64,000 bases of DNA from an uncultured Flavobacteriaceae bacterium (GTDB lineage Bacteria > Bacteroidota > Bacteroidia > Flavobacteriales > Flavobacteriaceae). The translations under genes and the position numbers were made by a program. Shown here piece by piece: positions 1 through 64,000 of the stretch (position 1 is the first letter of the stretch; each line of letters starts with the position of its first letter). The stretch covers positions 434,001-498,000 of the forward strand of contig CALSUF010000001.1 in assembly GCA_943789465.1 (NCBI GenBank). The letters are read 5' to 3'. The notes beneath the pieces are model-generated. The model saw nothing but the letters and a program-made list of their open reading frames with translations, searched no databases and was not told where the DNA came from.

Positions 1-542
1 TCGGTCTCTTCTGAACCGTCGTCAATATCATCTAATAAATACGTTCCTGAAACTGTGACACCGCCATCAATAAAAATAGTCAACTTATTGTAGGTTCCGC
101 TGGCATTTATTGGAGTACCAACTCCTGGAATAAAAGCATTTTCGAAATCGAAAGTGATATTATGAGTCCATGAAGATCCAGACCCGGCAGGTATATTTTG
201 AGACACCTCAACATCAGAATTTTCACCATTTTCTAATTTGAGAAGAATAGTGTGCGCGTTGGGGTCAAACCTGTAAAATGATAATGAAATGGTTTTTTGA
301 AAATCTAAATCAATAGCTCTCGATAAATTAATTGAAAACCCTTGCCACGGTGCGCCACTATTGTAAAATTGTCCCACAACATTTCCAGAATCATTAGGGT
401 CTTGTCTTGTACTAAAGCCACTACCGTCAAATACTTGAAAGACTTCAGATGAATCAGAAAAATCAATAGGCATTTGTTGTGCGAAAGATAATTGAGTTAC
501 AACTAAAAGCTGTAAAAGTAACGGAGTAAGGTTAATTTTCAT
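1..542 (-). CDS. Secreted glucanase-like protein, N-terminal part (runs off the window)
   Basis: Reading from the ATG at 542 the frame stays open to the window edge, so only about 180 N-terminal residues are seen. It starts with a signal peptide (MKINLTPLLLQLLVVTQLSFAQQ) and continues with a beta-rich domain (PIDFSDSSEVFQVFDGSGF, later PWQGFSINL and NKLTIFIDGG) ending near LDDI. This resembles the carbohydrate-binding-like domain found in front of GH16 laminarinase-type enzymes or in other surface proteins of marine Flavobacteria. The catalytic part is outside the window, so the enzyme class is inference. The ATG follows directly on an AAACC box that recurs in front of several secreted-protein genes here. 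Confidence 0.6.
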   Translation of the reverse strand, partial: MKINLTPLLLQLLVVTQLSFAQQMPIDFSDSSEVFQVFDGSGFSTRQDPNDSGNVVGQFYNSGAPWQGFSINLSRAIDLDFQKTISLSFYRFDPNAHTILLKLENGENSDVEVSQNIPAGSGSSWTHNITFDFENAFIPGVGTPINASGTYNKLTIFIDGGVTVSGTYLLDDIDDGSEET

Positions 543-646
543 TGGTTTATAATTTTAGGTTTAAAAATATAGTAATTTACTTCACCATTCTTTGTTTTTA
601 ACTATACAAAAACTATACAATTTGAAAGTTTTATTAAAGTCATAAA

Positions 647-678
647 AAAAACCTGTTTAGCAAGCCAAACAGGTTTTT
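647..678 (-). terminator. Rho-independent terminator after tsf
   Basis: A 12-bp stem (647-658 with 667-678, AAACAGG core) encloses an 8-nt loop. Read on the minus strand it is followed by a T-run at 643-650. It lies 26 bp past the tsf stop and closes the rplM-rpsI-rpsB-tsf transcript. Confidence 0.85.
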
Positions 679-703
679 GAATAAATATATATGGGTATGT
701 TTA

Positions 704-1669
704 TTATCCTAGGGATACACGTTTAAAACCAGTGATAGATACATCTCCAAAGCTTTTAACGTATTTTGCTACTCTTACCTTATCGTCTTTGATAAAGTTT
801 TGATCTAACAAACATTGTTCTTGATCTAAAGTAGTGTTGTCAGAAATGAAACGTTCCATTTTACCAGGTAAAATTTTATCCCAAATTTGTTCTGGCTTTC
901 CTTCGGCTTTCAATTCTGCTTTTGCAGCTTCTTCAGCTTGTGCTAAAGCGTCTGCTGTTAATTGTGCCATTGAAATGTATTGAGGGATATTTTTGAGTGT
1001 TTTTCCTAAACGGCCTAACTCAATATTATCTTTTTCAATCACTGCAATTCTAGCTTCTGTTTCAGAAGCAATAAATGCAGGGTCAAAATCTTTGTAAGAA
1101 AGAGTTGTAGCACCCATAGAAGCAACTTGCATCGCTACATCTTTTACCAAAACATCAGCGTTGTCTACTTTTGCTGATAAACCAACAACCGCAGCAATCT
1201 TATTAATGTGAACGTAAGAACCAACATATGCAGCTTCAATTTTATCAAATGCAGTAATGTCTAGTTTTTCACCAATCACTCCTGTTTGTTCGATTAATTT
1301 ATCGGCAACGGTCATACCTCCAAAATCGGCCGCTAAAAAGGCTTCTTTGGTGTCATGGTTCAATGCAATATCTCCAAACTGACTTGCTAATGCTAAAAAG
1401 TTTTCGTTTTTCCCAACGAAATCAGTTTCACATCCTAATACGATGGCAACACCCACAGTACTGTCAGCATTAATTTTTGCAACAGCAGCCCCTTCAGATG
1501 AGTCACGATCGGCTCTGTTGGCGGCTACTTTTTGTCCTTTTTTACGAAGGTTGTCAATTGCTTTATCAAAATCGCCTTCAGCTTCAACTAAGGCTTTTTT
1601 ACAGTCCATCATTCCTGCGCCTGTTGCTTTTCTTAATTTATTTACTTCAGCAGCTGTTACTTTTATCAT
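704..1669 (-). CDS. tsf: Translation elongation factor Ts
   Basis: EF-Ts is the nucleotide exchange factor that regenerates EF-Tu-GTP in the cytoplasm. The 321-residue product opens with the UBA-like N-domain (KLRKATGAGMMDCKKAL, about residues 11-27) and carries the family signature ETDFV near residue 80, whose Asp-Phe pair inserts into EF-Tu. Length is normal. It is the last gene of a four-gene ribosomal operon, 89 bp downstream of rpsB, with a terminator-like hairpin in that gap. The ATG at 1669 matches the family N-terminus. Confidence 0.97.
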   Translation of the reverse strand: MIKVTAAEVNKLRKATGAGMMDCKKALVEAEGDFDKAIDNLRKKGQKVAANRADRDSSEGAAVAKINADSTVGVAIVLGCETDFVGKNENFLALASQFGDIALNHDTKEAFLAADFGGMTVADKLIEQTGVIGEKLDITAFDKIEAAYVGSYVHINKIAAVVGLSAKVDNADVLVKDVAMQVASMGATTLSYKDFDPAFIASETEARIAVIEKDNIELGRLGKTLKNIPQYISMAQLTADALAQAEEAAKAELKAEGKPEQIWDKILPGKMERFISDNTTLDQEQCLLDQNFIKDDKVRVAKYVKSFGDVSITGFKRVSLG

Positions 1670-1682
1670 GATTTAATTGTTT

Positions 1683-1728
1683 AAAAAAAGTCGTTCAAAT
1701 TTTCCATGGGAAGAACCTGAACGACTTT
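1683..1728 (-). terminator. Intra-operon terminator/attenuator between rpsB and tsf
   Basis: An 11-bp perfect stem (AAAGTCGTTCA at 1687-1697 with its complement at 1718-1728) with a 20-nt loop is followed on the minus strand by a seven-T run (1683-1689). It lies between the rpsB stop and the tsf start, so it should make tsf expression depend on partial read-through. Confidence 0.7.
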
Positions 1729-1758
1729 GTTATTACTTTATTACGTATAATTTTTTTG

Positions 1759-2700
1759 TTATTCTTCTTCCTTAGTAACGTCTTCTACTGCAGGAGCTTC
1801 AGGTGCTTTCGCTACTTTTTTAGCTTTGGCTGCTTTGGGTGCAGCTGTTTTTTTTGCTTTAGGCGCTTCGGTTTTTTCTACTACTTCTTTTTCTGCTACT
1901 TCAGTCTTGGCTTCTGTTACTTTCTCAGCTTTAGCCTCAACTTTTGCTTCAGTTTTTGTTTCTTTTGGAGTCTCCGCTGCTGCTTTTTCAGCATCTTTAG
2001 TCTCTTTTTCAGCTTTGCGTACAGCTAAACCTTCAGCAATCGCATCGGTTACATTTGTAAGGATTTTTTCAATTGATTTAGAAGCATCATCATTTGCAGG
2101 AATTACATAATCCACTTGTCTTGGATCAGAGTTTGTATCTACCATTGCAAAGATTGGAATGTTTAACTTCTGTGCTTCTTTGATTGCGATGTGCTCACGT
2201 TTGATGTCAATGACAAATAGAGCACCTGGAAGACGCGTCATGTCAGAAATTGAACCTAAATTTTTCTCTAATTTAGCTCTTAAACGATCTACTTGTAAAC
2301 GTTCCTTTTTAGAAAGTGTTAAAAAAGTACCGTCTTTTTTCATGCGATCAATCGTTGCCATTTTCTTAACAGCTTTACGGATCGTTACAAAGTTAGTTAG
2401 CATTCCACCAGGCCATCTTTCAGTAATGTAAGGCATGTTGACGTTTCCTGCTTTTTCAGAGACGATGTCTTTTGCTTGTTTTTTAGTCGCTACAAATAAT
2501 ATTTTACGACCTGAAGTTGCAATTTTTGCTAAAGCTTCTGAAGCTTCTTCAAGTTTTGCAGCTGTTTTGTAAAGGTTAATGATATGGATACCATTACGTT
2601 CCATATAAATGTAAGGAGCCATGTTTGGATCCCATTTTCTTGTAAGGTGACCGAAGTGTACACCACTGTCTAATAATTCTTTTACTTCTACTAATGCCAT
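1759..2700 (-). CDS. rpsB: 30S ribosomal protein S2
   Basis: S2 binds the 30S subunit between head and body, near S1 where that is present. I place the start at the ATG at 2700 (MALVEVKELLDSGVHFGH), the usual S2 N-terminus; an upstream in-frame start at 2733 would add 11 unrelated residues. The S2 core covers about residues 1-225 (GHLTRKWDPNM, ERWPGGMLTNF, DTNSDPRQVDYVIPANDDA). A roughly 85-residue Ala/Lys/Glu/Thr-rich low-complexity tail follows, an extension common in Flavobacteria and absent from E. coli S2. It lies 138 bp after rpsI. Confidence 0.96.
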   Translation of the reverse strand: MALVEVKELLDSGVHFGHLTRKWDPNMAPYIYMERNGIHIINLYKTAAKLEEASEALAKIATSGRKILFVATKKQAKDIVSEKAGNVNMPYITERWPGGMLTNFVTIRKAVKKMATIDRMKKDGTFLTLSKKERLQVDRLRAKLEKNLGSISDMTRLPGALFVIDIKREHIAIKEAQKLNIPIFAMVDTNSDPRQVDYVIPANDDASKSIEKILTNVTDAIAEGLAVRKAEKETKDAEKAAAETPKETKTEAKVEAKAEKVTEAKTEVAEKEVVEKTEAPKAKKTAAPKAAKAKKVAKAPEAPAVEDVTKEEE

Positions 2701-2785
2701 TTTGTGATAGTTTACGTTCTGTTGAATTAGCAATGTTTGAGTGGCTTATTTTATTAAGGCCTTAAACATTTAGATGCTAAACTAA

Positions 2786-2811
2786 GTCTTGGTGGTTGGC
2801 CCACCATAGAC
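2786..2811 (-). promoter_or_regulatory. Hairpin in the rpsI-rpsB gap, candidate S2 leader element
   Basis: GTCT-TGGTGG (2786-2795) pairs with CCACCA-t-AGAC (2801-2811), giving 10 bp with one bulge and a 5-nt loop. No T-run follows on the minus strand, so it is not a simple terminator. The 138-bp spacer just ahead of rpsB is where autogenous S2 leaders occur in other phyla; that role is inference here. Confidence 0.4.
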
Positions 2812-2838
2812 AACAATAACTGGTTTAAATAATAAATA

Positions 2839-3225
2839 TTAACGTTTAGAGAATTGGAATTTTTTACGCGCTTTTTTCTGTCCGAATTTTTTACGCTCAA
2901 CCATTCTTGGATCTCTTGTTAATAAGCCTTCTGGTTTCAGAATTCCTCTGTTTTCTTCATCTAATTCGCACATTGCACGAGATAAAGCTAAACGAATTGC
3001 TTCTGCTTGACCTGTTATACCACCTCCAAAAACATTTACTTTAACATCAAAGTTGCCTTCGTTGTTGGTCAATGCAAAAGGTTGGTTAACTTTATACTGT
3101 AAAGTTGCAGACGGAAAATAATCGTTTACATCTTTTTTGTTCACGGTAATTGATCCTTTTCCAGGAACAAGATAAATACGTGCTACAGCCGTTTTTCTAC
3201 GACCAATTTTGTGAATAACCTCCAT
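2839..3225 (-). CDS. rpsI: 30S ribosomal protein S9
   Basis: S9 is a 30S head protein whose C-terminal tail reaches the P-site tRNA. The 128-residue product shows the family N-terminus ([18 protein letters not shown]), the [18 protein letters not shown] segment and the basic end [12 protein letters not shown] with the final Lys-Arg. Length is normal. Its ATG overlaps the rplM stop by one base (TAATG), which indicates translational coupling, the usual rplM-rpsI arrangement. Confidence 0.97.
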
Positions 3226-3680
3226 TAGTTAACTTCGTTTAAGTTGATTGCTTTTGGTTTTTGTGCTTCGTGAGAATGCGCAGTACCAGCCACAACGTTT
3301 AGATTACGGAATAAAGCAGCACCTAATTTGTTTTTAGGTAACATTCCTTTAACTGATTTTTCAACTAACCTTGTTGGATCTTTAGCAAACATCTCAGTTG
3401 CAGTTAGTGATCTTTGACCTCCTGGATAGCCAGTATGACGGATATAAGACTTTTCAGTCCATTTGTTTCCAGATAGAACTATTTTTTCTGAATTGATAAC
3501 AATAACGTTATCTCCACAATCAACGTGTGGTGTGAAGTTAGTTTTGTGCTTGCCTCTTAAAAGTATTGCAACTTTAGAAGCTAAACGTCCTAACGTTTGT
3601 CCTTCAGCATCTATCAAAACCCACTGTTTATTTACAGTAGCTTTGTTGGCTGATATTGTTTTGTAGCTTAATGTATCCAC
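3225..3680 (-). CDS. rplM: 50S ribosomal protein L13
   Basis: L13 is an early-assembly protein of the 50S subunit. The 151-residue product contains the conserved [16 protein letters not shown] stretch (about residues 20-35), [18 protein letters not shown] and [12 protein letters not shown]. The start is GTG at 3680, giving the usual flavobacterial beginning MDTLSYKT; there is no in-frame ATG nearby. It is the first gene of the ribosomal operon. A consensus promoter lies about 50 bp upstream, and a very short SD-led reading frame sits in the leader. Confidence 0.97.
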
Positions 3681-3714
3681 ACTAATTATTTTTTCTTATT
3701 AAACATTCCTCCTT
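3681..3714 (-). promoter_or_regulatory. rplM leader with Shine-Dalgarno and six-codon upstream ORF
   Basis: On the minus strand AAGGAGGA (3714-3707) directly precedes an ATG at 3706 that opens a six-codon frame, MFNKKK, ending in TAA at 3688-3686. The GTG start of rplM follows five bases later. A strong SD is unusual in this phylum. Its pairing with a mini-ORF ahead of a ribosomal protein operon suggests translational control. This could be chance, because the leader is only about 45 nt long. Confidence 0.4.
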
Positions 3715-3728
3715 CAAAAAAGAGTTTG

Positions 3729-3759
3729 CAAATCTACGACTATAAATTGTTATTAACAA
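3729..3759 (-). promoter_or_regulatory. Promoter of the rplM-rpsI-rpsB-tsf operon
   Basis: Minus-strand -7 box TAGATTTG (3736-3729) and -33 TTTTG (TTG at 3759-3757), separated by 20 bp, match the Bacteroidota housekeeping consensus TTTG-N19/21-TAnnTTTG. The expected start of transcription is near 3724. Confidence 0.75.
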
Positions 3760-3928
3760 AATCTATTTTGAGTTTATTTTGATATTGATTTTCAAGTGAT
3801 TGCTATTGTGGTTTTGATGATAACTCATTACATTTACGGAGATAGGGGTAAAGTTTAACAAATAATTCTAATGATTTATAAATTTCATTTTTAATATTTG
3901 TTGACCAAATCACCCTAACATCGTCGCT

Positions 3929-6550
3929 ATGAAGTTTTTTAATCGCCTGTGTTTTTTCTTTTTTACAAATTTATGTTTCCTAAACGCACAAGAAACTACA
4001 AAGCTGTCTGCAAAAACATATACAACCCTTGAAATTGAAGGTCCAACTGCACCTTCCATTGATGGAAGTTTAGACGATTTAATATGGGCGTCTGTTGAGT
4101 GGGGAAGTGATTTTATTGAGGTTGACCCAGATGAAAACACGGAACCTTCCGTACAAACTAAATTTAAAATTATTTACGACCAAAAACACCTCTATATTGC
4201 TCTAAAAGCGTTAGACCCAGAACCCGAAACAATTACCAACCGCCTATCTCGACGGGACGGATTTGTAGGAGACCGGATCAATGTACTTATAGATAGTTAC
4301 CACGATTTAAGAACGGGCTTTTTGTTTACCGTCACTGCTGCCGGAGTACGAGGCGATGAATTTGTTACGGATAATGGCGATAATGTTGATGAGAGTTGGA
4401 ACCCTATTTGGAGTACCAAAGCCCTTATCGATGATGAAGGTTGGAGTGCCGAAATGAAAATTCCTCTAAGTCAATTGCGATTTAGCGGCGACCAAAATCA
4501 AATCTGGGGGTTGAATGTCACTCGACAATATTTTAAAAACAATGAATTTTCTGCTTGGAATCGAATTCCAGTTGGAGCAGCTGGATGGGTGAGTGAAGCG
4601 GGAAAATTAAAAGGATTAACAAACATAAAACCTCAAAAACAAATAGAAATTCAACCTTTTGTCGTTACCAAGTTAGACAGCTATGAAGCAGAAGCAGGTA
4701 ACCCCTATGCCGATGGCAATGATTTTAATGTGAATGCAGGCCTCGATGCTAAGATTGGAATTACAAATGACTTGACCCTTGATGTCACCATCAATCCCGA
4801 TTTTGGACAAGTAGAAGCAGACCCAGCGGCGATTAACTTAGATGGTTTTGAAATCTTTAATAGGGACCAACGCCCTTTCTTTGTAGAAAATAAAAATATT
4901 TTTGATTACCGCTTTGCGGACAATCGGAATAACTTATTTTTCTCTAGGCGAATTGGTAGAAGTCCACAAGTATACCCTGAAACGGTTGATGGGGCCTTTA
5001 CAGACCAACCTCAAAACACAACAATTTTAGGGGCAGCCAAATTTAGTGGGAAGACCAAAAATGGCTGGTCCATAGGAATATTAGAAAGCATGACTTCTAA
5101 GGAATTTACCGACATAAGCACCAATGGCAACACTACGCAGTCTCTTGCAGAGCCATTTACCAACTATTTTGTTGGAAGGGTTCAAAAAGATTTTAACGAA
5201 AAAAATACTTTTTTAGGAGGTATGTTTACAGCCACCAATCGCTCTCTTACCCCGGAAGTTTCTGATTTGAGAAAATCGGCTTACTCTGGAGGTCTCGATT
5301 TTAAACACCAATGGAAAAATAGAGCTTATTTTATGGAGGCAAGCATGGTCATGAGTCATGTACAGGGAAGCAAAGAATCTATTAAAATTACACAAGAAAA
5401 CTTAACACATTTGTTCAATAGAGTTGATGCAAGTCATTTAGAGGTCGATCCAAACAGAACCTCCTTAACAGGCACAGGAGGCCGTTTTAGTGTTGGAAAA
5501 GTAGGGGGGCAGCACTGGAATTATAATGCTGGATTTAAATGGGTTTCTCCCGAACTTGAGCTGAATGATATCGGTTTTATGAGAAGTGCTGACGAAATGA
5601 TTCAATACGCTAATTTAAGGTACAGGACCATTAAACCTGCTGGTGTTTTACGAGACTTTAATATGCGATTTAATCAATTTTCGTCCTATGATTTTGAGGG
5701 GAACTACAATAGAATGCAGTATGAGTTAAAAGGTTCTACAACCTTCACTAATAATTGGGGTATCGATTTTGGAGCGGCTCATAAACCTCGTATTTTTTCA
5801 AACAGCATTTTAAGAGGTGGGCCACGCTGGCGTTTTTCTCAAGAAAATTTTCAATACTTTTTTGTAGGCTCCGACCAACGAAAAAAGTTTAATGGTACTG
5901 TTGGCTTGATTCATTCTCAAGCTAAGGAAAACAATTTTTCACTATTAAAATTTGAATCTGAACTTAATTACCAACCAACTAATGCCCTTAATATTTCATT
6001 AGCTCCAGAATACAGCATCTCAAAAAATCAGACACAATATGTGACGCAGTCAGATTATAATTCTGATACCAGATACGTTTTGGGAGCTATTGATAATCAT
6101 ACGCTGACTGCATCTTTAAGACTTGATTATACGATCAACCCTAATCTATCGATTCAATATTATGGACAGCCTTTTATTTCACGGGGTCGTTACAGAGATT
6201 TTAAATATGTGACAAATCCTGTTGCAGAGCGTCTCAACGATCGTTTTCAATCTTATGATACCAATCAAATAAGTACGAATGGAAATGATTTTCAGGTTGA
6301 TGAAAACCGAGACGGTACCATGAATTATAGTTTTGAAAACCCTGATTTTTCGTATGTTCAGTTCAATTCTAACCTAGTTTTAAGATGGGAATACATTCCA
6401 GGATCTGAACTGTTTTTGGTTTGGTCGCAAGGAATCACAAGTAGCATCTTATCTTCGAATGGTTTATTTGAAGGATTTGAATCAGGAATTTTAGATCAAC
6501 GCCCTCAGAACATTTTTTTATTGAAAGCCACGTATCGATTTATTTTGTAA
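3929..6550 (+). CDS. DUF5916 outer-membrane protein with CBM9-like N-terminal domain
   Basis: The 873-residue product has a signal peptide (MKFFNRLCFFFFTNLCFLNAQ), then a CBM9/DOMON-like beta-sandwich (about residues 35-230; APSIDGSLDDLIW, TKFKIIYDQKHLYIALKA, GWSAEMKIPLSQLRFS). A long region typical of DUF5916 follows (NPDFGQVEADPAAINLDGFEIF, RRIGRSP) and it ends in aromatic-rich beta-barrel strands closing with ATYRFIL. These proteins are widespread outer-membrane components of Bacteroidota; their substrate is not established. The gene stands alone between the ribosomal operon and the oxidase genes. A substrate-binding or transport role at the cell surface is inference. Confidence 0.85.
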   Translation: MKFFNRLCFFFFTNLCFLNAQETTKLSAKTYTTLEIEGPTAPSIDGSLDDLIWASVEWGSDFIEVDPDENTEPSVQTKFKIIYDQKHLYIALKALDPEPETITNRLSRRDGFVGDRINVLIDSYHDLRTGFLFTVTAAGVRGDEFVTDNGDNVDESWNPIWSTKALIDDEGWSAEMKIPLSQLRFSGDQNQIWGLNVTRQYFKNNEFSAWNRIPVGAAGWVSEAGKLKGLTNIKPQKQIEIQPFVVTKLDSYEAEAGNPYADGNDFNVNAGLDAKIGITNDLTLDVTINPDFGQVEADPAAINLDGFEIFNRDQRPFFVENKNIFDYRFADNRNNLFFSRRIGRSPQVYPETVDGAFTDQPQNTTILGAAKFSGKTKNGWSIGILESMTSKEFTDISTNGNTTQSLAEPFTNYFVGRVQKDFNEKNTFLGGMFTATNRSLTPEVSDLRKSAYSGGLDFKHQWKNRAYFMEASMVMSHVQGSKESIKITQENLTHLFNRVDASHLEVDPNRTSLTGTGGRFSVGKVGGQHWNYNAGFKWVSPELELNDIGFMRSADEMIQYANLRYRTIKPAGVLRDFNMRFNQFSSYDFEGNYNRMQYELKGSTTFTNNWGIDFGAAHKPRIFSNSILRGGPRWRFSQENFQYFFVGSDQRKKFNGTVGLIHSQAKENNFSLLKFESELNYQPTNALNISLAPEYSISKNQTQYVTQSDYNSDTRYVLGAIDNHTLTASLRLDYTINPNLSIQYYGQPFISRGRYRDFKYVTNPVAERLNDRFQSYDTNQISTNGNDFQVDENRDGTMNYSFENPDFSYVQFNSNLVLRWEYIPGSELFLVWSQGITSSILSSNGLFEGFESGILDQRPQNIFLLKATYRFIL

Positions 6551-6552
6551 GC

Positions 6553-6585
6553 AAATAAAACAGACCTCTTTAGGGGTGTTTATTT
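6553..6585 (+). terminator. Weak terminator-like inverted repeat after the DUF5916 gene
   Basis: AAATAAA..CA..CCTC pairs with bulges to GGGGTGTTTATTT around a TTTA loop. It lies just after the stop codon and before the ctaB promoter. The stem is imperfect and the T-run short. Confidence 0.35.
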
Positions 6586-6597
6586 CCAAAATTTACA

Positions 6598-6627
6598 TTG
6601 CTGAAATAGATTTTAGAAGTATCTTTG
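6598..6627 (+). promoter_or_regulatory. Promoter of the ctaB/cox operon
   Basis: TTG at 6598-6600 and TATCTTTG at 6620-6627 are separated by exactly 19 bp, a textbook Bacteroidota promoter. Transcription should start near 6632. This argues for the ATG at 6656 over the GTG at 6638 as the ctaB start. Confidence 0.8.
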
Positions 6628-6655
6628 CAGCTCAAATGTGAAGAAGTTTCACCTT

Positions 6656-7561
6656 ATGTCAAATAACACTCATACAACATTAAAAGCAACCATGTTTCTA
6701 GCTGACTTTAAGGCCGTGACCAAAATGGGATTGTCCATTAGTGTCGTTTTTTCGTCTTTAGCTGGTTATTTATTAGCAGCAGATAGTGTTCATTTTCAAA
6801 CGCTTATTCTTTTGGCTATTGGGGGTTATTTTATGGTAGGGGCTTCAAATGTTTTTAATCAAATTATAGAACGCGATTTAGATGCGCTCATGGAACGCAC
6901 CAAAAACAGACCCATTCCTGCCGCAAGAATGTCGGTTACTTATGCTTTTATTTTAGCGATTGTTTTGACTATAGGGGGGTTGTCTATTTTATACAGTATC
7001 AATGAGCGTACTGCTATGTTTGGTGCAATTTCAATTTGTTTGTACACGAGCGCATACACGCCATTAAAAACAAAAACACCACTTTCCGTATTTGTGGGAG
7101 CCATCCCTGGAGCTATTCCTTTTATGTTAGGGTGGGTTGCCGCTACAGGTAAATTTGGAATTGAAGCAGGTATTTTATTTATGCTCCAGTTTTTTTGGCA
7201 ATTTCCACACTTTTGGGCTATTGGCTGGTTTTTACACGAGGACTATCAAAAAGCAGGCTTTAATATGTTGCCAACAGGAAAACAAGATAAAGGGACAGCG
7301 CTTCAAACCATTATTTATACCGTTTGGACTATTCTTATTTCGATCGTACCAGTGTTTGGTTTTACAGGAAGACTTCAATTATCTGTCGTTGCCATGATTC
7401 TAACACTAGCAGCTGGTAGCTGGTTTTTGTACTTCGGATTTAGACTGTTTAAAAACCAAACAAATAAAGCAGCACGTCAACTCATGTTGTCTAGTGTTAT
7501 TTATATTACTTTAATTCAAATTATTTACGTTTCAGATAAATTTATCAGACTATGGATTTAA
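6656..7561 (+). CDS. ctaB: Protoheme IX farnesyltransferase (heme O synthase)
   Basis: This inner-membrane UbiA-superfamily enzyme adds a farnesyl chain to heme B, giving heme O for cytochrome oxidase. The 301-residue product has multiple membrane spans and the prenyl-diphosphate-binding motif NQIIERDLDALMERTKNRP (about residues 68-86) followed by the second conserved loop (TPLKTKTPLSVFVGAIPGAIPFMLGW). I chose the ATG at 6656; a GTG at 6638 would add six residues and lie almost on the transcription start. The next gene overlaps it by 10 bp, so it is translationally coupled to oxidase subunit III. Confidence 0.94.
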   Translation: MSNNTHTTLKATMFLADFKAVTKMGLSISVVFSSLAGYLLAADSVHFQTLILLAIGGYFMVGASNVFNQIIERDLDALMERTKNRPIPAARMSVTYAFILAIVLTIGGLSILYSINERTAMFGAISICLYTSAYTPLKTKTPLSVFVGAIPGAIPFMLGWVAATGKFGIEAGILFMLQFFWQFPHFWAIGWFLHEDYQKAGFNMLPTGKQDKGTALQTIIYTVWTILISIVPVFGFTGRLQLSVVAMILTLAAGSWFLYFGFRLFKNQTNKAARQLMLSSVIYITLIQIIYVSDKFIRLWI

Positions 7562-8133
7562 CACAAGGGACTTCCCAAGAAAAACAAAAGCGTGCAAAAA
7601 AAATGATGTTATGGTTTGGAATTGTTTCCTTAATCATGTCTTTTGCAGGGCTCACAAGTGCTTTTATTGTGAGTAGTTCACGTGAAGATTGGCTCGCTAA
7701 TTTTGTGCTTCCTAACGCTTTCACCTACAGTACACTAATTATTCTTTTGAGTAGTATTCTTTTATATGCTGCCAAACGAAGCTTAAAAAAGAACCAAGTC
7801 TCCACCACAACATCTCTTCTTATTGGAGCATTAGTTCTTGGAATAGCATTTATTTATTCTCAGATTCAAGGGTTTAACCAGATTATTGATTCCGGATATA
7901 ATTTCACAGGGCCAACAAGTAATATTACTATGTCCTACATATATATAATTGCGGTGGTACATATTGTTCATGTTTTAGCAGGAATTATATGCCTTATAGT
8001 GGTTATTATAAATCAATTAAATAAGAAGTATTCATCAGAAAATACTCTTGGATTTGACCTCGCTTCTACATTCTGGCATTTTGTAGATATTTTATGGTTA
8101 TATCTCTTTTTCTTTTTATATTTCTTTAACTAA
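7552..8133 (+). CDS. Cytochrome c oxidase subunit III family protein (short copy)
   Basis: Heme-copper oxidase subunit III is a membrane protein that stabilises the catalytic subunit. The 193-residue product has five predicted spans, a conserved His-containing helix (YIIAVVHIVHVLAGI) and the subunit III end (TFWHFVDILWLYLFFFLYFF). It overlaps the 3-prime end of ctaB. A second, larger subunit III gene follows directly; having two adjacent subunit III genes is usual in flavobacterial oxidase clusters. Which copy is assembled in which oxidase cannot be told from sequence alone. Confidence 0.88.
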   Translation: MDLTQGTSQEKQKRAKKMMLWFGIVSLIMSFAGLTSAFIVSSSREDWLANFVLPNAFTYSTLIILLSSILLYAAKRSLKKNQVSTTTSLLIGALVLGIAFIYSQIQGFNQIIDSGYNFTGPTSNITMSYIYIIAVVHIVHVLAGIICLIVVIINQLNKKYSSENTLGFDLASTFWHFVDILWLYLFFFLYFFN

Positions 8134-8143
8134 ATAAAATTCT

Positions 8144-8151
8144 TATTTTTG
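8144..8151 (+). promoter_or_regulatory. -7 box (TATTTTTG) ahead of the second subunit III gene
   Basis: TATTTTTG matches TAnnTTTG and lies 24 bp before the ATG at 8176, within the short gap after the previous stop. No clear TTG is found at -33, so this may be a secondary internal promoter. Confidence 0.45.
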
Positions 8152-8175
8152 CACAACTCAAAACAAATTGCAGTT

Positions 8176-9177
8176 ATGGATTCTACAGTAATTAGCACCG
8201 AAACAGAAGGAAAAACTTGGGGTGGAGGGAACCAACCTCTAAAGTCAAGTTATGGAAAAATGATGATGTGGTTTTTCATTGTTTCTGATGCATTAACCTT
8301 TTCAGGTTTTTTAGCAGCCTACGGATTTTCAAGATTTAAGTTTATTGACTATTGGCCAATCGCCGACGAAGTTTTTACACACGTTCCTTTTTTACATGGG
8401 CAAGAACTTCCAATGATTTATGTTGCGTTTATGACCTTTGTATTGATTATGTCTTCTGTCACTATGGTATTGGCTGTAGATGCTGGACATGAAATGAAAA
8501 AAAACAAAGTCATTTGGTATATGTTTTTCACTATTATTGGAGGGGCTATTTTTGTAGGTTCACAAGCATGGGAGTGGGCAACGTTTATTCAAGGTGATTA
8601 CGGTGCAGTTCAAACTAAAGGCGGAAATATATTACAATTTGGAACGTATAAAACGATTGATGGTGAAGATGTTTTCAAACGTGTTGCTGTTGAAGAATTC
8701 ACGACTGCATCTCATACAGAACGTACACAACATGAAAACAAAAACGGACTTTGGTTTGTAGGGGAAAGTGCTCTCCCAGCGTTTTCTGTGAGTGATGTAC
8801 TTCATGGTTTAGAATCACATCCTGAGATCTTGGTAAGAACTCAAACAATTAATGAGGATGGAGAAAAAACAGTTTTATCTAGAGAAGCGTCCATAAAACA
8901 AGTTAAAAACAACGGAAAACGGTATGTAAAAGGAGCAAATTTAGAAGTCAATGAATATGGCGCTCCACTATTTGCAGACTTCTTTTTCTTTATTACAGGA
9001 TTTCACGGATTTCACGTATTGTCAGGAGTTGTTATTAATATTATCATCTTTTTTAACGTAATTATTGGGACTTACGAACGTCGTAAAAGTTATGAAATGG
9101 TAGAAAAAGTGGGACTTTACTGGCACTTTGTAGATTTAGTTTGGGTATTTGTATTTACATTCTTCTACCTAGTTTAA
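8176..9177 (+). CDS. Cytochrome c oxidase subunit III (long copy)
   Basis: The 333-residue product starts at the ATG at 8176 (MDSTVISTETEGKTWGGG); an in-frame upstream start would overlap the promoter box. It contains the subunit III helices (MMMWFFIVSDALTFSGFLAAYGFS, GSQAWEWATFI, FHGFHVLSGVVINIIIFF, YWHFVDLVWVFVFTFFYLV). Between helices about residues 140-245 form a hydrophilic insertion rich in charged residues (from about QGDYGAVQTKGG to NGKRYVKGANLEV) that is absent from the short copy upstream. The insertion makes it longer than the roughly 200-260 residues normal for the family and is a recurrent feature in Bacteroidota. Confidence 0.92.
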   Translation: MDSTVISTETEGKTWGGGNQPLKSSYGKMMMWFFIVSDALTFSGFLAAYGFSRFKFIDYWPIADEVFTHVPFLHGQELPMIYVAFMTFVLIMSSVTMVLAVDAGHEMKKNKVIWYMFFTIIGGAIFVGSQAWEWATFIQGDYGAVQTKGGNILQFGTYKTIDGEDVFKRVAVEEFTTASHTERTQHENKNGLWFVGESALPAFSVSDVLHGLESHPEILVRTQTINEDGEKTVLSREASIKQVKNNGKRYVKGANLEVNEYGAPLFADFFFFITGFHGFHVLSGVVINIIIFFNVIIGTYERRKSYEMVEKVGLYWHFVDLVWVFVFTFFYLV

Positions 9178-9195
9178 CCGTATATATTTTTTAAA

Positions 9196-9639
9196 ATGGC
9201 AACACACGCACATAAGTTAGAAATTTTTAGAGGCTTGATAAAATTTAAGTCCAATACACAAAAAATATGGGGAGTTCTTTTATTACTTTCCATTATTACA
9301 GCAGTAGAAGTTGTATTAGGAATTTACAAACCAGCTTCTTTAATGACACCATCAATGACCCCTTTTGAAGGCGGTTTTGGAGCACTATTAGCTAACATAG
9401 TGTTTTCTGGATTCATCTATATGAAAAGCCTTAATTTGATATTTATAGTGCTTACCATTGTGAAAGCTTACTATATTACTTGGGATTTCATGCACATGCG
9501 CGATGAAACCAAATCACTACGTAGATTAGTGGTCTGGACCACCATCTTTCTAATTTCGTACCTTATTTTTATACTACTTCAAGAAGGCGGTTATATAGAG
9601 TCTGTTTACACAAATGGATTTGTCAAACGCGATTTTTAA
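9196..9639 (+). CDS. Cytochrome c oxidase subunit IV family protein
   Basis: The 147-residue product has three or four membrane spans (VLLLLSIITAVEVVLGIY, LNLIFIVLTIVKAYYITWDFMHM, TIFLISYLIFILLQEGG) and the conserved segment KAYYITWDFMHMRDE typical of prokaryotic (caa3-type) subunit IV. It lies 18 bp after the long subunit III gene and ends the first oxidase transcript; a terminator follows. It is a small structural subunit of the oxidase. Confidence 0.9.
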   Translation: MATHAHKLEIFRGLIKFKSNTQKIWGVLLLLSIITAVEVVLGIYKPASLMTPSMTPFEGGFGALLANIVFSGFIYMKSLNLIFIVLTIVKAYYITWDFMHMRDETKSLRRLVVWTTIFLISYLIFILLQEGGYIESVYTNGFVKRDF

Positions 9640-9662
9640 AAAAATAGATAAATATTAACATT

Positions 9663-9693
9663 AAAAAGGCGGCTAATTAAAGCCGTCTTTTTT
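9663..9693 (+). terminator. Terminator after the oxidase subunit genes
   Basis: AAGGCGGCT and AGCCGTCTT form a 9-bp stem with one G-U pair and a 6-nt loop, with A-run before and T-run after. It overlaps by one base the -7 box of the next gene, so the two transcription units are packed back to back. Confidence 0.8.
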
Positions 9694-9700
9694 ATTTTTG
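9693..9700 (+). promoter_or_regulatory. -7 box four bases before the start codon at 9705
   Basis: TATTTTTG is followed by TCTT and the ATG. This spacing puts transcription initiation at or next to the start codon, so a leaderless mRNA is expected. Confidence 0.6.
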
Positions 9701-9704
9701 TCTT

Positions 9705-10424
9705 ATGAAAATGACTAAATTAAAAAAACCTTTTGTACTCACTGTACTGTTTTTTTTACCGGTTCTATTTTTGTTGTTTTTATACCCTTCAAAACACAAT
9801 TATAAAACCTTGGATGTCATTAAAAAAGACATTCCAGAACTCTCTAATTTTGTAACCAAAAACGGCGAGGCATTACAATTAGAAAACCATCTCACTGTAT
9901 TAGGCTTTTTAGGAAAAACTCCGATGGAAGATGCCATTTTAGCTCTTAACTTAAAAGAATTGGTTTATGATAAATTTCGAGGATTTAAACGGTTCCAAAT
10001 TATTATTTTAGTTCCTGAATCTGCACAGATGCAAGTTGAGTTGTTAGAAAAAGAACTCAATCAGTATGAGTTTTTGGAGTATTGGAAATTTGGCTTTGGC
10101 ACTGATGCTGATGTATTATCTGCGTATCAATCGCTCAAGATTTCTACCGTTTTGGATTCAAATCTAAAAACCTCAGATGTATTTATTATTGATAAAGAGC
10201 GCCATCAAAGAGGGCGTTTTGACGATCGCGATAAAGATCAAATAAAAAATAAAACACCCTTATACGGGATGAGCTCATACGATTGTTTGGAAGTATCCGT
10301 GCTTAAAAATAAAATGAGTGAAGACATGCGTATTTTGTTTACAGAATACCGTCAAAAACGTAAAGGAAATTTCAATTCTACAAGTCGTAGAGCAGAGGAT
10401 CTAAAAGGAGATGAAAAAAACTAA
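9705..10424 (+). CDS. Membrane-anchored SCO-like protein without the CxxxC motif
   Basis: The 239-residue product has one N-terminal membrane anchor (FVLTVLFFLPVLFLLFLYP) and a periplasmic domain. I do not recognise a named family. Its layout parallels the SCO protein encoded next: a beta-strand (HLTVLGFLGKT), a helix, a strand (FQIIILVP), then FIIDKERHQRGRFDDRDK, which mirrors FALIDKEGYIRSRTDAF of SCO, and a similar C-terminal helix. No Cys pair is present; the only Cys is near residue 199. It overlaps the SCO gene by 14 bp, so it is probably a co-acting oxidase assembly factor or a degenerate SCO paralogue (inference). Confidence 0.6.
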   Translation: MKMTKLKKPFVLTVLFFLPVLFLLFLYPSKHNYKTLDVIKKDIPELSNFVTKNGEALQLENHLTVLGFLGKTPMEDAILALNLKELVYDKFRGFKRFQIIILVPESAQMQVELLEKELNQYEFLEYWKFGFGTDADVLSAYQSLKISTVLDSNLKTSDVFIIDKERHQRGRFDDRDKDQIKNKTPLYGMSSYDCLEVSVLKNKMSEDMRILFTEYRQKRKGNFNSTSRRAEDLKGDEKN

Positions 10425-11157
10425 TTATTCATACGTCGGCGTTTCGTTTATCATTTTAATTTTTGGAATTATTGTAGTTCCTAAAATAGTTGATCGTATT
10501 CAAAATAATGATGTCACACGCTCGGAAAGTCGAAGTAGAGAACTTAAATTGACGGTGTCTGACTCATCGCCTTTGTCGTATCTTATTATAAATGGCGAAG
10601 CAAAAAAAGTCCAGCCTTTTCAGTTTATAAATCAAGATGGAGATATGATTTCTAATGCAGACTTTGTTGGCAAAGTGTATCTTGTTGAGTTTTTCTTTTC
10701 AACCTGTCCTACAATCTGCCCAAAAATGAATAGAAATTTAGTGGACATTCAAAACACTTTCCCCAACCGTCCTGATTTTGGAATTGCATCCTTTACAATC
10801 AATCCTGATTACGATACTCAAGAAGTACTAAAAATTTATTCAGAAAATTATGGCGTCACCAACCCTAATTGGCACTTTATGACGGGTGATAAGGACGCTA
10901 TTTATAAGCTAGCGAATACAGGGTTTAACCTTTACGCTGCTCAAGTTGATGGTGCCGATGGTGGCTTTGAACACTCCGGAAATTTTGCACTTATTGACAA
11001 AGAAGGGTATATTCGCTCCAGAACAGATGCATTTGGAAACCCAAAAATTTATTATAAGGGAATTATTAGCCAAGAAGAGCAATTTAATGAAGAAGGAGAA
11101 TCAGAAGACATCAGTGTGCTTAAAGAAGATATTTTAAAATTACTAGAAAATGAATAA
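10411..11157 (+). CDS. SCO1/SenC-family copper chaperone
   Basis: SCO proteins deliver copper to, or reduce, the CuA site of cytochrome c oxidase. The 248-residue product has an N-terminal anchor (VSFIILIFGIIVVPKI), a thioredoxin fold with the copper-binding motif CPTICP (Cys99 and Cys103) and the third ligand His188 in GFEHSGNF. Length is typical. It overlaps the upstream cysteine-poor SCO-like gene and the downstream DUF420 gene, so all three should be translated together. Confidence 0.94.
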   Translation: MKKTNYSYVGVSFIILIFGIIVVPKIVDRIQNNDVTRSESRSRELKLTVSDSSPLSYLIINGEAKKVQPFQFINQDGDMISNADFVGKVYLVEFFFSTCPTICPKMNRNLVDIQNTFPNRPDFGIASFTINPDYDTQEVLKIYSENYGVTNPNWHFMTGDKDAIYKLANTGFNLYAAQVDGADGGFEHSGNFALIDKEGYIRSRTDAFGNPKIYYKGIISQEEQFNEEGESEDISVLKEDILKLLENE

Positions 11158-11683
11158 CAAACCACAATCAATTGAAAAAAAATACCAGTTATGGATTAAT
11201 ATTGTGTCCATAGCTGTGCCTGTTGTAGTTGCACTTTTGTTTACGGTGCGTTTACCAAATGTGAAGCCACTTTCGTTTTTACCTCCGATTTACGCTTCTA
11301 TAAATGGTATTACAGCTGTTTTATTAATTTTAGCACTTGTAGCCATAAAAAATAAAAAAATAACATTACATGAAAACTTAATGAAAACAGCGATTTTCTG
11401 TTCCTTTTTGTTTTTACTGATGTATGTAGCCTATCATATGACCAGTGATTCTACTAAATATCTAGGGGAAGGCTCTATTGTTTATTTGTATCGTTTTATT
11501 CTGATAAGCCATATTATACTTTCAATCATTGTAATTCCTTTGGTACTTATCAGTTATGTAAGAGCGCGCCTTGGGCAGTTTGAATTACACAAAAAAATAG
11601 TCCGATATGCTTTTCCTGTATGGCTATACGTTGCTGTAACGGGCGTAATTGTATATCTTATGATTTCACCCTATTACGTTTAA
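11150..11683 (+). CDS. DUF420 membrane protein
   Basis: The 177-residue product has five predicted spans and the DUF420 features PPIYASINGITAVLLILALV, HENLMKTAIFCSFLFLLMYVAYH and LHKKIVRYAFPVWLYVAVTGVIVYLM, including conserved histidines. DUF420 proteins are encoded next to oxidase assembly genes and are linked to oxidase maturation in Bacillus-type systems. It overlaps SCO by 8 bp. An assembly role is supported by family and context; the biochemical step is unknown. Confidence 0.85.
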   Translation: MNNKPQSIEKKYQLWINIVSIAVPVVVALLFTVRLPNVKPLSFLPPIYASINGITAVLLILALVAIKNKKITLHENLMKTAIFCSFLFLLMYVAYHMTSDSTKYLGEGSIVYLYRFILISHIILSIIVIPLVLISYVRARLGQFELHKKIVRYAFPVWLYVAVTGVIVYLMISPYYV

Positions 11684-11686
11684 ACT

Positions 11687-11899
11687 TTGAAGCGAGTTAT
11701 CCTTACATCGATTTTCGTGCTGTCATTTACAATTGTAAATGCACAGTGTGCAATGTGTAGAGCTGTTTTAGAGAGTGAAGTGGGCCAAGAAACTGCAAAA
11801 AGTGTAAATAACGGCATCGTGTACTTAATGATCATACCCTATATTCTGATTGGGGGTTTAGCATTTTTTTTATACCGCTATTTGAAAGACTCTAAATAA
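11687..11899 (+). CDS. Small CxxC membrane protein of the oxidase cluster
   Basis: A 70-residue protein begins at TTG 11687, four bases after the DUF420 stop; no ATG or GTG is available and the start gives a proper signal-like segment (KRVILTSIFVLSFTIVNAQ). Directly after the cleavage-like site comes QCAMCRAVLESEVGQ with a CxxC pair (Cys21 and Cys24), then one C-terminal membrane span. The exported Cys pair next to SCO suggests a redox or copper-handling partner in oxidase assembly; that is inference from position and motif. Similar mini-proteins occur in this position in other Flavobacteria. Confidence 0.7.
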   Translation: MKRVILTSIFVLSFTIVNAQCAMCRAVLESEVGQETAKSVNNGIVYLMIIPYILIGGLAFFLYRYLKDSK

Positions 11900-11905
11900 G
11901 AATTA

Positions 11906-12145
11906 TTACTTCAATTTAAAGTTCATCAACTCAGTCATTGAAACATTCAGCATCTGAGATATTTTAAACAACGTTAATATGGTTATATTTCTTTTACCGT
12001 TTTCTATATTAGAATAACTTCCGCTGTCCATGTTACATAATTTAGCGACTGTCTTTTGACGCAATTTTTTTTCCTGACGTATCGTTCTTAAATGATAGCC
12101 AAAAGATTTCAATATAATATCGTTTTTTTCTTCGAAATTTCCCAC
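11906..12145 (-). CDS. XRE-family HTH transcriptional regulator
   Basis: The 79-residue product is little more than one Cro/CI-type helix-turn-helix (GYHLRTIRQEKKLRQKTVAKL followed by GSYSNIENGKRNITILTLFKI). The start is GTG at 12145; no ATG lies early in frame. It converges on the CxxC mini-gene and diverges from the MacAB-type operon across a 362-bp spacer with palindromes. It has no sensor or catalytic domain. A role in controlling the neighbouring export operon is possible but unproven. Confidence 0.82.
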   Translation of the reverse strand: MGNFEEKNDIILKSFGYHLRTIRQEKKLRQKTVAKLCNMDSGSYSNIENGKRNITILTLFKISQMLNVSMTELMNFKLK

Positions 12146-12507
12146 AGAATTTAAAAGTTAGTTAAAATTAAACGGCTAATTAAAATATAGTTCAATTTAT
12201 AGCGTTTTACTCAATTAAAATTAGTATATAGCAAGTCAATATTACAAATTTCTAGATAAAAATTACAAGTTTTATTTAAAAAAATAGAGCATAAATCTAG
12301 TTTTTTTATATTTATTGGATTATACTTCATATTAGTGAAGTCTAAAATCATTTATGCATGGGTGATTTAGATTTTTATGAGCCATTACTGGTACAAAAAC
12401 ACGTGTTATATTTTAATAGATCTTTTTAATTCCGTTTGTGTAACAAAATGTAATTTAGAACGTCTTATTATTGATTATTTGTTAAATCGTTCAACCAAAT
12501 CCAGTTT
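12146..12507. other. 362-bp spacer between the XRE gene and the ABC export operon
   Basis: There is no coding frame. It holds nested inverted repeats: GCATAAAT (12289-12296) with ATTTATGC (12350-12357), enclosing ACTTCA-N6-TGAAGT (12324-12341). A perfect 10-bp palindrome AACACGTGTT lies at 12398-12407. An AACCAAAT box lies just before the ATG at 12508. I see no consensus TAnnTTTG promoter for either gene. Confidence 0.5.
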
Positions 12508-13209
12508 ATGTTAGAAATAAAACAGCTACACAAATCCTATGCCATTGGAGACTCCAGTTTACATGTTCTTAAAGGAATTGATCTTTCTGTAGCCCAAGGC
12601 GAGATGGTGGCTATAATGGGTTCGTCAGGGTCTGGGAAATCAACCCTCTTAAATATTATAGGTATGTTAGACGAAGCAGATGAAGGCGACTACATACTAG
12701 ATCAAGTTCCTATCAAAAATTTGACAGAAAAGAAAGCTGCCATTTATCGCAACAAATTTTTAGGATTCATTTTTCAGTCGTTTAATCTCATTAACTACAA
12801 AAATGCACTTGAAAATGTAGCCTTGCCTTTATACTACCAAGGGCTCAAACGCAAAGAACGTCAAGAAAAAGCACGATTTCACCTTCAAAAAGTAGGACTT
12901 TTAGATTGGGAAACCCACCTGCCTAGTGAATTGTCAGGCGGCCAAAAACAACGAGTCGCTATTGCTCGTGCCTTGGCATCTGACCCAAAACTACTTTTAG
13001 CAGATGAGCCTACGGGCGCACTAGATACAACTACTTCCTACGACATTATGGCTTTTTTACAGCAACTCAATGATGAAGGTAAAACCATTTTAATTGTCAC
13101 TCATGAAGAAGACATTGCTGCCATGTGTAAACGTATTGTACGTTTACGTGATGGCGTAATAATGGAAGACAAAAAAGTAACCCAAGTTAGAGCAGAATTA
13201 CATGTTTGA
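12508..13209 (+). CDS. MacB/LolD-type ABC transporter ATPase
   Basis: The 233-residue ATPase powers the two permeases encoded after it. Walker A is GSSGSGKST (38-46), the signature LSGGQ lies at 142-146, and Walker B LLLADEPTGALD at about 162-173. Length and motifs match the MacB/LolD/FtsE class, which drives periplasmic mechanotransmission rather than substrate passage through the membrane. It overlaps the first permease gene by 8 bp. The operon continues through a MacA-like adaptor and a TolC-like channel, so this is a complete tripartite exporter. Confidence 0.94.
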   Translation: MLEIKQLHKSYAIGDSSLHVLKGIDLSVAQGEMVAIMGSSGSGKSTLLNIIGMLDEADEGDYILDQVPIKNLTEKKAAIYRNKFLGFIFQSFNLINYKNALENVALPLYYQGLKRKERQEKARFHLQKVGLLDWETHLPSELSGGQKQRVAIARALASDPKLLLADEPTGALDTTTSYDIMAFLQQLNDEGKTILIVTHEEDIAAMCKRIVRLRDGVIMEDKKVTQVRAELHV

Positions 13210-14431
13210 TATAGACTTTTGGCGCGAAATTTTTCAAAGCATCAATAAAAACCGTACTCGGAGTTTATTGTCAGGCTTTACGGTTACCTTTGCCATTTTG
13301 TTATTTACTATATTATTTGGGCTTGCAAACGGCCTGAGTAACACTTTTGCTGAAGCCTTTGTAGACGATGCCGCCAACGCTGTATTTATCCGTTCGGGGG
13401 CAACTACCAAAGCCTACAAAGGCATGCAGGCTGGTCGCCGCATACAATTTAGGAATGAAGATTATAAGTACATCAAAACAGATTTTGATGACAATGTAGA
13501 GTTTATCACCTCTCGGATTTACAAAAATGTGGCCGCCTCTTTTAGAAACGAAAAAAATAATTATTCTTTGCGTGCTGTACACCCTGACCACCAGTATTTA
13601 GAGAAAACAAAAGTCTATAAGGGACGCTATATCAATCAACGCGACATGGATATAAAAACCAAAGTTGTAGTAATTGGAAAACTAGTAAAAGAAGATTTAT
13701 TTTTAAAAGTAGATCCTTTGGGGAAATATATTAATTTAAGTGGAATTCCTTATAAGGTTGTGGGCGTTTTTGCTGATGATGGTGGAGATGATGAAGAGCG
13801 TCTGCTCTACATGCCCCTTTCTACGGCACAGCAAGTTTATGGGAATAATGATTATGTAGATCAAATTAATCTCACTTATAAACCCGAATTAGATTTTAAT
13901 CAAGCCATTGATTTTGGATTGGATTTAGAAAAAAAATTAAAAGAACGTTTTTTAGTAGCTCCAAACGATCAACGTGCAGTCCGTGTGTTTAATATGGCCA
14001 TGCAAAATAAAGGGATTACTCAAATGACTTCAGTTTTGGGAATTATAATATTAATTATTGGGATGGGAACACTCATCGCTGGAATTGTAGGAATTAGTAA
14101 TATTATGATTTTTATTGTAAAAGAACGCACTAAAGAAATTGGTATTAGAAAAGCACTGGGCGCTTCTCCAAAATCTATTGTCGCTATTATTCTAATAGAA
14201 TCTATTTTTATAACAAGCATTGCAGGGTATTTTGGATTGCTCTTGGGTGTTGGAATTTTAGAATGGGCGGGTCCTAGTTTGAAAACCTATTTTATTACAA
14301 ACCCCTCTGTAAGTACAAGCCTTGTTATTTCAGCAACGCTTACTCTTATTGGAGCAGGAACTTTAGCAGGCTATTTACCGGCCAAAAAAGCATCAAAAAT
14401 TAAACCTATAGTAGCACTAAGAGACGACTAG
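13202..14431 (+). CDS. MacB-type ABC permease, first copy
   Basis: The 409-residue product has one N-terminal membrane helix (TRSLLSGFTVTFAILLFTILFG), a large periplasmic MacB_PCD domain (about residues 45-260) and a C-terminal FtsX domain of three helices with the coupling signature KERTKEIGIRKALGASP. It overlaps the ATPase gene by 8 bp and abuts the second permease gene with no gap. The two permeases are diverged paralogues and probably form a heterodimer. Confidence 0.93.
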   Translation: MFDIDFWREIFQSINKNRTRSLLSGFTVTFAILLFTILFGLANGLSNTFAEAFVDDAANAVFIRSGATTKAYKGMQAGRRIQFRNEDYKYIKTDFDDNVEFITSRIYKNVAASFRNEKNNYSLRAVHPDHQYLEKTKVYKGRYINQRDMDIKTKVVVIGKLVKEDLFLKVDPLGKYINLSGIPYKVVGVFADDGGDDEERLLYMPLSTAQQVYGNNDYVDQINLTYKPELDFNQAIDFGLDLEKKLKERFLVAPNDQRAVRVFNMAMQNKGITQMTSVLGIIILIIGMGTLIAGIVGISNIMIFIVKERTKEIGIRKALGASPKSIVAIILIESIFITSIAGYFGLLLGVGILEWAGPSLKTYFITNPSVSTSLVISATLTLIGAGTLAGYLPAKKASKIKPIVALRDD

Positions 14432-15676
14432 ATGATTAGATTTTTATTCGATAGAGATACATGGCAAGAAGTCTACGATAGCATGAGCAAAAATAAATTG
14501 CGCACAGCGATCACTATGGTGGGCGTTTGGTGGGGAATTTTATTACTCATAACCCTTTTGGGAGCTGCAAGAGGTATGGAAAATTCGTTCAACCGAGCGT
14601 TTGGCGATTTTGCAACCAACAGTGTTTTTGTATGGGGGCAAAATACAAGTAAGCCCTTCAAAGGATTTCAAGAAGGAAAAAGAGTACGTCTTAAGTTATC
14701 TCATGCCAAAAAAATAGAAGAAAATGTAGAAGGCATCGAATTTGTAGTCCCTCGAAACAGGAATCAAGCCTTTGTTGTTCGTAATTTTTTATCTGGATCT
14801 TACAGTGTCAATGGCGACTATCCACTACTAGATAAAGTTCAAAAGAAAAAATTATTAAACGGACGTTTTATCAATCAAAACGACATTGATGACAACAAAA
14901 AAGTAGCTGTTATTTCAGAAGACATCTACAAACAACTGTTTGAAAAAGATGAACAAGCTATTGGTCGATACATCCAAATGAATAGCATCAATTTCACAGT
15001 AATTGGAGTAACACAAAATAGCAATGCCAATATGGGCCCAAGTAGTGATATTCACATTCCTTTTACCACCTTTCAACAAATTTACAACCAAGGAGATACT
15101 ATAGGCTGGCTTATGATTACAGGAAAGCCAGAATATAACATCAAACAAATTGAAGAAGATGCTAAATTATTGTTGCGGAATTTAAATAAAATTCACCCTC
15201 AAGATAAACGTGCTTTTGGAAGCTTTAATTTGGGAAAAGAATTTGCCAAAATCACCGGATTTTTAAAAGGGATGCAATTTTTAACATGGTTTGTTGGAAT
15301 CGCAACCCTCATCGCAGGCGTATTTGCCATTGGAAATATATTATTAATAACCGTAAAAGAACGCACCAAAGAAATTGGAGTAAGACGTGCCTTAGGAGCC
15401 ACCCCTTTTGAGATCAAACGTCAAATTGTAGTTGAAGCTGTATTTTTAACCTTTATAGCTGGGCTGTTAGGCATCATTTCTGGTGGATGGATGTTGATTG
15501 CAGCGGACAGCGCATGGGGTCAAGGTGATGACGCAACACTTGTAAACGCCTCCGTATCCATAGCGGTAGTATTTATTGCCCTACTCATCCTAGTAACTCT
15601 AGGAACTCTCATAGGACTCATCCCTGCGTTTAAAGCCACAAGTATCAAACCAATAGAAGCATTAAGAGAAGAATAA
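14432..15676 (+). CDS. MacB-type ABC permease, second copy
   Basis: The 414-residue paralogue of the preceding permease has the same plan: N-terminal helix (LRTAITMVGVWWGILLLITLLG), periplasmic domain, and FtsX helices with KERTKEIGVRRALGATP. Its ATG follows directly on the stop of the first permease. The encoded pair plus ATPase, adaptor and TolC channel are in the usual order for exporters of small molecules, peptides or lipids; the substrate cannot be inferred. Confidence 0.93.
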   Translation: MIRFLFDRDTWQEVYDSMSKNKLRTAITMVGVWWGILLLITLLGAARGMENSFNRAFGDFATNSVFVWGQNTSKPFKGFQEGKRVRLKLSHAKKIEENVEGIEFVVPRNRNQAFVVRNFLSGSYSVNGDYPLLDKVQKKKLLNGRFINQNDIDDNKKVAVISEDIYKQLFEKDEQAIGRYIQMNSINFTVIGVTQNSNANMGPSSDIHIPFTTFQQIYNQGDTIGWLMITGKPEYNIKQIEEDAKLLLRNLNKIHPQDKRAFGSFNLGKEFAKITGFLKGMQFLTWFVGIATLIAGVFAIGNILLITVKERTKEIGVRRALGATPFEIKRQIVVEAVFLTFIAGLLGIISGGWMLIAADSAWGQGDDATLVNASVSIAVVFIALLILVTLGTLIGLIPAFKATSIKPIEALREE

Positions 15677-15688
15677 AAAACCAAAACA

Positions 15689-16813
15689 ATGAACAAAACA
15701 GTAAAAATTATTTTAGGAATCGTCTTACTAATATTATTAGTATTTGTATTAAAATATTTTAAAGATTCGAACGCTAAAGAAGTTGTGGACTATAAAACAG
15801 AACTTCCTTTTTATAGTACATTAGATACCAAAACGGTTGCTACAGGAAAGCTAAACCCTGAAGAAGAAATTGAATTGAAACCGCAAATTTCTGGTATCGT
15901 AGATCAAATTTTTGTTGAAGAAGGCGACCTCGTTAGAAAAGGAGATTTAATTGCTAAAATTAGAGTGGTTCCAAATGAACAAGCCCTAGGAAGTGCCAAA
16001 AGCCGCATCAATTCCGCAAGACTCTCATTTGAAAATGCACAAACTTTATTTGATCGAAATAAAACCCTTTTTGAAAAAGGAGTCATCTCTAAACAAGATT
16101 TTGAAAACAGTGAGTTGAGCTTGAATCAATCCAAGGAAAGTTACGACCAATCCAAAGACGATTATCAAATTATAAAGCAAGGATCTCTTTCTGGGGGTAG
16201 CTCTGCCAACACCACTATTGTTGCTCAAATTCCTGGAACTGTTCTTGAAATCCCTGTTCGTGAAGGAGATCAAGTCATTCAAAGTAATAACTTTAATGCA
16301 GGAACAACCATTGCTACGATTGCGGATATGAGTAAAATGATATTCGAAGGTAAGGTTGATGAATCTGAAGTCGGAAAATTAGAAGAAGGCAAAGACATCA
16401 AAGTCATTCTTGGAGCAATTAACGAAAAAGAATTTCCTGCAATTCTTACTTTTGTAGCGCCTAAAGGCGTGGAAGAAAATGGAGCTGTTCAGTTTACAAT
16501 AAAAGCAGATGTGACCATTGAAGCGAGTACAAAAATTCGTGCAGGTTACAGTGCAAATGCTGAAATAGAAATAGAAAGTAAAGATAGTATCCTGGTTATC
16601 AAAGAAGCACTTTTACAGTTCAATCGCATCACTGAAAAACCGTTTGTTGAACTCTTAAAAGCAAATGGAAGTTTTGAGACTAAGAACGTAGAAATTGGAC
16701 TGTCTGACGGAATTAATGTAGAAATTATTGAAGGCGTTGAAGAAGGCGATGAAATCAAGGTTTGGAACAAGGCATCAGAAGAAAACAATGAAGATGAAGA
16801 AGATGATGAATAA
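15689..16813 (+). CDS. MacA-like periplasmic adaptor
   Basis: The 374-residue product is a membrane-fusion protein linking the ABC permeases to the outer-membrane channel. It has one N-terminal anchor (IILGIVLLILLVFVLKYF), a split lipoyl domain (PQISGIVDQIFVEEGDLVRKG and QIPGTVLEIPVREGDQV), an intervening coiled-coil hairpin (about residues 105-165, FENAQTLFDRNKTLFEKGVI) and beta-barrel domains. It ends in an acidic tail. It lies 12 bp after the second permease gene. Confidence 0.92.
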   Translation: MNKTVKIILGIVLLILLVFVLKYFKDSNAKEVVDYKTELPFYSTLDTKTVATGKLNPEEEIELKPQISGIVDQIFVEEGDLVRKGDLIAKIRVVPNEQALGSAKSRINSARLSFENAQTLFDRNKTLFEKGVISKQDFENSELSLNQSKESYDQSKDDYQIIKQGSLSGGSSANTTIVAQIPGTVLEIPVREGDQVIQSNNFNAGTTIATIADMSKMIFEGKVDESEVGKLEEGKDIKVILGAINEKEFPAILTFVAPKGVEENGAVQFTIKADVTIEASTKIRAGYSANAEIEIESKDSILVIKEALLQFNRITEKPFVELLKANGSFETKNVEIGLSDGINVEIIEGVEEGDEIKVWNKASEENNEDEEDDE

Positions 16814-16829
16814 TAAAACCCCCAACACT

Positions 16830-18203
16830 ATGAAACATATATGTACAGTTCTTTTTCTTTTTGGAACGTTGAGTAGTTTTGCTCAAAAAAAATGGAGCCT
16901 AAAAGAATGTGTCGATCATGCATTGGAACATAATATTTCGGTGAAGCAATCTGTGTTAGACATTGATTTAGCCACTCAAGACGTGGTAAATGCAAAAGGT
17001 AATTTCATGCCATCACTAAGTGCTTCAGCATCTCAAAATTTTAACTTTGGATCTTTTATTGGACAAGACGGTTCGAGAATTAAAAGTGATACAAGAGGGA
17101 ATAATTTTGGGTTAAATACGGGCGTTACAATTTTTAATGGATTTCGAAATTTAAATACTTACAAGCAAGCAAAACTAGGCGTAGAGGCGAGTCAGCTTCA
17201 ACTCTCCATCCTTCAGGATAACATCTCTATGACTGTTATTAATGCATTTTTAAATATTTTGTTCAACAAAGAAAATCTTAAAATTGCTAAAGAACAATTA
17301 ACGATTAGTTCAAATCAACTAGATCAAATTAACTCTCAGGTTGAAGCGGGAATCAAACCTCGCTCTGATTTATTTGATATTGAAGCCACGATCGCATCTA
17401 ATAGAGAAAGTATTGTAAATGCAGAAAATAGTTTAGACTTGTCTTTATTAAACCTAAGTCAAAACCTTCAAGTATCTCCGAATGATTTTGATATTGAAGA
17501 AGTTCAAATTAATTTAACATCCGTGTCCATGGCATACAATACTTCTGGTGAAATTTTGTCCTATGCTTTAGAAAACCGAGCTGAAATTAAGAGTGCAGAA
17601 TTAAGTATAGAAAATTCTGATTTTGGAGTAAAATTGGCACAAAGTGCTTTTGCACCTTCACTGAGTTTTGGTGCAGGTCTAGGTTCTTCATATCAGCACA
17701 GACAAGGAGCACTAGATGTGAGATCTGAATTTGTTCAAGATCCAAATACAGGTTCCATCATCGAAACGATAGTTCCCAATGGTTTCAATGAGCAATTAGA
17801 TAATAACTTAGGATATAATTTAGGATTCAATTTGAGCGTTCCCATCTTTAACGGTTTTAAAACGAAAGCCAATGTATCGAAAGCTAAAATTAATAGAGAA
17901 AAAAGTATTCTTAATTTAGAACAAGCAAAACAAGACATTACGACCACTATTACGCAAGCATATGCCGATGCAAAAGCTGCTTTGAAACAATACCAAGCGT
18001 CTCAGTTTTCTGTAGCAAGTTTGGAAGAATCCTTTAAAAATATTCAAAATAAGTTTAACTTTGGAGCTGCAACCTCTTTTGAAGTTGAACAGGTTAGAGG
18101 TCGTTTGGTAAACGCCAAATCTAATTTAATTAATTCAAAGTACAATTTTGTATTTCGTTCAAAAGTCCTAGACTTTTATATGGGCAAACCATTGACACCA
18201 TAA
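16830..18203 (+). CDS. TolC-family outer-membrane channel of the ABC exporter
   Basis: The 457-residue product starts at the ATG at 16830 (MKHICTVLFLFGTLSSFAQ, a signal peptide); the frame is open further upstream but that stretch only overlaps the adaptor gene. It carries two repeated coiled-coil/beta units of the TolC family (WSLKECVDHALEHNISVKQ and the second half starting about residue 250). It is the outer-membrane exit duct for the MacAB-like pump encoded just before it. A second TolC-type gene near 60-61 kb serves the RND pump. Confidence 0.92.
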   Translation: MKHICTVLFLFGTLSSFAQKKWSLKECVDHALEHNISVKQSVLDIDLATQDVVNAKGNFMPSLSASASQNFNFGSFIGQDGSRIKSDTRGNNFGLNTGVTIFNGFRNLNTYKQAKLGVEASQLQLSILQDNISMTVINAFLNILFNKENLKIAKEQLTISSNQLDQINSQVEAGIKPRSDLFDIEATIASNRESIVNAENSLDLSLLNLSQNLQVSPNDFDIEEVQINLTSVSMAYNTSGEILSYALENRAEIKSAELSIENSDFGVKLAQSAFAPSLSFGAGLGSSYQHRQGALDVRSEFVQDPNTGSIIETIVPNGFNEQLDNNLGYNLGFNLSVPIFNGFKTKANVSKAKINREKSILNLEQAKQDITTTITQAYADAKAALKQYQASQFSVASLEESFKNIQNKFNFGAATSFEVEQVRGRLVNAKSNLINSKYNFVFRSKVLDFYMGKPLTP

Positions 18204-18206
18204 TTT

Positions 18207-18878
18207 ATGGCATATATTTTAAACATTGAAACTTCCACTACCAACTGTTCTGTGGCACTATCCCAAAACGGAATTGTTGTAGGAATTAAAGAAGACAATA
18301 ACTTAGAGTATTCCCACGCAGAGCGTTTACATGTTTACATAGACGAAGTTCTAAAAGTCGCAAAAACTTCTATAGACCAACTAGAGGCCATTGCTGTAAG
18401 TAAAGGACCTGGCTCTTACACGGGCTTGCGAATAGGAGTTTCAGCAGCTAAAGGCTTGAGTTACGCACTTAATATACCTTTGATTTCGGTGCCAACTCTA
18501 GAAGCGCTTGCGCATCAAATTGAAATTCCAAAAGGAGCTATCGTTGCCATGCTTGATGCCAGACGTATGGAAGTATATTCAGCTATTTATGATGCAAACT
18601 ATAACGAAACTCGCGCTACGGAAGCTGAGGTGTTGACTCCAGATTCGTATCAAGAACTGCTAAAGTCTTCAATTGTTTATTTTGTTGGTAACGGGGTGGC
18701 AAAAACCAAAGACCTTATTACACATAAAAACGCACAATTTATAGAAAACAAATTGCCTTCAGCGAAAGAAATGTGTGCGCTTTCTTATCGTAAATTCAAA
18801 TCGAATACATTTGAAGATGTCGCCTATTTTGAGCCGTATTACTTAAAAGATTTTATCGCCATCCCTTCAAAAAAATAG
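18207..18878 (+). CDS. tsaB: tRNA threonylcarbamoyladenosine biosynthesis protein TsaB
   Basis: TsaB partners with TsaD and TsaE in making t6A37 on ANN-decoding tRNAs. The 223-residue product has the ASKHA-type N-terminal fold (ILNIETSTTNCSVALSQNG), the HAERL motif, the KGPGSYTGLRIGVSAAKGL signature and MLDARRMEVYSA. It begins three bases after the TolC stop, so it may be co-transcribed with the export operon, though functionally unrelated. It converges on the MscS gene with a 4-bp gap. Confidence 0.95.
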   Translation: MAYILNIETSTTNCSVALSQNGIVVGIKEDNNLEYSHAERLHVYIDEVLKVAKTSIDQLEAIAVSKGPGSYTGLRIGVSAAKGLSYALNIPLISVPTLEALAHQIEIPKGAIVAMLDARRMEVYSAIYDANYNETRATEAEVLTPDSYQELLKSSIVYFVGNGVAKTKDLITHKNAQFIENKLPSAKEMCALSYRKFKSNTFEDVAYFEPYYLKDFIAIPSKK

Positions 18879-18882
18879 AGAT

Positions 18883-19689
18883 TTATTCTTTTTTGTGAAT
18901 TTCGACCACATGTGGATAGGGAATTTCGATACCCGCAGCATCTAAAGCTTCTTTACAATTTTCTGTAATGTCATAAAATACAATCCAATAATCTTCCACG
19001 GTACTCCAAGCACGAAGAGCAAAATTTACTGAACTATCCGCTAGTTCTGAAACATTGACTGCTGGTAAAGGCTCTGACAATACTTTAGAATGTGAGGTCA
19101 GTACCTTCATCAGCACTTCTTTGGTTTTCTTGATATCTTCATCATAGCCAACTCCAATAGTCAAATCGACTCTAAGTTTGCCTTCAGCCGAAAGATTGGT
19201 AATATTACTGTTTGCTAGAGTACCATTAGGAATGATGACACGTTTGTTGGTTGGCGTTAAAATTTGAGTTGTAAAGATTTCGATGTTTTTTACAACACCC
19301 ACTTCGCCCTGAACATCTACTAAATCCCCTACTTTAAATGGTTTGAATAAAATAATTAAAACACCTCCTGCAAAATTTCCTAAAGCACCCTGTAGAGCAA
19401 GACCAAGACCTAAACCTGCAGCGGCCATAACGGCGGCTAAGGCAGTAGTGTCCACTCCAAGTTTAGAAATGACAGCGACAATCAATAATCCTTTAAGTCC
19501 CCATCCTAATAAATTACCAAGAAAGGTCTGTAGCGTTTCGTCAACGTTACGCGCTTTAAGTAGCTTGAGGACAAGTCGAATAATAAATTTTATGGCATAC
19601 AGGCCAATAATTAATAAACCCAAGGCATACAGCACTCTTGGTGAATATTCTAGAAATAAATTTTTTAAAAGTGCAAGGTATTTTTCCAT
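18883..19689 (-). CDS. MscS-family mechanosensitive channel
   Basis: The 268-residue product is a small-conductance mechanosensitive channel of the inner membrane that releases solutes on osmotic downshock. It has three N-terminal helices, the Gly/Ala-rich pore helix (AAAGLGLGLALQGALGNFAGG) and the MscS beta-domain start (FKPFKVGDLVDVQGEVGVV, then TPTNKRVIIPNGTLANSNITN). Length is close to E. coli MscS (286). A TATATTTG box lies about 40 bp upstream of its ATG. Confidence 0.94.
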   Translation of the reverse strand: MEKYLALLKNLFLEYSPRVLYALGLLIIGLYAIKFIIRLVLKLLKARNVDETLQTFLGNLLGWGLKGLLIVAVISKLGVDTTALAAVMAAAGLGLGLALQGALGNFAGGVLIILFKPFKVGDLVDVQGEVGVVKNIEIFTTQILTPTNKRVIIPNGTLANSNITNLSAEGKLRVDLTIGVGYDEDIKKTKEVLMKVLTSHSKVLSEPLPAVNVSELADSSVNFALRAWSTVEDYWIVFYDITENCKEALDAAGIEIPYPHVVEIHKKE

Positions 19690-19730
19690 TGTGTAAAAAT
19701 AATTAAGGGGATAAATAATTTTAGTTATTT

Positions 19731-19738
19731 CAAATATA
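19731..19738 (-). promoter_or_regulatory. -7 box of the MscS gene
   Basis: Minus-strand TATATTTG matches TAnnTTTG and lies 41 bp upstream of the ATG at 19689. No TTG is seen at the expected -33 distance. Confidence 0.45.
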
Positions 19739-19786
19739 TAAAATCTTTATTTGATTCATGTTTTTAAAATTTCTCTAAAAACATTG

Positions 19787-19794
19787 TAACTTTG
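19787..19794 (+). promoter_or_regulatory. -7 box of rsmI, four bases from the start codon
   Basis: TAACTTTG is followed by AACT and the ATG at 19799. The spacing implies transcription starting at the start codon, that is a leaderless message. Confidence 0.6.
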
Positions 19795-19798
19795 AACT

Positions 19799-20476
19799 AT
19801 GAAGCTATACATTGTACCAACCCCTATTGGAAACTTAGAAGACATCACGTTACGCGCTATTAATGTGTTGAAATCGGTTGACCTAATATTGGCAGAAGAC
19901 ACTAGAACTTCAGGAAAACTTTTAAAACATTTTGAGATAGGAACTCAAATGCACTCGCATCACATGCATAACGAGCATAAAACTGTTCAGGGCATTATTC
20001 ATAAATTAAAAACAGGAACGACCATTGCACTGATTAGCGATGCCGGAACCCCCGCTATTTCAGATCCCGGATTTTTACTCACAAGAGCCTGTGTCGAAAA
20101 TGAGATTCCAGTAGATTGTTTGCCTGGAGCTACCGCCTTTGTACCCGCCTTAGTGAATTCTGGATTGCCAAACGATAAATTTGTGTTTGAAGGGTTTTTG
20201 CCCGTTAAAAAAGGCCGACAAACGCGCTTCCTGTTGTTAGCAGAAGAACCTCGAACCATAATTTTATACGAAAGCCCTCATAAACTTATCAAAACCCTTT
20301 CTCATATTTGCCAATACTTTGGCGAAGACCGGCAAGTCTCTGTATCAAGAGAGCTCACAAAACTTTTTGAAGAAACCCAAAGAGGCACAGCAAAATCAAT
20401 TTTAGAACATTATACCAACCGTCCCCCAAAAGGAGAAATTGTTATTGTGGTGGCAGGAAAGTCAAAAGCATCTTAG
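19799..20476 (+). CDS. rsmI: 16S rRNA (cytidine(1402)-2'-O)-methyltransferase
   Basis: RsmI uses SAM to methylate the ribose of C1402 in the decoding centre of 16S rRNA. The 225-residue tetrapyrrole-methylase-fold protein has the N-terminal PTPIGNLEDITLRA, EDTRTSGKLL and the SAM-binding loop SDAGTPAISDPG (80-91), then the conserved LPGATAFVPALVNSGLP. It is transcribed alone from a promoter that abuts the start codon. Confidence 0.95.
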   Translation: MKLYIVPTPIGNLEDITLRAINVLKSVDLILAEDTRTSGKLLKHFEIGTQMHSHHMHNEHKTVQGIIHKLKTGTTIALISDAGTPAISDPGFLLTRACVENEIPVDCLPGATAFVPALVNSGLPNDKFVFEGFLPVKKGRQTRFLLLAEEPRTIILYESPHKLIKTLSHICQYFGEDRQVSVSRELTKLFEETQRGTAKSILEHYTNRPPKGEIVIVVAGKSKAS

Positions 20477-20570
20477 TGCTCCTTTTTCAAATTGTCAGCT
20501 ATACATTATAGTGTAACTATTGACATTTATTTAGTATTTTTGAAGTAACAAACATCAAAAATATTTTGTA

Positions 20571-20993
20571 ATGTCCCACAAAACTACAACCCACTGGAAA
20601 GGTGGAATGCAATTCGAATCCGATAATCCAAGTGGAAAAACAGTACTAATGGATACGGTTGTAAAAGACCAAGACAAACAGTTTGGCTTATCTCCAAAAG
20701 CAATGATGCTATCTGCTTTAGCAGGATGCTCTGGCATAGATATCGTAGACATTTTAGAAAAAATGAAAGTTGTTGATTACGAATTAAAAATGGAAGTCGA
20801 AGGGTTTCTTACAGATGAACACCCTAAGTTTTACCATAAAGTTCATGTAGACTATCATTTTTATGGCTCTGATTTGAATCCTAAAAAAATTGACAAATCT
20901 GTAAAACTCTCTGTTGATAAATATTGTGGTGTCATGGAAATGTTTAGACAATTTTCAACGGTGACCACCGCTATTCATATCCATAATTCTTAG
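20571..20993 (+). CDS. OsmC-family protein
   Basis: OsmC/Ohr proteins are small cytoplasmic thiol peroxidases acting on organic hydroperoxides. The 140-residue product has the fold signature and a Cys in SALAGCSGIDIVDILEKM (about residue 50) plus a second Cys in VDKYCGVMEM near residue 121, the spacing of the two catalytic cysteines. The recJ start follows two bases after its stop. A TATTTTTG box at 20535-20542 may be its promoter. Confidence 0.9.
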   Translation: MSHKTTTHWKGGMQFESDNPSGKTVLMDTVVKDQDKQFGLSPKAMMLSALAGCSGIDIVDILEKMKVVDYELKMEVEGFLTDEHPKFYHKVHVDYHFYGSDLNPKKIDKSVKLSVDKYCGVMEMFRQFSTVTTAIHIHNS

Positions 20994-20995
20994 GA

Positions 20996-22687
20996 ATGCG
21001 TTGGACACTCAAACCGAAGCCTGATTCTAAAAAAACAGCCAATTTAGCAACTAAATTAGGAGTAGATAAGGCAATTGCGGAGTTGTTACTCCAAAGAGGA
21101 ATTGAGAGTTTTGAAGACGCTAAAACTTTTTTTCGACCCAGTTGGTCCGACCTTCACGATCCCTTTCTGATGAAAGATATGGACAGAGCGGTCGCCAGAG
21201 TGGAACTGGCTTTAAAAAACAACGAACAGATATTAGTTTTTGGCGATTATGATGTTGATGGAACTTCATCTGTTGCTTTGATGGCTTCTTATTTAGAAAC
21301 AAAAAGCACACAGATTTCCACTTATATTCCTGATCGTTACCAAGAAGGTTATGGCATATCTTATAAGGGGATTGACTTTGCGTCAGACAACAATTTCACG
21401 TTAATAATTGCCTTAGATTGTGGTGTCAAAGCGATTGAAAAAGTGGACTATGCCAAGAAAAAAGGCATTGATTTTATCATTTGTGATCACCACCGTCCAG
21501 GTGAAAAACTACCTTTAGCAGTTGCTGTCTTAGACCCTAAACGCTCCGATTGTGCATACCCTTTTAAAGAACTTTGTGGTTGTGGCGTCGGTTTTAAATT
21601 GATTCAAGCTCTGGCATCCAAAGAAGGTATTTCTGTAGAGTCATTGGCAGGATATTTAGATTTAGTTGCCACCGCCATTGGTGCCGACATAGTTCCAATT
21701 GTTGGTGAAAATAGAGCCCTTGCTTATTTTGGTTTACAAATTATAAACTCCAATCCACGTCCAGGGTTTAAAGCTTTGATAAATCAGATGAAAAAGGAGG
21801 TGCTAACCATCACAGATGTTGTCTTCAATATTGCCCCGCGTATCAATGCAGCAGGACGTATGAAACATGGGAATTATGCTGTGGCGCTGATGAAAGAAAC
21901 AAATTTTGAAACTGCCGAGATAGCTGCCAGTGAAATAGAATTTTTTAATACCAACCGACGTGAAACAGATAAACGCATTACACAAGAGGCGTTGTTGCAA
22001 ATAGAACAATCAAATGAAACAACCGATGCCACGTCTGTTGTGTATCAAGAGGACTGGCATAAAGGCGTTATAGGTATTGTTGCATCCCGACTCATAGAAA
22101 CCTATTACCGTCCCACCTTAGTGTTTACAAAAAGTGGCGATTTTTTAGCCGCTTCTGCACGTTCTGTTAAAGGGTTTGATGTATATAACGCCTTAGAAAA
22201 CTGCAGCCATTTAATAGAGCAATTTGGAGGGCATATGTATGCTGCAGGACTTACAATCAAGGAAGAAAATTATCAGGCATTTAAATCCGCTTTTGAAGCT
22301 GAGGTTTCAGCGACTCTGGCTGTTCATCTTCAAACTCCTGAAATTAAAATTGATACTGAAATTGACTTTGATTCCATCACCCCAAAATTTTATAGAATCT
22401 TAAAACAATTTGCTCCATTTGGACCTCAAAACATGTCTCCTGTCTTTATGACATCGGGAGTTCACGATACGGGCTACGGCAAATGTGTTGGTGAAGATCA
22501 AACACATTTACGGGTCACTCTCATTCAAAAGGACAGCTCAAAAATTGTTGGCATTGGCTTTGGTTTAGGAAGTGACTTACCAATTATAAAATCCAAAAGC
22601 CCCTTCAAAGTCGTTTATTCTATTGACGAAAACGAATGGAATGGGCGTGTAAGTTTGCAGTTAAAACTTAAAGGGATTAAATCGTAA
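20996..22687 (+). CDS. recJ: Single-stranded-DNA-specific exonuclease RecJ
   Basis: RecJ is a 5'-3' single-strand exonuclease used in recombination and mismatch or base excision repair. The 563-residue product carries the DHH phosphoesterase motifs: GDYDVDGT (83-90), DCGV (about 141), DHH (164-166), and the DHHA1 motif GGHMYAAGL late in the protein, followed by the OB-like C-terminal domain. Length is normal. It lies between OsmC (2 bp gap) and an MFS gene (1 bp gap), so the three form one operon. Confidence 0.96.
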   Translation: MRWTLKPKPDSKKTANLATKLGVDKAIAELLLQRGIESFEDAKTFFRPSWSDLHDPFLMKDMDRAVARVELALKNNEQILVFGDYDVDGTSSVALMASYLETKSTQISTYIPDRYQEGYGISYKGIDFASDNNFTLIIALDCGVKAIEKVDYAKKKGIDFIICDHHRPGEKLPLAVAVLDPKRSDCAYPFKELCGCGVGFKLIQALASKEGISVESLAGYLDLVATAIGADIVPIVGENRALAYFGLQIINSNPRPGFKALINQMKKEVLTITDVVFNIAPRINAAGRMKHGNYAVALMKETNFETAEIAASEIEFFNTNRRETDKRITQEALLQIEQSNETTDATSVVYQEDWHKGVIGIVASRLIETYYRPTLVFTKSGDFLAASARSVKGFDVYNALENCSHLIEQFGGHMYAAGLTIKEENYQAFKSAFEAEVSATLAVHLQTPEIKIDTEIDFDSITPKFYRILKQFAPFGPQNMSPVFMTSGVHDTGYGKCVGEDQTHLRVTLIQKDSSKIVGIGFGLGSDLPIIKSKSPFKVVYSIDENEWNGRVSLQLKLKGIKS

Positions 22688-22688
22688 T

Positions 22689-23957
22689 ATGGCAAAAAGA
22701 GATCCCTATGCGGCACTTCGGTTTAAGGAATTTAATATCTTTTTGTTATTAAGATTTATCCTTGTCTTTGGCTGGTCGATGCAGTTTATTATCATTGAAT
22801 GGCAAGTTTATACACTCACAAAAGACCCACTCTCTCTAGGGATTATTGGACTTATGGAAATTATCCCTGCCTTTAGTATGGCCTTATTTGCAGGGCATAT
22901 TGTGGATCAAAGTGAAAAACGAAATTTACTCTTAAAATGTATAGGTCTATTTTCACTAATTAGTTTTGGCCTCTTTTTCTTAACCAGTCCGTCTGTTGAA
23001 TCCGACTGGAATACAACAACTACTCTCTATACAATCTATGCATTTGTATTTATGGGCGGTTTATTACGTGCTTTTTTTGGACCCACTATTTTTTCACTCG
23101 TCGCATTGATTGTTCCTAAAAAAATCTATCCTAATGCAGCGACTTGGAACAGTTCAACTTGGCAAATGGCTTCTGTGTTAGGACCAGCTTTTGCTGGTTT
23201 TACGATCAATTGGATTGGTGTTCACTGGTCGTTATGCATTGTATTTGGCTTAGTTGTTTTGTCTTTTATATTGTTATTTGGGATTTCTCGGAAACCGATT
23301 TTGAATCCAAAAATAGGGGAGCCTATTGTGCAAAGTTTAAAAGAAGGGGTTCGATTTGTATTTAAAACGAAAGCTATTTTAGGGGCGTTAAGCTTGGATA
23401 TGATTGCTGTTCTTTTTGGAGGTGCTGTGGCACTACTTCCCATCTTTGCACAAGATATTTTGAAAGTAGGTTCTGAAGGCTTTGGACTGTTAAGAGCAGC
23501 GCCTGCTGTTGGAGCGTTTATTACCATGCTGATTACGGCTTACATTCCTATTAGCAAAAATGCAGGCCTCAAGTTATTAGGAGCAATTTTCAGCTTTGGT
23601 ATCTGTATTATTGTTTTTGGACTGTCTTCAATATTTTGGATTTCAGTAGTCGCCTTATTTTTTAGCGGAGTCACCGACGGTGTATCAATGGTTATTAGGC
23701 AAACAATTTTACAACTTAAAACCCCAGATCATATGCGAGGGCGTGTGTCTTCTGTAAATTCTATGTTTGTGGGTTCTTCAAATGAGTTAGGTGCTTTTGA
23801 AAGTGGCGTAACAGCGAAACTCATGGGAACGGTTACAGCGGTTGTTTTTGGCGGAACGATGACTCTAATAACAGTGATTACAACTGGAATTATATCGCCG
23901 ACCTTTCGTAAATTAGACCTAGAAAAAGATCTAAATGCACACGAAACAGAAGATTAA
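22689..23957 (+). CDS. MFS transporter (MFS_3, enterobactin-exporter-like)
   Basis: The 422-residue product has about 12 membrane spans and belongs to the MFS_3 group, with helices such as IIIEWQVYTLTKDPLSLGIIG and motif DHMRGRVSSVNSMFVGSSNELGAFESG. That group contains exporters such as EntS and many of unknown substrate. It begins one base after the recJ stop and converges on a DUF2490 gene with a 4-bp gap. The substrate is unknown. Confidence 0.9.
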   Translation: MAKRDPYAALRFKEFNIFLLLRFILVFGWSMQFIIIEWQVYTLTKDPLSLGIIGLMEIIPAFSMALFAGHIVDQSEKRNLLLKCIGLFSLISFGLFFLTSPSVESDWNTTTTLYTIYAFVFMGGLLRAFFGPTIFSLVALIVPKKIYPNAATWNSSTWQMASVLGPAFAGFTINWIGVHWSLCIVFGLVVLSFILLFGISRKPILNPKIGEPIVQSLKEGVRFVFKTKAILGALSLDMIAVLFGGAVALLPIFAQDILKVGSEGFGLLRAAPAVGAFITMLITAYIPISKNAGLKLLGAIFSFGICIIVFGLSSIFWISVVALFFSGVTDGVSMVIRQTILQLKTPDHMRGRVSSVNSMFVGSSNELGAFESGVTAKLMGTVTAVVFGGTMTLITVITTGIISPTFRKLDLEKDLNAHETED

Positions 23958-23961
23958 TAAT

Positions 23962-24717
23962 TTACAACTTGATGACGGATTCATCGGTTTTTCTAAAATC
24001 TAAACTGTAGGTATATTTAAATCCTAAGATCGCTTTTGAGACTGTAACTTTTGTTTTTTTTACTTCCACATGTAAGTCATCTTGAATCCTGTAGAACAGG
24101 GCTATTTTCCCAAATCTATTAAACTTTCGAGAGGCCGAAAGCGTAAACCGTTGGCGATTAATTTTATTGCCAATTGTTTTATTGACAAAGGTGTTAAAAA
24201 ACTCTGCTTTTAACTTAAAAACGACATTTACAGGAAGCAATTTATAGTCTACTCCAAATAGCAAACGGAGCTGTTCTTTTGCAATATCGCCTTCGTCTTC
24301 AGAAAACCCTAGTTCATTTTTATTTTGATATCTAAGTCGGTAAGACAATCCCATTCTTTTGATATCATGTTTAAATTTTGCTTCAAATTGATATCTAAAG
24401 TGCGATTCAATTCCTTGTTTTTTACCAACATCATCATTTTTTTTAATAAACCGAACACCACCACCTAGTTCAAAATCTTTGAGGACTTCGTAACTTGTTT
24501 CAAGCTGTGTAAAATAGGTGCTCACAGTTGTAATATCATTTCGATACCTCAAATGTTCCGAAATTGAAAAAGACATTTTTTCATTAGCTCTTACGTCAAG
24601 TTGTACAGCACTCCACCCTTCTAAATCCTTTGAGTTTTGAGCCACTATTAAATTAGAGGTCATTAATAGAAATACAATGAATGCGCATATAGAGTTGTGT
24701 TTTTTAGGTAAATTCAT
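23962..24717 (-). CDS. DUF2490 outer-membrane protein
   Basis: The 251-residue product starts at the ATG at 24717 (a TTG two codons earlier is open). A signal peptide (NSICAFIVFLLMTSNLIVAQ) precedes the DUF2490 pattern WSAVQLDVRANEKMSFSISEHLRYRND and amphipathic strands ending KYTYSLDFR. DUF2490 proteins are predicted outer-membrane beta-barrels of unknown function. It is the last gene of a three-gene operon with a VTC-type polyphosphate polymerase and DUF4956, which links it by context to polyphosphate or another polymer at the envelope. Confidence 0.82.
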   Translation of the reverse strand: MNLPKKHNSICAFIVFLLMTSNLIVAQNSKDLEGWSAVQLDVRANEKMSFSISEHLRYRNDITTVSTYFTQLETSYEVLKDFELGGGVRFIKKNDDVGKKQGIESHFRYQFEAKFKHDIKRMGLSYRLRYQNKNELGFSEDEGDIAKEQLRLLFGVDYKLLPVNVVFKLKAEFFNTFVNKTIGNKINRQRFTLSASRKFNRFGKIALFYRIQDDLHVEVKKTKVTVSKAILGFKYTYSLDFRKTDESVIKL

Positions 24718-24725
24718 AGTCAAAA

Positions 24726-25322
24726 TTATTGTTTATAATATACGGTTACTTTGGCAACATCTTTCAAGAAATTTATGTTTCCAATTTCAAAGCTTAGAAT
24801 TTCAAAACCAAGTCTTTTTTCTAAATCGGCTTTAAGTAGGTCATGATTTTCAGGACGTATATTCTCAATAATTTCATAAACAACCTCTTTAGAGAGTGTT
24901 TCTGTTCGTGCCCAATAGCGTTCAAGAAAGTACAATGTCAAAAGTATAATTGTATTGGCAGCAATGATTTCTGCATAACTCATTTTTTTGTTTGAAAGGG
25001 CATTCATCACTGCCACGCCAATTACCACAAAAAGATAGGTCATTTCTTTCACCTCCAACGGGAGTGTTCTGTAACGGATTATACCAAAAATAGCAAACAA
25101 CCCTAAAGCCATTCCGAGATCCAGTTCATACTTTTTTAGTGTAAAGCATAAAAAGTAAACAACAATTCCAATAAGGTAGAAAGTGAATAGGTATTCTCTT
25201 TTCTGACTGTGTTTGTAATAAATAAACTTTACAATTCCAGTAAGGAAAAATAAATTCAATAAAAATCGAATCATCATTTTATAAAAATCATTATCGAATA
25301 CAGGAATGCCTAGTAGTTCCAT
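24726..25322 (-). CDS. DUF4956 membrane protein
   Basis: The 198-residue product has four membrane spans and the DUF4956 core (YELDLGMALGLFAIFGIIRYRTLPLEVKEMTYLFVVIGVAVMNAL), then a cytosolic ferredoxin-like tail (about residues 150-198). DUF4956 proteins commonly sit beside VTC-domain polyphosphate polymerases, as here (1-bp gap). This suggests a membrane partner for polymer translocation or anchoring; the mechanism is not established. Confidence 0.88.
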   Translation of the reverse strand: MELLGIPVFDNDFYKMMIRFLLNLFFLTGIVKFIYYKHSQKREYLFTFYLIGIVVYFLCFTLKKYELDLGMALGLFAIFGIIRYRTLPLEVKEMTYLFVVIGVAVMNALSNKKMSYAEIIAANTIILLTLYFLERYWARTETLSKEVVYEIIENIRPENHDLLKADLEKRLGFEILSFEIGNINFLKDVAKVTVYYKQ

Positions 25323-25323
25323 T

Positions 25324-26064
25324 TTAGTTATTTAATTGGTTAATTTTTAGGTTGAGTTCTTTAAACTTGTTTGCTTTTATGCCCGAGAAAATATTAGTAA
25401 CGCCCATGCAGTACTTACTGAAACTTACCGTTCTAATTCTGTTAGATTTTAGGATGCTATAAATAGGCGTTCTCGTGTTTTGTTTTTCTTGTTTGACTTC
25501 TATAACGACCACATTTTTAAATTGTTTTGTTATTGAATCTGTTTTATACTCCAAACCCGTATCTATGGTAACACGTTCGGATCGTTGGGTGTTTACCAAA
25601 GTAAAACGTTTAAAATAATTATGTAAAGCAGGCTCTAATTTCCAGTTCTTTTTAGTGGCGCTTTCAATAAATTTTTTAGATTTTGGCGACAAGTCGGTTT
25701 CAAAATCATCAATTGAACAACGCACTTTATTGGTCATTCCAGAGTTCTGTTTTTCTTTAACTTCTAAAAAACAAATATCGGACTCTACATACCTTCGGAT
25801 TCTGATTTTATGTCGTTTTGCCTTTCCGTTGTGGTGCTCCATATAGCAACGCAAATCTTTTGTGTCAAAGTAGAGGGTGGAATAATTCATTAACCGATTT
25901 TCGTTAATTTCTAAAATTTGATAATCAGAATAAAGGAGTGGTAAAAGTTTAGACAGTTCAGAGTTGGTTGTTAAGAACTTGGTGTCAACGCGTTTCAATA
26001 ATGAAACACCATTCATTTCCTCTAAAGAAATAGAGGCAAAGCCTGATAATTTGGACACGTTCAT
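25324..26064 (-). CDS. VTC-domain polyphosphate polymerase-like protein
   Basis: The 246-residue product matches the VTC/CYTH tunnel fold: an N-terminal SISLEEMNGVSLLKRVDTKF segment, basic strand HKIRIRRYVESD, acidic FLEVKEKQNSGM, RVTIDTGLEYK and the late VVIEVKQEKQN and SFSKYCMGV. In yeast this domain makes polyphosphate from ATP. It is the first gene of the operon with DUF4956 and DUF2490. No SPX domain is present, as is usual in bacteria. Polyphosphate synthesis is inferred from the fold; the product in bacteria is not proven. Confidence 0.88.
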   Translation of the reverse strand: MNVSKLSGFASISLEEMNGVSLLKRVDTKFLTTNSELSKLLPLLYSDYQILEINENRLMNYSTLYFDTKDLRCYMEHHNGKAKRHKIRIRRYVESDICFLEVKEKQNSGMTNKVRCSIDDFETDLSPKSKKFIESATKKNWKLEPALHNYFKRFTLVNTQRSERVTIDTGLEYKTDSITKQFKNVVVIEVKQEKQNTRTPIYSILKSNRIRTVSFSKYCMGVTNIFSGIKANKFKELNLKINQLNN

Positions 26065-26161
26065 TGGTTAATTTTGATAAATCTACGATTTTTTTTCAAA
26101 TCAAATCAAAAAATAGCAATCTTACGAAAGCTTTAGCCTTAAGGTCTAAATAAAATAGATT

Positions 26162-26923
26162 TTAAAATTCTTTCAGTGTCAGTGTATCGTTTTCAAAAAC
26201 AGCATAGGTATAATAGCCAATCCAATCCCCAAGATTGATGTATTTTGATTGATCGTTAAGAGCAATATCTAGTGGTAAATGACGGTGCCCAAACACAAAA
26301 TAATCACTGTGTTTTTCTTGTAATTTTTTTTGGCAGTATTGTACCAGCCATTCCTTGTCATTTCCAAGAAATTTTACATCTTCGTCCCCAGAAATAACTT
26401 TGTTTTTAACGGAAAGGTATTGTGCAAATCGGACACCAATGTCGGGATGAATCCATCGATACAGCCATTTAAAAAACGAATTTGTAAATACTTTTTTAAG
26501 GCGTTTGAATCCTTTGTCATCGGGGCCAAGTCCATCGCCATGACCAATAAAAAATGAGGTTGAATTAAACGTAAATTCTTTAGGTTGGTGGTGGACGGTA
26601 ATTCCTAATTCTTCTTCAAAATAACCATTCATCCACAAGTCGTGGTTCCCAACAAAAAAGTGGATTTTGATTCCTTGATCGCTAAGTTCTGCTAATTTTC
26701 CTAATACACGTGTAAACCCTTTTGGAATAACGTATTTGTATTCAAACCAAAAATCAAATAAATCGCCTAGTAAAAAAATAGCTTCTGCATCATGTTTGAC
26801 AGAATCCAGCCATTGCACGAATTTTTTTTCGCGAGGCATCGATTCTTTAGCCGTCGGTGCACCCAGATGGTTGTCAGAAGCAAAGTATATTTTTTTCCCT
26901 TGGGGGACTTTTATAACTTTCAT
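26162..26923 (-). CDS. lpxH: UDP-2,3-diacylglucosamine diphosphatase (LpxH-like)
   Basis: LpxH cleaves UDP-2,3-diacylglucosamine to lipid X in lipid A synthesis at the inner membrane. The 253-residue metallophosphoesterase shows ASDNHLG (Asp17, His19), GDLFDFWFEY (53-62), GNHDLW (92-97) and a late GHRHLP, the usual bimetal ligand set. Length is near E. coli LpxH (240). It follows queD by 9 bp and is probably co-transcribed. LpxH-like paralogues of unknown substrate exist in Bacteroidota, so the assignment is by family. Confidence 0.87.
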   Translation of the reverse strand: MKVIKVPQGKKIYFASDNHLGAPTAKESMPREKKFVQWLDSVKHDAEAIFLLGDLFDFWFEYKYVIPKGFTRVLGKLAELSDQGIKIHFFVGNHDLWMNGYFEEELGITVHHQPKEFTFNSTSFFIGHGDGLGPDDKGFKRLKKVFTNSFFKWLYRWIHPDIGVRFAQYLSVKNKVISGDEDVKFLGNDKEWLVQYCQKKLQEKHSDYFVFGHRHLPLDIALNDQSKYINLGDWIGYYTYAVFENDTLTLKEF

Positions 26924-26932
26924 AAGAAACTG

Positions 26933-27382
26933 TTAGTTGTCACTTGCATACCATTCTGCAAAGCTGGTGGTCGTTTCTTGCAGTTTAAGGGCGTGTAATT
27001 TTATAGTATTGGGCAATCGTTTTTTTATTTTTTCTGCAAAATCAATCACCATCATTTCACTAGTGGGTTGATAATCGACTAAAATCACATTGTGCCCACG
27101 ATCCGATAGTTCTTTTGCTAGTTCAACATGGGGGGTGTTTTTATTAAATACGGTGGCGTGGTCAAAAACGTTTACAATTTCTTCTTTGATGATTTTTTTT
27201 AAATCTGAAAAATCAATTACCATCCCAAATTTTACATGGGTATTATCCGAAATAGGTTGTCCAATGACGGTGACATCCAAGCGGTAGCTGTGTCCATGAA
27301 CATTTTTACATTTACCATCATACCCATAAAGTGCATGTCCTGTTTCAAAAGAAAATTGTTTTGTAATTCGAATGTTACTCAT
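26933..27382 (-). CDS. queD: 6-carboxytetrahydropterin synthase (QueD/PTPS family)
   Basis: QueD converts dihydroneopterin triphosphate to 6-carboxytetrahydropterin in queuosine synthesis. The 149-residue product, started at the ATG at 27382 (MSNIRITKQF), has the zinc ligands His16, His29 and His31 (FETGHALYG, NVHGHSYRL) and the catalytic Cys25, plus the VIDFSDLK motif. An in-frame ATG eight codons upstream is possible but gives a non-family N-terminus. A TAACTTTG box lies 38 bp upstream. Confidence 0.9.
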   Translation of the reverse strand: MSNIRITKQFSFETGHALYGYDGKCKNVHGHSYRLDVTVIGQPISDNTHVKFGMVIDFSDLKKIIKEEIVNVFDHATVFNKNTPHVELAKELSDRGHNVILVDYQPTSEMMVIDFAEKIKKRLPNTIKLHALKLQETTTSFAEWYASDN

Positions 27383-27420
27383 TGGTGTTTTTTGGTGTTT
27401 AATCAATTCAATATTCTATA

Positions 27421-27428
27421 CAAAGTTA
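27421..27428 (-). promoter_or_regulatory. -7 box of the queD-lpxH operon
   Basis: Minus-strand TAACTTTG overlaps the stop codon of the MATE gene and lies 38 bp upstream of the queD ATG. No TTG is visible at -33. Confidence 0.5.
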
Positions 27429-28760
27429 ATGGTTTTGAACCTGTGGTAAAAATTGTTTCCTAAATTTTATTACCAATGGTATGCCTCTAGCGATCATCCA
27501 TAAGGTAAAAGCTATGAAAACGCCGTGGAGTTTCCATTCGTAAAAATCGAGAATAAAGAGTACGGGCAAGAATACAAATAGGGTGGCTAGAATGAGTATA
27601 TTTCTCAAGTCTTTCATTTTCCCAAGGCCTTTAAAAATACCGTCAAAGACAAAGGCTAAGGCACAAAAAGGCTGCATGACGAGTACAATCCAAAAGACGT
27701 CATAAAACTGTAGCAGTACATCTGGGTCGTTTGTAAAGGCGTGTCCAATAGGGGTATAAAGCAGTCCACCAATTACCCCCATGGCCAGTCCTACAATGAG
27801 AGCGTATTTTATCAATTGATTGCTGAGTTGTATCAGTAAATGGTAGTTTTTAGCACCAAACAGTTTTCCGGATAGAATGTTGCCAGCACTGGCATATCCA
27901 TCGACTGCAAAGGCAGCAAAAAACCATAAATTAATAGCGATAGTATAGGCTGCGATATAGGCGTTTCCATAGCCAGTTGCAAACCGAGCTGCAAAATACA
28001 AGGCTGTATTGAGTGCTAAAGTTCGTATGATGAGGTGGCCAATCATGTTCAAAAATTTTGGAAGTTCTTTATTGATTGGTTTGTGAATTTTTAAAGGAAT
28101 TTCTGTTTTCTTAAGAATAAAATAGGTCGCTAGGGCTGCCATTAAAAATTGTGCCAATACACTTGCAATGGCAGCTCCTTTGAGGTAAAGAGGTTGAAAT
28201 AGATCTTCAACACCATAAACTAATAGCACATCTAAAAGAATGTTTATTACGGCACCAGTAATGGCGATAAGCATGGGGTAATAGGTGTTTTGTAATCCTC
28301 TAAAAATTCCAAATACGGCAAAGGTGTAGAGTGTAAAAGGCAACCCAAATACGCGAATTTTATAGTAGGAAACACTATAATCCAATAAAAGTCCTGAGGC
28401 ATTATAGAGTTTAAAAATAGAGGTAGCAAAAGGGTAGGTGCTTAAGCACACAAAAAAGCTAATACCTAAAATAATAGCAATAGCTTGAGCGGGTAAGTTT
28501 TTGACATCTTCTAATTTATCAGCACCCAAATATTGAGAAATGATAGATGAAATAGCACTTCGCGATTGTCCAAGTACCCATATAAGCATGGATAAAAAAG
28601 TAGTTACAATTCCAACTGCTGCCAAGGATTCTGTAGCATTAATAGGGATATGCCCCACAATAGCAGCGTCTGTAAGCGAAAGGATCGGTTCGGATATTCC
28701 AGCGATAATAGCAGGTACCGCAAGTTTGTTGATGTGTTTGAGGCTAATTTGTGTTTCCAA
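27426..28760 (-). CDS. MATE-family efflux transporter
   Basis: The 444-residue product has 12 predicted membrane spans in two halves, with the MATE start (LAVPAIIAGISEPILSLTDAAIVGHI) typical of the DinF-like subgroup. These are Na+- or H+-driven exporters of drugs or metabolites. The start is TTG at 28760, five bases after the stop of a 42-codon gene; no early ATG or GTG exists in frame. Substrate unknown. Confidence 0.9.
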   Translation of the reverse strand: METQISLKHINKLAVPAIIAGISEPILSLTDAAIVGHIPINATESLAAVGIVTTFLSMLIWVLGQSRSAISSIISQYLGADKLEDVKNLPAQAIAIILGISFFVCLSTYPFATSIFKLYNASGLLLDYSVSYYKIRVFGLPFTLYTFAVFGIFRGLQNTYYPMLIAITGAVINILLDVLLVYGVEDLFQPLYLKGAAIASVLAQFLMAALATYFILKKTEIPLKIHKPINKELPKFLNMIGHLIIRTLALNTALYFAARFATGYGNAYIAAYTIAINLWFFAAFAVDGYASAGNILSGKLFGAKNYHLLIQLSNQLIKYALIVGLAMGVIGGLLYTPIGHAFTNDPDVLLQFYDVFWIVLVMQPFCALAFVFDGIFKGLGKMKDLRNILILATLFVFLPVLFILDFYEWKLHGVFIAFTLWMIARGIPLVIKFRKQFLPQVQNH

Positions 28761-28765
28761 TAGTT

Positions 28766-28894
28766 CTATTTTCCACGACCTGTTTTTCGAACAGCGGTAG
28801 TTTTACTAGTATTTTTATTTTTTAGGTTAGATTTACTTCCTTTTTTTGTTTCTACTTGCTTTACGGTTTTATTACCAAAAAATTTACTGCTCAT
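28766..28894 (-). CDS. Conserved 42-residue basic mini-protein
   Basis: The ATG at 28894 opens a 42-codon frame starting MSSKFFGNKTVKQV and ending VRKTGRGK, with about one third Lys/Arg. A consensus promoter sits 19 bp upstream and the MATE gene starts five bases after its stop, so it is a genuine transcribed leader gene. It has no signal peptide or membrane span. Short basic proteins with this kind of C-terminus occur in other Flavobacteria and are uncharacterised; nucleic-acid or ribosome binding is a guess from charge. Confidence 0.7.
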   Translation of the reverse strand: MSSKFFGNKTVKQVETKKGSKSNLKNKNTSKTTAVRKTGRGK

Positions 28895-28913
28895 AACGGG
28901 TTTGTTTTAGAGT

Positions 28914-28942
28914 CAAAAGTACGGAAAAAGACGTTAGTTCAA
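28914..28942 (-). promoter_or_regulatory. Promoter of the mini-protein/MATE operon
   Basis: Minus-strand TTG (28942-28940), 18-bp spacer and TACTTTTG (28921-28914) fit the Bacteroidota consensus. Expected start near 28909, 15 bases before the ATG. Confidence 0.7.
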
Positions 28943-28985
28943 CTCACAATCGATCAGAGGCTTTATATGCGTTCAAATTAAATTC

Positions 28986-29018
28986 AAAAAAAAGCCTCTA
29001 CATTTCTGTAAAGGCTTT
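28986..29018 (-). terminator. Terminator after the DUF805 gene
   Basis: AAAAGCCT-c-TACA pairs with TGTA-a-AGGCTTTT around a 5-nt loop, and a T-run follows on the minus strand. It lies 40 bp past the DUF805 stop. Confidence 0.8.
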
Positions 29019-29058
29019 TGTTGGAGTTCTACTTTTTAGGTTAGAACAGATTCTTTAT

Positions 29059-29448
29059 TTAGGATGCTTTTGGACTGGCTCCGTATGTGTTGTCTCCAGC
29101 TTGACTGTCTTTTGTAAGTAATACCAGCAACCAAATAAGGCCTATTATTGGAATAAAAATAATAAGATACATCCATCCACTCTTACCAACGTCATGTAAT
29201 CTTCTAACGACAACGCTTAAAGAAGGTAAAAAATGTATAAGTGCTGTTAACATATATAACCAGCCATAGCCCGAACTGATGGTTTCTCCCATAAATTCTG
29301 TTTCAAAACAGAAACCTGCTACATTGTCTATGATCATTGCAGTTATCAAAAACAAAGAGTAAAACAATACATACATCCAATATTCTTTTCTTCTAGCTCG
29401 ACCATTAAAGTTAGTATATTGTTTCATTACTTTTAAATACCATTCCAT
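29059..29448 (-). CDS. DUF805 membrane protein
   Basis: The 129-residue product shows the DUF805 pattern: an N-terminal MEWYLKVMKQYTNFNGRARRKEYWMY, four membrane spans, RRLHDVGKSGWMYLIIFIPIIGLIWLLVLL and a short polar tail (GDNTYGASP). DUF805 proteins are common small inner-membrane proteins of unknown function. It is transcribed alone and closed by its own terminator. Confidence 0.9.
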   Translation of the reverse strand: MEWYLKVMKQYTNFNGRARRKEYWMYVLFYSLFLITAMIIDNVAGFCFETEFMGETISSGYGWLYMLTALIHFLPSLSVVVRRLHDVGKSGWMYLIIFIPIIGLIWLLVLLTKDSQAGDNTYGASPKAS

Positions 29449-29540
29449 ATTTTAATTATTAAATTATTATTGAGTTCAAAGTTAACTTTTATTTTACAAC
29501 TAAAAAAAGAAATAAAATTCAATTTCATACAAAGAGAGAC

Positions 29541-29581
29541 GAGGATGTAACTCAGTTGGCTAGAGCGCTAACTTTACAGTT
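29541..29581 (+). pseudogene. Truncated tRNA gene (5' half only)
   Basis: GAGGATGTAACTCAGTTGG plus the following bases to 29569 match the acceptor, D-arm and linker of the intact tRNA at 33958 with few differences, and an anticodon-stem-like TAACTTTACAGTTA follows. The T-arm and 3-prime acceptor strand are missing: from 29580 the sequence is the end of the adjacent minus-strand gene, whose stop codon uses bases of the remnant. It cannot make a functional tRNA. Confidence 0.6.
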
Positions 29582-30038
29582 ATTTCTTAAGATCTAAATA
29601 CCACCGGTATCCGAAATTTAAGAGAGCATTTGAAAAACGATCTCTTGAATTCATCGGATTGTATTCAATGGAAGCTATCCAATATCCGTTTTCGGATTTT
29701 GCAAAACTAGATTGTCCATAGACGTTAAATGGAAAGGGTCTTATTCCAACGACAACTTTGGTGTCATTAAATTTTTTACCTATTCCTAATTTGCCTGTTA
29801 CTAGAGTTGGAAATGCAAAACCAACTTGATATTCAAAAATTAGATCCTTTTCATTTATATAGGTTTTACCCCAGAGAAATGACGCTCCCGGAAAAGGAAA
29901 GTTTTCTTCTTCTATTAAAGCGACGCCAAAATTCCACTCTAAAAAAGTGTTCTTAGACCCTTCCTTAGAAAACTCTTGTCCATAATTGCTCGTGATAAAG
30001 AAAAGAGAAAAAGAGAAACATAAAATTAATTTTTTCAT
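29580..30038 (-). CDS. Small secreted beta-barrel-like protein
   Basis: The 152-residue product starts at the ATG at 30038 (signal peptide KKLILCFSFSLFFITSNYGQ). The mature part is aromatic- and glycine-rich with alternating strands (WNFGVALIEEEN, LIFEYQVGFAFPT, VVVGIRPFPFNVYGQ) and ends in NFGYRWYLDLKK, like a short outer-membrane beta-barrel. I recognise no family. Its upstream region is one copy of a 131-bp repeat and its stop codon lies in a truncated tRNA, both signs of local rearrangement. Confidence 0.6.
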   Translation of the reverse strand: MKKLILCFSFSLFFITSNYGQEFSKEGSKNTFLEWNFGVALIEEENFPFPGASFLWGKTYINEKDLIFEYQVGFAFPTLVTGKLGIGKKFNDTKVVVGIRPFPFNVYGQSSFAKSENGYWIASIEYNPMNSRDRFSNALLNFGYRWYLDLKK

Positions 30039-30160
30039 AGCTAAATTGGTTTGTGCATCAAATGTAGGGAATTTAACCCCATTAGTTTTTGGCAAAGTAT
30101 TTTAGAAAGACCTCAAAAGGCCAATACCTGTGAATTTGATTTATGGTATACTATTTATAA
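30030..30160 (-). repeat. 131-bp direct repeat, copy 1 (promoter block)
   Basis: This block matches 30382-30512 over exactly 131 bp with roughly 15 differences and no net gap. It contains the end of the preceding gene, a conserved stretch GACCTCAAAAGGCC, a -7 box TACATTTG (minus, 30066-30059), the AAACCAATTT leader box and the first codons of the next signal peptide. Confidence 0.85.
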
Positions 30161-30390
30161 CAATAGTTATCTCCTTCATCGTAAGAATTAAATACATCTT
30201 CGCTAACCGGTAAATTAATGTTGGCATAACCATTCAAAGAACCTTCATTGTCAGAATAAGAGGTATTTGAATCTCCTACAAATACAAATTCGTTTTCTGA
30301 AATTATTTTGTCGATGATGGTAAAACAGTTATCATCATCACTACTACAAGTAAATATTAAAAAAGTGGAGAGTAAGAATAGTTTTTTCAT
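30151..30390 (-). CDS. Small lipoprotein of unknown function
   Basis: The 79-residue product has a lipoprotein signal (KKLFLLSTFLIFTCSSDDDN) with the lipobox Cys near residue 15 followed by Asp residues, as in flavobacterial surface lipoproteins. The rest is acidic and Ser/Asn-rich and ends NYCYK. No domain is recognised. The gene lies exactly between the two copies of the 131-bp repeat, its stop falling in the tail of copy 1 and its start in the head of copy 2. Confidence 0.55.
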   Translation of the reverse strand: MKKLFLLSTFLIFTCSSDDDNCFTIIDKIISENEFVFVGDSNTSYSDNEGSLNGYANINLPVSEDVFNSYDEGDNYCYK

Positions 30391-30512
30391 TAGTTAAATT
30401 GGTTTATGCATCAAATGTAGGGAATTTAACTCACTAGATTTTGGCAAAGTATATTAGAAAGACCTCAAAAGGCCATTTCCTGTCAATTTGATTTATAGTA
30501 TACTATTTATAA
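30382..30512 (-). repeat. 131-bp direct repeat, copy 2 (promoter block)
   Basis: Second copy of the block at 30030-30160, with -7 box TACATTTG (minus, 30419-30412) and the AAACCAATTT leader box upstream of the lipoprotein start at 30390. Its distal end (TATACTATTTATAA) corresponds to coding sequence in copy 1 but lies in non-coding DNA here, as expected after duplication of a gene with its promoter. Confidence 0.85.
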
Positions 30513-30547
30513 TAAAAGCGACTTTAAAGAGCAAAGCATTACTAGTA

Positions 30548-32845
30548 TTACTCCTTTATGCATCGAATACAAGCCCCAGATCCTGGATTTTGTATCGAAT
30601 AGTTCGATTCATTTCTATAGAAAAAAACCTCATTATTATTAAGCCATAATCGAGTACTATTTCCATAATCATACCAAATACCATCTGATGAGATAGCTCC
30701 GTAAAGGTTTAAATTAAATCCATTTGGGCTTCCAGAGCTCGGGTTTATTTGCCAGTTACTGTCATTAGATTTCAAATTTCCAACAGGTGTTTGAGGGTTT
30801 TCGAGGCCATTAATTAATATATCCCAATCACTAATTGTAGGAATTCGCCACCCTTGTGGACAAATGTTATAGTTTCCAGAAACGACAGGGTAAGAATAAA
30901 AATAAGACGTCGTCGGGAGGCCATCTACTTCTGTATAGATATTTTGTTGTTGATAGTTTTGATACCAAAAATTGGATGAAGTTGAATTTGTTAAAGCGGT
31001 GCCGTCGTTAAATCGTGATACTTTTAAGTTTTCTGCCATCCACTCTTGGGTTCCTAGAACTATTGTAGCATAGGTGTTTTGATCAATATCGGTAACACTA
31101 CCTGTGTTAAGCGGGGTTGTAAACTGCAAACCGTCGTTCCACTCACTGTAACCTGTTCCGATTGCATTGGTGGCATATGCAGTATAATAATAGGTATCTC
31201 CTGGTTGAAGGTCAAAAGGAAAAGCATTAAAATCGCCTGTATTCGCCCCATTTTGAGTTATAATATTCTCACAACAATCACTATTCAAAACCAACCCATC
31301 TAGCCATTGACTCACAATAACCCCTGTTTCAAGAATTTCAGAACCACCGTCATTAATCACACTATTTTGATATATTGCTACACCATTATAGGTTAAGTCC
31401 GAATGATACCCAACCGCTACTGTTGGCGTAGTCGCCGCAGCCTCTAAAGTAGTAAAAGACAATACTTGACCATATCCAGTACCTATTTCATTCACTGCAA
31501 ACGCTCTGATATAATAAACTGTATTAGCCTGAAGCCCTTGCACCATTTGCCCGAAAACTAAGTTACTACAGTCATCACCATAGCAATCATAAGCAATAAA
31601 ATTTCCTGCTGTTTCAATGGTAAGATTCTCGCTTGTTCCCCAAATTAATCCCTTAGCCGTTAATGCAGAACCTCCATCGTTAATAAAGTCGCTTTCTGGG
31701 TAAGAACCTCCAGAATAGACTGTTGAAGCAGTTATTTGACTTGGTGGAAAAGTTTCTAAAGAAGGTAAGCTAGATTGTGTGGTAAAGCTTAAAATAGCTC
31801 CATACGCAACTCCGCTATTATTTTCCGCGAAACTCCTAAAGTAATAAGTGGTACCTGACTGCAAACCAGTTATTGATAAAACTCCTTCGCCAAAAGCAAC
31901 ATTATTACTACCAACAGAAAGCTGTTGTGGGTTTACACTCCATATTATTCCAGAAGAGGTAACCGGTGAACCATTATTAATTATACTTAATCCTGAATTG
32001 GCAGTAGTATAAGAGATATTTGAAACAGGTGTTGTTGTTACTTCAGGTAATACATCTGAAGTTGTAAAATTATAAGTATTACCATAAAAAGACCCTAAAC
32101 TATTAGAAGCATAAGCTCTATAATAATAGTTTGTTATCGGATTTAAATTAGAAATAGTACTACTAAAATTTTGAGCGCCTGCTCCTTCATCCGTTTTTGT
32201 GCTTAAACTAACTGTCGGGTTTGCCAATGTACTCCAGACGACTCCTTTGTTAGTAATACTATACCCACCGTCAGAACCTATAACCCCGCTTGAAATGGCG
32301 CCATAACCAGAAATCTGATATACTTCTCCTGTAGAAATCTCTATTCCATTCAAATTATTATTGCCGCTAGCAACGACCCATTGCGAGCCATCCCACATAA
32401 TACTATCTCCTATATTCTGACCATCTGGTAAAGTTGTACTTCCGCTGCCTGAATTTTCAGCATACAATGCGTAAGGAACACTCAGCAGTTGTGTGGTGCC
32501 CATAGCCACATAGCCGTTGCCTGTATCAAGCTCTATACCTAAATAATAACTTCCCAATGACCAATCCAGTTCTGAGAAGACGCCTGTATTGGCTGTACCT
32601 TGTCCAATGACAAGATTAACTTGCCCCAAATCGTCCGTAGGCACATAGTGTGTTTCTGTGAAAATTGGCACTGATGTATCAGAACCTTGAATGACATTAA
32701 ACTTAAAATACACATTGGTATTTATGATTAAATCCCCAGCACTGTTTCTTACAGTCGCTTGGTAGTTAAAACCCTGTGGGGTTTGCGCTTGTAGTTGTGT
32801 GAGTGATGCTATGACTAGGCATATTATGGCGTAAAACTTTTTCAT
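30548..32845 (-). CDS. Large secreted FISUMP protein with fibronectin-like repeats
   Basis: The 765-residue product has a signal peptide (KKFYAIICLVIASLTQLQAQ), an N-terminal domain common in flavobacterial surface proteins (PQGFNYQATVRNSAGDLI, GVFSELDWSLGSYYLGIEL), at least four Fn3-like repeats of about 85-90 residues (each with TTYYFRSFAENNSG-like strands and an adjacent GGS..TSKGLIW turn), and a C-terminal FISUMP domain (ATIVLGTQEWMAENLKVSRF, CPQGWRIPTISDWD) ending IRCIKE. It overlaps the upstream T9SS gene by 4 bp. The role is extracellular; adhesion or polymer binding is a guess. Confidence 0.82.
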   Translation of the reverse strand: MKKFYAIICLVIASLTQLQAQTPQGFNYQATVRNSAGDLIINTNVYFKFNVIQGSDTSVPIFTETHYVPTDDLGQVNLVIGQGTANTGVFSELDWSLGSYYLGIELDTGNGYVAMGTTQLLSVPYALYAENSGSGSTTLPDGQNIGDSIMWDGSQWVVASGNNNLNGIEISTGEVYQISGYGAISSGVIGSDGGYSITNKGVVWSTLANPTVSLSTKTDEGAGAQNFSSTISNLNPITNYYYRAYASNSLGSFYGNTYNFTTSDVLPEVTTTPVSNISYTTANSGLSIINNGSPVTSSGIIWSVNPQQLSVGSNNVAFGEGVLSITGLQSGTTYYFRSFAENNSGVAYGAILSFTTQSSLPSLETFPPSQITASTVYSGGSYPESDFINDGGSALTAKGLIWGTSENLTIETAGNFIAYDCYGDDCSNLVFGQMVQGLQANTVYYIRAFAVNEIGTGYGQVLSFTTLEAAATTPTVAVGYHSDLTYNGVAIYQNSVINDGGSEILETGVIVSQWLDGLVLNSDCCENIITQNGANTGDFNAFPFDLQPGDTYYYTAYATNAIGTGYSEWNDGLQFTTPLNTGSVTDIDQNTYATIVLGTQEWMAENLKVSRFNDGTALTNSTSSNFWYQNYQQQNIYTEVDGLPTTSYFYSYPVVSGNYNICPQGWRIPTISDWDILINGLENPQTPVGNLKSNDSNWQINPSSGSPNGFNLNLYGAISSDGIWYDYGNSTRLWLNNNEVFFYRNESNYSIQNPGSGACIRCIKE

Positions 32846-33318
32846 TGCTTAATGATTTTATACGTATTGGTTTGTTTTGAATCTTTTGTGGTGACTGTTA
32901 CAAAGTAAGTGCCTGTGGTGAGTGTTTGAACACTCAAGGGCTGCTCTTTTTGATGTTGGGTTTGTAGCATTTGTTTTCCGCTGATGTCTGTTATTCTTAC
33001 TTCAAAAAGTTGTTCTGTTGTATGGGTGATAAAGATCGACTCTGTCACAGGATTTGGAAAGACCTTGACTTGTAATTGTAGCTGTGGCGTTTGTGTAGTT
33101 AAAATTGTTAAATCTAGGGAGGGATAATAGCCGTTTCCTAATTGGATGCTGCCATCTTCGGAGGTCATGGCACCGACGGCTAGTTCTCCAGCGGTATAGC
33201 TAAGTTTGTTATTTCCGTTTTCATAAGTGGTTCCTGCTGGACCAATGACTTGTTTAGAGATGCTTTGCCCATAGCCAGAAAGTCCTAAAAGCAAAAAAAG
33301 GAATGTAAAATAACGCAT
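32842..33318 (-). CDS. T9SS type A sorting-domain protein
   Basis: The 158-residue product is a signal peptide (RYFTFLFLLLGLSGYGQ), a short conserved stretch (GNNKLSYTAGELAVGAM, LGNGYYPSLDL) and a T9SS type A C-terminal domain (VKVFPNPVTESIFITH to TNTYKIIKQ). Such short proteins are usually encoded directly in front of long FISUMP-type or other surface proteins, as here, with a 4-bp stop/start overlap. It is probably exported across the outer membrane by the Por/Gld system and surface-anchored together with its partner. Confidence 0.85.
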   Translation of the reverse strand: MRYFTFLFLLLGLSGYGQSISKQVIGPAGTTYENGNNKLSYTAGELAVGAMTSEDGSIQLGNGYYPSLDLTILTTQTPQLQLQVKVFPNPVTESIFITHTTEQLFEVRITDISGKQMLQTQHQKEQPLSVQTLTTGTYFVTVTTKDSKQTNTYKIIKQ

Positions 33319-33320
33319 TG

Positions 33321-33416
33321 TTAAATTGGTTTATACTACAAATATAAGAAATAATTAGCTCAGTAGCTTTGGAACAAAGCGTGTTGAGAAAAGCAAGAGT
33401 GCCAAATTAGTGCCAA
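33321..33416 (-). repeat. Promoter repeat B, copy 1
   Basis: The 44-bp core at 33349-33392 matches 33801-33844 at 43 of 44 positions and contains a perfect palindrome GCTTTG-GAA-CAAAGC (33366-33380) flanked by CTCA and TGAG. Similarity continues through the AAATTGGTTT box and a TTAGTGCCAAGA segment. A -7 box TATATTTG lies at 33346-33339 on the minus strand, ahead of the T9SS gene. Confidence 0.8.
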
Positions 33417-33504
33417 GATTTTAGTGTATTTGGTGTAGTTGTTTTTAAGCACTCAAGTAAAGTAGTTAGCTATTCGAAACTGGCGAAGAGCGCTGTTTAA
33501 GAAG

Positions 33505-33526
33505 AAACCCACCTGTGGTGGGCTTT
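33505..33526 (-). terminator. Terminator-like hairpin after the 75-codon gene
   Basis: CCCACC-TGT-GGTGGG (33508-33522) is a 6-bp GC stem with partial A/T flanks. It lies just past the stop of the minus-strand gene at 33534; the T-run is interrupted. Confidence 0.55.
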
Positions 33527-33533
33527 GGTTAAA

Positions 33534-33761
33534 CTATTTTTTTAAGAAAATTCTTTTTACGAGCACATATACAAGTAAGACGGAAAAAATAGCAATACAT
33601 AAATATATAATTAGAGATGCGATTTTAGTTTCTGTTATGCTTAACGGTAAAAAAACAGTAGATATAACTATAAGCATACATACGGACATTACTTTAGATA
33701 CCCCTTTTGGCTCTTCTTTCCATCCTAATTTCTTGATCAAAGGGCTTTGCCAGAATTTCAT
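33534..33761 (-). CDS. Small two-span membrane protein
   Basis: The 75-residue product has a short polar N-terminus (KFWQSPLIKKLGWKEEP) and two hydrophobic segments (VMSVCMLIVISTVFLPL and IIYLCIAIFSVLLVYVLV) with a basic end. I recognise no family. Its promoter region is the second copy of repeat B, shared with the T9SS gene 450 bp away, which supports expression. Confidence 0.5.
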   Translation of the reverse strand: MKFWQSPLIKKLGWKEEPKGVSKVMSVCMLIVISTVFLPLSITETKIASLIIYLCIAIFSVLLVYVLVKRIFLKK

Positions 33762-33773
33762 AGTTATAAATAA

Positions 33774-33894
33774 TCAAATTGGTTTGTGCTCAAATATAGT
33801 AAATAATTAGCTTAGTAGCTTTGGAACAAAGCGTGTTGAGAAAACTAATAAAAGTTAAAAGTGGCATATTAGTGCCATTAAAGTGCCAAGAATA
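33774..33894 (-). repeat. Promoter repeat B, copy 2
   Basis: Second copy of the block at 33321-33416, with core 33801-33844, palindrome GCTTTG-GAA-CAAAGC (33818-33832) and -7 box TATATTTG (minus, 33798-33791). The distal TTAGTGCCA segment carries an extra AAAGTGCCA duplication not seen in copy 1. Confidence 0.8.
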
Positions 33895-33957
33895 TTATAA
33901 ATTAGCAAACAGTATTTCTATACACCGTTTCAATCTATAAGAATATAATTATCTAAA

Positions 33958-34031
33958 GGGGATGTAGCTCAGTTGGCTAGAGCGCTTGACTGGCAGTCAA
34001 GAGGTCGTCGGTTCGAATCCGATCTTCTCCA
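33958..34031 (+). tRNA. tRNA-Ala (anticodon GGC)
   Basis: The sequence folds into a full cloverleaf: acceptor GGGGATG with CTTCTCC, D-arm GCTC..GAGC, anticodon stem CTTGA/TCAAG with loop CTGGCAG (anticodon GGC), T-arm GTCGG/CCGAT with loop TTCGAAT. The acceptor contains the G3-U70 pair that identifies alanine tRNAs, and A73 follows. One U6-U67 mismatch is present. CCA is not encoded. It is the only intact tRNA in the window. Confidence 0.9.
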
Positions 34032-34070
34032 CTTCTTAAAAGAGACTTTTCTAAGTGAATTGGCTCTTTT

Positions 34071-34094
34071 TTTGGTCCCAAATTTGGTCCCAAA
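34071..34094. repeat. Perfect tandem 12-bp repeat, TTTGGTCCCAAA twice
   Basis: Two identical 12-bp units abut head to tail (34071-34082 and 34083-34094), each nearly palindromic (TTTGG-TC-CCAAA). They lie 40 bp after the tRNA-Ala. On the minus strand they read as a short tail IWDQIWDQKKSQFT followed by a stop at 34053-34051, without an upstream gene. This fits a recombination site or the residual 3-prime end of a tRNA-targeting integrase (inference). Confidence 0.6.
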
Positions 34095-34096
34095 TT

Positions 34097-34291
34097 TTAA
34101 TTATTTATAAGTTTTCCATTACGTACAGCCATTTCTAAATAGCCATCGGTTGAAATGTATTTTTTGAGTTCTTTGGCATTCTCTAAATACTCATCAAATG
34201 ACCTAAGATCTTTCCAATAATTTTCGTAACTACTTTGAGAGAACACAAAAAATGTTGAAATTAAAAAATATATTAGTACGAAGTTTTTCAT
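34097..34291 (-). CDS. Small secreted protein of unknown function
   Basis: From the ATG at 34291 a 64-residue protein begins with a signal peptide (KNFVLIYFLISTFFVFSQ) and continues with a helical polar segment (YENYWKDLRSFDEYLENAKEL). Nothing is recognised. It may be the stub of a longer gene, since it ends directly at the tandem 12-bp repeat. Coding status is moderately supported by the signal peptide only. Confidence 0.4.
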   Translation of the reverse strand: MKNFVLIYFLISTFFVFSQSSYENYWKDLRSFDEYLENAKELKKYISTDGYLEMAVRNGKLINN

Positions 34292-34474
34292 AAAATTGTA
34301 TTTTCGTTGAAGTATCAAGAACGCTTAGGCGTACCAACCGACAAATTCGATGCACGGTGGTTTAGAATGCGGGAACTCTCCAAAATAATCGAGTATACCA
34401 TATCTTATCCTTGTTGCAATATATTAAATAATCAATTATTAAAACAGAAACAATGGACCAGAAGACGTATTTAA
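34277..34474 (+). pseudogene. Unplaced ORF remnant without a start codon
   Basis: A frame open from 34277 to the TAA at 34472-34474 contains a protein-like stretch, RLGVPTDKFDARWFRMRELS, with balanced composition and codon use but no suitable start codon. Its end overlaps the next gene in another frame. It looks like a fragment left by a deletion or element excision next to the tRNA. I cannot name the family. Confidence 0.25.
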
Positions 34475-34674
34475 AAGAAATGGCAAAACACGCACAAAGA
34501 AACACTACAAACACAAAAAGCAAAGATTCGAATCTAAAGAAAATTCAGATTAAAACATTTAAATCTAAGGATGACTATGACAGGCTAACGGACTCAACAG
34601 ACATTAATTCTTTAAAGTTGTATGCTGAAATGATGAGGGATCGATATGGTGATCGAGTTGAACAAGAAGATTGA
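34453..34674 (+). CDS. Hypothetical 73-residue hydrophilic protein
   Basis: The ATG at 34453 follows an A-rich leader (AAAACAGAAACA). The product is highly charged, with a Lys/Asn/Thr-rich first half (KEMAKHAQRNTTNTKSKDSN) and a likely helical second half (DINSLKLYAEMMRDRYGDR). There is no signal, membrane span or recognised domain. It is in the accessory region just after the tRNA and 30 bp ahead of a secreted protein gene. Confidence 0.45.
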   Translation: MDQKTYLKEMAKHAQRNTTNTKSKDSNLKKIQIKTFKSKDDYDRLTDSTDINSLKLYAEMMRDRYGDRVEQED

Positions 34675-34704
34675 TTTATAGTTTAAAAATTTTAATTTAG
34701 TTTA

Positions 34705-35637
34705 ATGAGAAAGTTATTTCTATTATTATTAATACCTGCACTAGTTTTTGGGCAGGAAAACAATTTAGATTGGATATTGGTTCAAATGAAGAATAATTCA
34801 ATTGAATCGTATAACATTTTAAAATTATACAATGATTTACCTGATGAATTATCCTACACAACTCATGATGGTGCAGAAATTAGCACAAAAAAGAGTTCAG
34901 ACACCTACTCATATTTAGACCTATCGTCAAAAGAAAGTATACTGAAATCTATGTCTGTTAATATTCACGAAATATGTCATGGCCTTACAAGTTTATATTT
35001 TTTTAAAGAAATGAAATCTAATTATCTGCCTCACGATTTTAAAGATATAAGGTCTTATTTTTATATGTCAGATAAAATTAATTATGTAAGTGTTTTTAAA
35101 GGTAAAGTGTTCTCCTCATCAGAATTAGCGAATATTATCCCTGAAGCATTAGTTACTTCAAGATATGAAACTTACATTAAAGGAGATTCATCCACTCAAG
35201 TTGATGGAATTATTGGTTTATTAGATGAGTTTAATGCATACTATCATTCCTCTAAGTTTTCTTTTGATATGCTACCAATATACAAGGAAATGTATACCAA
35301 TGATTATTTAATGGAATGGGTAATGGATTTACAAAGTAAAATGACTGCATATCATGAGTTTGATTTTTGGATCAAGGAATACATATTGCATGCTAAAATA
35401 TATTACCCAGAACTGTATTATGAAATTATGAAAAAAGACTCCGCATTTCAAATTTACAAGGACATCCGCAAAAAATATAAAAATTTAATTTCAAAATATT
35501 CCAGTGTTGTGGAAAATGAAAGATTAAAAATGAATTACTATTACAGTACGGAGTTTTGGGAGGATGATTACTTTAGGTTAATCAAAAGGCTATCAAATAA
35601 AAAATATGATTTTATAAATAACTTAATTAAATCATAA
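34705..35637 (+). CDS. Secreted HExxH protein, putative zinc peptidase
   Basis: The 310-residue product has a signal peptide (RKLFLLLLIPALVFGQ). At residues 88-92 it carries HEICH in the helix-like context SVNIHEICHGLTSLYFF, the zincin HExxH pattern, and a later acidic helix GLLDEFNAYYH (Glu175, His181) could supply further ligands. No other part matches a family I know. The C-terminal third is Lys/Tyr-rich and helical. A metallopeptidase function is inferred from one motif. Its AT-rich composition and place beside a tRNA fit acquired cargo. Confidence 0.6.
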   Translation: MRKLFLLLLIPALVFGQENNLDWILVQMKNNSIESYNILKLYNDLPDELSYTTHDGAEISTKKSSDTYSYLDLSSKESILKSMSVNIHEICHGLTSLYFFKEMKSNYLPHDFKDIRSYFYMSDKINYVSVFKGKVFSSSELANIIPEALVTSRYETYIKGDSSTQVDGIIGLLDEFNAYYHSSKFSFDMLPIYKEMYTNDYLMEWVMDLQSKMTAYHEFDFWIKEYILHAKIYYPELYYEIMKKDSAFQIYKDIRKKYKNLISKYSSVVENERLKMNYYYSTEFWEDDYFRLIKRLSNKKYDFINNLIKS

Positions 35638-35753
35638 GCATTCAAACTGTTTGATTAAGGCAAAAATGTAACAATTCAAATTAATAGGTTAATTAATTGT
35701 AAACTTATTTTGAATTAGTTACATTAGTATCATTAACCAATAAAAACTAAGTT

Positions 35754-36185
35754 TTGAAACAATTCCTTTTACCAGTATTCCTTTTATTTATTCTTGTAGG
35801 CTGTGAAAACGATTCAGACGAAACCCCATTGGCATCTTATACAATTGAAGGTAAATGGTTGTTTGCACCAGATACTCCAGGCATAAGCGATCAAGGAGTC
35901 TCAAATACAATGTACATTTTTGAAAACGGAACAAGGTATACGTATTACTGTGTTGGAGATGATTGCGAATCTCAATATGAAACATTTGAAGCAGGTGATT
36001 CTAATGCCATCCCAGGAACTAACGCATATACATTTGAAGATGGTATTTTAACCATAGATTTAAATTCTAACAATATGCAAGTCCTTCCACTTATATTTGA
36101 GTGCGATGGCAACAAAATCAATTTTCAAGACCCAGAGTCACCAGATCGATATGATTGGATAAAATTGGGTACAGATTGTAATTAA
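35754..36185 (+). CDS. Lipoprotein of unknown function
   Basis: The 143-residue product starts at TTG 35754 (KQFLLPVFLLFILVGCEND), a lipoprotein signal with lipobox LVGC followed by Asp-rich residues. The mature part is lipocalin-like in pattern (YTIEGKWLFAPDT, YIFENGTRYTYYC, DGILTIDLN, ENKINF-type strands), comparable to the small calycin-like lipoproteins of Flavobacteria, but I cannot assign a family with certainty. An AACCAAT box precedes the start. Confidence 0.6.
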   Translation: MKQFLLPVFLLFILVGCENDSDETPLASYTIEGKWLFAPDTPGISDQGVSNTMYIFENGTRYTYYCVGDDCESQYETFEAGDSNAIPGTNAYTFEDGILTIDLNSNNMQVLPLIFECDGNKINFQDPESPDRYDWIKLGTDCN

Positions 36186-36398
36186 AACACAGGAATACCT
36201 TCGTTTTTTACACACCTATATTTAAACCTCTTTGTAGCACAAACGTACATCTATAGATGACATCTTATTACCTTCTATCGACTGAACAGTAAGTAAATTT
36301 TGGTGGATTTTTTATGGTTATCCCTGCACTCGAAACCATTTAACTTGTAATTCACAATTAATTTTCATAAATTTGAGATGAACCAATTAATTATTTAT

Positions 36399-36935
36399 AT
36401 GAAAAATATAGTTTCAATTTTAGCATTAGTTTGCACATTTACGTTTACTTCTTGTAATGAAAAACAACCCTGTGATGTCCCTACAAATGGATTTTTAACG
36501 GACACAGATTTTAAGGTAAAAATGGGGTCTGAGACCGCCGTAGACATTTTTAATCAACTGGACGCCGCATGGGCAAAACGTGATTATGAAACAATGAAAA
36601 CATTTATTGCCGATGAAGCGTTTCTTAATTTTGATGATGGAGTTGTAGCAACAACCCCACAAGAATTTGTAGACAAAATTAAAGCCGATGCTGAGGAATC
36701 TGAAGACGAAGGCGACAATCAGTGGGTTACAAACTATGCATTTGCTTTGGCACTTACCGATGACGGGTCGGAAGAAACGACTGTCGATACTGGCGATTGG
36801 GTAAATGCTCAATTTACAACGAAAAGTACTGATCCAGACTCAGAAATTGATTCTGAAGTTTACTACGAGTACTACCATATTGTTGACGGAAAAGTTACAG
36901 AATGGAATCAGTTTAAAAAAACAATCAAAAAGTAA
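36399..36935 (+). CDS. Lipoprotein with SnoaL/NTF2-like domain
   Basis: I place the start at the ATG at 36399 (KNIVSILALVCTFTFTSCNE, a lipoprotein signal); an ATG at 36378 lies inside the conserved AACCAATT leader box and would spoil the signal. The 178-residue product has an NTF2-like domain (VDIFNQLDAAWAKRDYETMK, FIADEAFLNFDDG, YYEYYHIVDGKVTEWNQF). Such domains bind small ligands or act as SnoaL-type catalysts; no catalytic set is evident. The next gene follows after 24 bp. Confidence 0.7.
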   Translation: MKNIVSILALVCTFTFTSCNEKQPCDVPTNGFLTDTDFKVKMGSETAVDIFNQLDAAWAKRDYETMKTFIADEAFLNFDDGVVATTPQEFVDKIKADAEESEDEGDNQWVTNYAFALALTDDGSEETTVDTGDWVNAQFTTKSTDPDSEIDSEVYYEYYHIVDGKVTEWNQFKKTIKK

Positions 36936-36959
36936 TACAAATCAACTAAAACAATAATT

Positions 36960-37748
36960 ATGAAAAATATTATAACCGCATTATTTTTAACACTAGGATT
37001 TGCAGTAACTGCACAAGTTGTAAACATCACCTATATTTCTGTTGAAAGAGAAAATTCTGAAACGTTTTTAGAACTTCATGAAAAATTCACCAACCTTTCA
37101 ATTTCTGAAGACCGAAAGATTACTGGAGGAGGAATGTTTGCACATGCATTTGCTGGCGATTATACGTTTGCTATTTATGACTTTTATGCAAATGAACAAG
37201 ATTTAGTAAATGATCCATCTCTTGCAGATGCAGCTATGCAAGCCAATGTAGAAGCTATGAAACTAGACGATGCAGCTAAAGAAGCACTTATGTCAGAATA
37301 CCAAAACTATTCTGCAATGTACGCGCACAATCACTCCGACCAAATTAGACAAAGTAGAGGCTTAGAAGAACTAACTTTTGAAGCAGAAGGTTTGGATTGG
37401 GGAACAAAAAAAGTTGTTGTAGTAAGTACATACAATACCAAATGGGGAAAAAACAGAGCCTTTTTTAACGGTGTAAAAAATGGAAGTTTAAAAACACTTA
37501 AAGAAAGTGGACATGCAGTAGCAGCCTACGCAAGTCGTCATTTTTACGGCTCAGGAGCAGACTGGCATACGTACCAATTTTATAATTCTTGGTCAGATTT
37601 TGCTGCTTACGAAGAAGCAAACTTAGGGGGAGCAATGACGGATGAAGACAAGAACTTTTGGTCCGCAATTGATTCTCATTCAGATGAAATCTTAACATTT
37701 ATTGGTGGTATGAATCCTGAAACAAAAGTGTTCAGCTATGCTAAATAA
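36960..37748 (+). CDS. Secreted protein of unknown function
   Basis: The 262-residue product has a signal peptide (KNIITALFLTLGFAVTAQ). The mature part shows two similar halves (VVNITYISVERENSETFLELHEKF and VVVVSTYNTKWGKNRAFFNGVKN), each with a strand-helix pattern reminiscent of dimeric alpha-beta barrel (ABM/EthD-like) proteins. This suggests an internal duplication. No active site is recognised. It is in an operon with the SnoaL-like lipoprotein and is closed by a terminator. Confidence 0.6.
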   Translation: MKNIITALFLTLGFAVTAQVVNITYISVERENSETFLELHEKFTNLSISEDRKITGGGMFAHAFAGDYTFAIYDFYANEQDLVNDPSLADAAMQANVEAMKLDDAAKEALMSEYQNYSAMYAHNHSDQIRQSRGLEELTFEAEGLDWGTKKVVVVSTYNTKWGKNRAFFNGVKNGSLKTLKESGHAVAAYASRHFYGSGADWHTYQFYNSWSDFAAYEEANLGGAMTDEDKNFWSAIDSHSDEILTFIGGMNPETKVFSYAK

Positions 37749-37776
37749 GAAGTACTAAATTTTTAAATAAGATCAC

Positions 37777-37806
37777 ACCTCCTAATTATATTGGGAGGTT
37801 TTTTTT
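37777..37806 (+). terminator. Terminator after the secreted-protein operon
   Basis: ACCTCC (37777-37782) pairs with GGAGGT (37794-37799) around an AT loop, followed by a run of eight T. Confidence 0.75.
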
Positions 37807-37830
37807 GTCCTAGCGACGAAGTTTAAAATA

Positions 37831-37864
37831 AAAAAGCACCTGATAAACGATCAGGTACTTTTTT
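37831..37864 (-). terminator. Terminator after the PiT gene (bidirectional)
   Basis: AAAGCACCTGAT and ATCAGGTACTTT form an 11-12 bp stem with one mismatch and a 5-nt loop. It is flanked by A- and T-runs, so it works for the minus-strand PiT operon and backs up the plus-strand one. Confidence 0.75.
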
Positions 37865-37881
37865 ACAACTAGAGGATTCAA

Positions 37882-40182
37882 TTATTCCCCTTCATCACTA
37901 ATCTTCGCTGGTTTTACACTGCTGTCATATTCCGTATGGTATTCTTCTAGCAAGCCTGTTGTAGCGTTCAACAAGTCTTTAGTCTCTAATAACAAACTAA
38001 AGTAAAGCGTTGTGTTTTTTGGGCTTGATTCCTCAGTACGCGTTCGTTGTACTTGTGTCTCAATATTAGATTTAAGAATCGCATAGATTTTACTTTTTTG
38101 TTCAATAATCGATCCTATTTTTTCAAATGATTGTGAGTTAAAGGTGTCGATCGCCTCAGAAAACAATTGTTGTATTGAATCATTGATTTGACTTAGTTCT
38201 TTAATTTGATTGAACTTCAGTTTTTTGTGGTTATTATGAACATGCTTGTGACTTACTTTCGTAATATAGGTCAAAGATTGCGTCATGTCCTGAAGGTAAC
38301 CTAAAATAAGAATGTAAAAATTACTAGCACCCACACTTGATTCATCTAAATTTTTGATAAAGTAAAAAACATTATCTCTTAATTCATCAACTTCATCGGA
38401 GAGTTTAATAATTTGCTTTTTATTCTTTTTAAGAGCGTCTAAGTCTTGTTGAGCAAGACCGTTGAATGCTGCAGCATAAATTTTCTTTCCACGCTTTAAA
38501 ACGTTTGCAATATTTTCTGCACTTTCTATAATAACCCCTTGAACAGAACTACTCTCTGTTTTTTTCAAACGGTCATCTGAAGCTAATTCTTGTGTCTTTT
38601 TTCTATGAACAATAGAACTTCTTACAAGCAATGCAATTGCAGTTAAAAGAAGTATCGGAAACATCACTTCTAAGTTCAAGTTTAGCAAGTAGGCAACCAA
38701 AGCTGCTGCGCTAAATGCACTAAAGGCTGTAAAAAACCATCCGCCAATAACATTAAGTACTCCAGCAACACGATATACGGCACTTTCTGCACCCCAAGCT
38801 CTATCTGCTAACGATGTTCCCATAGCAACCATAAAGGTCACATAGGTTGTAGAAAGTGGTAATTTGTAGGAAGTTGCTATGGATATTAAAACGGCTGCCA
38901 CCATAAGGTTTACCGCTGCTCTAACCAAGTCAAAAGCAGGCAATTCGTGTATTTTATTTTTAGTTAATTTGATGACAGGTTGTTCAAATTGCTGTTCAAT
39001 CTTTTCTTGCCAAGACATTGGTAAAATAAAAGCCGATACTTTTGAAGCACCCATTGCAATTCTCACAAATCCACGTGACAATGTATTAGGTTGAAAACGT
39101 TCTTTTGTTTCACCTTGACTAGATAAGTCCAATGATGTTTTTACAACATCTTTTGCTTTAGCAGAAAACCATAAGGTCACTACCATTACCATACCAGCGC
39201 CAAATAATAACCAGTTGTTTGTAGGGACTTTAGAGGCCAAAACATCCATTGGGAACTCTGTTGCTGAAAGACCGGACGCGGACCATTCTAAGAACGCATT
39301 ATAGGCAGCCACTGGCACACCAATAAAGTTAACAAGGTCATTTCCTGCAAAGGCTAGTGCCAATGCAAATGTTCCTACAATAATAATCAGCTTATAAATA
39401 TTTGTTTTTGCGAACACAATCAATCCATATGACAATAAAGACCAGAACACTGAACTTATCAATACAATCGTTAGAACTTGCGTTTCCAAGAAATCTTTTA
39501 CGGTACTACCTCCAATAATATCAAACGATTGTTTGGCGTAAGAGGTTCCTTTGAGCCCTTTCATAAATATAAAATAGGTAATCGCAGTCAATGCAATACC
39601 ACTAAAAAGAGCACCTACCCAATTTGCTTTTCTTTGAAAATTATAAGATAACAACAGTCGAGACACCCATTGTACGAGAGCTCCAATGGAGAAAGCAACC
39701 ACTACCGATAGAAGTATCCCAAATATAATTTGAGAGGCTTTTGAGGTATTTATGTAGTTGACAACTTCACTAAAATCACCACCACTTGCACCAATTTTAA
39801 TTAAAGCCATTGCAACCGCAGCACCTAATAATTCAAATACAATTGAAACAGTTGTTGAGGTTGGCATTCCTAGCGAGTTAAAGAAATCTAGAAGTAAAAT
39901 ATCTGTAATCATGACCGCCATGAAAATAATCATGATCTCATTGAACATAAATTCACCGGGGTTAAAAATTCCTTTTCGGGCAACTTCCATCATACCACTC
40001 GAAAAAATTGCTCCTACAGCAACGCCAATACTAGCAACAATCATAATCGTTTTGAACGAAATCGCTTTGGAACCTATTGCTGAGTTTAAAAAATTTACAG
40101 CATCATTACTAATTCCAACGACTAAATCTGCAATAGCCAAGAAGGCTAAAGCAATAATCATATACAAATAAATATTTTCCAT
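37882..40182 (-). CDS. PiT-family inorganic phosphate transporter with PhoU-like tail
   Basis: The 766-residue product is a phosphate:cation symporter of the inner membrane. It has the two PiT repeats (AIADLVVGISNDAVNFLNSAIGSKA and FAGNDLVNFIGVPVAAYNAFL), about 11 spans, a cytosolic loop, and a C-terminal region (about residues 540-750, GVIIESAENIANVLKRGKK, LDALKKNKKQIIKLSDEVDEL) that resembles the helical PhoU/DUF47 proteins which regulate PiT transporters. Here the regulator-like part is fused. Classical PiT proteins are about 400-500 residues. It follows the phosphate-selective porin by 69 bp. Confidence 0.9.
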   Translation of the reverse strand: MENIYLYMIIALAFLAIADLVVGISNDAVNFLNSAIGSKAISFKTIMIVASIGVAVGAIFSSGMMEVARKGIFNPGEFMFNEIMIIFMAVMITDILLLDFFNSLGMPTSTTVSIVFELLGAAVAMALIKIGASGGDFSEVVNYINTSKASQIIFGILLSVVVAFSIGALVQWVSRLLLSYNFQRKANWVGALFSGIALTAITYFIFMKGLKGTSYAKQSFDIIGGSTVKDFLETQVLTIVLISSVFWSLLSYGLIVFAKTNIYKLIIIVGTFALALAFAGNDLVNFIGVPVAAYNAFLEWSASGLSATEFPMDVLASKVPTNNWLLFGAGMVMVVTLWFSAKAKDVVKTSLDLSSQGETKERFQPNTLSRGFVRIAMGASKVSAFILPMSWQEKIEQQFEQPVIKLTKNKIHELPAFDLVRAAVNLMVAAVLISIATSYKLPLSTTYVTFMVAMGTSLADRAWGAESAVYRVAGVLNVIGGWFFTAFSAFSAAALVAYLLNLNLEVMFPILLLTAIALLVRSSIVHRKKTQELASDDRLKKTESSSVQGVIIESAENIANVLKRGKKIYAAAFNGLAQQDLDALKKNKKQIIKLSDEVDELRDNVFYFIKNLDESSVGASNFYILILGYLQDMTQSLTYITKVSHKHVHNNHKKLKFNQIKELSQINDSIQQLFSEAIDTFNSQSFEKIGSIIEQKSKIYAILKSNIETQVQRTRTEESSPKNTTLYFSLLLETKDLLNATTGLLEEYHTEYDSSVKPAKISDEGE

Positions 40183-40229
40183 AATTTAGTTTAATTTATT
40201 AAGCAAATCTCTTAAGACTTTTGATTTAT

Positions 40230-40247
40230 GAAGTTAAGTTAATGTTA
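40230..40247 (-). promoter_or_regulatory. PHO-box-like direct repeat ahead of the PiT gene
   Basis: GAAGTTA (40230-40236), 4-bp spacer and AATGTTA (40241-40247) repeat with an 11-bp period. The site lies in the 69-bp gap between porin and PiT. It resembles the repeats at 41502, 41899 and 43636. PhoB-type binding is inference. Confidence 0.35.
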
Positions 40248-40251
40248 TGTT

Positions 40252-41457
40252 TTAAAAATGAATATCAAATCCAAGTCTAAAGGTGATGTTATCTTTTTGA
40301 CCATCCAATGTAGTATAACTCAGATCACTTTGAACTTTCAGTTTATGTCCCACAAGAAATCTATTGAACCCTAATGTATACTGTTTTGAAGGAAGTGTTT
40401 CTGTAATTGTTTCGTAATCTAAAGTCGTAAAACGCCCAGCAATTTCGTAATTGTTTTTAAATAAGTATCCAGCCTGTAGATTCAAAGCATTTCCTGTCAA
40501 TACAATATCACCTGTTGGCGTTACCCCGTCTGCTTCTGTTGCTATGACAGTATCTGCCGTCCGTTTGGCATATTCACCCATAAATGAAAACCCATTCTTT
40601 TTGTACATTGCATCTACAAAAATTGTCGTTTGGTTGGTTTCAAAAATAGTTTCATCGGTTCTGATCATGTAATCCCCAGCAAAGCCACGCTCACGAACTG
40701 CATTTTCATTAAAGTTGTAAGTAAATCCAACCATTAATTTTGATGTTGCTTCCCTTTTTAAATCAGACTGACTGTAATCGCCTTTGGACTTAAAGGCTCC
40801 AAAAGGTAAAAACTCTAGTCGTGCTGTGTATTGTAGTCCACCTTCATTTCCTTCTGTTACGTTACGACCTTCTCCTTGTGATATGGCAAATTTTTCGCGC
40901 ATTAAAAACGCACCACCTAAGTTTGATTTGTGACGAATTTGGATTCCTAAATCGCGATCAATATTGAATCGACTGTTTAATAAAGAACGATCAATCAACT
41001 GCAAATTTGCAGAAGATACCACACGTTCCACATTTCCAGGTAGTTTTGTTTGTCCAGCCCAAAGCTCCCAGTTTTTTGAAAATCTCCACATAATTACGGC
41101 ATCTAAAATATAACGCGGGGTATTTCGATTAAACTCGTTAGCGCCAGAAATATCTCTATTGGATAACCCCAATTCTAGTTTGTATTTTAATTTTGGACTG
41201 TACGCAAATCCGTCAAACTTTAAACGTGAACGACGTACAATAAAATTATGTTCTGGACTGGTGTATTGGTTACCGTCATGATCCCAAGAAGACATAGAAC
41301 GCACTTGGAAACGTGGCGCAAATTTAACACTAAATGAGCTGTCTTTTGCTACGAAATTGATCAGTCCTTTTCCAAAGGAAGTATCACTGATTTCTTGAGA
41401 TTGTACTGAAGTGATTGCAAATAATGTTATTGCAAGAGATAAAATTCTTAATTTCAT
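40252..41457 (-). CDS. Phosphate-selective porin (OprO/OprP family)
   Basis: The 401-residue outer-membrane beta-barrel has a signal peptide (KLRILSLAITLFAITSVQSQ) and the OprO/P pattern: FVAKDSSFSVKFAPRFQVRS, FIVRRSRLKFDGFAYSPKLKYKLEL, IMWRFSKNWELWAGQTKLPGN, ending NITFRLGFDIHF. In Pseudomonas these porins are induced by phosphate starvation. It lies directly in front of the PiT transporter. Its leader holds a PHO-box-like repeat and a long inverted repeat. Confidence 0.9.
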   Translation of the reverse strand: MKLRILSLAITLFAITSVQSQEISDTSFGKGLINFVAKDSSFSVKFAPRFQVRSMSSWDHDGNQYTSPEHNFIVRRSRLKFDGFAYSPKLKYKLELGLSNRDISGANEFNRNTPRYILDAVIMWRFSKNWELWAGQTKLPGNVERVVSSANLQLIDRSLLNSRFNIDRDLGIQIRHKSNLGGAFLMREKFAISQGEGRNVTEGNEGGLQYTARLEFLPFGAFKSKGDYSQSDLKREATSKLMVGFTYNFNENAVRERGFAGDYMIRTDETIFETNQTTIFVDAMYKKNGFSFMGEYAKRTADTVIATEADGVTPTGDIVLTGNALNLQAGYLFKNNYEIAGRFTTLDYETITETLPSKQYTLGFNRFLVGHKLKVQSDLSYTTLDGQKDNITFRLGFDIHF

Positions 41458-41501
41458 TATAGTATAATATTAGTTTTTGTCGGGTACAAATAACACAAAC
41501 T

Positions 41502-41519
41502 AATGTTATCTTAATGTTT
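41502..41519 (-). promoter_or_regulatory. PHO-box-like direct repeat ahead of the porin
   Basis: AATGTTA (41502-41508), 4-bp spacer and AATGTTT (41513-41519) repeat with an 11-bp period, the geometry of E. coli PHO boxes though not their sequence. It lies 45 bp upstream of the porin ATG. Confidence 0.4.
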
Positions 41520-41539
41520 CCTAAAGATTAAGATTGAAT

Positions 41540-41712
41540 GAAAAAAAAGCTGCCTGGCCAAGGGCAGCTTATCAGAAATCATTATTTTCTAGTCGACAAA
41601 AACTAATATGTAATAATGATACTAATTAAGTGTCTTAGACATTACAAAGATTGTAATTAATCATGTCCCATGCGTAAGGAAAACGTTAAGTAATTATTAA
41701 ACGTGAGTCAAT
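41540..41712 (-). ncRNA. Candidate regulatory RNA or attenuated leader of the porin gene
   Basis: A consensus minus-strand promoter (41717-41745) and a strong terminator (41541-41570) define a transcript of about 170 nt with no meaningful reading frame. Inside are ATTACAA-AGA-TTGTAAT (41641-41657), GTCTTAGAC (41632-41640) and the 16-nt arm at 41594-41609 that is complementary to the porin leader. It may be an independent small RNA or the prematurely terminated leader of the porin-PiT operon. It matches no riboswitch class I know. Confidence 0.5.
41541..41570 (-). terminator. Terminator of the candidate RNA
   Basis: AAGCTGCC (41548-41555) and GGCAGCTT (41563-41570) form an 8-bp stem with a 7-nt loop; a T-run of eight follows on the minus strand. 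It lies upstream of, not after, the porin gene. Confidence 0.8.
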
Positions 41713-41716
41713 ACTG

Positions 41717-41745
41717 CAAAAGTAAATTTTCGGCTTTTTAACCAA
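41717..41745 (-). promoter_or_regulatory. Promoter of the candidate RNA
   Basis: Minus-strand TTTTGG (TTG at 41745-41743), an 18-bp spacer and TACTTTTG (41724-41717) fit the Bacteroidota promoter consensus. The nearest gene in this direction starts 260 bp away, beyond a terminator. Confidence 0.7.
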
Positions 41746-41898
41746 AATAGATGCTGAGTTATAAAATCAACTAGTATTGATTCATTGATATTGCTATTTT
41801 ATTTAAATGCAACAGCTCAATACACAGGTTTTAAGAAGGTATAGCGCTCAAATTAGTATGCTTAGAACTCTTTATTATTTTTGAAATTCAAACCCTCC

Positions 41899-41916
41899 AA
41901 TGTTAATTTAATGTAA
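41899..41916. promoter_or_regulatory. PHO-box-like direct repeat upstream of the YwqK-like gene
   Basis: AATGTTA (41899-41905), ATTT, AATGTAA (41910-41916): 11-bp period. A further TTTAATGTAAAT follows at 41929-41940. It could serve the plus-strand gene at 41986. Confidence 0.35.
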
Positions 41917-41985
41917 ACTAATTATTGATTTAATGTAAATTTTGTGTATTTTTATACTATAATCAAGAACACAATACGCACTATT

Positions 41986-42345
41986 ATGAAAAAATATATA
42001 TTCATCGCACTAGTTTTTATCGGAATAGCAGCATATGCTCAAACTTCAATACAACCAAAATTTGAGGTTGAAGCCAATGTAATTTCAGCGACCTATTTTC
42101 ATGATAATGGAGCAATTCAACAGCAGGGTACTTTTAATAAAAAAGGAAAGCTAGATGGTCTATGGATAAGCTATAATGATAATGGCGTAAAATTATCTCA
42201 GGGTAATTATGATAAAGGAATCAAAACAGGGAAGTGGTTTTTCTGGACTGAAAATTCCTTAAAGGAAGTTGATTATAATGATTCTAGAATCACAAATGTT
42301 AATGAATGGAATAGTAAATCTGAGCTTGCTACCACTCTTAAATAA
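41986..42345 (+). CDS. YwqK/MORN-repeat-like secreted protein
   Basis: The 119-residue product starts at the ATG at 41986 (signal peptide KKYIFIALVFIGIAAYAQ). The mature part holds MORN/YwqK-type repeats (ATYFHDNGAIQQQGTFNKKGKLDGLWISY, GVKLSQGNYDKGIKTGKWFFW). In Bacteroidota these are often labelled YwqK antitoxin-like, but they are exported here and no toxin gene adjoins. Function unknown. It lies among phosphate-uptake genes and has a PHO-box-like repeat upstream. Confidence 0.75.
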   Translation: MKKYIFIALVFIGIAAYAQTSIQPKFEVEANVISATYFHDNGAIQQQGTFNKKGKLDGLWISYNDNGVKLSQGNYDKGIKTGKWFFWTENSLKEVDYNDSRITNVNEWNSKSELATTLK

Positions 42346-42371
42346 ATATATTCAATTATATGATATCAAAC

Positions 42372-42398
42372 AAAAAAGCTCCCAACGGGAGCTTTTTT
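42372..42398. terminator. Bidirectional terminator
   Basis: AAAAAAGCTCCC and GGGAGCTTTTTT form a perfect 12-bp stem with a 3-nt loop between convergent genes (YwqK-like on plus, beta-helix protein on minus). Confidence 0.88.
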
Positions 42399-42422
42399 GT
42401 TAACCAATCTAAGACTATGGAA

Positions 42423-43542
42423 TTACTCTGACCATCCGCTAGCCCAATTTGGAATATCTGCACCATTCCCTGCTCCTGCGGCTCCTGAGTTTAATCCGTC
42501 ATAGGCATAGCCACCCCAGCTCCAGTCTGAAGGTGCATTTACATAATTAAAATTACTAATCACTAAGTCCCCGTTAGCTAATCGTGTATTTGCTGCAGCA
42601 TCCGTACTTTTTATTTTCATTCCTAAAGAAATACCATCAACATATATGTTCGCATAAGAAATATTTCCGCCACCCTCTTTGAAATAAATGGCACCTTCGG
42701 AGTTTCCTAAACCATCAACAACCATTGTGACATTTGATACTGTAGCCGAGGTCACTGGAGTTGCATCTCCGTTATCGCCATTATTTGAGCCCTCTATTCC
42801 GGCTTTTGTAATGCCTTTGATATATGCACCCTCAATAGAGCCCACAAAACCATCTGCAAAATCAATAGAATCATCGCCAGAATTAATAGAGACTAGATTT
42901 TTAGCATTTACAGCGCCTCCAAAAAATTCAATCCCATCATCGCCACCATTTACGGAAGAGACATTTGAAAAGGTTGTTCCAGAGCCCACTCCAAATAAAG
43001 TCACGCCATTAAATTCTTTTTCATTGGTAAATGTAGCTCCTGTATATTCAACTCTTAAATAAGTAACAACCCCTGAATTATCCGAATTATCAGAACCTCC
43101 ATACGTCAAATCTCCAACTTCAGAAGTTACGTTGGTTCCTGCATTTGTAATGCCATATCCAGCGATTGCCAATCCACCCCATGAGCCTGCTTCTTGAGTT
43201 TCAGAAGTCATAACTACTGGTGCCGTTGCCGTTCCATTGATGTATATTTTAGCACCACGCTCTCACTCCAATATACGCAGACGTTGAGGTGCCGGCTGCA
43301 GCTGTAATTGTGGTGCCTGCTGGAATCGTCAACACAGCTCCTTCTTTTACGATCAGTGCGCCGGTAAGAATATAAGTCTCAGAAGCATTTAATGAAACAC
43401 TTCCACTAGTAATGTTGCCTTGTAAATCGCCTGCATTTACTTGAAAACCAGCAACGGTATTTTCTGTAGTAGATTCTTCGATACTACAACTAAGCGCAAA
43501 TAACGCAGTAAAAATGGAAAGACTTAAATTTATTTTTTTCAT
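42423..43542 (-). pseudogene. Beta-helix surface lipoprotein, one frameshift
   Basis: Two frames together encode one roughly 373-residue protein. The first (from 43542) has a lipoprotein signal (INLSLSIFTALFALSCS) and GALIVKEGAVLTIPAGTTI; it stops soon after YIGV. The second continues ARIYING-type sequence into PVVMTSETQEAGSWGGLAI and right-handed beta-helix repeats (GVTLFGVGSGTTFSNV, GGDDGIEFFGGAVNAKNL). Removing one base near 43263 joins them, and the 1120-nt span equals 373 codons plus one base. Such proteins are typically encoded next to TonB receptors, as here. It may be intact if the extra base is an error. Confidence 0.75.
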
Positions 43543-43635
43543 TTTATTTTATGTTTTGATTTATACAAATATCTAATGATAATTGGGTTTGAGCTTTAAC
43601 TAAAAGTTACGAGTTGATTAGATTTACTGAAATTA

Positions 43636-43653
43636 ATTGTAAACTAAATGTTA
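43636..43653 (-). promoter_or_regulatory. PHO-box-like repeat upstream of the beta-helix gene
   Basis: ATTGTAA (43636-43642), ACTA, AATGTTA (43647-43653): 11-bp period, in the 126-bp gap between the TonB receptor gene and the beta-helix gene. The first half is the less well matched. Confidence 0.3.
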
Positions 43654-43668
43654 GCAACCTGTTCTAAT

Positions 43669-46441
43669 TTAAAATCGAAACCCAACAGACAAACTGATGT
43701 TAACGCCTCTCTTAAATTCACTTAAGGTCACTTCACTAATTCCTGGAGTTTCATACACTTCTTGAACCCTTTTAATAGAAGGGTTTAATAGGTTTTTTAC
43801 AGACAGATGAAAAGTTGAGGTTTTTAAGTTTACTTTTAATAATTAAATCCAAAGTATTAAAACTTTTGTCGATCACATTTCCTTTTTTTAGAGTTCCAAT
43901 AGTATTTAATTGATCAGAAAAATAATTGTAAGCCAATGTGGTTTGTAAAGAATGATCTTTATCAAATGCTTTAAAATAAGTAAGGTCTGTATTTACCAAT
44001 ACATCTGAAGCTCCAGTTAGTTTACTAGAATCAAAAGTGAAACTGGCACTGTATTCGGTTTCAGCATTCACTTTTTCAGCATTCAAATCTTGGGACGTTT
44101 TGATTAGTGATACGTTTAATCCCCCAGAAAGTTTTGTGATCAAATTCAGCTTCCTCCCCCTTAAAATTAAAAAGCTCTTTTTTGAGTTCTACTTCTAAAC
44201 CAAACACTTCTGCTTTATCTCCTGAGTTGATATAGGAAATATCATTTGAAGTAGAATTTATAAAAATAGAGTTGATTGGGTTTTGGATTAACTTTCCAAA
44301 AACGGTTGCAGAAATTAGTTCTCCATTTGAAGGAAAAAACTCCCACTTCAAATCTGCATTCCAGTTAGTGGATTCATAAATATCTTTATTTCCTCTATAG
44401 ACTTGTGTAACCTCTTCATAAAGCATATCTACACGTTCCTTAAATTGAGGGAGTGTATAGGTTTTACTGGCGCCAAATTTCAAATTCATATTTTCTTTAA
44501 GCACATACTTTGTCGAAAGAGATGGCAACAATTTTTTTTGTATGAGACCAATCCTTTGTTTGTTAGAAGACTGTAGTGTTAAGTAGTCAATTTCCACCCC
44601 AATCATTTCGGCTCTAACGCCGGCAACTACAGAAAATTTTGAAGAAAAATTCCATAAACCGTTCACATATCCAGCATTAATATATTGACCCCCACTATAC
44701 GTTTGAGTTTTTAAAGTATTGATTCTGTAAAGCGTATTTAAATTTGAAGCATTAAAAAATGCATCAAAATTTGTGATGTCAACATTGTAAAGTCCTGCCT
44801 GGTTAATCAGTCTAAAGTCATACTGTTGAGATGAAAAATCAATCCTTTTGAAACGACCGCTATACCCAAAAGTAAGTTTGCCTTTCAAGTCATCTTCACT
44901 ATCATTAAATTTAATTTCATCTGAAATATTAACAGAAAACTCATCTTCTTTTAAGTCCTGAAAAAAGCGGTGGTTATAAATTGGACTTCCTGTAATTAAA
45001 ACAAAATCAGTAGTGCGGTTCGCTCTAAAATCAGCTCCTGCGGTATTTTGCATTCGATCAGGAATAGTGTTGTTTAAACCATTATATCCAACAATCCAAC
45101 GGATTGTATTGGTATCTGAAATGGCGTGCGTCTCCACTCAATTGATTGATTAGTAATTGTAGTCTCAGTAAACGTATTTCTTTGGATAAACCCAACCCCA
45201 TTTTCATTATTGGTAGCATCATTATCAAACTCAATGTCAAACCCACTATATTCATCATGACTTTGATCAGAACTATTTAAAAATAGGGTTGTAAAAGTCA
45301 ATTTGTGGTTGCTATTCATGCGATAATTAAGCACCCCCATTGCGGTAGTGTTTGTTGTATAGCTGTAACTGTCTTTATTAAAATCCTGTCGTGTATACCC
45401 ATCCGCTCCAATTTTCCCACGGTTTAGACCAGAATTAAAAGTGCTCGAGTTGTCAAACCCAACGGTAAAAAAGGCATTCAATCGGCCTTCTTCCCCTAAC
45501 TCAAACGATCTGCCACCGTTTATACTTAAACCGCCATTATATTTTAAATTAGATGTTTTTCTATTCCAACTAGATCCCCAATTGTTAGTATTTGAAGGAT
45601 TTGTAGGTGGATTTGCCGAGTAAAATCCACTAAAACTTGGTCCTTCTTGTAAGTAAAAGTTGTTAGATTCTAAGGTATTGGAATTGCCTCCAAAACTAAA
45701 CTTCACAGCTAAGTAAGGTTGTCCTGTAAAGTTTTTAGAATCTATATTAATATTTGCACCTCCAAAATCGCCATAATTTTTTGCATTAAAGGTTTTGCTT
45801 ACACCAATATTTTCTACGATATCTGTTGAGAATAATGATAAATCAATATTTTTTTGAGCCGCATTATTAGATGCTAGTGGAAGTCCATTGAGTGTTGTAA
45901 TGTTATAACGATCTCCAAGTCCTCTCACAAATACATTTCCTGATCCTGATTGTTTGGAAATCCCAGCGATTTTTGTAACGGCTCCAGCAATGGTTCCTAC
46001 TCCTTTTTTGCTTAGTTCTTGTGCTCCGATAGCCGTTTCCATAAGAACCGCTTTTTTTTGTTGGAGAAGCAAAGCGCTTTCTGTTTCACGTTTTTTGGTG
46101 GTTTTGATAATAACCTCTTCTAAAGCAGCACTATTTGCTTCCAGTACAACGTTAATTTCGTTTGTTACTCCCGCTTCAATCAGCGTTTCAATCTCTATGG
46201 TTTTGTAGCCCACAAAACTGAACACAACAGTATAAGTTCCTGGATCCAATAGTTCTAAACTATAAATACCGTCAAAATCTGAAGTGGTTCCTTTTGTAGT
46301 TCCCTTAATTAAAACATTAGCAAAAGCCAATGGCTCATTATTGAATTCTTTGTCTGTCAATTTTCCAGATACAGAGCCCGTATACTGAGCGCTAACAATT
46401 CCTGAAATAAATAAAATACAGATTAATAAAAAGCGTTTCAT
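43669..46441 (-). pseudogene. TonB-dependent receptor, three frameshifts
   Basis: Four overlapping frames encode one roughly 924-residue receptor. Frame one (46441 to about 45131) has a signal peptide (RFLLICILFISGIVSAQ), a CarboxypepD_reg-like domain (GKLTDKEFNNEPLAFANVLIKG) and the plug (VTKIAGISKQSGSGNVFVRGLGDRYN). The next frames carry the barrel (QYDFRLINQAGLYNVDI, FGASKTYTLPQFKERVDMLYE) and the last ends in RGVNISLSVGFRF, the expected C-terminus. Shifts lie near 45131 (one base lost), 44145 (one gained) and 43836 (one gained, in an A-run). The net +1 agrees with the 2773-nt length. Confidence 0.8.
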
Positions 46442-46616
46442 CGATTAATTTTAATTAATTATTAAGCTGCAAATCTAGCCTGAAACACCCCTTTTTTAGG
46501 TTACCCTACATTTATTTAAAGATTAATAGAACGTTATTTTAATTAATGTGAAGATAGATTTAAGCAACAATTAATTAACATTGAAATTACTATCTTGCAG
46601 GTTAATACCAGACACT

Positions 46617-47959
46617 ATGAATTGGGAACAATTACTCTCTTTAAAGCGCCAAGGAGACACCAACAAACGGCTTAGAAACGAGCAAGACGAAACCCGATTA
46701 GGGTTTGATGTTGATTACGATCGCATTATTTTTTCACCTGAATTTAGAAGTCTTCAAGATAAAACTCAAGTAGTACCCCTTTCATCAACGGACTTTGTAC
46801 ATACACGACTCACTCACAGTCTTGAAGTCAGTGTCGTTGCACGTTCTTTGGGAAGAAAAGCAGGTGTTAAAATTTTAGAGAAACACCCCTATCTAGCCGA
46901 AATACATGGCTATAAACCAAATGATTTTGGGGCGATTGTTGCAGCCGCAGCATTGGCACATGACATTGGAAACCCACCCTTTGGTCACTCCGGTGAAAAA
47001 GCTATTGGGCACTATTTTAAAAATGGATCTGGTCAAAAATTTAAAGCCCAACTCAACCCGAAAGAATACCAAGATTTATGTGATTTTGAGGGCAATGCAA
47101 ATGGCTTTAAAGTCTTAACTCAAGACAAACAAGGCAGGCACAAGGTGGACTCAGGCTGAGTTACGCCACTTTGGGAGCTTTTACAAAGTACCCAAAAGAA
47201 TCACTCCCTGTAAAACCAAATGCCCACATTGCATCTAAAAAGTATGGCTTTTTTCAAACTGAAAAAACACATTTTTTAGATGTAGCAAGCGAGTTGGGTT
47301 TAAACACACTTAGCGCTGAAAACGCACAATTTTCCAGACATCCCTTAGCCTTTTTAGTGGAAGCAGCAGATGATATTTGCTATACTATTATTGATTTTGA
47401 AGATGGGATCAACCTTGGGTTAATCGCGGAAGATTATGCCCTTGAATATTTAATTAATTTAGTAAGAGGGACCATCAATACCGAAAAATACAGTGCACTT
47501 AATTCTACAAAAGAACGCGTGAGTTATCTTAGGGCGTTGGCAATTAGCACCTTGATTGAGGACGCTGTCAATATATTTATGGCACACGAAAAAGAAATTC
47601 TTGAAGGTAAATTTCATGTTTCTATACTTGATAAAAGCAAATACCAAGCACAAATTAATGACATCATAAAACTCAGTATTGAGAAAATTTATAACTCAGA
47701 AGAAGTCATTGATAAAGAAATTTCTGGATTTGAAATTTTAAATCAACTCCTAGATCGATTTGTTTTGGCCGTTAATAATAATTATGAAAATGTACCTACA
47801 GCCTATGACAAACTATTGTTGAAACTTATTCCAGACGAGATAGATTTTCAAAATGATAGCCTTTACACAAGGTTGCTAAGTATATGCTATTTTGTGTCTT
47901 TATTTTCTGATACAAAAGCTGTTTTGACCTACAAAAAAATCAAAGGGCTGGCTTTTTAG
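46617..47959 (+). pseudogene. dgt: dGTP triphosphohydrolase, one frameshift
   Basis: Dgt hydrolyses dGTP to deoxyguanosine and tripolyphosphate. The first frame starts at the ATG at 46617 (MNWEQLLSLKRQGDTNKRLR) and carries the HD-domain motifs HTRLTHSLE and LAHDIGNPPFGHSGE. It stops at 47159. The second frame, from about 47147, continues LRLSYATLGAFTKYPKES and the rest of the protein to 47959. Restoring one G near 47145 (AAGGTGG to AAGGGTGG) gives the expected KGGLRLSYATLG. The span is one base short of 448 codons. Probably intact in the organism. Confidence 0.85.
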
Positions 47960-48015
47960 GATCATTTTTTTGTATCTTGCAGCACCCAAATTTGTTTTAA
48001 GAAAACCTAATTCTT

Positions 48016-51000
48016 ATGAAAAAACAAAATTTACTTGTAGTTATTTTAGCATTCGTAGTTTCTTTAGGATGCTTTTCAATCGATACCGACACATCCCTTT
48101 CCGAGAAAGTGAGAGTCAAACACAAAACATTTTTAGACAACAGTCCTTTTAAAGAGACCAAAGGACTTACTAAAACAAAAAGAAAAGCAATCAGTTTACC
48201 ACCCAACGCTTATTTTGAAGAAGAATGGGAGCTTACAATGAACCCAGAAAAGGGCCGGCCAACCCCTGAAAACCTTGAAACCATACGCCACCAACTTCAT
48301 GCGGAGGCTTCCGCAAGAGTCCCTGGAGATGCCGCTGATAATAATTGGATTTCAAGAGGTCCAGATAATGTAGGTGGCCGAACGAGAGCCATTATGTTTG
48401 ACCCTAACGATACCACAAATGAAACTGTTTTTGCAGGAGGTGTGAGTGGTGGTCTATGGAAAAATACTAATATTTCCAATGCAAACTCAACTTGGATTCG
48501 TGTTGATATTCCAGAAAATTTAAATATCTCTACCATCATTTCAGACCCTAACAACTCGACTACCTTTTATATAGGTACAGGAGAATCTTATGTTAGAGGC
48601 GATGTCAATGGAGATGGTGTCTGGAAATCTACTGATACAGGAGCAACTTGGACTAAAATATTTGGAGGTATTTCTGGAGCTACAAATTTCCAGTCATCAT
48701 CTGATATTACAGTGAACTCACCTGCTGGAATTGCAGGCAATTACCAATCCTATCCAACAACAGCATTTGGGCCAACAATTACGTCTGCTCTTACAGCAGA
48801 TTTTATTTTAGCAAACGACTCCAATGGAGTTGCTACAGAAGCTTGCAATGCTTTCGGATCTACTGTAAATGGGAAAATTGCAGTCATACGCAGAGGTAAT
48901 TGTAATTTCACTGTTAAAGTCAAAAATGCTCAAGATTCAGGCGCTATTGGTGTGATTATGATGAATAATGTAGATGGTTCCCCTGTTCCAATGGGTGGCA
49001 CAGACGCTACAATTACAATACCATCAGTCATGATTTCAAAATCGGTTGGAGATATTTTAGAAGCCGCCTTAAATGCAGGCACTGTGAATGGGTCTCTAAA
49101 CCTTGCTATTGGAACTTTCACAGGAAACCTAGTTCCAGGAATCCAACACATCAATGACATGAAAATTAGAAATAATTCAGGCGTTTCAGAACTGTACGTA
49201 GCTGCAAGTGACTCTTTTTATGGAGCTGCAAACTCCACTACCTATTTAGGTGGTCCTGAGTATGGCCTATATAAGACTGTTGATGGGGGTACAAATTGGT
49301 CCGAAGTAACACTGCCATTAACGGCTAACAATAGAAAGCACTGTCCAAATGATATAGAAATTGCATCTGATAACAAAATATGGCTATCTACAACAAATAG
49401 CGCTTTATACAACGAAGGTGGAGGTGTTATTTTTTCTTCAACAGATGGAACTAATTTCACAAAAGTTTATGATGTTCCAGACAGTGACCGAACCCAAATA
49501 GCAGTTTCCAGTACCACCGCAGACAAAGTGTACGTTTTGGCAGAAACGTCTACTGGGGTTGCCATGAGACGAACAACAACAGGTTTTGTACCTTCTTTTT
49601 TCGTTTCATATATAACACCTCCAAATGATCTAGATACAGGAATTTCTGCTGGAGATTTTACGAGAGGCCAAGCGTTTTATGATCTAATGCTTGAAGTAGA
49701 TCCTACAGATGATGACATTGTATTTGCAGGCGGGATCGATGCTTTCAAATCTTCAAATCAAGGAGTCGCTTGGACACAATTAACACATTGGTATGGAGGA
49801 TTTAACAGGCAATATATGCACGCCGATCAACACGCTGCAACATTTGCAAATAACGATGCCAATAAGATGCTATTCTCAAATGATGGGGGCGTATTTTATT
49901 CTAGTGACGGGGGCGTGACTATATCTGAAAGAAATAAAGGGTTTGTTACCGGTCAGTTTTACACTGTAGGCGTAGGCCCAACAACTGCATTTCCTAGTGG
50001 AGACTTCTTTGGAGGTGGACTGCAGGACAATGGCACCCAGTTATTTGAAGGTACCTCAACAACTGGCCCCGATAGCACAATTGAGCGCTATGGTGGTGAC
50101 GGGGCTTACACATTTTTTGATCAAGATGGAACCGACCGCTATTTTATAAGTAATTATGTATACAATGACGGGATAAATCTGTATAATTATGATGGTCCAA
50201 ATGTGACCATTAATAACGAAAGCGCAAGTAATGGCTCTTTTATCAATCCTTGTGCTTTGGATTCTAATTTAGACATCCTATATACGAACTATACTAGTAC
50301 CGCAAATGGCAACGCAATTAGGAGGTATGCTGGAATTAAATCGTCGGGAACACTTGTTAAAACGACTTTAACAGACACAAATTTTGACAACAGACCAACG
50401 GCCTTTACAGTCTCACCACATACCACCACATCATCCACCTTGTTTGTAGGAACGGTTCTGGGAGATGTTTTTAAAATTACCAACGCGAATACTCCATCTC
50501 CAACGTGGACAGAAATAGAAGTGCAAAATAACATTGTAGGAAGTATATCGGATATTGAAGTAGGAGCTTCTGAAAACGAGATTTTTGTGACCATTCACAA
50601 CTATGGTGTAGAAAGCATTTGGTATACAAACAATGGCGGTACTTCTTGGGCAGCAAAAGAAGGGAATCTTCCAGATATGCCCGTAAAAACTATTTTACAA
50701 AACCCATTGAACTTAGAGGAAGTTATTATAGGAACAGAACTAGGAGTATGGTATACGAACAATTTCTCATCTACATCCCCAAAATGGTCCTCTTCTTTTA
50801 ATGGTATGAGGAATGTTAAAGTCATGGATTTAGATGTTAGAGATGATAACATGGTTTTTGCAGCAACCTATGGTAGAGGCGTTTTTTCTGGGATGTTTAC
50901 TGCCACTTCGTTCAGTGTCAATGAAGAAGATGTATTTGCTAATACAATCAAATTGTTTCCAACCGTTTCTAAAGGACAGTTCACACTAACATCCAGCAAA

Positions 51001-51180
51001 ACTATTGGATCCGCCCAAATAAACATCTTTTCCATTACCGGGAAGAGCGTCTATGAAACCAATCTTGAAATACAACAAGGTTTAAGAAAAGAATTCGATT
51101 TAAATTTAAATTCTGGAATGTACTTGGTGAATCTAAAAGGCTCTGATTTTGAAACGACCAAACGAATCATTATTAAATGA
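48016..51180 (+). CDS. Large T9SS-exported BNR/PA-domain protein
   Basis: The 1054-residue product has a signal peptide (KKQNLLVVILAFVVSLGCFS), sortilin/BNR-like propeller repeats with Asp-box motifs (FAGGVSGGLWKNTN, GVWKSTDTGATWTKIFGG, GLYKTVDGGTNWSEV, IWYTNNGGTSWAAKEG), a protease-associated (PA) domain inserted at about residues 235-375 (GKIAVIRRGNCNFTVKVKNA) and a T9SS type A sorting domain at the end (KLFPTVSKGQFTLTSS to TTKRIIIK). It is probably displayed on the cell surface. Related proteins are annotated as glycosyl hydrolases, but I see no catalytic residues to support that. Confidence 0.85.
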   Translation: MKKQNLLVVILAFVVSLGCFSIDTDTSLSEKVRVKHKTFLDNSPFKETKGLTKTKRKAISLPPNAYFEEEWELTMNPEKGRPTPENLETIRHQLHAEASARVPGDAADNNWISRGPDNVGGRTRAIMFDPNDTTNETVFAGGVSGGLWKNTNISNANSTWIRVDIPENLNISTIISDPNNSTTFYIGTGESYVRGDVNGDGVWKSTDTGATWTKIFGGISGATNFQSSSDITVNSPAGIAGNYQSYPTTAFGPTITSALTADFILANDSNGVATEACNAFGSTVNGKIAVIRRGNCNFTVKVKNAQDSGAIGVIMMNNVDGSPVPMGGTDATITIPSVMISKSVGDILEAALNAGTVNGSLNLAIGTFTGNLVPGIQHINDMKIRNNSGVSELYVAASDSFYGAANSTTYLGGPEYGLYKTVDGGTNWSEVTLPLTANNRKHCPNDIEIASDNKIWLSTTNSALYNEGGGVIFSSTDGTNFTKVYDVPDSDRTQIAVSSTTADKVYVLAETSTGVAMRRTTTGFVPSFFVSYITPPNDLDTGISAGDFTRGQAFYDLMLEVDPTDDDIVFAGGIDAFKSSNQGVAWTQLTHWYGGFNRQYMHADQHAATFANNDANKMLFSNDGGVFYSSDGGVTISERNKGFVTGQFYTVGVGPTTAFPSGDFFGGGLQDNGTQLFEGTSTTGPDSTIERYGGDGAYTFFDQDGTDRYFISNYVYNDGINLYNYDGPNVTINNESASNGSFINPCALDSNLDILYTNYTSTANGNAIRRYAGIKSSGTLVKTTLTDTNFDNRPTAFTVSPHTTTSSTLFVGTVLGDVFKITNANTPSPTWTEIEVQNNIVGSISDIEVGASENEIFVTIHNYGVESIWYTNNGGTSWAAKEGNLPDMPVKTILQNPLNLEEVIIGTELGVWYTNNFSSTSPKWSSSFNGMRNVKVMDLDVRDDNMVFAATYGRGVFSGMFTATSFSVNEEDVFANTIKLFPTVSKGQFTLTSSKTIGSAQINIFSITGKSVYETNLEIQQGLRKEFDLNLNSGMYLVNLKGSDFETTKRIIIK

Positions 51181-51200
51181 TACTTGATAGGAGTTAACTA

Positions 51201-51230
51201 AAAAAAGGGAAGCATTGCTTCCTTTTTTTT
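51201..51230. terminator. Bidirectional terminator
   Basis: GGAAGC-ATT-GCTTCC (51208-51222) flanked by an A-run and a T-run, between the convergent T9SS and dxs genes. Confidence 0.82.
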
Positions 51231-51233
51231 AGT

Positions 51234-52988
51234 TTATAAGTTAGATTTGATGTGTTTTTTCAAACTATCTATATCGAGATTTAATGTTTTTTGTAAGAGT
51301 TCTACCGATCCATGCTCAATAAAGGTATCGGGAATTCCTTTTACAATCACATCATTTTTGTAGTTATGAGTCGCAGCAAACTCTAATATCGCACTCCCAA
51401 AACCTCCGTGGATCACACCGTTTTCAACCGTTATGAGTGTTGAATAGGTTTTGAAAATAGTATGTAATAAACGTTCATCCAAAGGCTTTACAAAGCGCAT
51501 ATCGTAATGTGCACAATTCAGCCCATCGATGGCCTTTGAAACCGTATTAGAAATGGTCCCTAAACTTAAAATAGCGAGATCTCCCCCTTGTTTTAACAGA
51601 ACGCCGGTTCCAATTTCTATACTTTTAAATTCGGATTTCCAGTTAGATAGTACACCTCTACCTCTAGGATATCGAATCGCAATCGGATGCTGTAAACCTC
51701 TTTGAGCCGTATACATAATGTTCCGTAATTCGTTCTCATTCCTAGGTGCAACAATGATAAGATTTGGAATACACCTTAGATAAGCCAAGTCAAACACTCC
51801 GTGATGAGTAGCGCCATCTTCTCCTACCAATCCAGCACGATCGATACAAAAAATAACAGGCAAATTTTGTAGTGCAACATCATGAATAATTTGGTCATAT
51901 GCCCGTTGTAAAAAGGTTGAATATATATTGCAAAAAGGGATCAAGCCTTGTGTTGCCATCCCTGCTGCCATTGTGACGGCGTGCTGCTCGGCAATCCCTA
52001 CATCAAAAGCCCGTTCAGGAATTTCATCCATCAGATATTTTAGGGAGCTTCCTGTCGGCATTGCAGGTGTGATACCGACAATAGCGGTATTAGCCCTAGC
52101 TAATTCTACAAGCGTTAATCCAAACACATCTTGGTATTTGAGAGGAAGGTTATCGTTACTTTTTGCAATTATATCACCAGTAGTTGCATCAAACTTTCCT
52201 GGTGCATGGTATTTAACCTGATCTTTTTCAGCCTGCTTTAGGCCTTTTCCTTTGGTCGTTATGATATGCAAGAATTTTGGACCATCAATAGTTTTGAGAC
52301 GCTCTAGTTCTGAAAGAAGTGCCGATATATCGTGCCCATCAATAGGACCAGAATATTCAAAATTGAGAGCTTCAAAAATGTTGTCTTGTTTTTGAGTGCC
52401 TTTTTTTACATTAGTTAAATACTGTTTCAAAGCCCCCACACTTGGATCGATTCCAATCGCATTATCATTTAAAACAACCAGTAAATTGGCCGTTGTTACT
52501 CCGGCATGATTCAAGCCTTCAAAAGCCATTCCACTCGCAATAGACGCATCGCCAATTACCGCAATATGCTGTCTATTTTCGCCTTTTAATTGGGATGCAA
52601 TTGCCATTCCTAAAGCTGCCGAAATAGAGGTTGATGAATGTCCAGTACCAAACGCATCGTATATACTTTCGTCACGTTTTGGGAACCCGCTGATACCCTT
52701 ATATTGTCGGTTGGTATGAAATTGATTTTTACGCCCCGTCAAAATTTTATGGACATAGGCTTGATGGCCTACATCCCAAACCAATAGATCGTCGGGGGTG
52801 TTAAACACATAGTGCAACGCAATGGTCAATTCTACCACCCCGAGACTCGCCCCCAAATGTCCTTCTTTAGTCGCAACGATTTCAATAATATACTGCCTTA
52901 ACTCTTTGGCGAGTTGCGGTAAATCACTGGCCGAAAGCTGACGTAAATCTGTTGTAGAATTTATATGTTCTAGTAAATTTTTTAACAC
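51234..52988 (-). CDS. dxs: 1-deoxy-D-xylulose-5-phosphate synthase
   Basis: DXS condenses pyruvate and glyceraldehyde 3-phosphate using thiamine diphosphate, the entry step of the MEP isoprenoid pathway. The 584-residue product shows GHLGASLGVVELTIALHYVF, WDVGHQAYVHKILTGR, the ThDP motif GDASIASGMAFEGLNHAG...NDNAIGID, and the transketolase C-half (GIAEQHAVTMAAGMA, ENGVIHGGFGSAI). I prefer the GTG start at 52988, four bases after a TACTTTTG promoter box; a TTG at 53003 lies upstream of that box. Divergent from tadA. Confidence 0.94.
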   Translation of the reverse strand: MLKNLLEHINSTTDLRQLSASDLPQLAKELRQYIIEIVATKEGHLGASLGVVELTIALHYVFNTPDDLLVWDVGHQAYVHKILTGRKNQFHTNRQYKGISGFPKRDESIYDAFGTGHSSTSISAALGMAIASQLKGENRQHIAVIGDASIASGMAFEGLNHAGVTTANLLVVLNDNAIGIDPSVGALKQYLTNVKKGTQKQDNIFEALNFEYSGPIDGHDISALLSELERLKTIDGPKFLHIITTKGKGLKQAEKDQVKYHAPGKFDATTGDIIAKSNDNLPLKYQDVFGLTLVELARANTAIVGITPAMPTGSSLKYLMDEIPERAFDVGIAEQHAVTMAAGMATQGLIPFCNIYSTFLQRAYDQIIHDVALQNLPVIFCIDRAGLVGEDGATHHGVFDLAYLRCIPNLIIVAPRNENELRNIMYTAQRGLQHPIAIRYPRGRGVLSNWKSEFKSIEIGTGVLLKQGGDLAILSLGTISNTVSKAIDGLNCAHYDMRFVKPLDERLLHTIFKTYSTLITVENGVIHGGFGSAILEFAATHNYKNDVIVKGIPDTFIEHGSVELLQKTLNLDIDSLKKHIKSNL

Positions 52989-52992
52989 ATAG

Positions 52993-53022
52993 CAAAAGTA
53001 CAAGATTGAAATCGTATTTTTG
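52993..53022. promoter_or_regulatory. Divergent leaderless promoters of dxs and tadA
   Basis: TACTTTTG on the minus strand (53000-52993) lies four bases from the dxs GTG; TATTTTTG on the plus strand (53015-53022) lies four bases from the tadA ATG. Only 38 bp separate the two start codons, so the two promoters overlap and should compete. Confidence 0.6.
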
Positions 53023-53026
53023 ACTT

Positions 53027-53476
53027 ATGGATGCTATTTTTGACGATGAATATTTTATGAAAAAGGCGCTTCAAGAAGCAGAAGCAGCTTTTGATAAAGG
53101 AGAAATTCCAGTTGGCGCGGTGATTGTTGTTGATAACAGAATCATAGCTCGTGCGCACAATCTCACAGAACTTTTAAATGATGTGACGGCGCATGCCGAA
53201 ATGCAAGCCATTACAGCTGCTGCTAATTTTTTAGGTGGGAAGTATCTCAACAAATGTACCTTATACGTCACTCTCGAACCCTGTCAGATGTGTGCAGGTG
53301 CTTTGTATTGGAGTCAGGTTTCAACAATAGTTTATGGCGCTAAAGACGAGCACCGAGGCTGTGGGGTGATGGGAACAACACTACATCCCAAAACGGTTTT
53401 AAGAGGCGGAGTTTTAGCTGCCGAAGCCTCAGAATTAATGAAACGATTTTTTGTAGAAAAACGAAATTTGAATTAA
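53027..53476 (+). CDS. tadA: tRNA(adenine34) deaminase / nucleoside deaminase
   Basis: TadA converts adenosine to inosine at the wobble position of tRNA-Arg. The 149-residue cytidine-deaminase-fold protein has the zinc site HAE (His56, Glu58) and PCQMC (Cys86, Cys89), with GEIPVGAVIV at the N-terminus. Length fits TadA. A guanine-deaminase function cannot be fully excluded, but the N-terminus and PCQMCAGALYWSQV fit TadA. The ATG at 53027 sits four bases from its promoter box. Confidence 0.9.
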   Translation: MDAIFDDEYFMKKALQEAEAAFDKGEIPVGAVIVVDNRIIARAHNLTELLNDVTAHAEMQAITAAANFLGGKYLNKCTLYVTLEPCQMCAGALYWSQVSTIVYGAKDEHRGCGVMGTTLHPKTVLRGGVLAAEASELMKRFFVEKRNLN

Positions 53477-53478
53477 AC

Positions 53479-53715
53479 TTAAGACTTTTTAGAGTCATTA
53501 AACTCTCGCATTTTTTCCAGATTCTCTTCAGTGAGCATATAATCAGCCACTTTTTTATCTTTCCAACGGTAATAGGAAAATAGCGGAAATACGATCACAC
53601 ATAAACCAATCACTCCAAATCCGACAAGTTTTTTTGAGTAGGGTAACTCCACAATAAGGCCAGTGAACATACTGATCATTGTAGCAATAAATAAAACCCA
53701 AATCAAGTATTTCAT
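53479..53715 (-). CDS. Small two-span membrane protein
   Basis: The 78-residue product has two hydrophobic segments (YLIWVLFIATMISMFTGLIV and LVGFGVIGLCVIVFPLFSYY) and a charged C-terminal helix (YMLTEENLEKMREFNDSKKS). No family is recognised, but small proteins of this layout are found beside aspS in related genomes. It is 14 bp downstream of aspS and converges on tadA. Confidence 0.65.
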   Translation of the reverse strand: MKYLIWVLFIATMISMFTGLIVELPYSKKLVGFGVIGLCVIVFPLFSYYRWKDKKVADYMLTEENLEKMREFNDSKKS

Positions 53716-53729
53716 GTGGTGAGTATGTG

Positions 53730-55481
53730 TTATTTAAGGTCTACCTTTAAGTGTAGCTCATTTAATTGTGTAGTATCGATTGGAGATGGCGCATCGATCA
53801 TCACATCCCGTCCAGAGTTATTTTTTGGAAAGGCAATGAAGTCTCTAATGGTTTCTTGACCTCCTAAGATTGCCACCAAACGGTCCAAGCCAAAGGCCAA
53901 ACCACCATGAGGTGGTGCGCCATATTCAAAGGCGTTCATTAAAAATCCAAATTGTTCTTTAGCTTCTTCGGGTGTAAAACCAAGATGATCAAACATCAAT
54001 GCTTGTGTTGCTTTATCGTGGATACGAATAGATCCACCTCCAATTTCATTTCCATTTAAAACCAGGTCATAAGCATTGGCTTTGACAGCTCCTGGATCGG
54101 TATCTAAAAGTGAAATTTGATCTGGTTTTGGTGCGGTGAACGGGTGGTGCATTGCATGGTAACGTTTGCTGTCTTCATCCCATTCCAATAATGGAAAATC
54201 AGTCACCCATAACGGTGCAAATTCTTTAGGGTTTCGAAGCCCTAAACGTTCAGCCAGTTCCATACGGAGGGCGCTTAATTGTGCTCTTACTTTATCAGTA
54301 GGCCCAGAAAGTACACAGACTAAATCACCAGACTGGGCTCCTGTAACTTCTGCCCATTTTCCAAGATCGTCTTGATCATAGAATTTATCAACGGAAGATT
54401 TATAAGTACCATCATCATTACATCGTGAATAGATCATCCCTAAGGCTCCAATCTGTGGTCGTTTTAACCAGTTGATAATGCCATCAATTTCTTTACGGGT
54501 GAAACTATTTCCACCAGGAACAGCAATTCCAACCACTAATTCAGCGGCGTTAAAAACACTAAAATCTTTATGTTGAGTGACGGCATTTAATTCGCCAAAT
54601 TTCATCCCAAAACGAATGTCAGGCTTGTCGTTTCCATAGGTCTCCATCGCCTCGTCATAAGTCATTCTAGGAAATGAGGTAATGTCTTTTCCGTGAATAG
54701 ATGTAATCAAATGACGTGTTAAACCTTCAAAAATATTCAAAATATCTTCTTGGTCAACAAAAGCCATTTCACAATCTATTTGAGTAAACTCCGGTTGTCT
54801 GTCGGCTCTTAAATCTTCATCTCTAAAACATTTTACAATCTGAAAGTATTTATCCATACCTCCAACCATTAATAGTTGTTTGAAGGTTTGTGGCGATTGT
54901 GGAAGGGCATAAAATTGACCTTCATTCATTCGGCTTGGTACTACAAAATCTCGAGCACCTTCTGGCGTTGACTTGATTAAGTAAGGCGTTTCAACCTCTA
55001 CAAATTCTTGAGAAGACAAATATGAACGCACTTCTTGCGTTACTTTATGTCTAAATATTAAATTATCTTTAACAGGGTTTCTTCTGATATCTAAATAGCG
55101 ATACTTCATTCGAAGTTCCTCGCCGCCATCCGTTTGGTCTTCAATGGTAAATGGAGGGACTTTTGCTTCGTTTAAAACGGTTAGTTTTGATACTAAAATT
55201 TCTATGTCTCCAGTTTCTAAGTTAGGATTTTTAGACGCCCGTTCAATAACGGATCCAGTGACTTGAATGACAAATTCACGTCCAAGACTTTTGGCCATGG
55301 TCATCATCGCTTCTGGTGTGCGTTCGGCATCAAATATAAGTTGTGTTATCCCGTAGCGATCTCTTAAATCTACCCAGATCACAAATCCTTTATCGCGTGA
55401 TTTTTGTACCCACCCTGAAAGTGTGACTTCTTCGTTAATATTTGAGGATCTTAACTGACCACAATGATGACTTCTGTACAT
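53730..55481 (-). CDS. aspS: Aspartyl-tRNA synthetase
   Basis: AspRS charges tRNA-Asp. The 583-residue class II enzyme has an N-terminal OB anticodon-binding domain ([26 protein letters not shown]), class II motif 2 ([18 protein letters not shown]), the bacterial GAD insertion (about residues 300-420) and motif 3 ([15 protein letters not shown]). Length is typical of bacterial AspRS. Confidence 0.97.
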
Positions 55482-55533
55482 AAGACTAAATTAGTTGCGC
55501 AAATTTAACATTTAAAAATTAAAATCGATGGGC

Positions 55534-58500
55534 TTAGGAAACGACTTTAACCTTTTTTGTTTTCAATTTATTAATTAAATAAAATAAAATAGGAACAACC
55601 ACCAAGGTTAAAAAGGTTGCAAAGGTTAATCCAAAGATGATTGCCCAACCCATTGGTCCCCAAAAAGCAACGTTTTCTCCACCAATATAAAAATTCGGAT
55701 TCAGCTGAGTAATCAAAGTTCTAAAGTTAATATTGATTCCTAATGCTAGCGGAAGCAGTCCTAAAATGGTGGTTATTGCCGTTAATAATACAGGTCTTAA
55801 ACGTGTTCTACCGGCTTCCACTACACAGTCTACTAGAAGACTAGGTGTGAGTTTATCTGTCGCATCTAACCCTAACTCTCTACGTTTCCGAATTATGGTA
55901 AGATTGATATAATCGATCAATACAATGGCATTATTAACCACAATTCCTGCAAGAGAAATAATTCCAATCATGGTCATAAGTATCACAAAGTCCATTCTAA
56001 AAATAAGGAGCCCAAATAAGACACCGATCAAGCTAAGAAATACAGATATTGAAATGATTATAGGGGTCGTGGCCGAATTAAATTGTGCCACTAGGATTAA
56101 GAAAATTAAAAGTACCGCTATTAAAAGTGCTTTACTAAGAAAAGCCATTTCTTTGGCTTGTTTTTCTTGTTCGCCTGTAAAACTGATGGCTATATTTTTT
56201 GGACTTTCAAACTTTTCTGCAATTGTTCTAATTTTATCATTCACTTCTGTGGCGTTGTAATCATTCAATACGTTTGAGTAGATTGTTACAACTCTATCTA
56301 AATTAATGCGCTTGATGGCGCTAAAAGAAGATTGATTTTTTGTTGTAGTGACTGCTGAGATAGGTACTTGTTTTATTTGCCCATCACTTTGATTTCTAAA
56401 CGTGATTTTTTGATCGATCAAAGCTGATTTGTTGTAACGCATCTCATCTTTTAGGCGGAGGTTTATAGGATAATCATCATCAGCATCTTTATAAGTAGAA
56501 ATTTCTTTCCCGTATAAAGCGGTTCGTAAATTTATCCCAATTTGACCTGTTGAAACACCTAATCTTCTGGCTTTTTGACGATCGACAGCAATCAATAGTT
56601 CTGGTTTTCCTTGATCGATATCTAATTTTAATTCTTCAATCCCCGCTATATTAGAAGTATTGATAAAGGATTTCAACTGATTTGCGGTTTCTAAAATCAA
56701 TTCATAATCATCGCCTTTTACTTCAATATTTATGGGCGCTCCTGTAGGCGGGCCATCAGCAGGTTTGTCAACCACAATACTCACGCCTGGATAGCCTTGA
56801 ATTACGTTTCGAATATCTTTGAGAACAGCTTCGGTATTCACGCCTTGACGGTCTTGATACTTTACAAAATCAACCGTTACCCGTGCTTTATTGGGAGATT
56901 TCCCACCTTCTTGACCTCTAGAGGGATCGGCAGTACCTTCACCCACTTGTCCAATAACAGAAGTGACAAGAAAATTTTCGCCATTGACCTCATATTTTTT
57001 CAAGTAGTTTTCTATGTCTTTTTCTATTTCTTTCGAAATAAGATTTGTTTCTTCGATGTCGGTTCCAATAGGATATTCAATAAATACAAAGACTTGTTTG
57101 GCATCCGTATTTGGAAAGAATAATATTTTAGGTGGGAATGTGTACATTAAAAACCCTGCAAGAATTAACAATCCAAACGTACCAACAATAATGCTGCCCG
57201 GTTTTTTTCCCTTAAGTGCATAGCTTAAAAAGCGTTCATATAGGGTTTCTAACTTCGCAATAAAAGGGACTTTAGTTTCTTTTTTGGGGACGACTTTCAT
57301 GTACACAGAAATCAACATGGGATTAATGATGAGCGCAACAAAAAGTGAAGAACTCAATACAATAATTAAAGTGATTGGAAGCCACTTCATGAACTCTCCC
57401 ATAATACCTTCCCATAAGATTAAAGGTAAAAACGCTGCTAAAGTGGTTGCTGTTGAGGCAATAATGGGCATCGCAACTTCACCAACACCTAGTTTTGCAG
57501 CTTGAATTCTTGGGTAGCCTTCATCCATCAATCGATAGACATTTTCGACCACTACAATACCGTTGTCAACCAACATACCTAGTGCGATAACCAAAGAAAA
57601 CAACACCATTGTGTTAAGGGTTACCCCCATAAAACTCAAAATAGAAAACGATAAAAACATTGATAATGGAATCGCAATACCAACAAACAGAGCATTTCGG
57701 AATCCTAAAAAGAAGTAGAGCACTGCTACTACTAAAATGACTCCTAATATGATACTGTTTTCGAGATCAGATACCATGGTACGGGTATCGTTAGACTGAT
57801 CGTTTGTTTTGGAGATTATTAAATTTTGCGGAAATACGTTTGCCGCTGCAACTTTTAGAATCGCATCAATTTTGGTGGAGGCTTCTAAAAGGTTTTGTCC
57901 GCCTCTTTTTTTAACATCCAGCATGACAACAGGCTGTAAATATTCGCGAGCAAAACTTTCTTTTTCTTGTTCTTTGAAATTGACATCAGCGATGTCCCTC
58001 AAATAAACAATATGTCCCTTTTCTTGTTTGACAATAATGTCTCGAACCTCTAAAGGGTCTTCAAATTCTCCTAAGATACGGACTGTTCTTCTAATACCAT
58101 TTTCGAGAATGTCACCTCCAGAAACACTCATGTTTTCAAAAGCGACGGCATTTTCAATATCTGTGAAGCTTATTTTTGAAGCTTCCATTTTATATAAATC
58201 AACCGCAATTTCTAGCTCTTTTTCTTGAACTCCACGAATATCAACTCCTGAAATTTCACTAAGCTCTTCAATTTCATCTTCCAAATATTCGGCATATTCT
58301 TTAAGCTGATCCATCGAAAATTCGCCTGACAAATTAATATTCATGATGGGAATGCGTTCGCTAAAATTCATTTCAGAAACACTTGGTTCCGAAGGTAAAT
58401 CTTTTGGAAAATCGGGGTCAGCCATGGCAACATCGACTTTGTCTTTAACCTTTTGAAGTGCTTCAGCTGGTGTAAAATCAAAGCTAAATTCTACGACAAT

Positions 58501-58794
58501 ACTAGAATAGCCTTGAATAGAATTGGACGTGATTTTGTCGACTCCTGTAATGGAATTAATTTCTTTTTCTAATCGTTTGGTAATCAGTTTTTCTACATCC
58601 AATGCGGAGTTTCCTGGGTAAGGTGTAGCCACATAAATTTGTGGGATGATAATTTCTGGAAAATTTTCGCGAGCCATTCCTGTGTAGGAAAGCAGTCCAC
58701 TTAGAACAATAATAAACGTTACAACAGAAACGGTCATGCGATTTGAAATCGCCCAAGAAGAGAGTCTAAATTCTTTGATTTTTTTTGCGCCCAT
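55534..58794 (-). CDS. RND efflux pump inner-membrane subunit (AcrB-like)
   Basis: The 1086-residue product is a proton-driven RND transporter of the HAE-1 type. It has 12 membrane spans in two repeats, each followed by a large periplasmic loop, with the central TM4 charged motif ALGMLVDNGIVVVENVYRL and the counterpart LAGIVVNNAIVLIDYINL. It begins 2 bp after the adaptor stop and forms an operon TetR-TolC-adaptor-RND. It is a drug or lipid exporter by family; the substrate is unknown. Confidence 0.93.
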   Translation of the reverse strand: MGAKKIKEFRLSSWAISNRMTVSVVTFIIVLSGLLSYTGMARENFPEIIIPQIYVATPYPGNSALDVEKLITKRLEKEINSITGVDKITSNSIQGYSSIVVEFSFDFTPAEALQKVKDKVDVAMADPDFPKDLPSEPSVSEMNFSERIPIMNINLSGEFSMDQLKEYAEYLEDEIEELSEISGVDIRGVQEKELEIAVDLYKMEASKISFTDIENAVAFENMSVSGGDILENGIRRTVRILGEFEDPLEVRDIIVKQEKGHIVYLRDIADVNFKEQEKESFAREYLQPVVMLDVKKRGGQNLLEASTKIDAILKVAAANVFPQNLIISKTNDQSNDTRTMVSDLENSIILGVILVVAVLYFFLGFRNALFVGIAIPLSMFLSFSILSFMGVTLNTMVLFSLVIALGMLVDNGIVVVENVYRLMDEGYPRIQAAKLGVGEVAMPIIASTATTLAAFLPLILWEGIMGEFMKWLPITLIIVLSSSLFVALIINPMLISVYMKVVPKKETKVPFIAKLETLYERFLSYALKGKKPGSIIVGTFGLLILAGFLMYTFPPKILFFPNTDAKQVFVFIEYPIGTDIEETNLISKEIEKDIENYLKKYEVNGENFLVTSVIGQVGEGTADPSRGQEGGKSPNKARVTVDFVKYQDRQGVNTEAVLKDIRNVIQGYPGVSIVVDKPADGPPTGAPINIEVKGDDYELILETANQLKSFINTSNIAGIEELKLDIDQGKPELLIAVDRQKARRLGVSTGQIGINLRTALYGKEISTYKDADDDYPINLRLKDEMRYNKSALIDQKITFRNQSDGQIKQVPISAVTTTKNQSSFSAIKRINLDRVVTIYSNVLNDYNATEVNDKIRTIAEKFESPKNIAISFTGEQEKQAKEMAFLSKALLIAVLLIFLILVAQFNSATTPIIISISVFLSLIGVLFGLLIFRMDFVILMTMIGIISLAGIVVNNAIVLIDYINLTIIRKRRELGLDATDKLTPSLLVDCVVEAGRTRLRPVLLTAITTILGLLPLALGININFRTLITQLNPNFYIGGENVAFWGPMGWAIIFGLTFATFLTLVVVPILFYLINKLKTKKVKVVS

Positions 58795-58796
58795 AA

Positions 58797-59930
58797 TTAG
58801 TAATGTACAAGTTTTACGTCCTCATTATTATTTATAAGTCGTGCTCCTTTGTCTACCAAAATGGAGGTGGACAAAAGCCCTTCAGATATAAAAGAAAGGT
58901 TGTTGTAGTTCATCGCTTCTGTCATATACGTTTTAATAACCTTATGGTTACTTCCGTTTGGTTCAATGGTATACACAAACGTTTGATCGTTGCTGTCTTT
59001 TTGAACCAATCGTGATGGGATTACAATACCAGTAGCTTTGAAATCATTAATTTTAATATCTGCTAATAGATTAGCTTTTAGTTCATTATTAGGGTTTTCT
59101 AAATCGATACGTGTTTTGAAACTTCTATTATTAGGATTGATAAAATTTCCAACTTGAGAGATAGAGGACTCAATTGAAACCCCTATAGAACTGAAATTTA
59201 GGAGTACTTCAGTCCCTTTTTTGATTGCTTTTAAATACGTTTCGGTAACTTCACTCTCTACGTATACCTTGTTTAGATTTACAAGTCTTAAAAAAGGCAT
59301 TTGTGGAGAGGTGAGCTCTCCAGTCTTAGCAAAAATTTGATCAATAATTCCTGAAAATGGGGCGGTTATTTTCATTTTACGGGCTTGTGCTTTTAAACTT
59401 TTCATATTGTTTTCAAGACTTTCTTTTTGTGCTTTTGCTTGGAGGTATTGAATTTCGCTTCCAATATTTTGTTCCCAAAGTCTGGTTTGACGTTCGTAAG
59501 TGGTTGTAGCTAAAGCGAGTTGGGTCTCTAGTTGTAAAACAGAGTTGTCTATAACATCGCTATCCAAGGTTGCTAGGATCTGCCCTTTTGAAACATTCTG
59601 ACCTTCTTTAACCAAAATAGCTGTTACTGTACCACCCATTTCTGCATGAAGTTCAATAGTTTGATCGGCCTTAACTGTACCCTGTACTTCTAAATAGTGA
59701 TTAAAATTGTTGATTTCTGCTTTGATAGCTGTTACGGTCACTAATTTTTTTAGAGTATCTAATTTTGAAATTGCCATTTCAATTTTTTTCAGCTCTGTCC
59801 CAATAGTCTCCATTTTATCTGTGAGGCTCGCCTTTTTTATTTTTAGGTCTGTCAAGGATTGAGATTCTTTAACCCCAGTATTGCAGGAAACCACAAAAGT
59901 TAAAGTGAATAGTAAAAAAATAGTTTTCAT
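58797..59930 (-). CDS. RND periplasmic adaptor lipoprotein
   Basis: The membrane-fusion protein links the RND pump to its TolC-like channel. From the ATG at 59930 the 377-residue product has a lipoprotein signal (KTIFLLFTLTFVVSC, lipobox Cys), a coiled-coil hairpin (TYERQTRLWEQNIGSEIQYLQAKA), lipoyl halves (LHAEMGGTVTAILVKEGQNVSKG and ITAPFSGIIDQIFAKTGE) and beta-barrel domain. An upstream ATG at 59957, three bases after the TolC-type stop, would add nine polar residues before the signal and is less likely. Confidence 0.9.
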   Translation of the reverse strand: MKTIFLLFTLTFVVSCNTGVKESQSLTDLKIKKASLTDKMETIGTELKKIEMAISKLDTLKKLVTVTAIKAEINNFNHYLEVQGTVKADQTIELHAEMGGTVTAILVKEGQNVSKGQILATLDSDVIDNSVLQLETQLALATTTYERQTRLWEQNIGSEIQYLQAKAQKESLENNMKSLKAQARKMKITAPFSGIIDQIFAKTGELTSPQMPFLRLVNLNKVYVESEVTETYLKAIKKGTEVLLNFSSIGVSIESSISQVGNFINPNNRSFKTRIDLENPNNELKANLLADIKINDFKATGIVIPSRLVQKDSNDQTFVYTIEPNGSNHKVIKTYMTEAMNYNNLSFISEGLLSTSILVDKGARLINNNEDVKLVHY

Positions 59931-59960
59931 CTGTTTGATAATAGGATCGTGTTTCATTGT

Positions 59961-61301
59961 TTAATTTGTATAGGGTGGATTAATTAGGGCTTCTAAGTCA
60001 ATACGTTTAATTAAGATGTTTAGCATTGACTGTAAGTAATCTTGTTGAGCAACATATAACTGTTGTTGGGCTTGAGACAAATCAAAACTAGTAGTCAACC
60101 CTTCAAAAAATTTAATTTCATTTTTTTGAGCAATATTTTCCGACAGTTCGAGTGCTTCTTTTTTGATTTCAAGATTTTCAACAGCAAACTCATATTCACT
60201 TCTTGCACTTGAAATTTTTAACTTGATTTTTTCTGAAGTATCTTTTAAAAGTGATTTAGATTTTTCGAAATTTAGGTACGCTTTTTTTGTTGATGCACTG
60301 CGTCCAAAGGAGCTGAAAATCGGGATTTTCATTGTGACACCAAATAGAGAGGCGCCAAACCAATTTTGTGAATTGTCTAAAAAAGTGAATTGTTCGCTAT
60401 TTGCAGAATAACTACCGTTCAAAAACGCATCAAGTGTGGGCAATGCTTTGCTCTTTTCTAATTTTAGTAAAAGTTCTTTACCTTTTACATCGTTAAATGC
60501 AATTTTATAATCTACTACATTTTCTACTTCACGAATGGACTGCAAAGGAGTTAGTGTGGTATAAATAGCTATCAATTTATCCATACTGTCCGTTAATTCT
60601 ACAGCAACATTTAGATCTAGACCAAGGGTGTTATTAAACATTTGATATGCAATAGTTTTCAGTCTTTTGGTATAACTTTGACTGCTTTTCAATCCAGACA
60701 AGGTTAGTTGTAATTGTTGAACACTTTCCTGTTCAACCAATCCATTTTCGTACACCTGTGTGAGGTCTTGCACATTCTTTTCTAACAATTTGATATTTGA
60801 ATTTACAATCTTTAAATTTTCTTCAGAAAGTAATACATTTCCATAGGCATAAGCGACCATCTTGCGAAGCTCGATTTCTGTTTTTTCTTTGGCATTTTCT
60901 GAAATTTCAAGATATACTTTTGCAGCCTGAAGACCTACTAAGTAGGAACCGTCAAATATTTTTTGCGAAACGGTAATGGTTCCATTCATTGTTTGTTTGG
61001 TTCCAAATGCGATTTCGGCAAACTGGCCTGGGCTTCCACCAAAAAATTCTGCAGGTATCAATGAGATTTGTTGTCTTAGCCAATTGTTGTAGGAAATAGC
61101 GGCTTTAATTTGTGGCAGTCCCGTAGATGTTGTTTCCCATTTTTGGAGTTTTGCAATTTCTACATCACGAGCGGCATTTTTGCTCATAGAATTGTTTTGG
61201 AGTGCAAAATCAACGGCTTCTTTTAATGAAAGCTGTGTGATTTCTTGTTGAGAAAAAACCGTAGCAGTTATAAATAAAAAGAGAATAAATTTAGGAAGCA
61301 T
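59961..61301 (-). CDS. TolC-family outer-membrane channel of the RND pump
   Basis: The 446-residue product has a signal peptide (LPKFILFLFITATVFSQ) and the TolC repeat pattern (LSLKEAVDFALQNNSMSKNAARDVEIAK; second half from about residue 240, with SFDLSQAQQQLYVAQQDYLQSM near the end). It overlaps the upstream TetR gene by 11 bp and precedes the adaptor gene, so the whole pump is one transcript with its regulator first. Confidence 0.9.
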   Translation of the reverse strand: MLPKFILFLFITATVFSQQEITQLSLKEAVDFALQNNSMSKNAARDVEIAKLQKWETTSTGLPQIKAAISYNNWLRQQISLIPAEFFGGSPGQFAEIAFGTKQTMNGTITVSQKIFDGSYLVGLQAAKVYLEISENAKEKTEIELRKMVAYAYGNVLLSEENLKIVNSNIKLLEKNVQDLTQVYENGLVEQESVQQLQLTLSGLKSSQSYTKRLKTIAYQMFNNTLGLDLNVAVELTDSMDKLIAIYTTLTPLQSIREVENVVDYKIAFNDVKGKELLLKLEKSKALPTLDAFLNGSYSANSEQFTFLDNSQNWFGASLFGVTMKIPIFSSFGRSASTKKAYLNFEKSKSLLKDTSEKIKLKISSARSEYEFAVENLEIKKEALELSENIAQKNEIKFFEGLTTSFDLSQAQQQLYVAQQDYLQSMLNILIKRIDLEALINPPYTN

Positions 61302-61908
61302 TTGGAGTTAGGTTTGATTTTATAAAATTGTTAAGTAGATTCAGTCCTTCATTAGTAACAATAGCACGTAAATGGTATTCGAGATAACTTTCAAAAAGGT
61401 AATTCTTGTCGAAATCAGATTCTGGAAAAATACTAATATCCCGAATTGCAGTCATCCCATTAAAATATAACCTTGATATAAAATCAATATCAATATCAGG
61501 TCTAAAAAGTCCGCTATTCATTCCCATTTTAAGACTGTTCTCAACTGAGGAATGCATTTTTTCAAATTGTTTTATTTTTAGACGCTCAAAAATTTCAGGA
61601 TAATATTTTTTTAGTTGATGTTGCGGAGATACTCTTTCATTTTTGAAGTAATTCATCACAAATAGTTTGATGTCATATAATTCTTCAATAGGGTTGACAG
61701 AGGCTACATTTATCGTATCAATACCTTCCGAAATATGATCTAGGATAGAAAAGGTAACAACCTCTACAAGCCCTGTTTTGTTTGAAAAGTGCGTGTAAAT
61801 AGTTTTTTTCGAAATTCCCATAGCATTCGCGATGTCATCCATTGTAACACTCTTGAACCCTAGGGACAAAAATAACTCTTCAGATTTTAATATAATTTTT
61901 TCTCTCAT
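61291..61908 (-). CDS. TetR/AcrR-family repressor of the RND operon
   Basis: The 205-residue product starts at the ATG at 61908 (MREKIILKSEELFLSLGFKS); further upstream the open frame only covers the promoter. The N-terminal TetR helix-turn-helix is TMDDIANAMGISKKTIYTHFSNKTGL. The C-terminal ligand domain is unassigned. It is the first gene of the RND operon. A consensus promoter and a 28-bp palindrome lie directly upstream, which makes autorepression very likely. Confidence 0.92.
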   Translation of the reverse strand: MREKIILKSEELFLSLGFKSVTMDDIANAMGISKKTIYTHFSNKTGLVEVVTFSILDHISEGIDTINVASVNPIEELYDIKLFVMNYFKNERVSPQHQLKKYYPEIFERLKIKQFEKMHSSVENSLKMGMNSGLFRPDIDIDFISRLYFNGMTAIRDISIFPESDFDKNYLFESYLEYHLRAIVTNEGLNLLNNFIKSNLTPNAS

Positions 61909-61917
61909 AATACGCTG

Positions 61918-61947
61918 CAAATTTACAACAGGAAACTTAAAAAACAA
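61918..61947 (-). promoter_or_regulatory. Promoter of the TetR-RND operon
   Basis: Minus-strand TTG (61947-61945), exactly 19 bp, and TAAATTTG (61925-61918): the ideal Bacteroidota promoter. Its -33 element lies in the centre of the palindromic operator. Confidence 0.85.
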
Positions 61948-61958
61948 TTTAAGTTTCC
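61931..61958. promoter_or_regulatory. 28-bp palindromic TetR operator
   Basis: GGAAACTTAAA (61931-61941), six bases, TTTAAGTTTCC (61948-61958): perfect 11-bp arms. It covers the -33 element and part of the spacer of the tetR promoter, so bound repressor would block RNA polymerase. Confidence 0.85.
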
Positions 61959-62021
61959 AAAGTTTTACAAAGATTTAACATTTATTAGTTTCGCTTTGTG
62001 ACATAGTTTTAGGAATTCACT

Positions 62022-62029
62022 TATTTTTG
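62022..62029 (+). promoter_or_regulatory. -7 box of the polyprenyl synthase gene, four bases from the ATG
   Basis: TATTTTTG is followed by TACC and the ATG at 62034, predicting a leaderless message. A TTTG at 61995-61998 is 23 bp upstream, a little far for a -33 element. Confidence 0.55.
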
Positions 62030-62033
62030 TACC

Positions 62034-63010
62034 ATGAAAGTCATTGAAACATATCAAAAACAATTTCTAGCGTATTTAGAAGATTACAATACAATACGAG
62101 AGCCCAAGAACCTTTACGATCCCATTCAGTATATTTTAAATTTGGGCGGAAAGCGTTTACGCCCTGTATTGACTCTTATGGCTGCAGACTGTTTTGAGGG
62201 CGATGCTAACAGTGCAGCTTAGATGCCGCTTTGGCAGTAGAGGTTTTTCATAATTTTTCTCTTATACATGACGATATTATGGATGATGCGCCCTTGCGTC
62301 GAGGCCGTCAAACTGTACATGAAAAATGGGATTTAAATACAGGGATTTTATCTGGTGATGCGATGCTGATCATGGCGTATCAACTGTTTGAGAAGTACCC
62401 CCCAAATATGTTTCAAAACCTCGCTGTATTGTTTAGTAAGACTGCTTTAGAAGTCTGTGAAGGTCAACAATATGATATTGATTTTGAAACACGAGAAGAG
62501 GTTTCGATCTCGGAGTATCTTAAAATGATTGAGTACAAAACAGCTGTATTGGTTGCTGCAGCCATGAAAATGGGTGCTATAATTGCTGGTGCTTCTGAAG
62601 ACGATCAAAATCAATGTTATGAATTTGGAAAAAATTTAGGGATTGCTTTTCAGTTACAAGATGATTATTTAGATGCTTTTGGAAATCCTGAAACGTTTGG
62701 AAAACAAGTTGGAGGAGATATCATTGAAAATAAAAAAACCTATTTATATTTAAAGGCTTTAGAATTTTCGTCTGAAGCGGACCAACAACAATTGAAACAC
62801 TTATTTAGCTCAGAAAATAATGATTTAGAGGAGAAGGTCGAAATTGTAAAGCAAATTTTTACGACTTCAGGGTCTGCAGAAGCGACCAAAAAGGCGATTA
62901 CGTCCTATACCAAAAAAGCCTTTGAGGTGTTGCAAACCCTTACAATTACGGATAAAAACAAACAAATTCTTCAGGATTTTGGAACGCAGCTCATGACACG
63001 AAACGTCTAA
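62034..63010 (+). pseudogene. Polyprenyl diphosphate synthase, one frameshift
   Basis: The trans-prenyl transferase extends allylic diphosphates with isopentenyl diphosphate, making farnesyl/geranylgeranyl chains or the longer quinone side chain. Frame one (62034-62222) has the N-terminus and GGKRLRPVLTLMAAD; frame two continues from about 62221 with FHNFSLIHDDIMDDAPLRRG (first Asp-rich motif) and FQLQDDYLDAFG (second). Restoring one T near 62219 (GCTTAG to GCTTTAG) gives AALDAALAVEVFHN. The 977-nt span is one base short of 326 codons. Likely functional in the organism. Confidence 0.88.
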
Positions 63011-63098
63011 ATAGGATGCTTTTATTCAATAAAGTTCAATTCCAATAAAATAACTTCACATTTATACCATTTTCACATTTCAGATTCCTTAAAAATCG

Positions 63099-63106
63099 TA
63101 TTTTTG
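63099..63106 (+). promoter_or_regulatory. -7 box of sucA
   Basis: TATTTTTG lies 38 bp before the sucA ATG; no TTG at -33 is clear. Confidence 0.45.
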
Positions 63107-63144
63107 TTTATATTTTTCTAAAGAAAAAATAGAATTATTAATTC

Positions 63145-64000
63145 ATGGATAAGTATTCTTTTTTAAACGCCGCTCACACCGCCTATTTTGCGGATTTATA
63201 CGAACAATATCAGCAAGACCCAGATAGTGTAGAGCCGAGCTGGAAAGCGTTCTTTCAAGGCTATGACTTTGGAAGTGAAAGCTTTGAAGTTTCGGACGAT
63301 ATTGTCGAAGGCGTTAAAACTCAAATTCCGGAACATGTTCAAAAAGAATTTCAAGTCATAAGATTAATCGACGACTATCGAACTCGAGGCCATTTGTTTA
63401 CCAAAACAAACCCTGTCAGAGATCGAAGAAAATATGCACCTTCACTAGATATAGAAAACTTTGGGTTGTCATCAGCAGATTTAGATACCGTTTTTAATGC
63501 GGGTGATATAATTGGAATTGGACCTCAAAGTTTACGTATCATCCGACAACACCTTGAAGCTATTTATTGCGATGCGATAGGAGTAGAATATATGTATATC
63601 CGTAGACCTAACGAACGTCAATGGATTCAAGATAAACTGAACAGCAATGATAATCAGGGCAATTTTTCTGCTGATGAAAAAAGACATATCCTCAAAAAAC
63701 TAAATGAAGCGGTTTCCTTTGAAACCTTTTTACACACAAAATATGTCGGTCAAAAACGATTTTCATTAGAAGGCAATGAATCTTTAATCCCTGCTGTGGA
63801 TGCACTTATCGAAAAAGCTGCTGCCTATGGTGTCAAAGAATTTGTCATGGGAATGGCCCACCGTGGACGATTAAGTACCTTGACCAATATTTTTGGAAAA
63901 TCGGCCAGTGATATTTTTAGTGAATTTGACGGTAAAGATTACGAAGAAGAAGTTTTTGATGGGGATGTGAAATACCATCTTGGATGGACGAGTGATCGCT
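63145..64000 (+). CDS. sucA: 2-oxoglutarate dehydrogenase E1 component, N-terminal part
   Basis: SucA is the thiamine-dependent decarboxylase of the 2-oxoglutarate dehydrogenase complex in the TCA cycle. The visible 285 codons start at the ATG at 63145 (MDKYSFLNAAHTAYFADLYEQY) and show the family N-terminus (DSVEPSWKAFFQGYDF), RLIDDYRTRGHLF, FETFLHTKYVGQKRFSLEG and VKEFVMGMAHRGRLSTL. The gene runs off the right edge; the full protein is about 930 residues. It is transcribed separately from the synthase upstream. Confidence 0.95.
   Translation, partial: MDKYSFLNAAHTAYFADLYEQYQQDPDSVEPSWKAFFQGYDFGSESFEVSDDIVEGVKTQIPEHVQKEFQVIRLIDDYRTRGHLFTKTNPVRDRRKYAPSLDIENFGLSSADLDTVFNAGDIIGIGPQSLRIIRQHLEAIYCDAIGVEYMYIRRPNERQWIQDKLNSNDNQGNFSADEKRHILKKLNEAVSFETFLHTKYVGQKRFSLEGNESLIPAVDALIEKAAAYGVKEFVMGMAHRGRLSTLTNIFGKSASDIFSEFDGKDYEEEVFDGDVKYHLGWTSDR

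Follow-up and report, generated by a model that had tools for sequence, protein, structure and literature searches.

In enterobacteria, the Hfq-dependent small RNAs (sRNAs) MicF, MicC and MicA pair near the start of porin mRNAs through short imperfect seeds and thereby limit porin synthesis, and their targets are mostly unlinked. In the Gram-positive Streptococcus pyogenes, FasX has one main target mRNA; it pairs with the very 5' end of this mRNA and stabilizes it. Few base-pairing sRNAs of Bacteroidetes have been worked out, and those we met come from Bacteroides or from Flavobacterium psychrophilum.

GibS of Bacteroides thetaiotaomicron is trans-encoded and conserved within Bacteroides; PMC7366714 describes pairing of its extended, unstructured 5' seed with the translation start regions of metabolic genes. 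The FopS family of the same species (PMC11697453) comprises 14 copies of ~65-70 nt that carry a 5' seed, are bound by RbpB and have many PUL targets; it base-pairs with the start region of SusC-type porin mRNA, and one member is derived from a 3' UTR. Both GibS and FopS exert repression at the start region of their targets. A structured sRNA, Rfp18, is known in F. psychrophilum, also a member of the Flavobacteriaceae. It is predicted to act on metalloprotease mRNAs and an adhesin, and the main text of the report (PMC9723704) contains neither "porin" nor "PhoB."

The locus analyzed here lies in a window of 64,000 nt (positions 434,001-498,000, forward strand, of contig CALSUF010000001.1, assembly GCA_943789465.1) from an uncultured Flavobacteriaceae bacterium. 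A sequence-only reading had proposed that a promoter and an intrinsic terminator enclose an ORF-free RNA of ~170 nt ahead of a porin and a PiT phosphate transporter, and that 16 nt of this RNA are complementary to the porin leader. The complementarity is exact: minus-strand 41609-41594 (ATATTAGTTTTTGTCG) is the perfect reverse complement of 41482-41467 (CGACAAAAACTAATAT), an arm that lies 9 nt before the porin ATG (41457) on the same strand. Domain matches bear out the porin-PiT order, no ORF of at least 60 aa overlaps the interval, and a scan found the one terminator, with 0.7 expected in shuffles (Table 1).

Table 1. Features of the sRNA-porin locus, in window coordinates
Feature	Position	Strand	Basis
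sRNA of ~100 nt: hairpin 1 (41640-41632), seed hairpin (41626-41571) and terminator; 5' end predicted	41541..41640	-	R2 match, fold, covariation
Seed, complementary to the predicted 5' end of the porin mRNA	41594..41609	-	Covariation with target
Apical hairpin UAGUU-UUUGUC-GACUA, bearing the seed	41590..41605	-	Model helix 5
sRNA terminator, intrinsic, with stem 41570-41547 and a T-run to 41541	41541..41570	-	Scan and covariation
Likely sRNA -7 element AATCTTTG	41645..41652	-	TTTG conservation
Likely sRNA promoter box, 11-nt direct repeats TTAATAATTAC-TTAACGTTTTC-CTTACGCATGG	41668..41700	-	Conserved repeats
Target arm CGACAAAAACTAATAT, where the porin mRNA is predicted to begin	41467..41482	-	Complementarity and conservation
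Likely porin -7 element GTTATTTG; transcript start predicted near 41482	41487..41494	-	TTTG conservation
Porin promoter box, repeats AACATTAAGAT-AACATTAGTTT	41500..41529	-	Top matrix site
Further box between the sRNA and the divergent MORN_2 gene	41897..41926	-	Second-highest matrix site
Phosphate-selective porin, target gene (PF07396, Porin_O_P)	40252..41457	-	E = 1.6e-13
PiT-type phosphate transporter (PF01384, PHO4/PiT), next gene	37882..40182	-	E = 1.7e-29

The proposed promoter (41745-41717, TTTTGG...TACTTTTG) is present as a sequence, presumably of the Bacteroidetes type, but not as a conserved element. Among 19 aligned loci, source included, its -7 part is conserved exactly in a single locus, L001; L002 departs from it at one position, L003, L004 and L006 show a longer, degenerate version, and by eye the other 14 lack it. 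The promoter is also missing from the output of a sigma-70 scan. Closer to the RNA, the pattern TTAA-N7-TTAA occurs within the preceding 110 nt at 85 of 115 loci versus 3.3% of random stretches, and TTTG occurs within the 40 nt just before the RNA at 97 of 115 loci versus 27%. In the window, the corresponding elements are three direct repeats, which we take to be a Pho-box-like box, and AATCTTTG, presumably a -7 element of the Bacteroidetes TAnnTTTG type. Judged by these patterns, the sRNA promoter is probably 41700-41645 rather than 41745-41717. The earlier promoter was thus probably set ~70 nt too far upstream, so that the RNA is likely to be nearer 100 nt than 170 nt in length. Two internal palindromes had also been pointed out. 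The one at 41640-41632 (GTCTAAGAC) recurs in relatives with changes on both sides, whereas that at 41657-41641, which overlaps the likely -7 element, is real as a sequence but by eye not conserved.

The RNA consists of a 5' hairpin (absent from the covariance model R2), a long seed hairpin tipped by UAGUU-UUUGUC-GACUA, with UAGUUUUUGUC at the tip, and the terminator. For the 171-nt RNA alone, folding gave z = -2.29, which 5 of 200 shuffles equaled or bettered. When extended through the porin start, the RNA folds at z = -5.06 (0 of 200 as good), and this read-through structure includes a 16-bp long-range stem between both arms.

A covariation analysis of the orthologous region in Flavobacteriaceae had been proposed as a check. 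Model R2, with 30 pairs, was made from a 20-sequence alignment with stems in register; it supersedes a first model, R1, which came from a MAFFT alignment with misaligned stems and was effectively a sequence profile. Over 100 loci, 103 R2 matches (including 4 secondary or opposite-strand ones) were aligned, giving 99 distinct rows. Pairing was found in 91.3% of cells versus 27-50% in slid controls, changes on both sides in 25 of the 30 model pairs, and 366 double-change cells versus 107 in shuffles (0 of 500 as many), figures that lean upwards because the model itself guided the alignment and the rows share ancestry, which the shuffles leave in place. All 11 pairs of the terminator stem show both-side change. 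The apical helix 5 (95.9% of cells paired) is nearly invariant and is therefore, by itself, little evidence for or against pairing. In a MAFFT alignment termed A2, 22 double-change cells were counted versus 6.0 in shuffles (0 of 500), and one of five measures, the number of further pair types, was not clear (58 of 500). Loss of the arms and the hairpin in close relatives would have spoken against the original observation, which withstood this check on sequence.

The interval had been said to match no known riboswitch. This is right as far as Rfam is concerned: the interval has no match at gathering score, a permissive search of it returned four rows, all far below that score, and 12 further loci (68,307 bases) yielded nothing. 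Elsewhere, the plus strand of the window carries a SAM-I/IV riboswitch (RF01725) at 34307-34397 and a tRNA at 33958-34031.

The RNA is conserved across much of the Flavobacteriaceae and usually resides just upstream of a phosphate-porin gene. A BLASTN search with 321 bases gave matches in 21 of 60 relatives, the match in G031 being one of 32 bases outside the leader. In an alignment of 19 loci from the RNA through the porin start (source included; L012, L021, L022 and L023 omitted from 23 loci), the seed TATTAGTTTTTGTCGACT and the arm CGACAAAAACTAATA are nearly invariant, and the box GGAAACATTAAGNTAACATTAG and the TTTG preceding the arm are more loosely conserved. A pattern with both exact arms detected at least 116 loci in genome contigs. 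The genera among the matches listed for this pattern are, we assume, Flavobacteriaceae, and a few titles give an order or class alone.

R2 matches were obtained in 149 of 397 Flavobacteriaceae genomes, source included (132 of 329 good-quality ones), a count that is neither clean nor complete, since it holds at least one false family match, weak matches were inspected in part, and 4 of 9 R2-negative genomes with a porin proved on inspection to have a copy; R1 had matched 129 of the 397. The match in the source genome is window 41627-41541 (minus). Most genomes have one R2 match, and G128, G180 and G194 have two. G180 (L236, L237; also L095) has two copies of sRNA plus arm, one of which precedes a truncated porin. 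In a sample of the phylum, R2 matched 5 of 247 genomes, 4 of them within the Flavobacteriaceae, source included. The single match outside the family (L296, in G454) was rejected as false because it lacks the seed, as was one inside the family (L276, in G185). In g146, neither the RNA nor a porin match was seen in the 3 genomes tested for the porin.

The complementary arm, GACAAAAACUAAUA, resides ~5-15 nt ahead of the Porin_O_P gene and directly after a conserved promoter-like element; thus, it is probably the 5' end of the mRNA. A tblastn porin hit starts 5-84 nt after the arm at 107 of the 116 loci with exact arms, and the distance is ~5-15 nt where the hit reaches residue 1. Seven more loci have a diverged porin that tblastn missed and that matches PF07396; of the remaining two, L079 is cut off where the fetched locus stops, and L095 is the second copy with the truncated porin. 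In L107, from a Lutibacter, PstS-like and PstC-like genes (names from reading the sequence) take the place of PiT after a diverged porin. The arm and promoter therefore stay while the porin differs. TTTG is positioned 3-5 nt ahead of the arm at 111 of 116 loci versus 2.6% at random positions. The porin mRNA should therefore start at or near the arm, with its 5' end predicted at or within ~2 nt of GACAAAAAC.

Twenty-two hand-picked R2-negative family genomes (among them G199, already R1-positive) were searched for the porin at E 1e-20, with no match in 13 and a match in 9. By eye, the 300 nt upstream of four of these porins contain both RNA and arm (L314, already an R1 match, L316, L317 and L320), and the other five have neither RNA nor a proper arm (L315, L318, L319, L321 and L322), so that arm and RNA are jointly present or jointly absent in all nine. 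L315 retains a decayed GATAAAACTAAA; the porins of L321 and L322 have 39-40% identity and may be another paralogue. Because L318 keeps the box and TTTGC and not the arm, the arm is more than a piece of the promoter.

Perfect matches to the seed region revealed no second conserved target. The 14-mer GACAAAAACTAATA occurs in the source genome once forward and once reverse (reversed control, 0). Outside the porin locus, it has 5 copies in 60 relatives versus 12 for the reversed control; the four viewed (L025, L036, L046 and L050) are in or near unrelated genes. Of these, the L025 copy precedes a peptidase-like ORF by 19 nt, in a genome where the RNA has no match. Copies of a 12-mer in 7 genomes likewise look scattered. 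G031 (L199) and G200 (L275) keep the RNA with an intact seed and have no porin beside it, PiT following directly; thus, the RNA may have another target in these organisms, or the porin may have been lost recently.

Since the 116-locus set was selected by exact arms, it was excluded from the statistics on arm covariation. The pairing test set was instead 67 loci found by the RNA models alone, with a target rule requiring the first letters GA[C/T][A/T]AA. Fifty-seven loci pass; those dropped are L276 and L296 (no seed), L199, L228 and L275 (no arm beside the RNA), L235 (contig end), L274 and L278 (arm 3 kb away), and L219 and L223 (arm missed by the rule). The sRNA-leader duplex averages -24.65 kcal/mol with the locus's own target versus -18.82 kcal/mol with swapped targets, and 0 of 5000 permutations reach the former value. 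The own duplex is better than the mean swapped value in 56 of 57 loci. At the sole failure, L207, the rule picked a downstream site, and the true leader pairs with a one-base bulge.

Counted by column over 51 distinct rows (L207 omitted), 667 of 714 seed-arm cells are paired, and 32 carry double changes versus 12.7 in shuffles that ignore kinship (0 of 1000). By eye, double changes occur in 11 genera (g13, g19, g51, g74, g82, g83, g93, g94, g170, g252 and g255). One is inside the core, where UUUUAGUC is paired with GACUAAAA (L294/L295); others combine UUACAG with CUGUAA (L284), UAAUCGUAAAG with CUUUAACGAUUA, with one bulge (L285), and CUUUG with CAAAG (L316). G-T pairs between the arms are tolerated. 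The complementarity between the seed and the porin mRNA is thus evolutionarily kept.

In most loci the RNA adjoins the porin. In G341 (a single contig), however, the RNA occupies 1374480-1374553 (-) and the porin gene 1370155-1371351 (-); they are separated by opposite-strand ORFs that by eye resemble a carbonic anhydrase, a SulP transporter and a small protein. The porin of G341 retains a box of its own, together with TTTGC and the arm (GACAAAAACTAAA). The arrangement recurs in G397, where RNA and porin are ~2.8 kb apart and the arm is likewise kept. The RNA typically has its own terminator and its own promoter-like element; in G341 and G397 it instead follows a lipoprotein gene related to window ORF 42423-43211 (35% identity). 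There the RNA match begins 15-20 nt after the stop codon, which suggests that the RNA is probably derived from the 3' UTR. G162, with the RNA on C108 and the porin on C107, was considered as a further separated case and dropped on account of its abnormal porin leader. On C107 (L240/L299), a long extra inverted repeat surrounds the arm near the contig end, possibly an assembly artefact or a rearrangement.

The sequence-only reading had offered two interpretations, a trans-acting sRNA and an attenuated leader. We consider it likely that the locus encodes a stand-alone sRNA of ~100 nt with one conserved target found, the porin mRNA, which it most likely represses as a feed-forward brake. The trans interpretation gains from the structural and seed-target covariation, from the co-occurrence of RNA and arm, and from the two separated loci, whose kept arms support pairing by a separate sRNA. 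For an attenuated leader, a single promoter would serve RNA and porin, and read-through past the terminator would allow the arms to fold the porin start shut. The long-range stem of the read-through RNA (z = -5.06) would suit such a device, as would the spacing of the arms, 112-141 nt in 116 loci, although the search pattern allowed 112-142 nt only. However, in G341 and G397, where ~3 kb with opposite-strand ORFs separates RNA and porin while the arm is kept, there is no simple common transcript, and attenuation is therefore unsupported as a general mechanism. A conserved promoter-like element between terminator and arm, the covarying conservation of the terminator itself, and an arm distance of 216 nt in G066 also argue against the leader, which we regard as quite improbable. 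At loci where the porin adjoins the RNA, a read-through transcript could nonetheless close on itself. If the arms were instead paired DNA-binding sites of a looping operator, their near-invariant 14 nt and inverted order would be accounted for, but not the RNA-like covariation of the hairpins around one of them, nor the tolerated G-T pairs and the double changes that preserve complementarity. Moreover, nearly every spacing from 118 to 141 nt occurs, and no helical phase is visible by inspection. An operator of this kind is scarcely credible.

That the sRNA represses its target is suggested by the position of the pairing. Bacteroidetes mRNAs lack a classical Shine-Dalgarno sequence and show an excess of adenines at -3, -6 and -11 to -15, according to PMC7366714. 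The loop UAGUUUUUGUC(G) would pair with the first 10-16 nt of the porin mRNA and, in several genera, a second pairing block (by eye) would extend almost to the AUG. The duplex would cover the A-rich stretch that Bacteroidetes ribosomes use in place of a Shine-Dalgarno sequence. Because the arm is an A-rich leader within the -3 to -15 zone, pairing should block initiation, and the porin mRNA would then decay. The main rival is stabilization, in which the same sRNA and the same pairing would shield the covered mRNA 5' end from decay and raise porin output, a mode for which FasX on ska mRNA is reportedly a precedent. Pairing that begins at the predicted first nucleotides of the mRNA, as the placement of TTTG before the arm in 111 of 116 loci implies, is compatible with shielding, and boxes of similar type before sRNA and porin would also fit a helper. 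Nevertheless, the duplex seems by eye to reach within a few nucleotides of the AUG in L285, L288 and L289, where it should hinder ribosomes, and the characterized Bacteroidetes sRNAs GibS and FopS repress via the start region (PMC7366714 and PMC11697453). A search for Hfq (PF17209) found it in 0 of 9 genomes, the control search having found Hfq in 5 of 14 known genomes, E. coli included; the sRNA is probably Hfq-independent. Pairing over the start zone, the GibS and FopS precedent, and the lack of an Hfq match together favor repression, and we judge activation to be unlikely.

The feed-forward aspect of the repression model stems from the promoters. Boxes of similar 11-bp repeats precede both the sRNA and the porin, which suggests that the two probably share a regulator, and PhoB would be the natural candidate, since 11-nt repeats are typical of PhoB sites. 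A weight matrix built from the porin boxes of 116 other loci was scanned over the 64-kb window. The porin box ranked first and the box behind the MORN_2 gene second, followed by one site before the lipoprotein gene and two overlapping sites between the TonB receptor and the dGTPase-like gene; these five top sites all lie in 41.5-46.6 kb. With this porin-box matrix, the sRNA's own box ranked tenth, which is background level. A strict form of the box pattern, searched in six genomes, marked no pst or phosphatase promoter; it hit the porin locus in three and otherwise scattered genes. The box was consequently rejected as a phosphate marker, and this search lends no support to PhoB. That PhoB governs both sRNA and porin is thus a hypothesis drawn from the repeats. 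In the phoBR cluster of Flavobacterium johnsoniae, a TonB receptor and a lipoprotein are strongly upregulated on phosphate depletion, and OprP of that cluster shows no significant change (PMC8115612), which may speak against the model.

The MORN_2-repeat gene, which encodes a secreted protein, is located at 41986-42345, divergent to the sRNA. Look-alikes adjoin the RNA in several other genomes, including those in which the porin is missing (L199) or lies in another place (L228). Farther along, in 42423-46441 and 46581-47959, the genes for the TonB-dependent receptor, the lipoprotein-like protein and the dGTPase-like protein are each split across frames. Several neighboring splits like these suggest assembly indels rather than real pseudogenes.

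The target mRNA opens a porin-PiT gene row, or a porin-pst row in a Lutibacter. Seed and arm having changed together in evolution, this RNA very probably serves specifically to control phosphate uptake. More speculatively, and with somewhat less than even confidence, we propose an Hfq-free, family-wide module in which the sRNA and its single target have a common box type, the loop fits the very start of the mRNA letter by letter, and the 3' end of a neighboring lipoprotein transcript can come to host the sRNA gene. If this is true, a co-induced lipoprotein mRNA would brake the porin mRNA.

Flavobacteriaceae are known for life in marine and soil habitats. What recommends the locus for study is that its target is clear and that its comparative record runs deep, with compensatory changes in both RNAs as well as natural losses. 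It opens testable questions about how an sRNA acts without Hfq, and about limiting an outer-membrane pore that phosphate shortage might switch on. Model R2 also lets the transcriptomes of many Flavobacteriaceae be read at the porin locus.

The main-text literature that we searched on sRNAs, porins and phosphate in Flavobacteriaceae and Bacteroidetes holds no description of this RNA. It adds to the known porin-targeting sRNAs, and no Rfam family covers it. Unlike Rfp18, with which it shares a structured form and the family of origin, it has a porin mRNA as its target. Compared with MicF, MicC and MicA, it has 10-20 bp of complementarity, mostly adjoins its target, and occurs where Hfq was not found in 9 genomes. 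What it has in common with FasX, judged by pairing position alone, is a single main target bound at the extreme 5' end of its mRNA. Like GibS, the flavobacterial RNA pairs at a translation start region, and like FopS it does so at that of a porin; in both of these the seed is an unstructured 5' segment, whereas here it is presented in the apical hairpin (helix 5). It further differs from FopS in being mostly single copy, in having one found target that is usually adjacent, and in its connection with phosphate uptake. Even so, the RNAs of G341 and G397 appear to be derived from a 3' UTR, as is one member of the FopS family.
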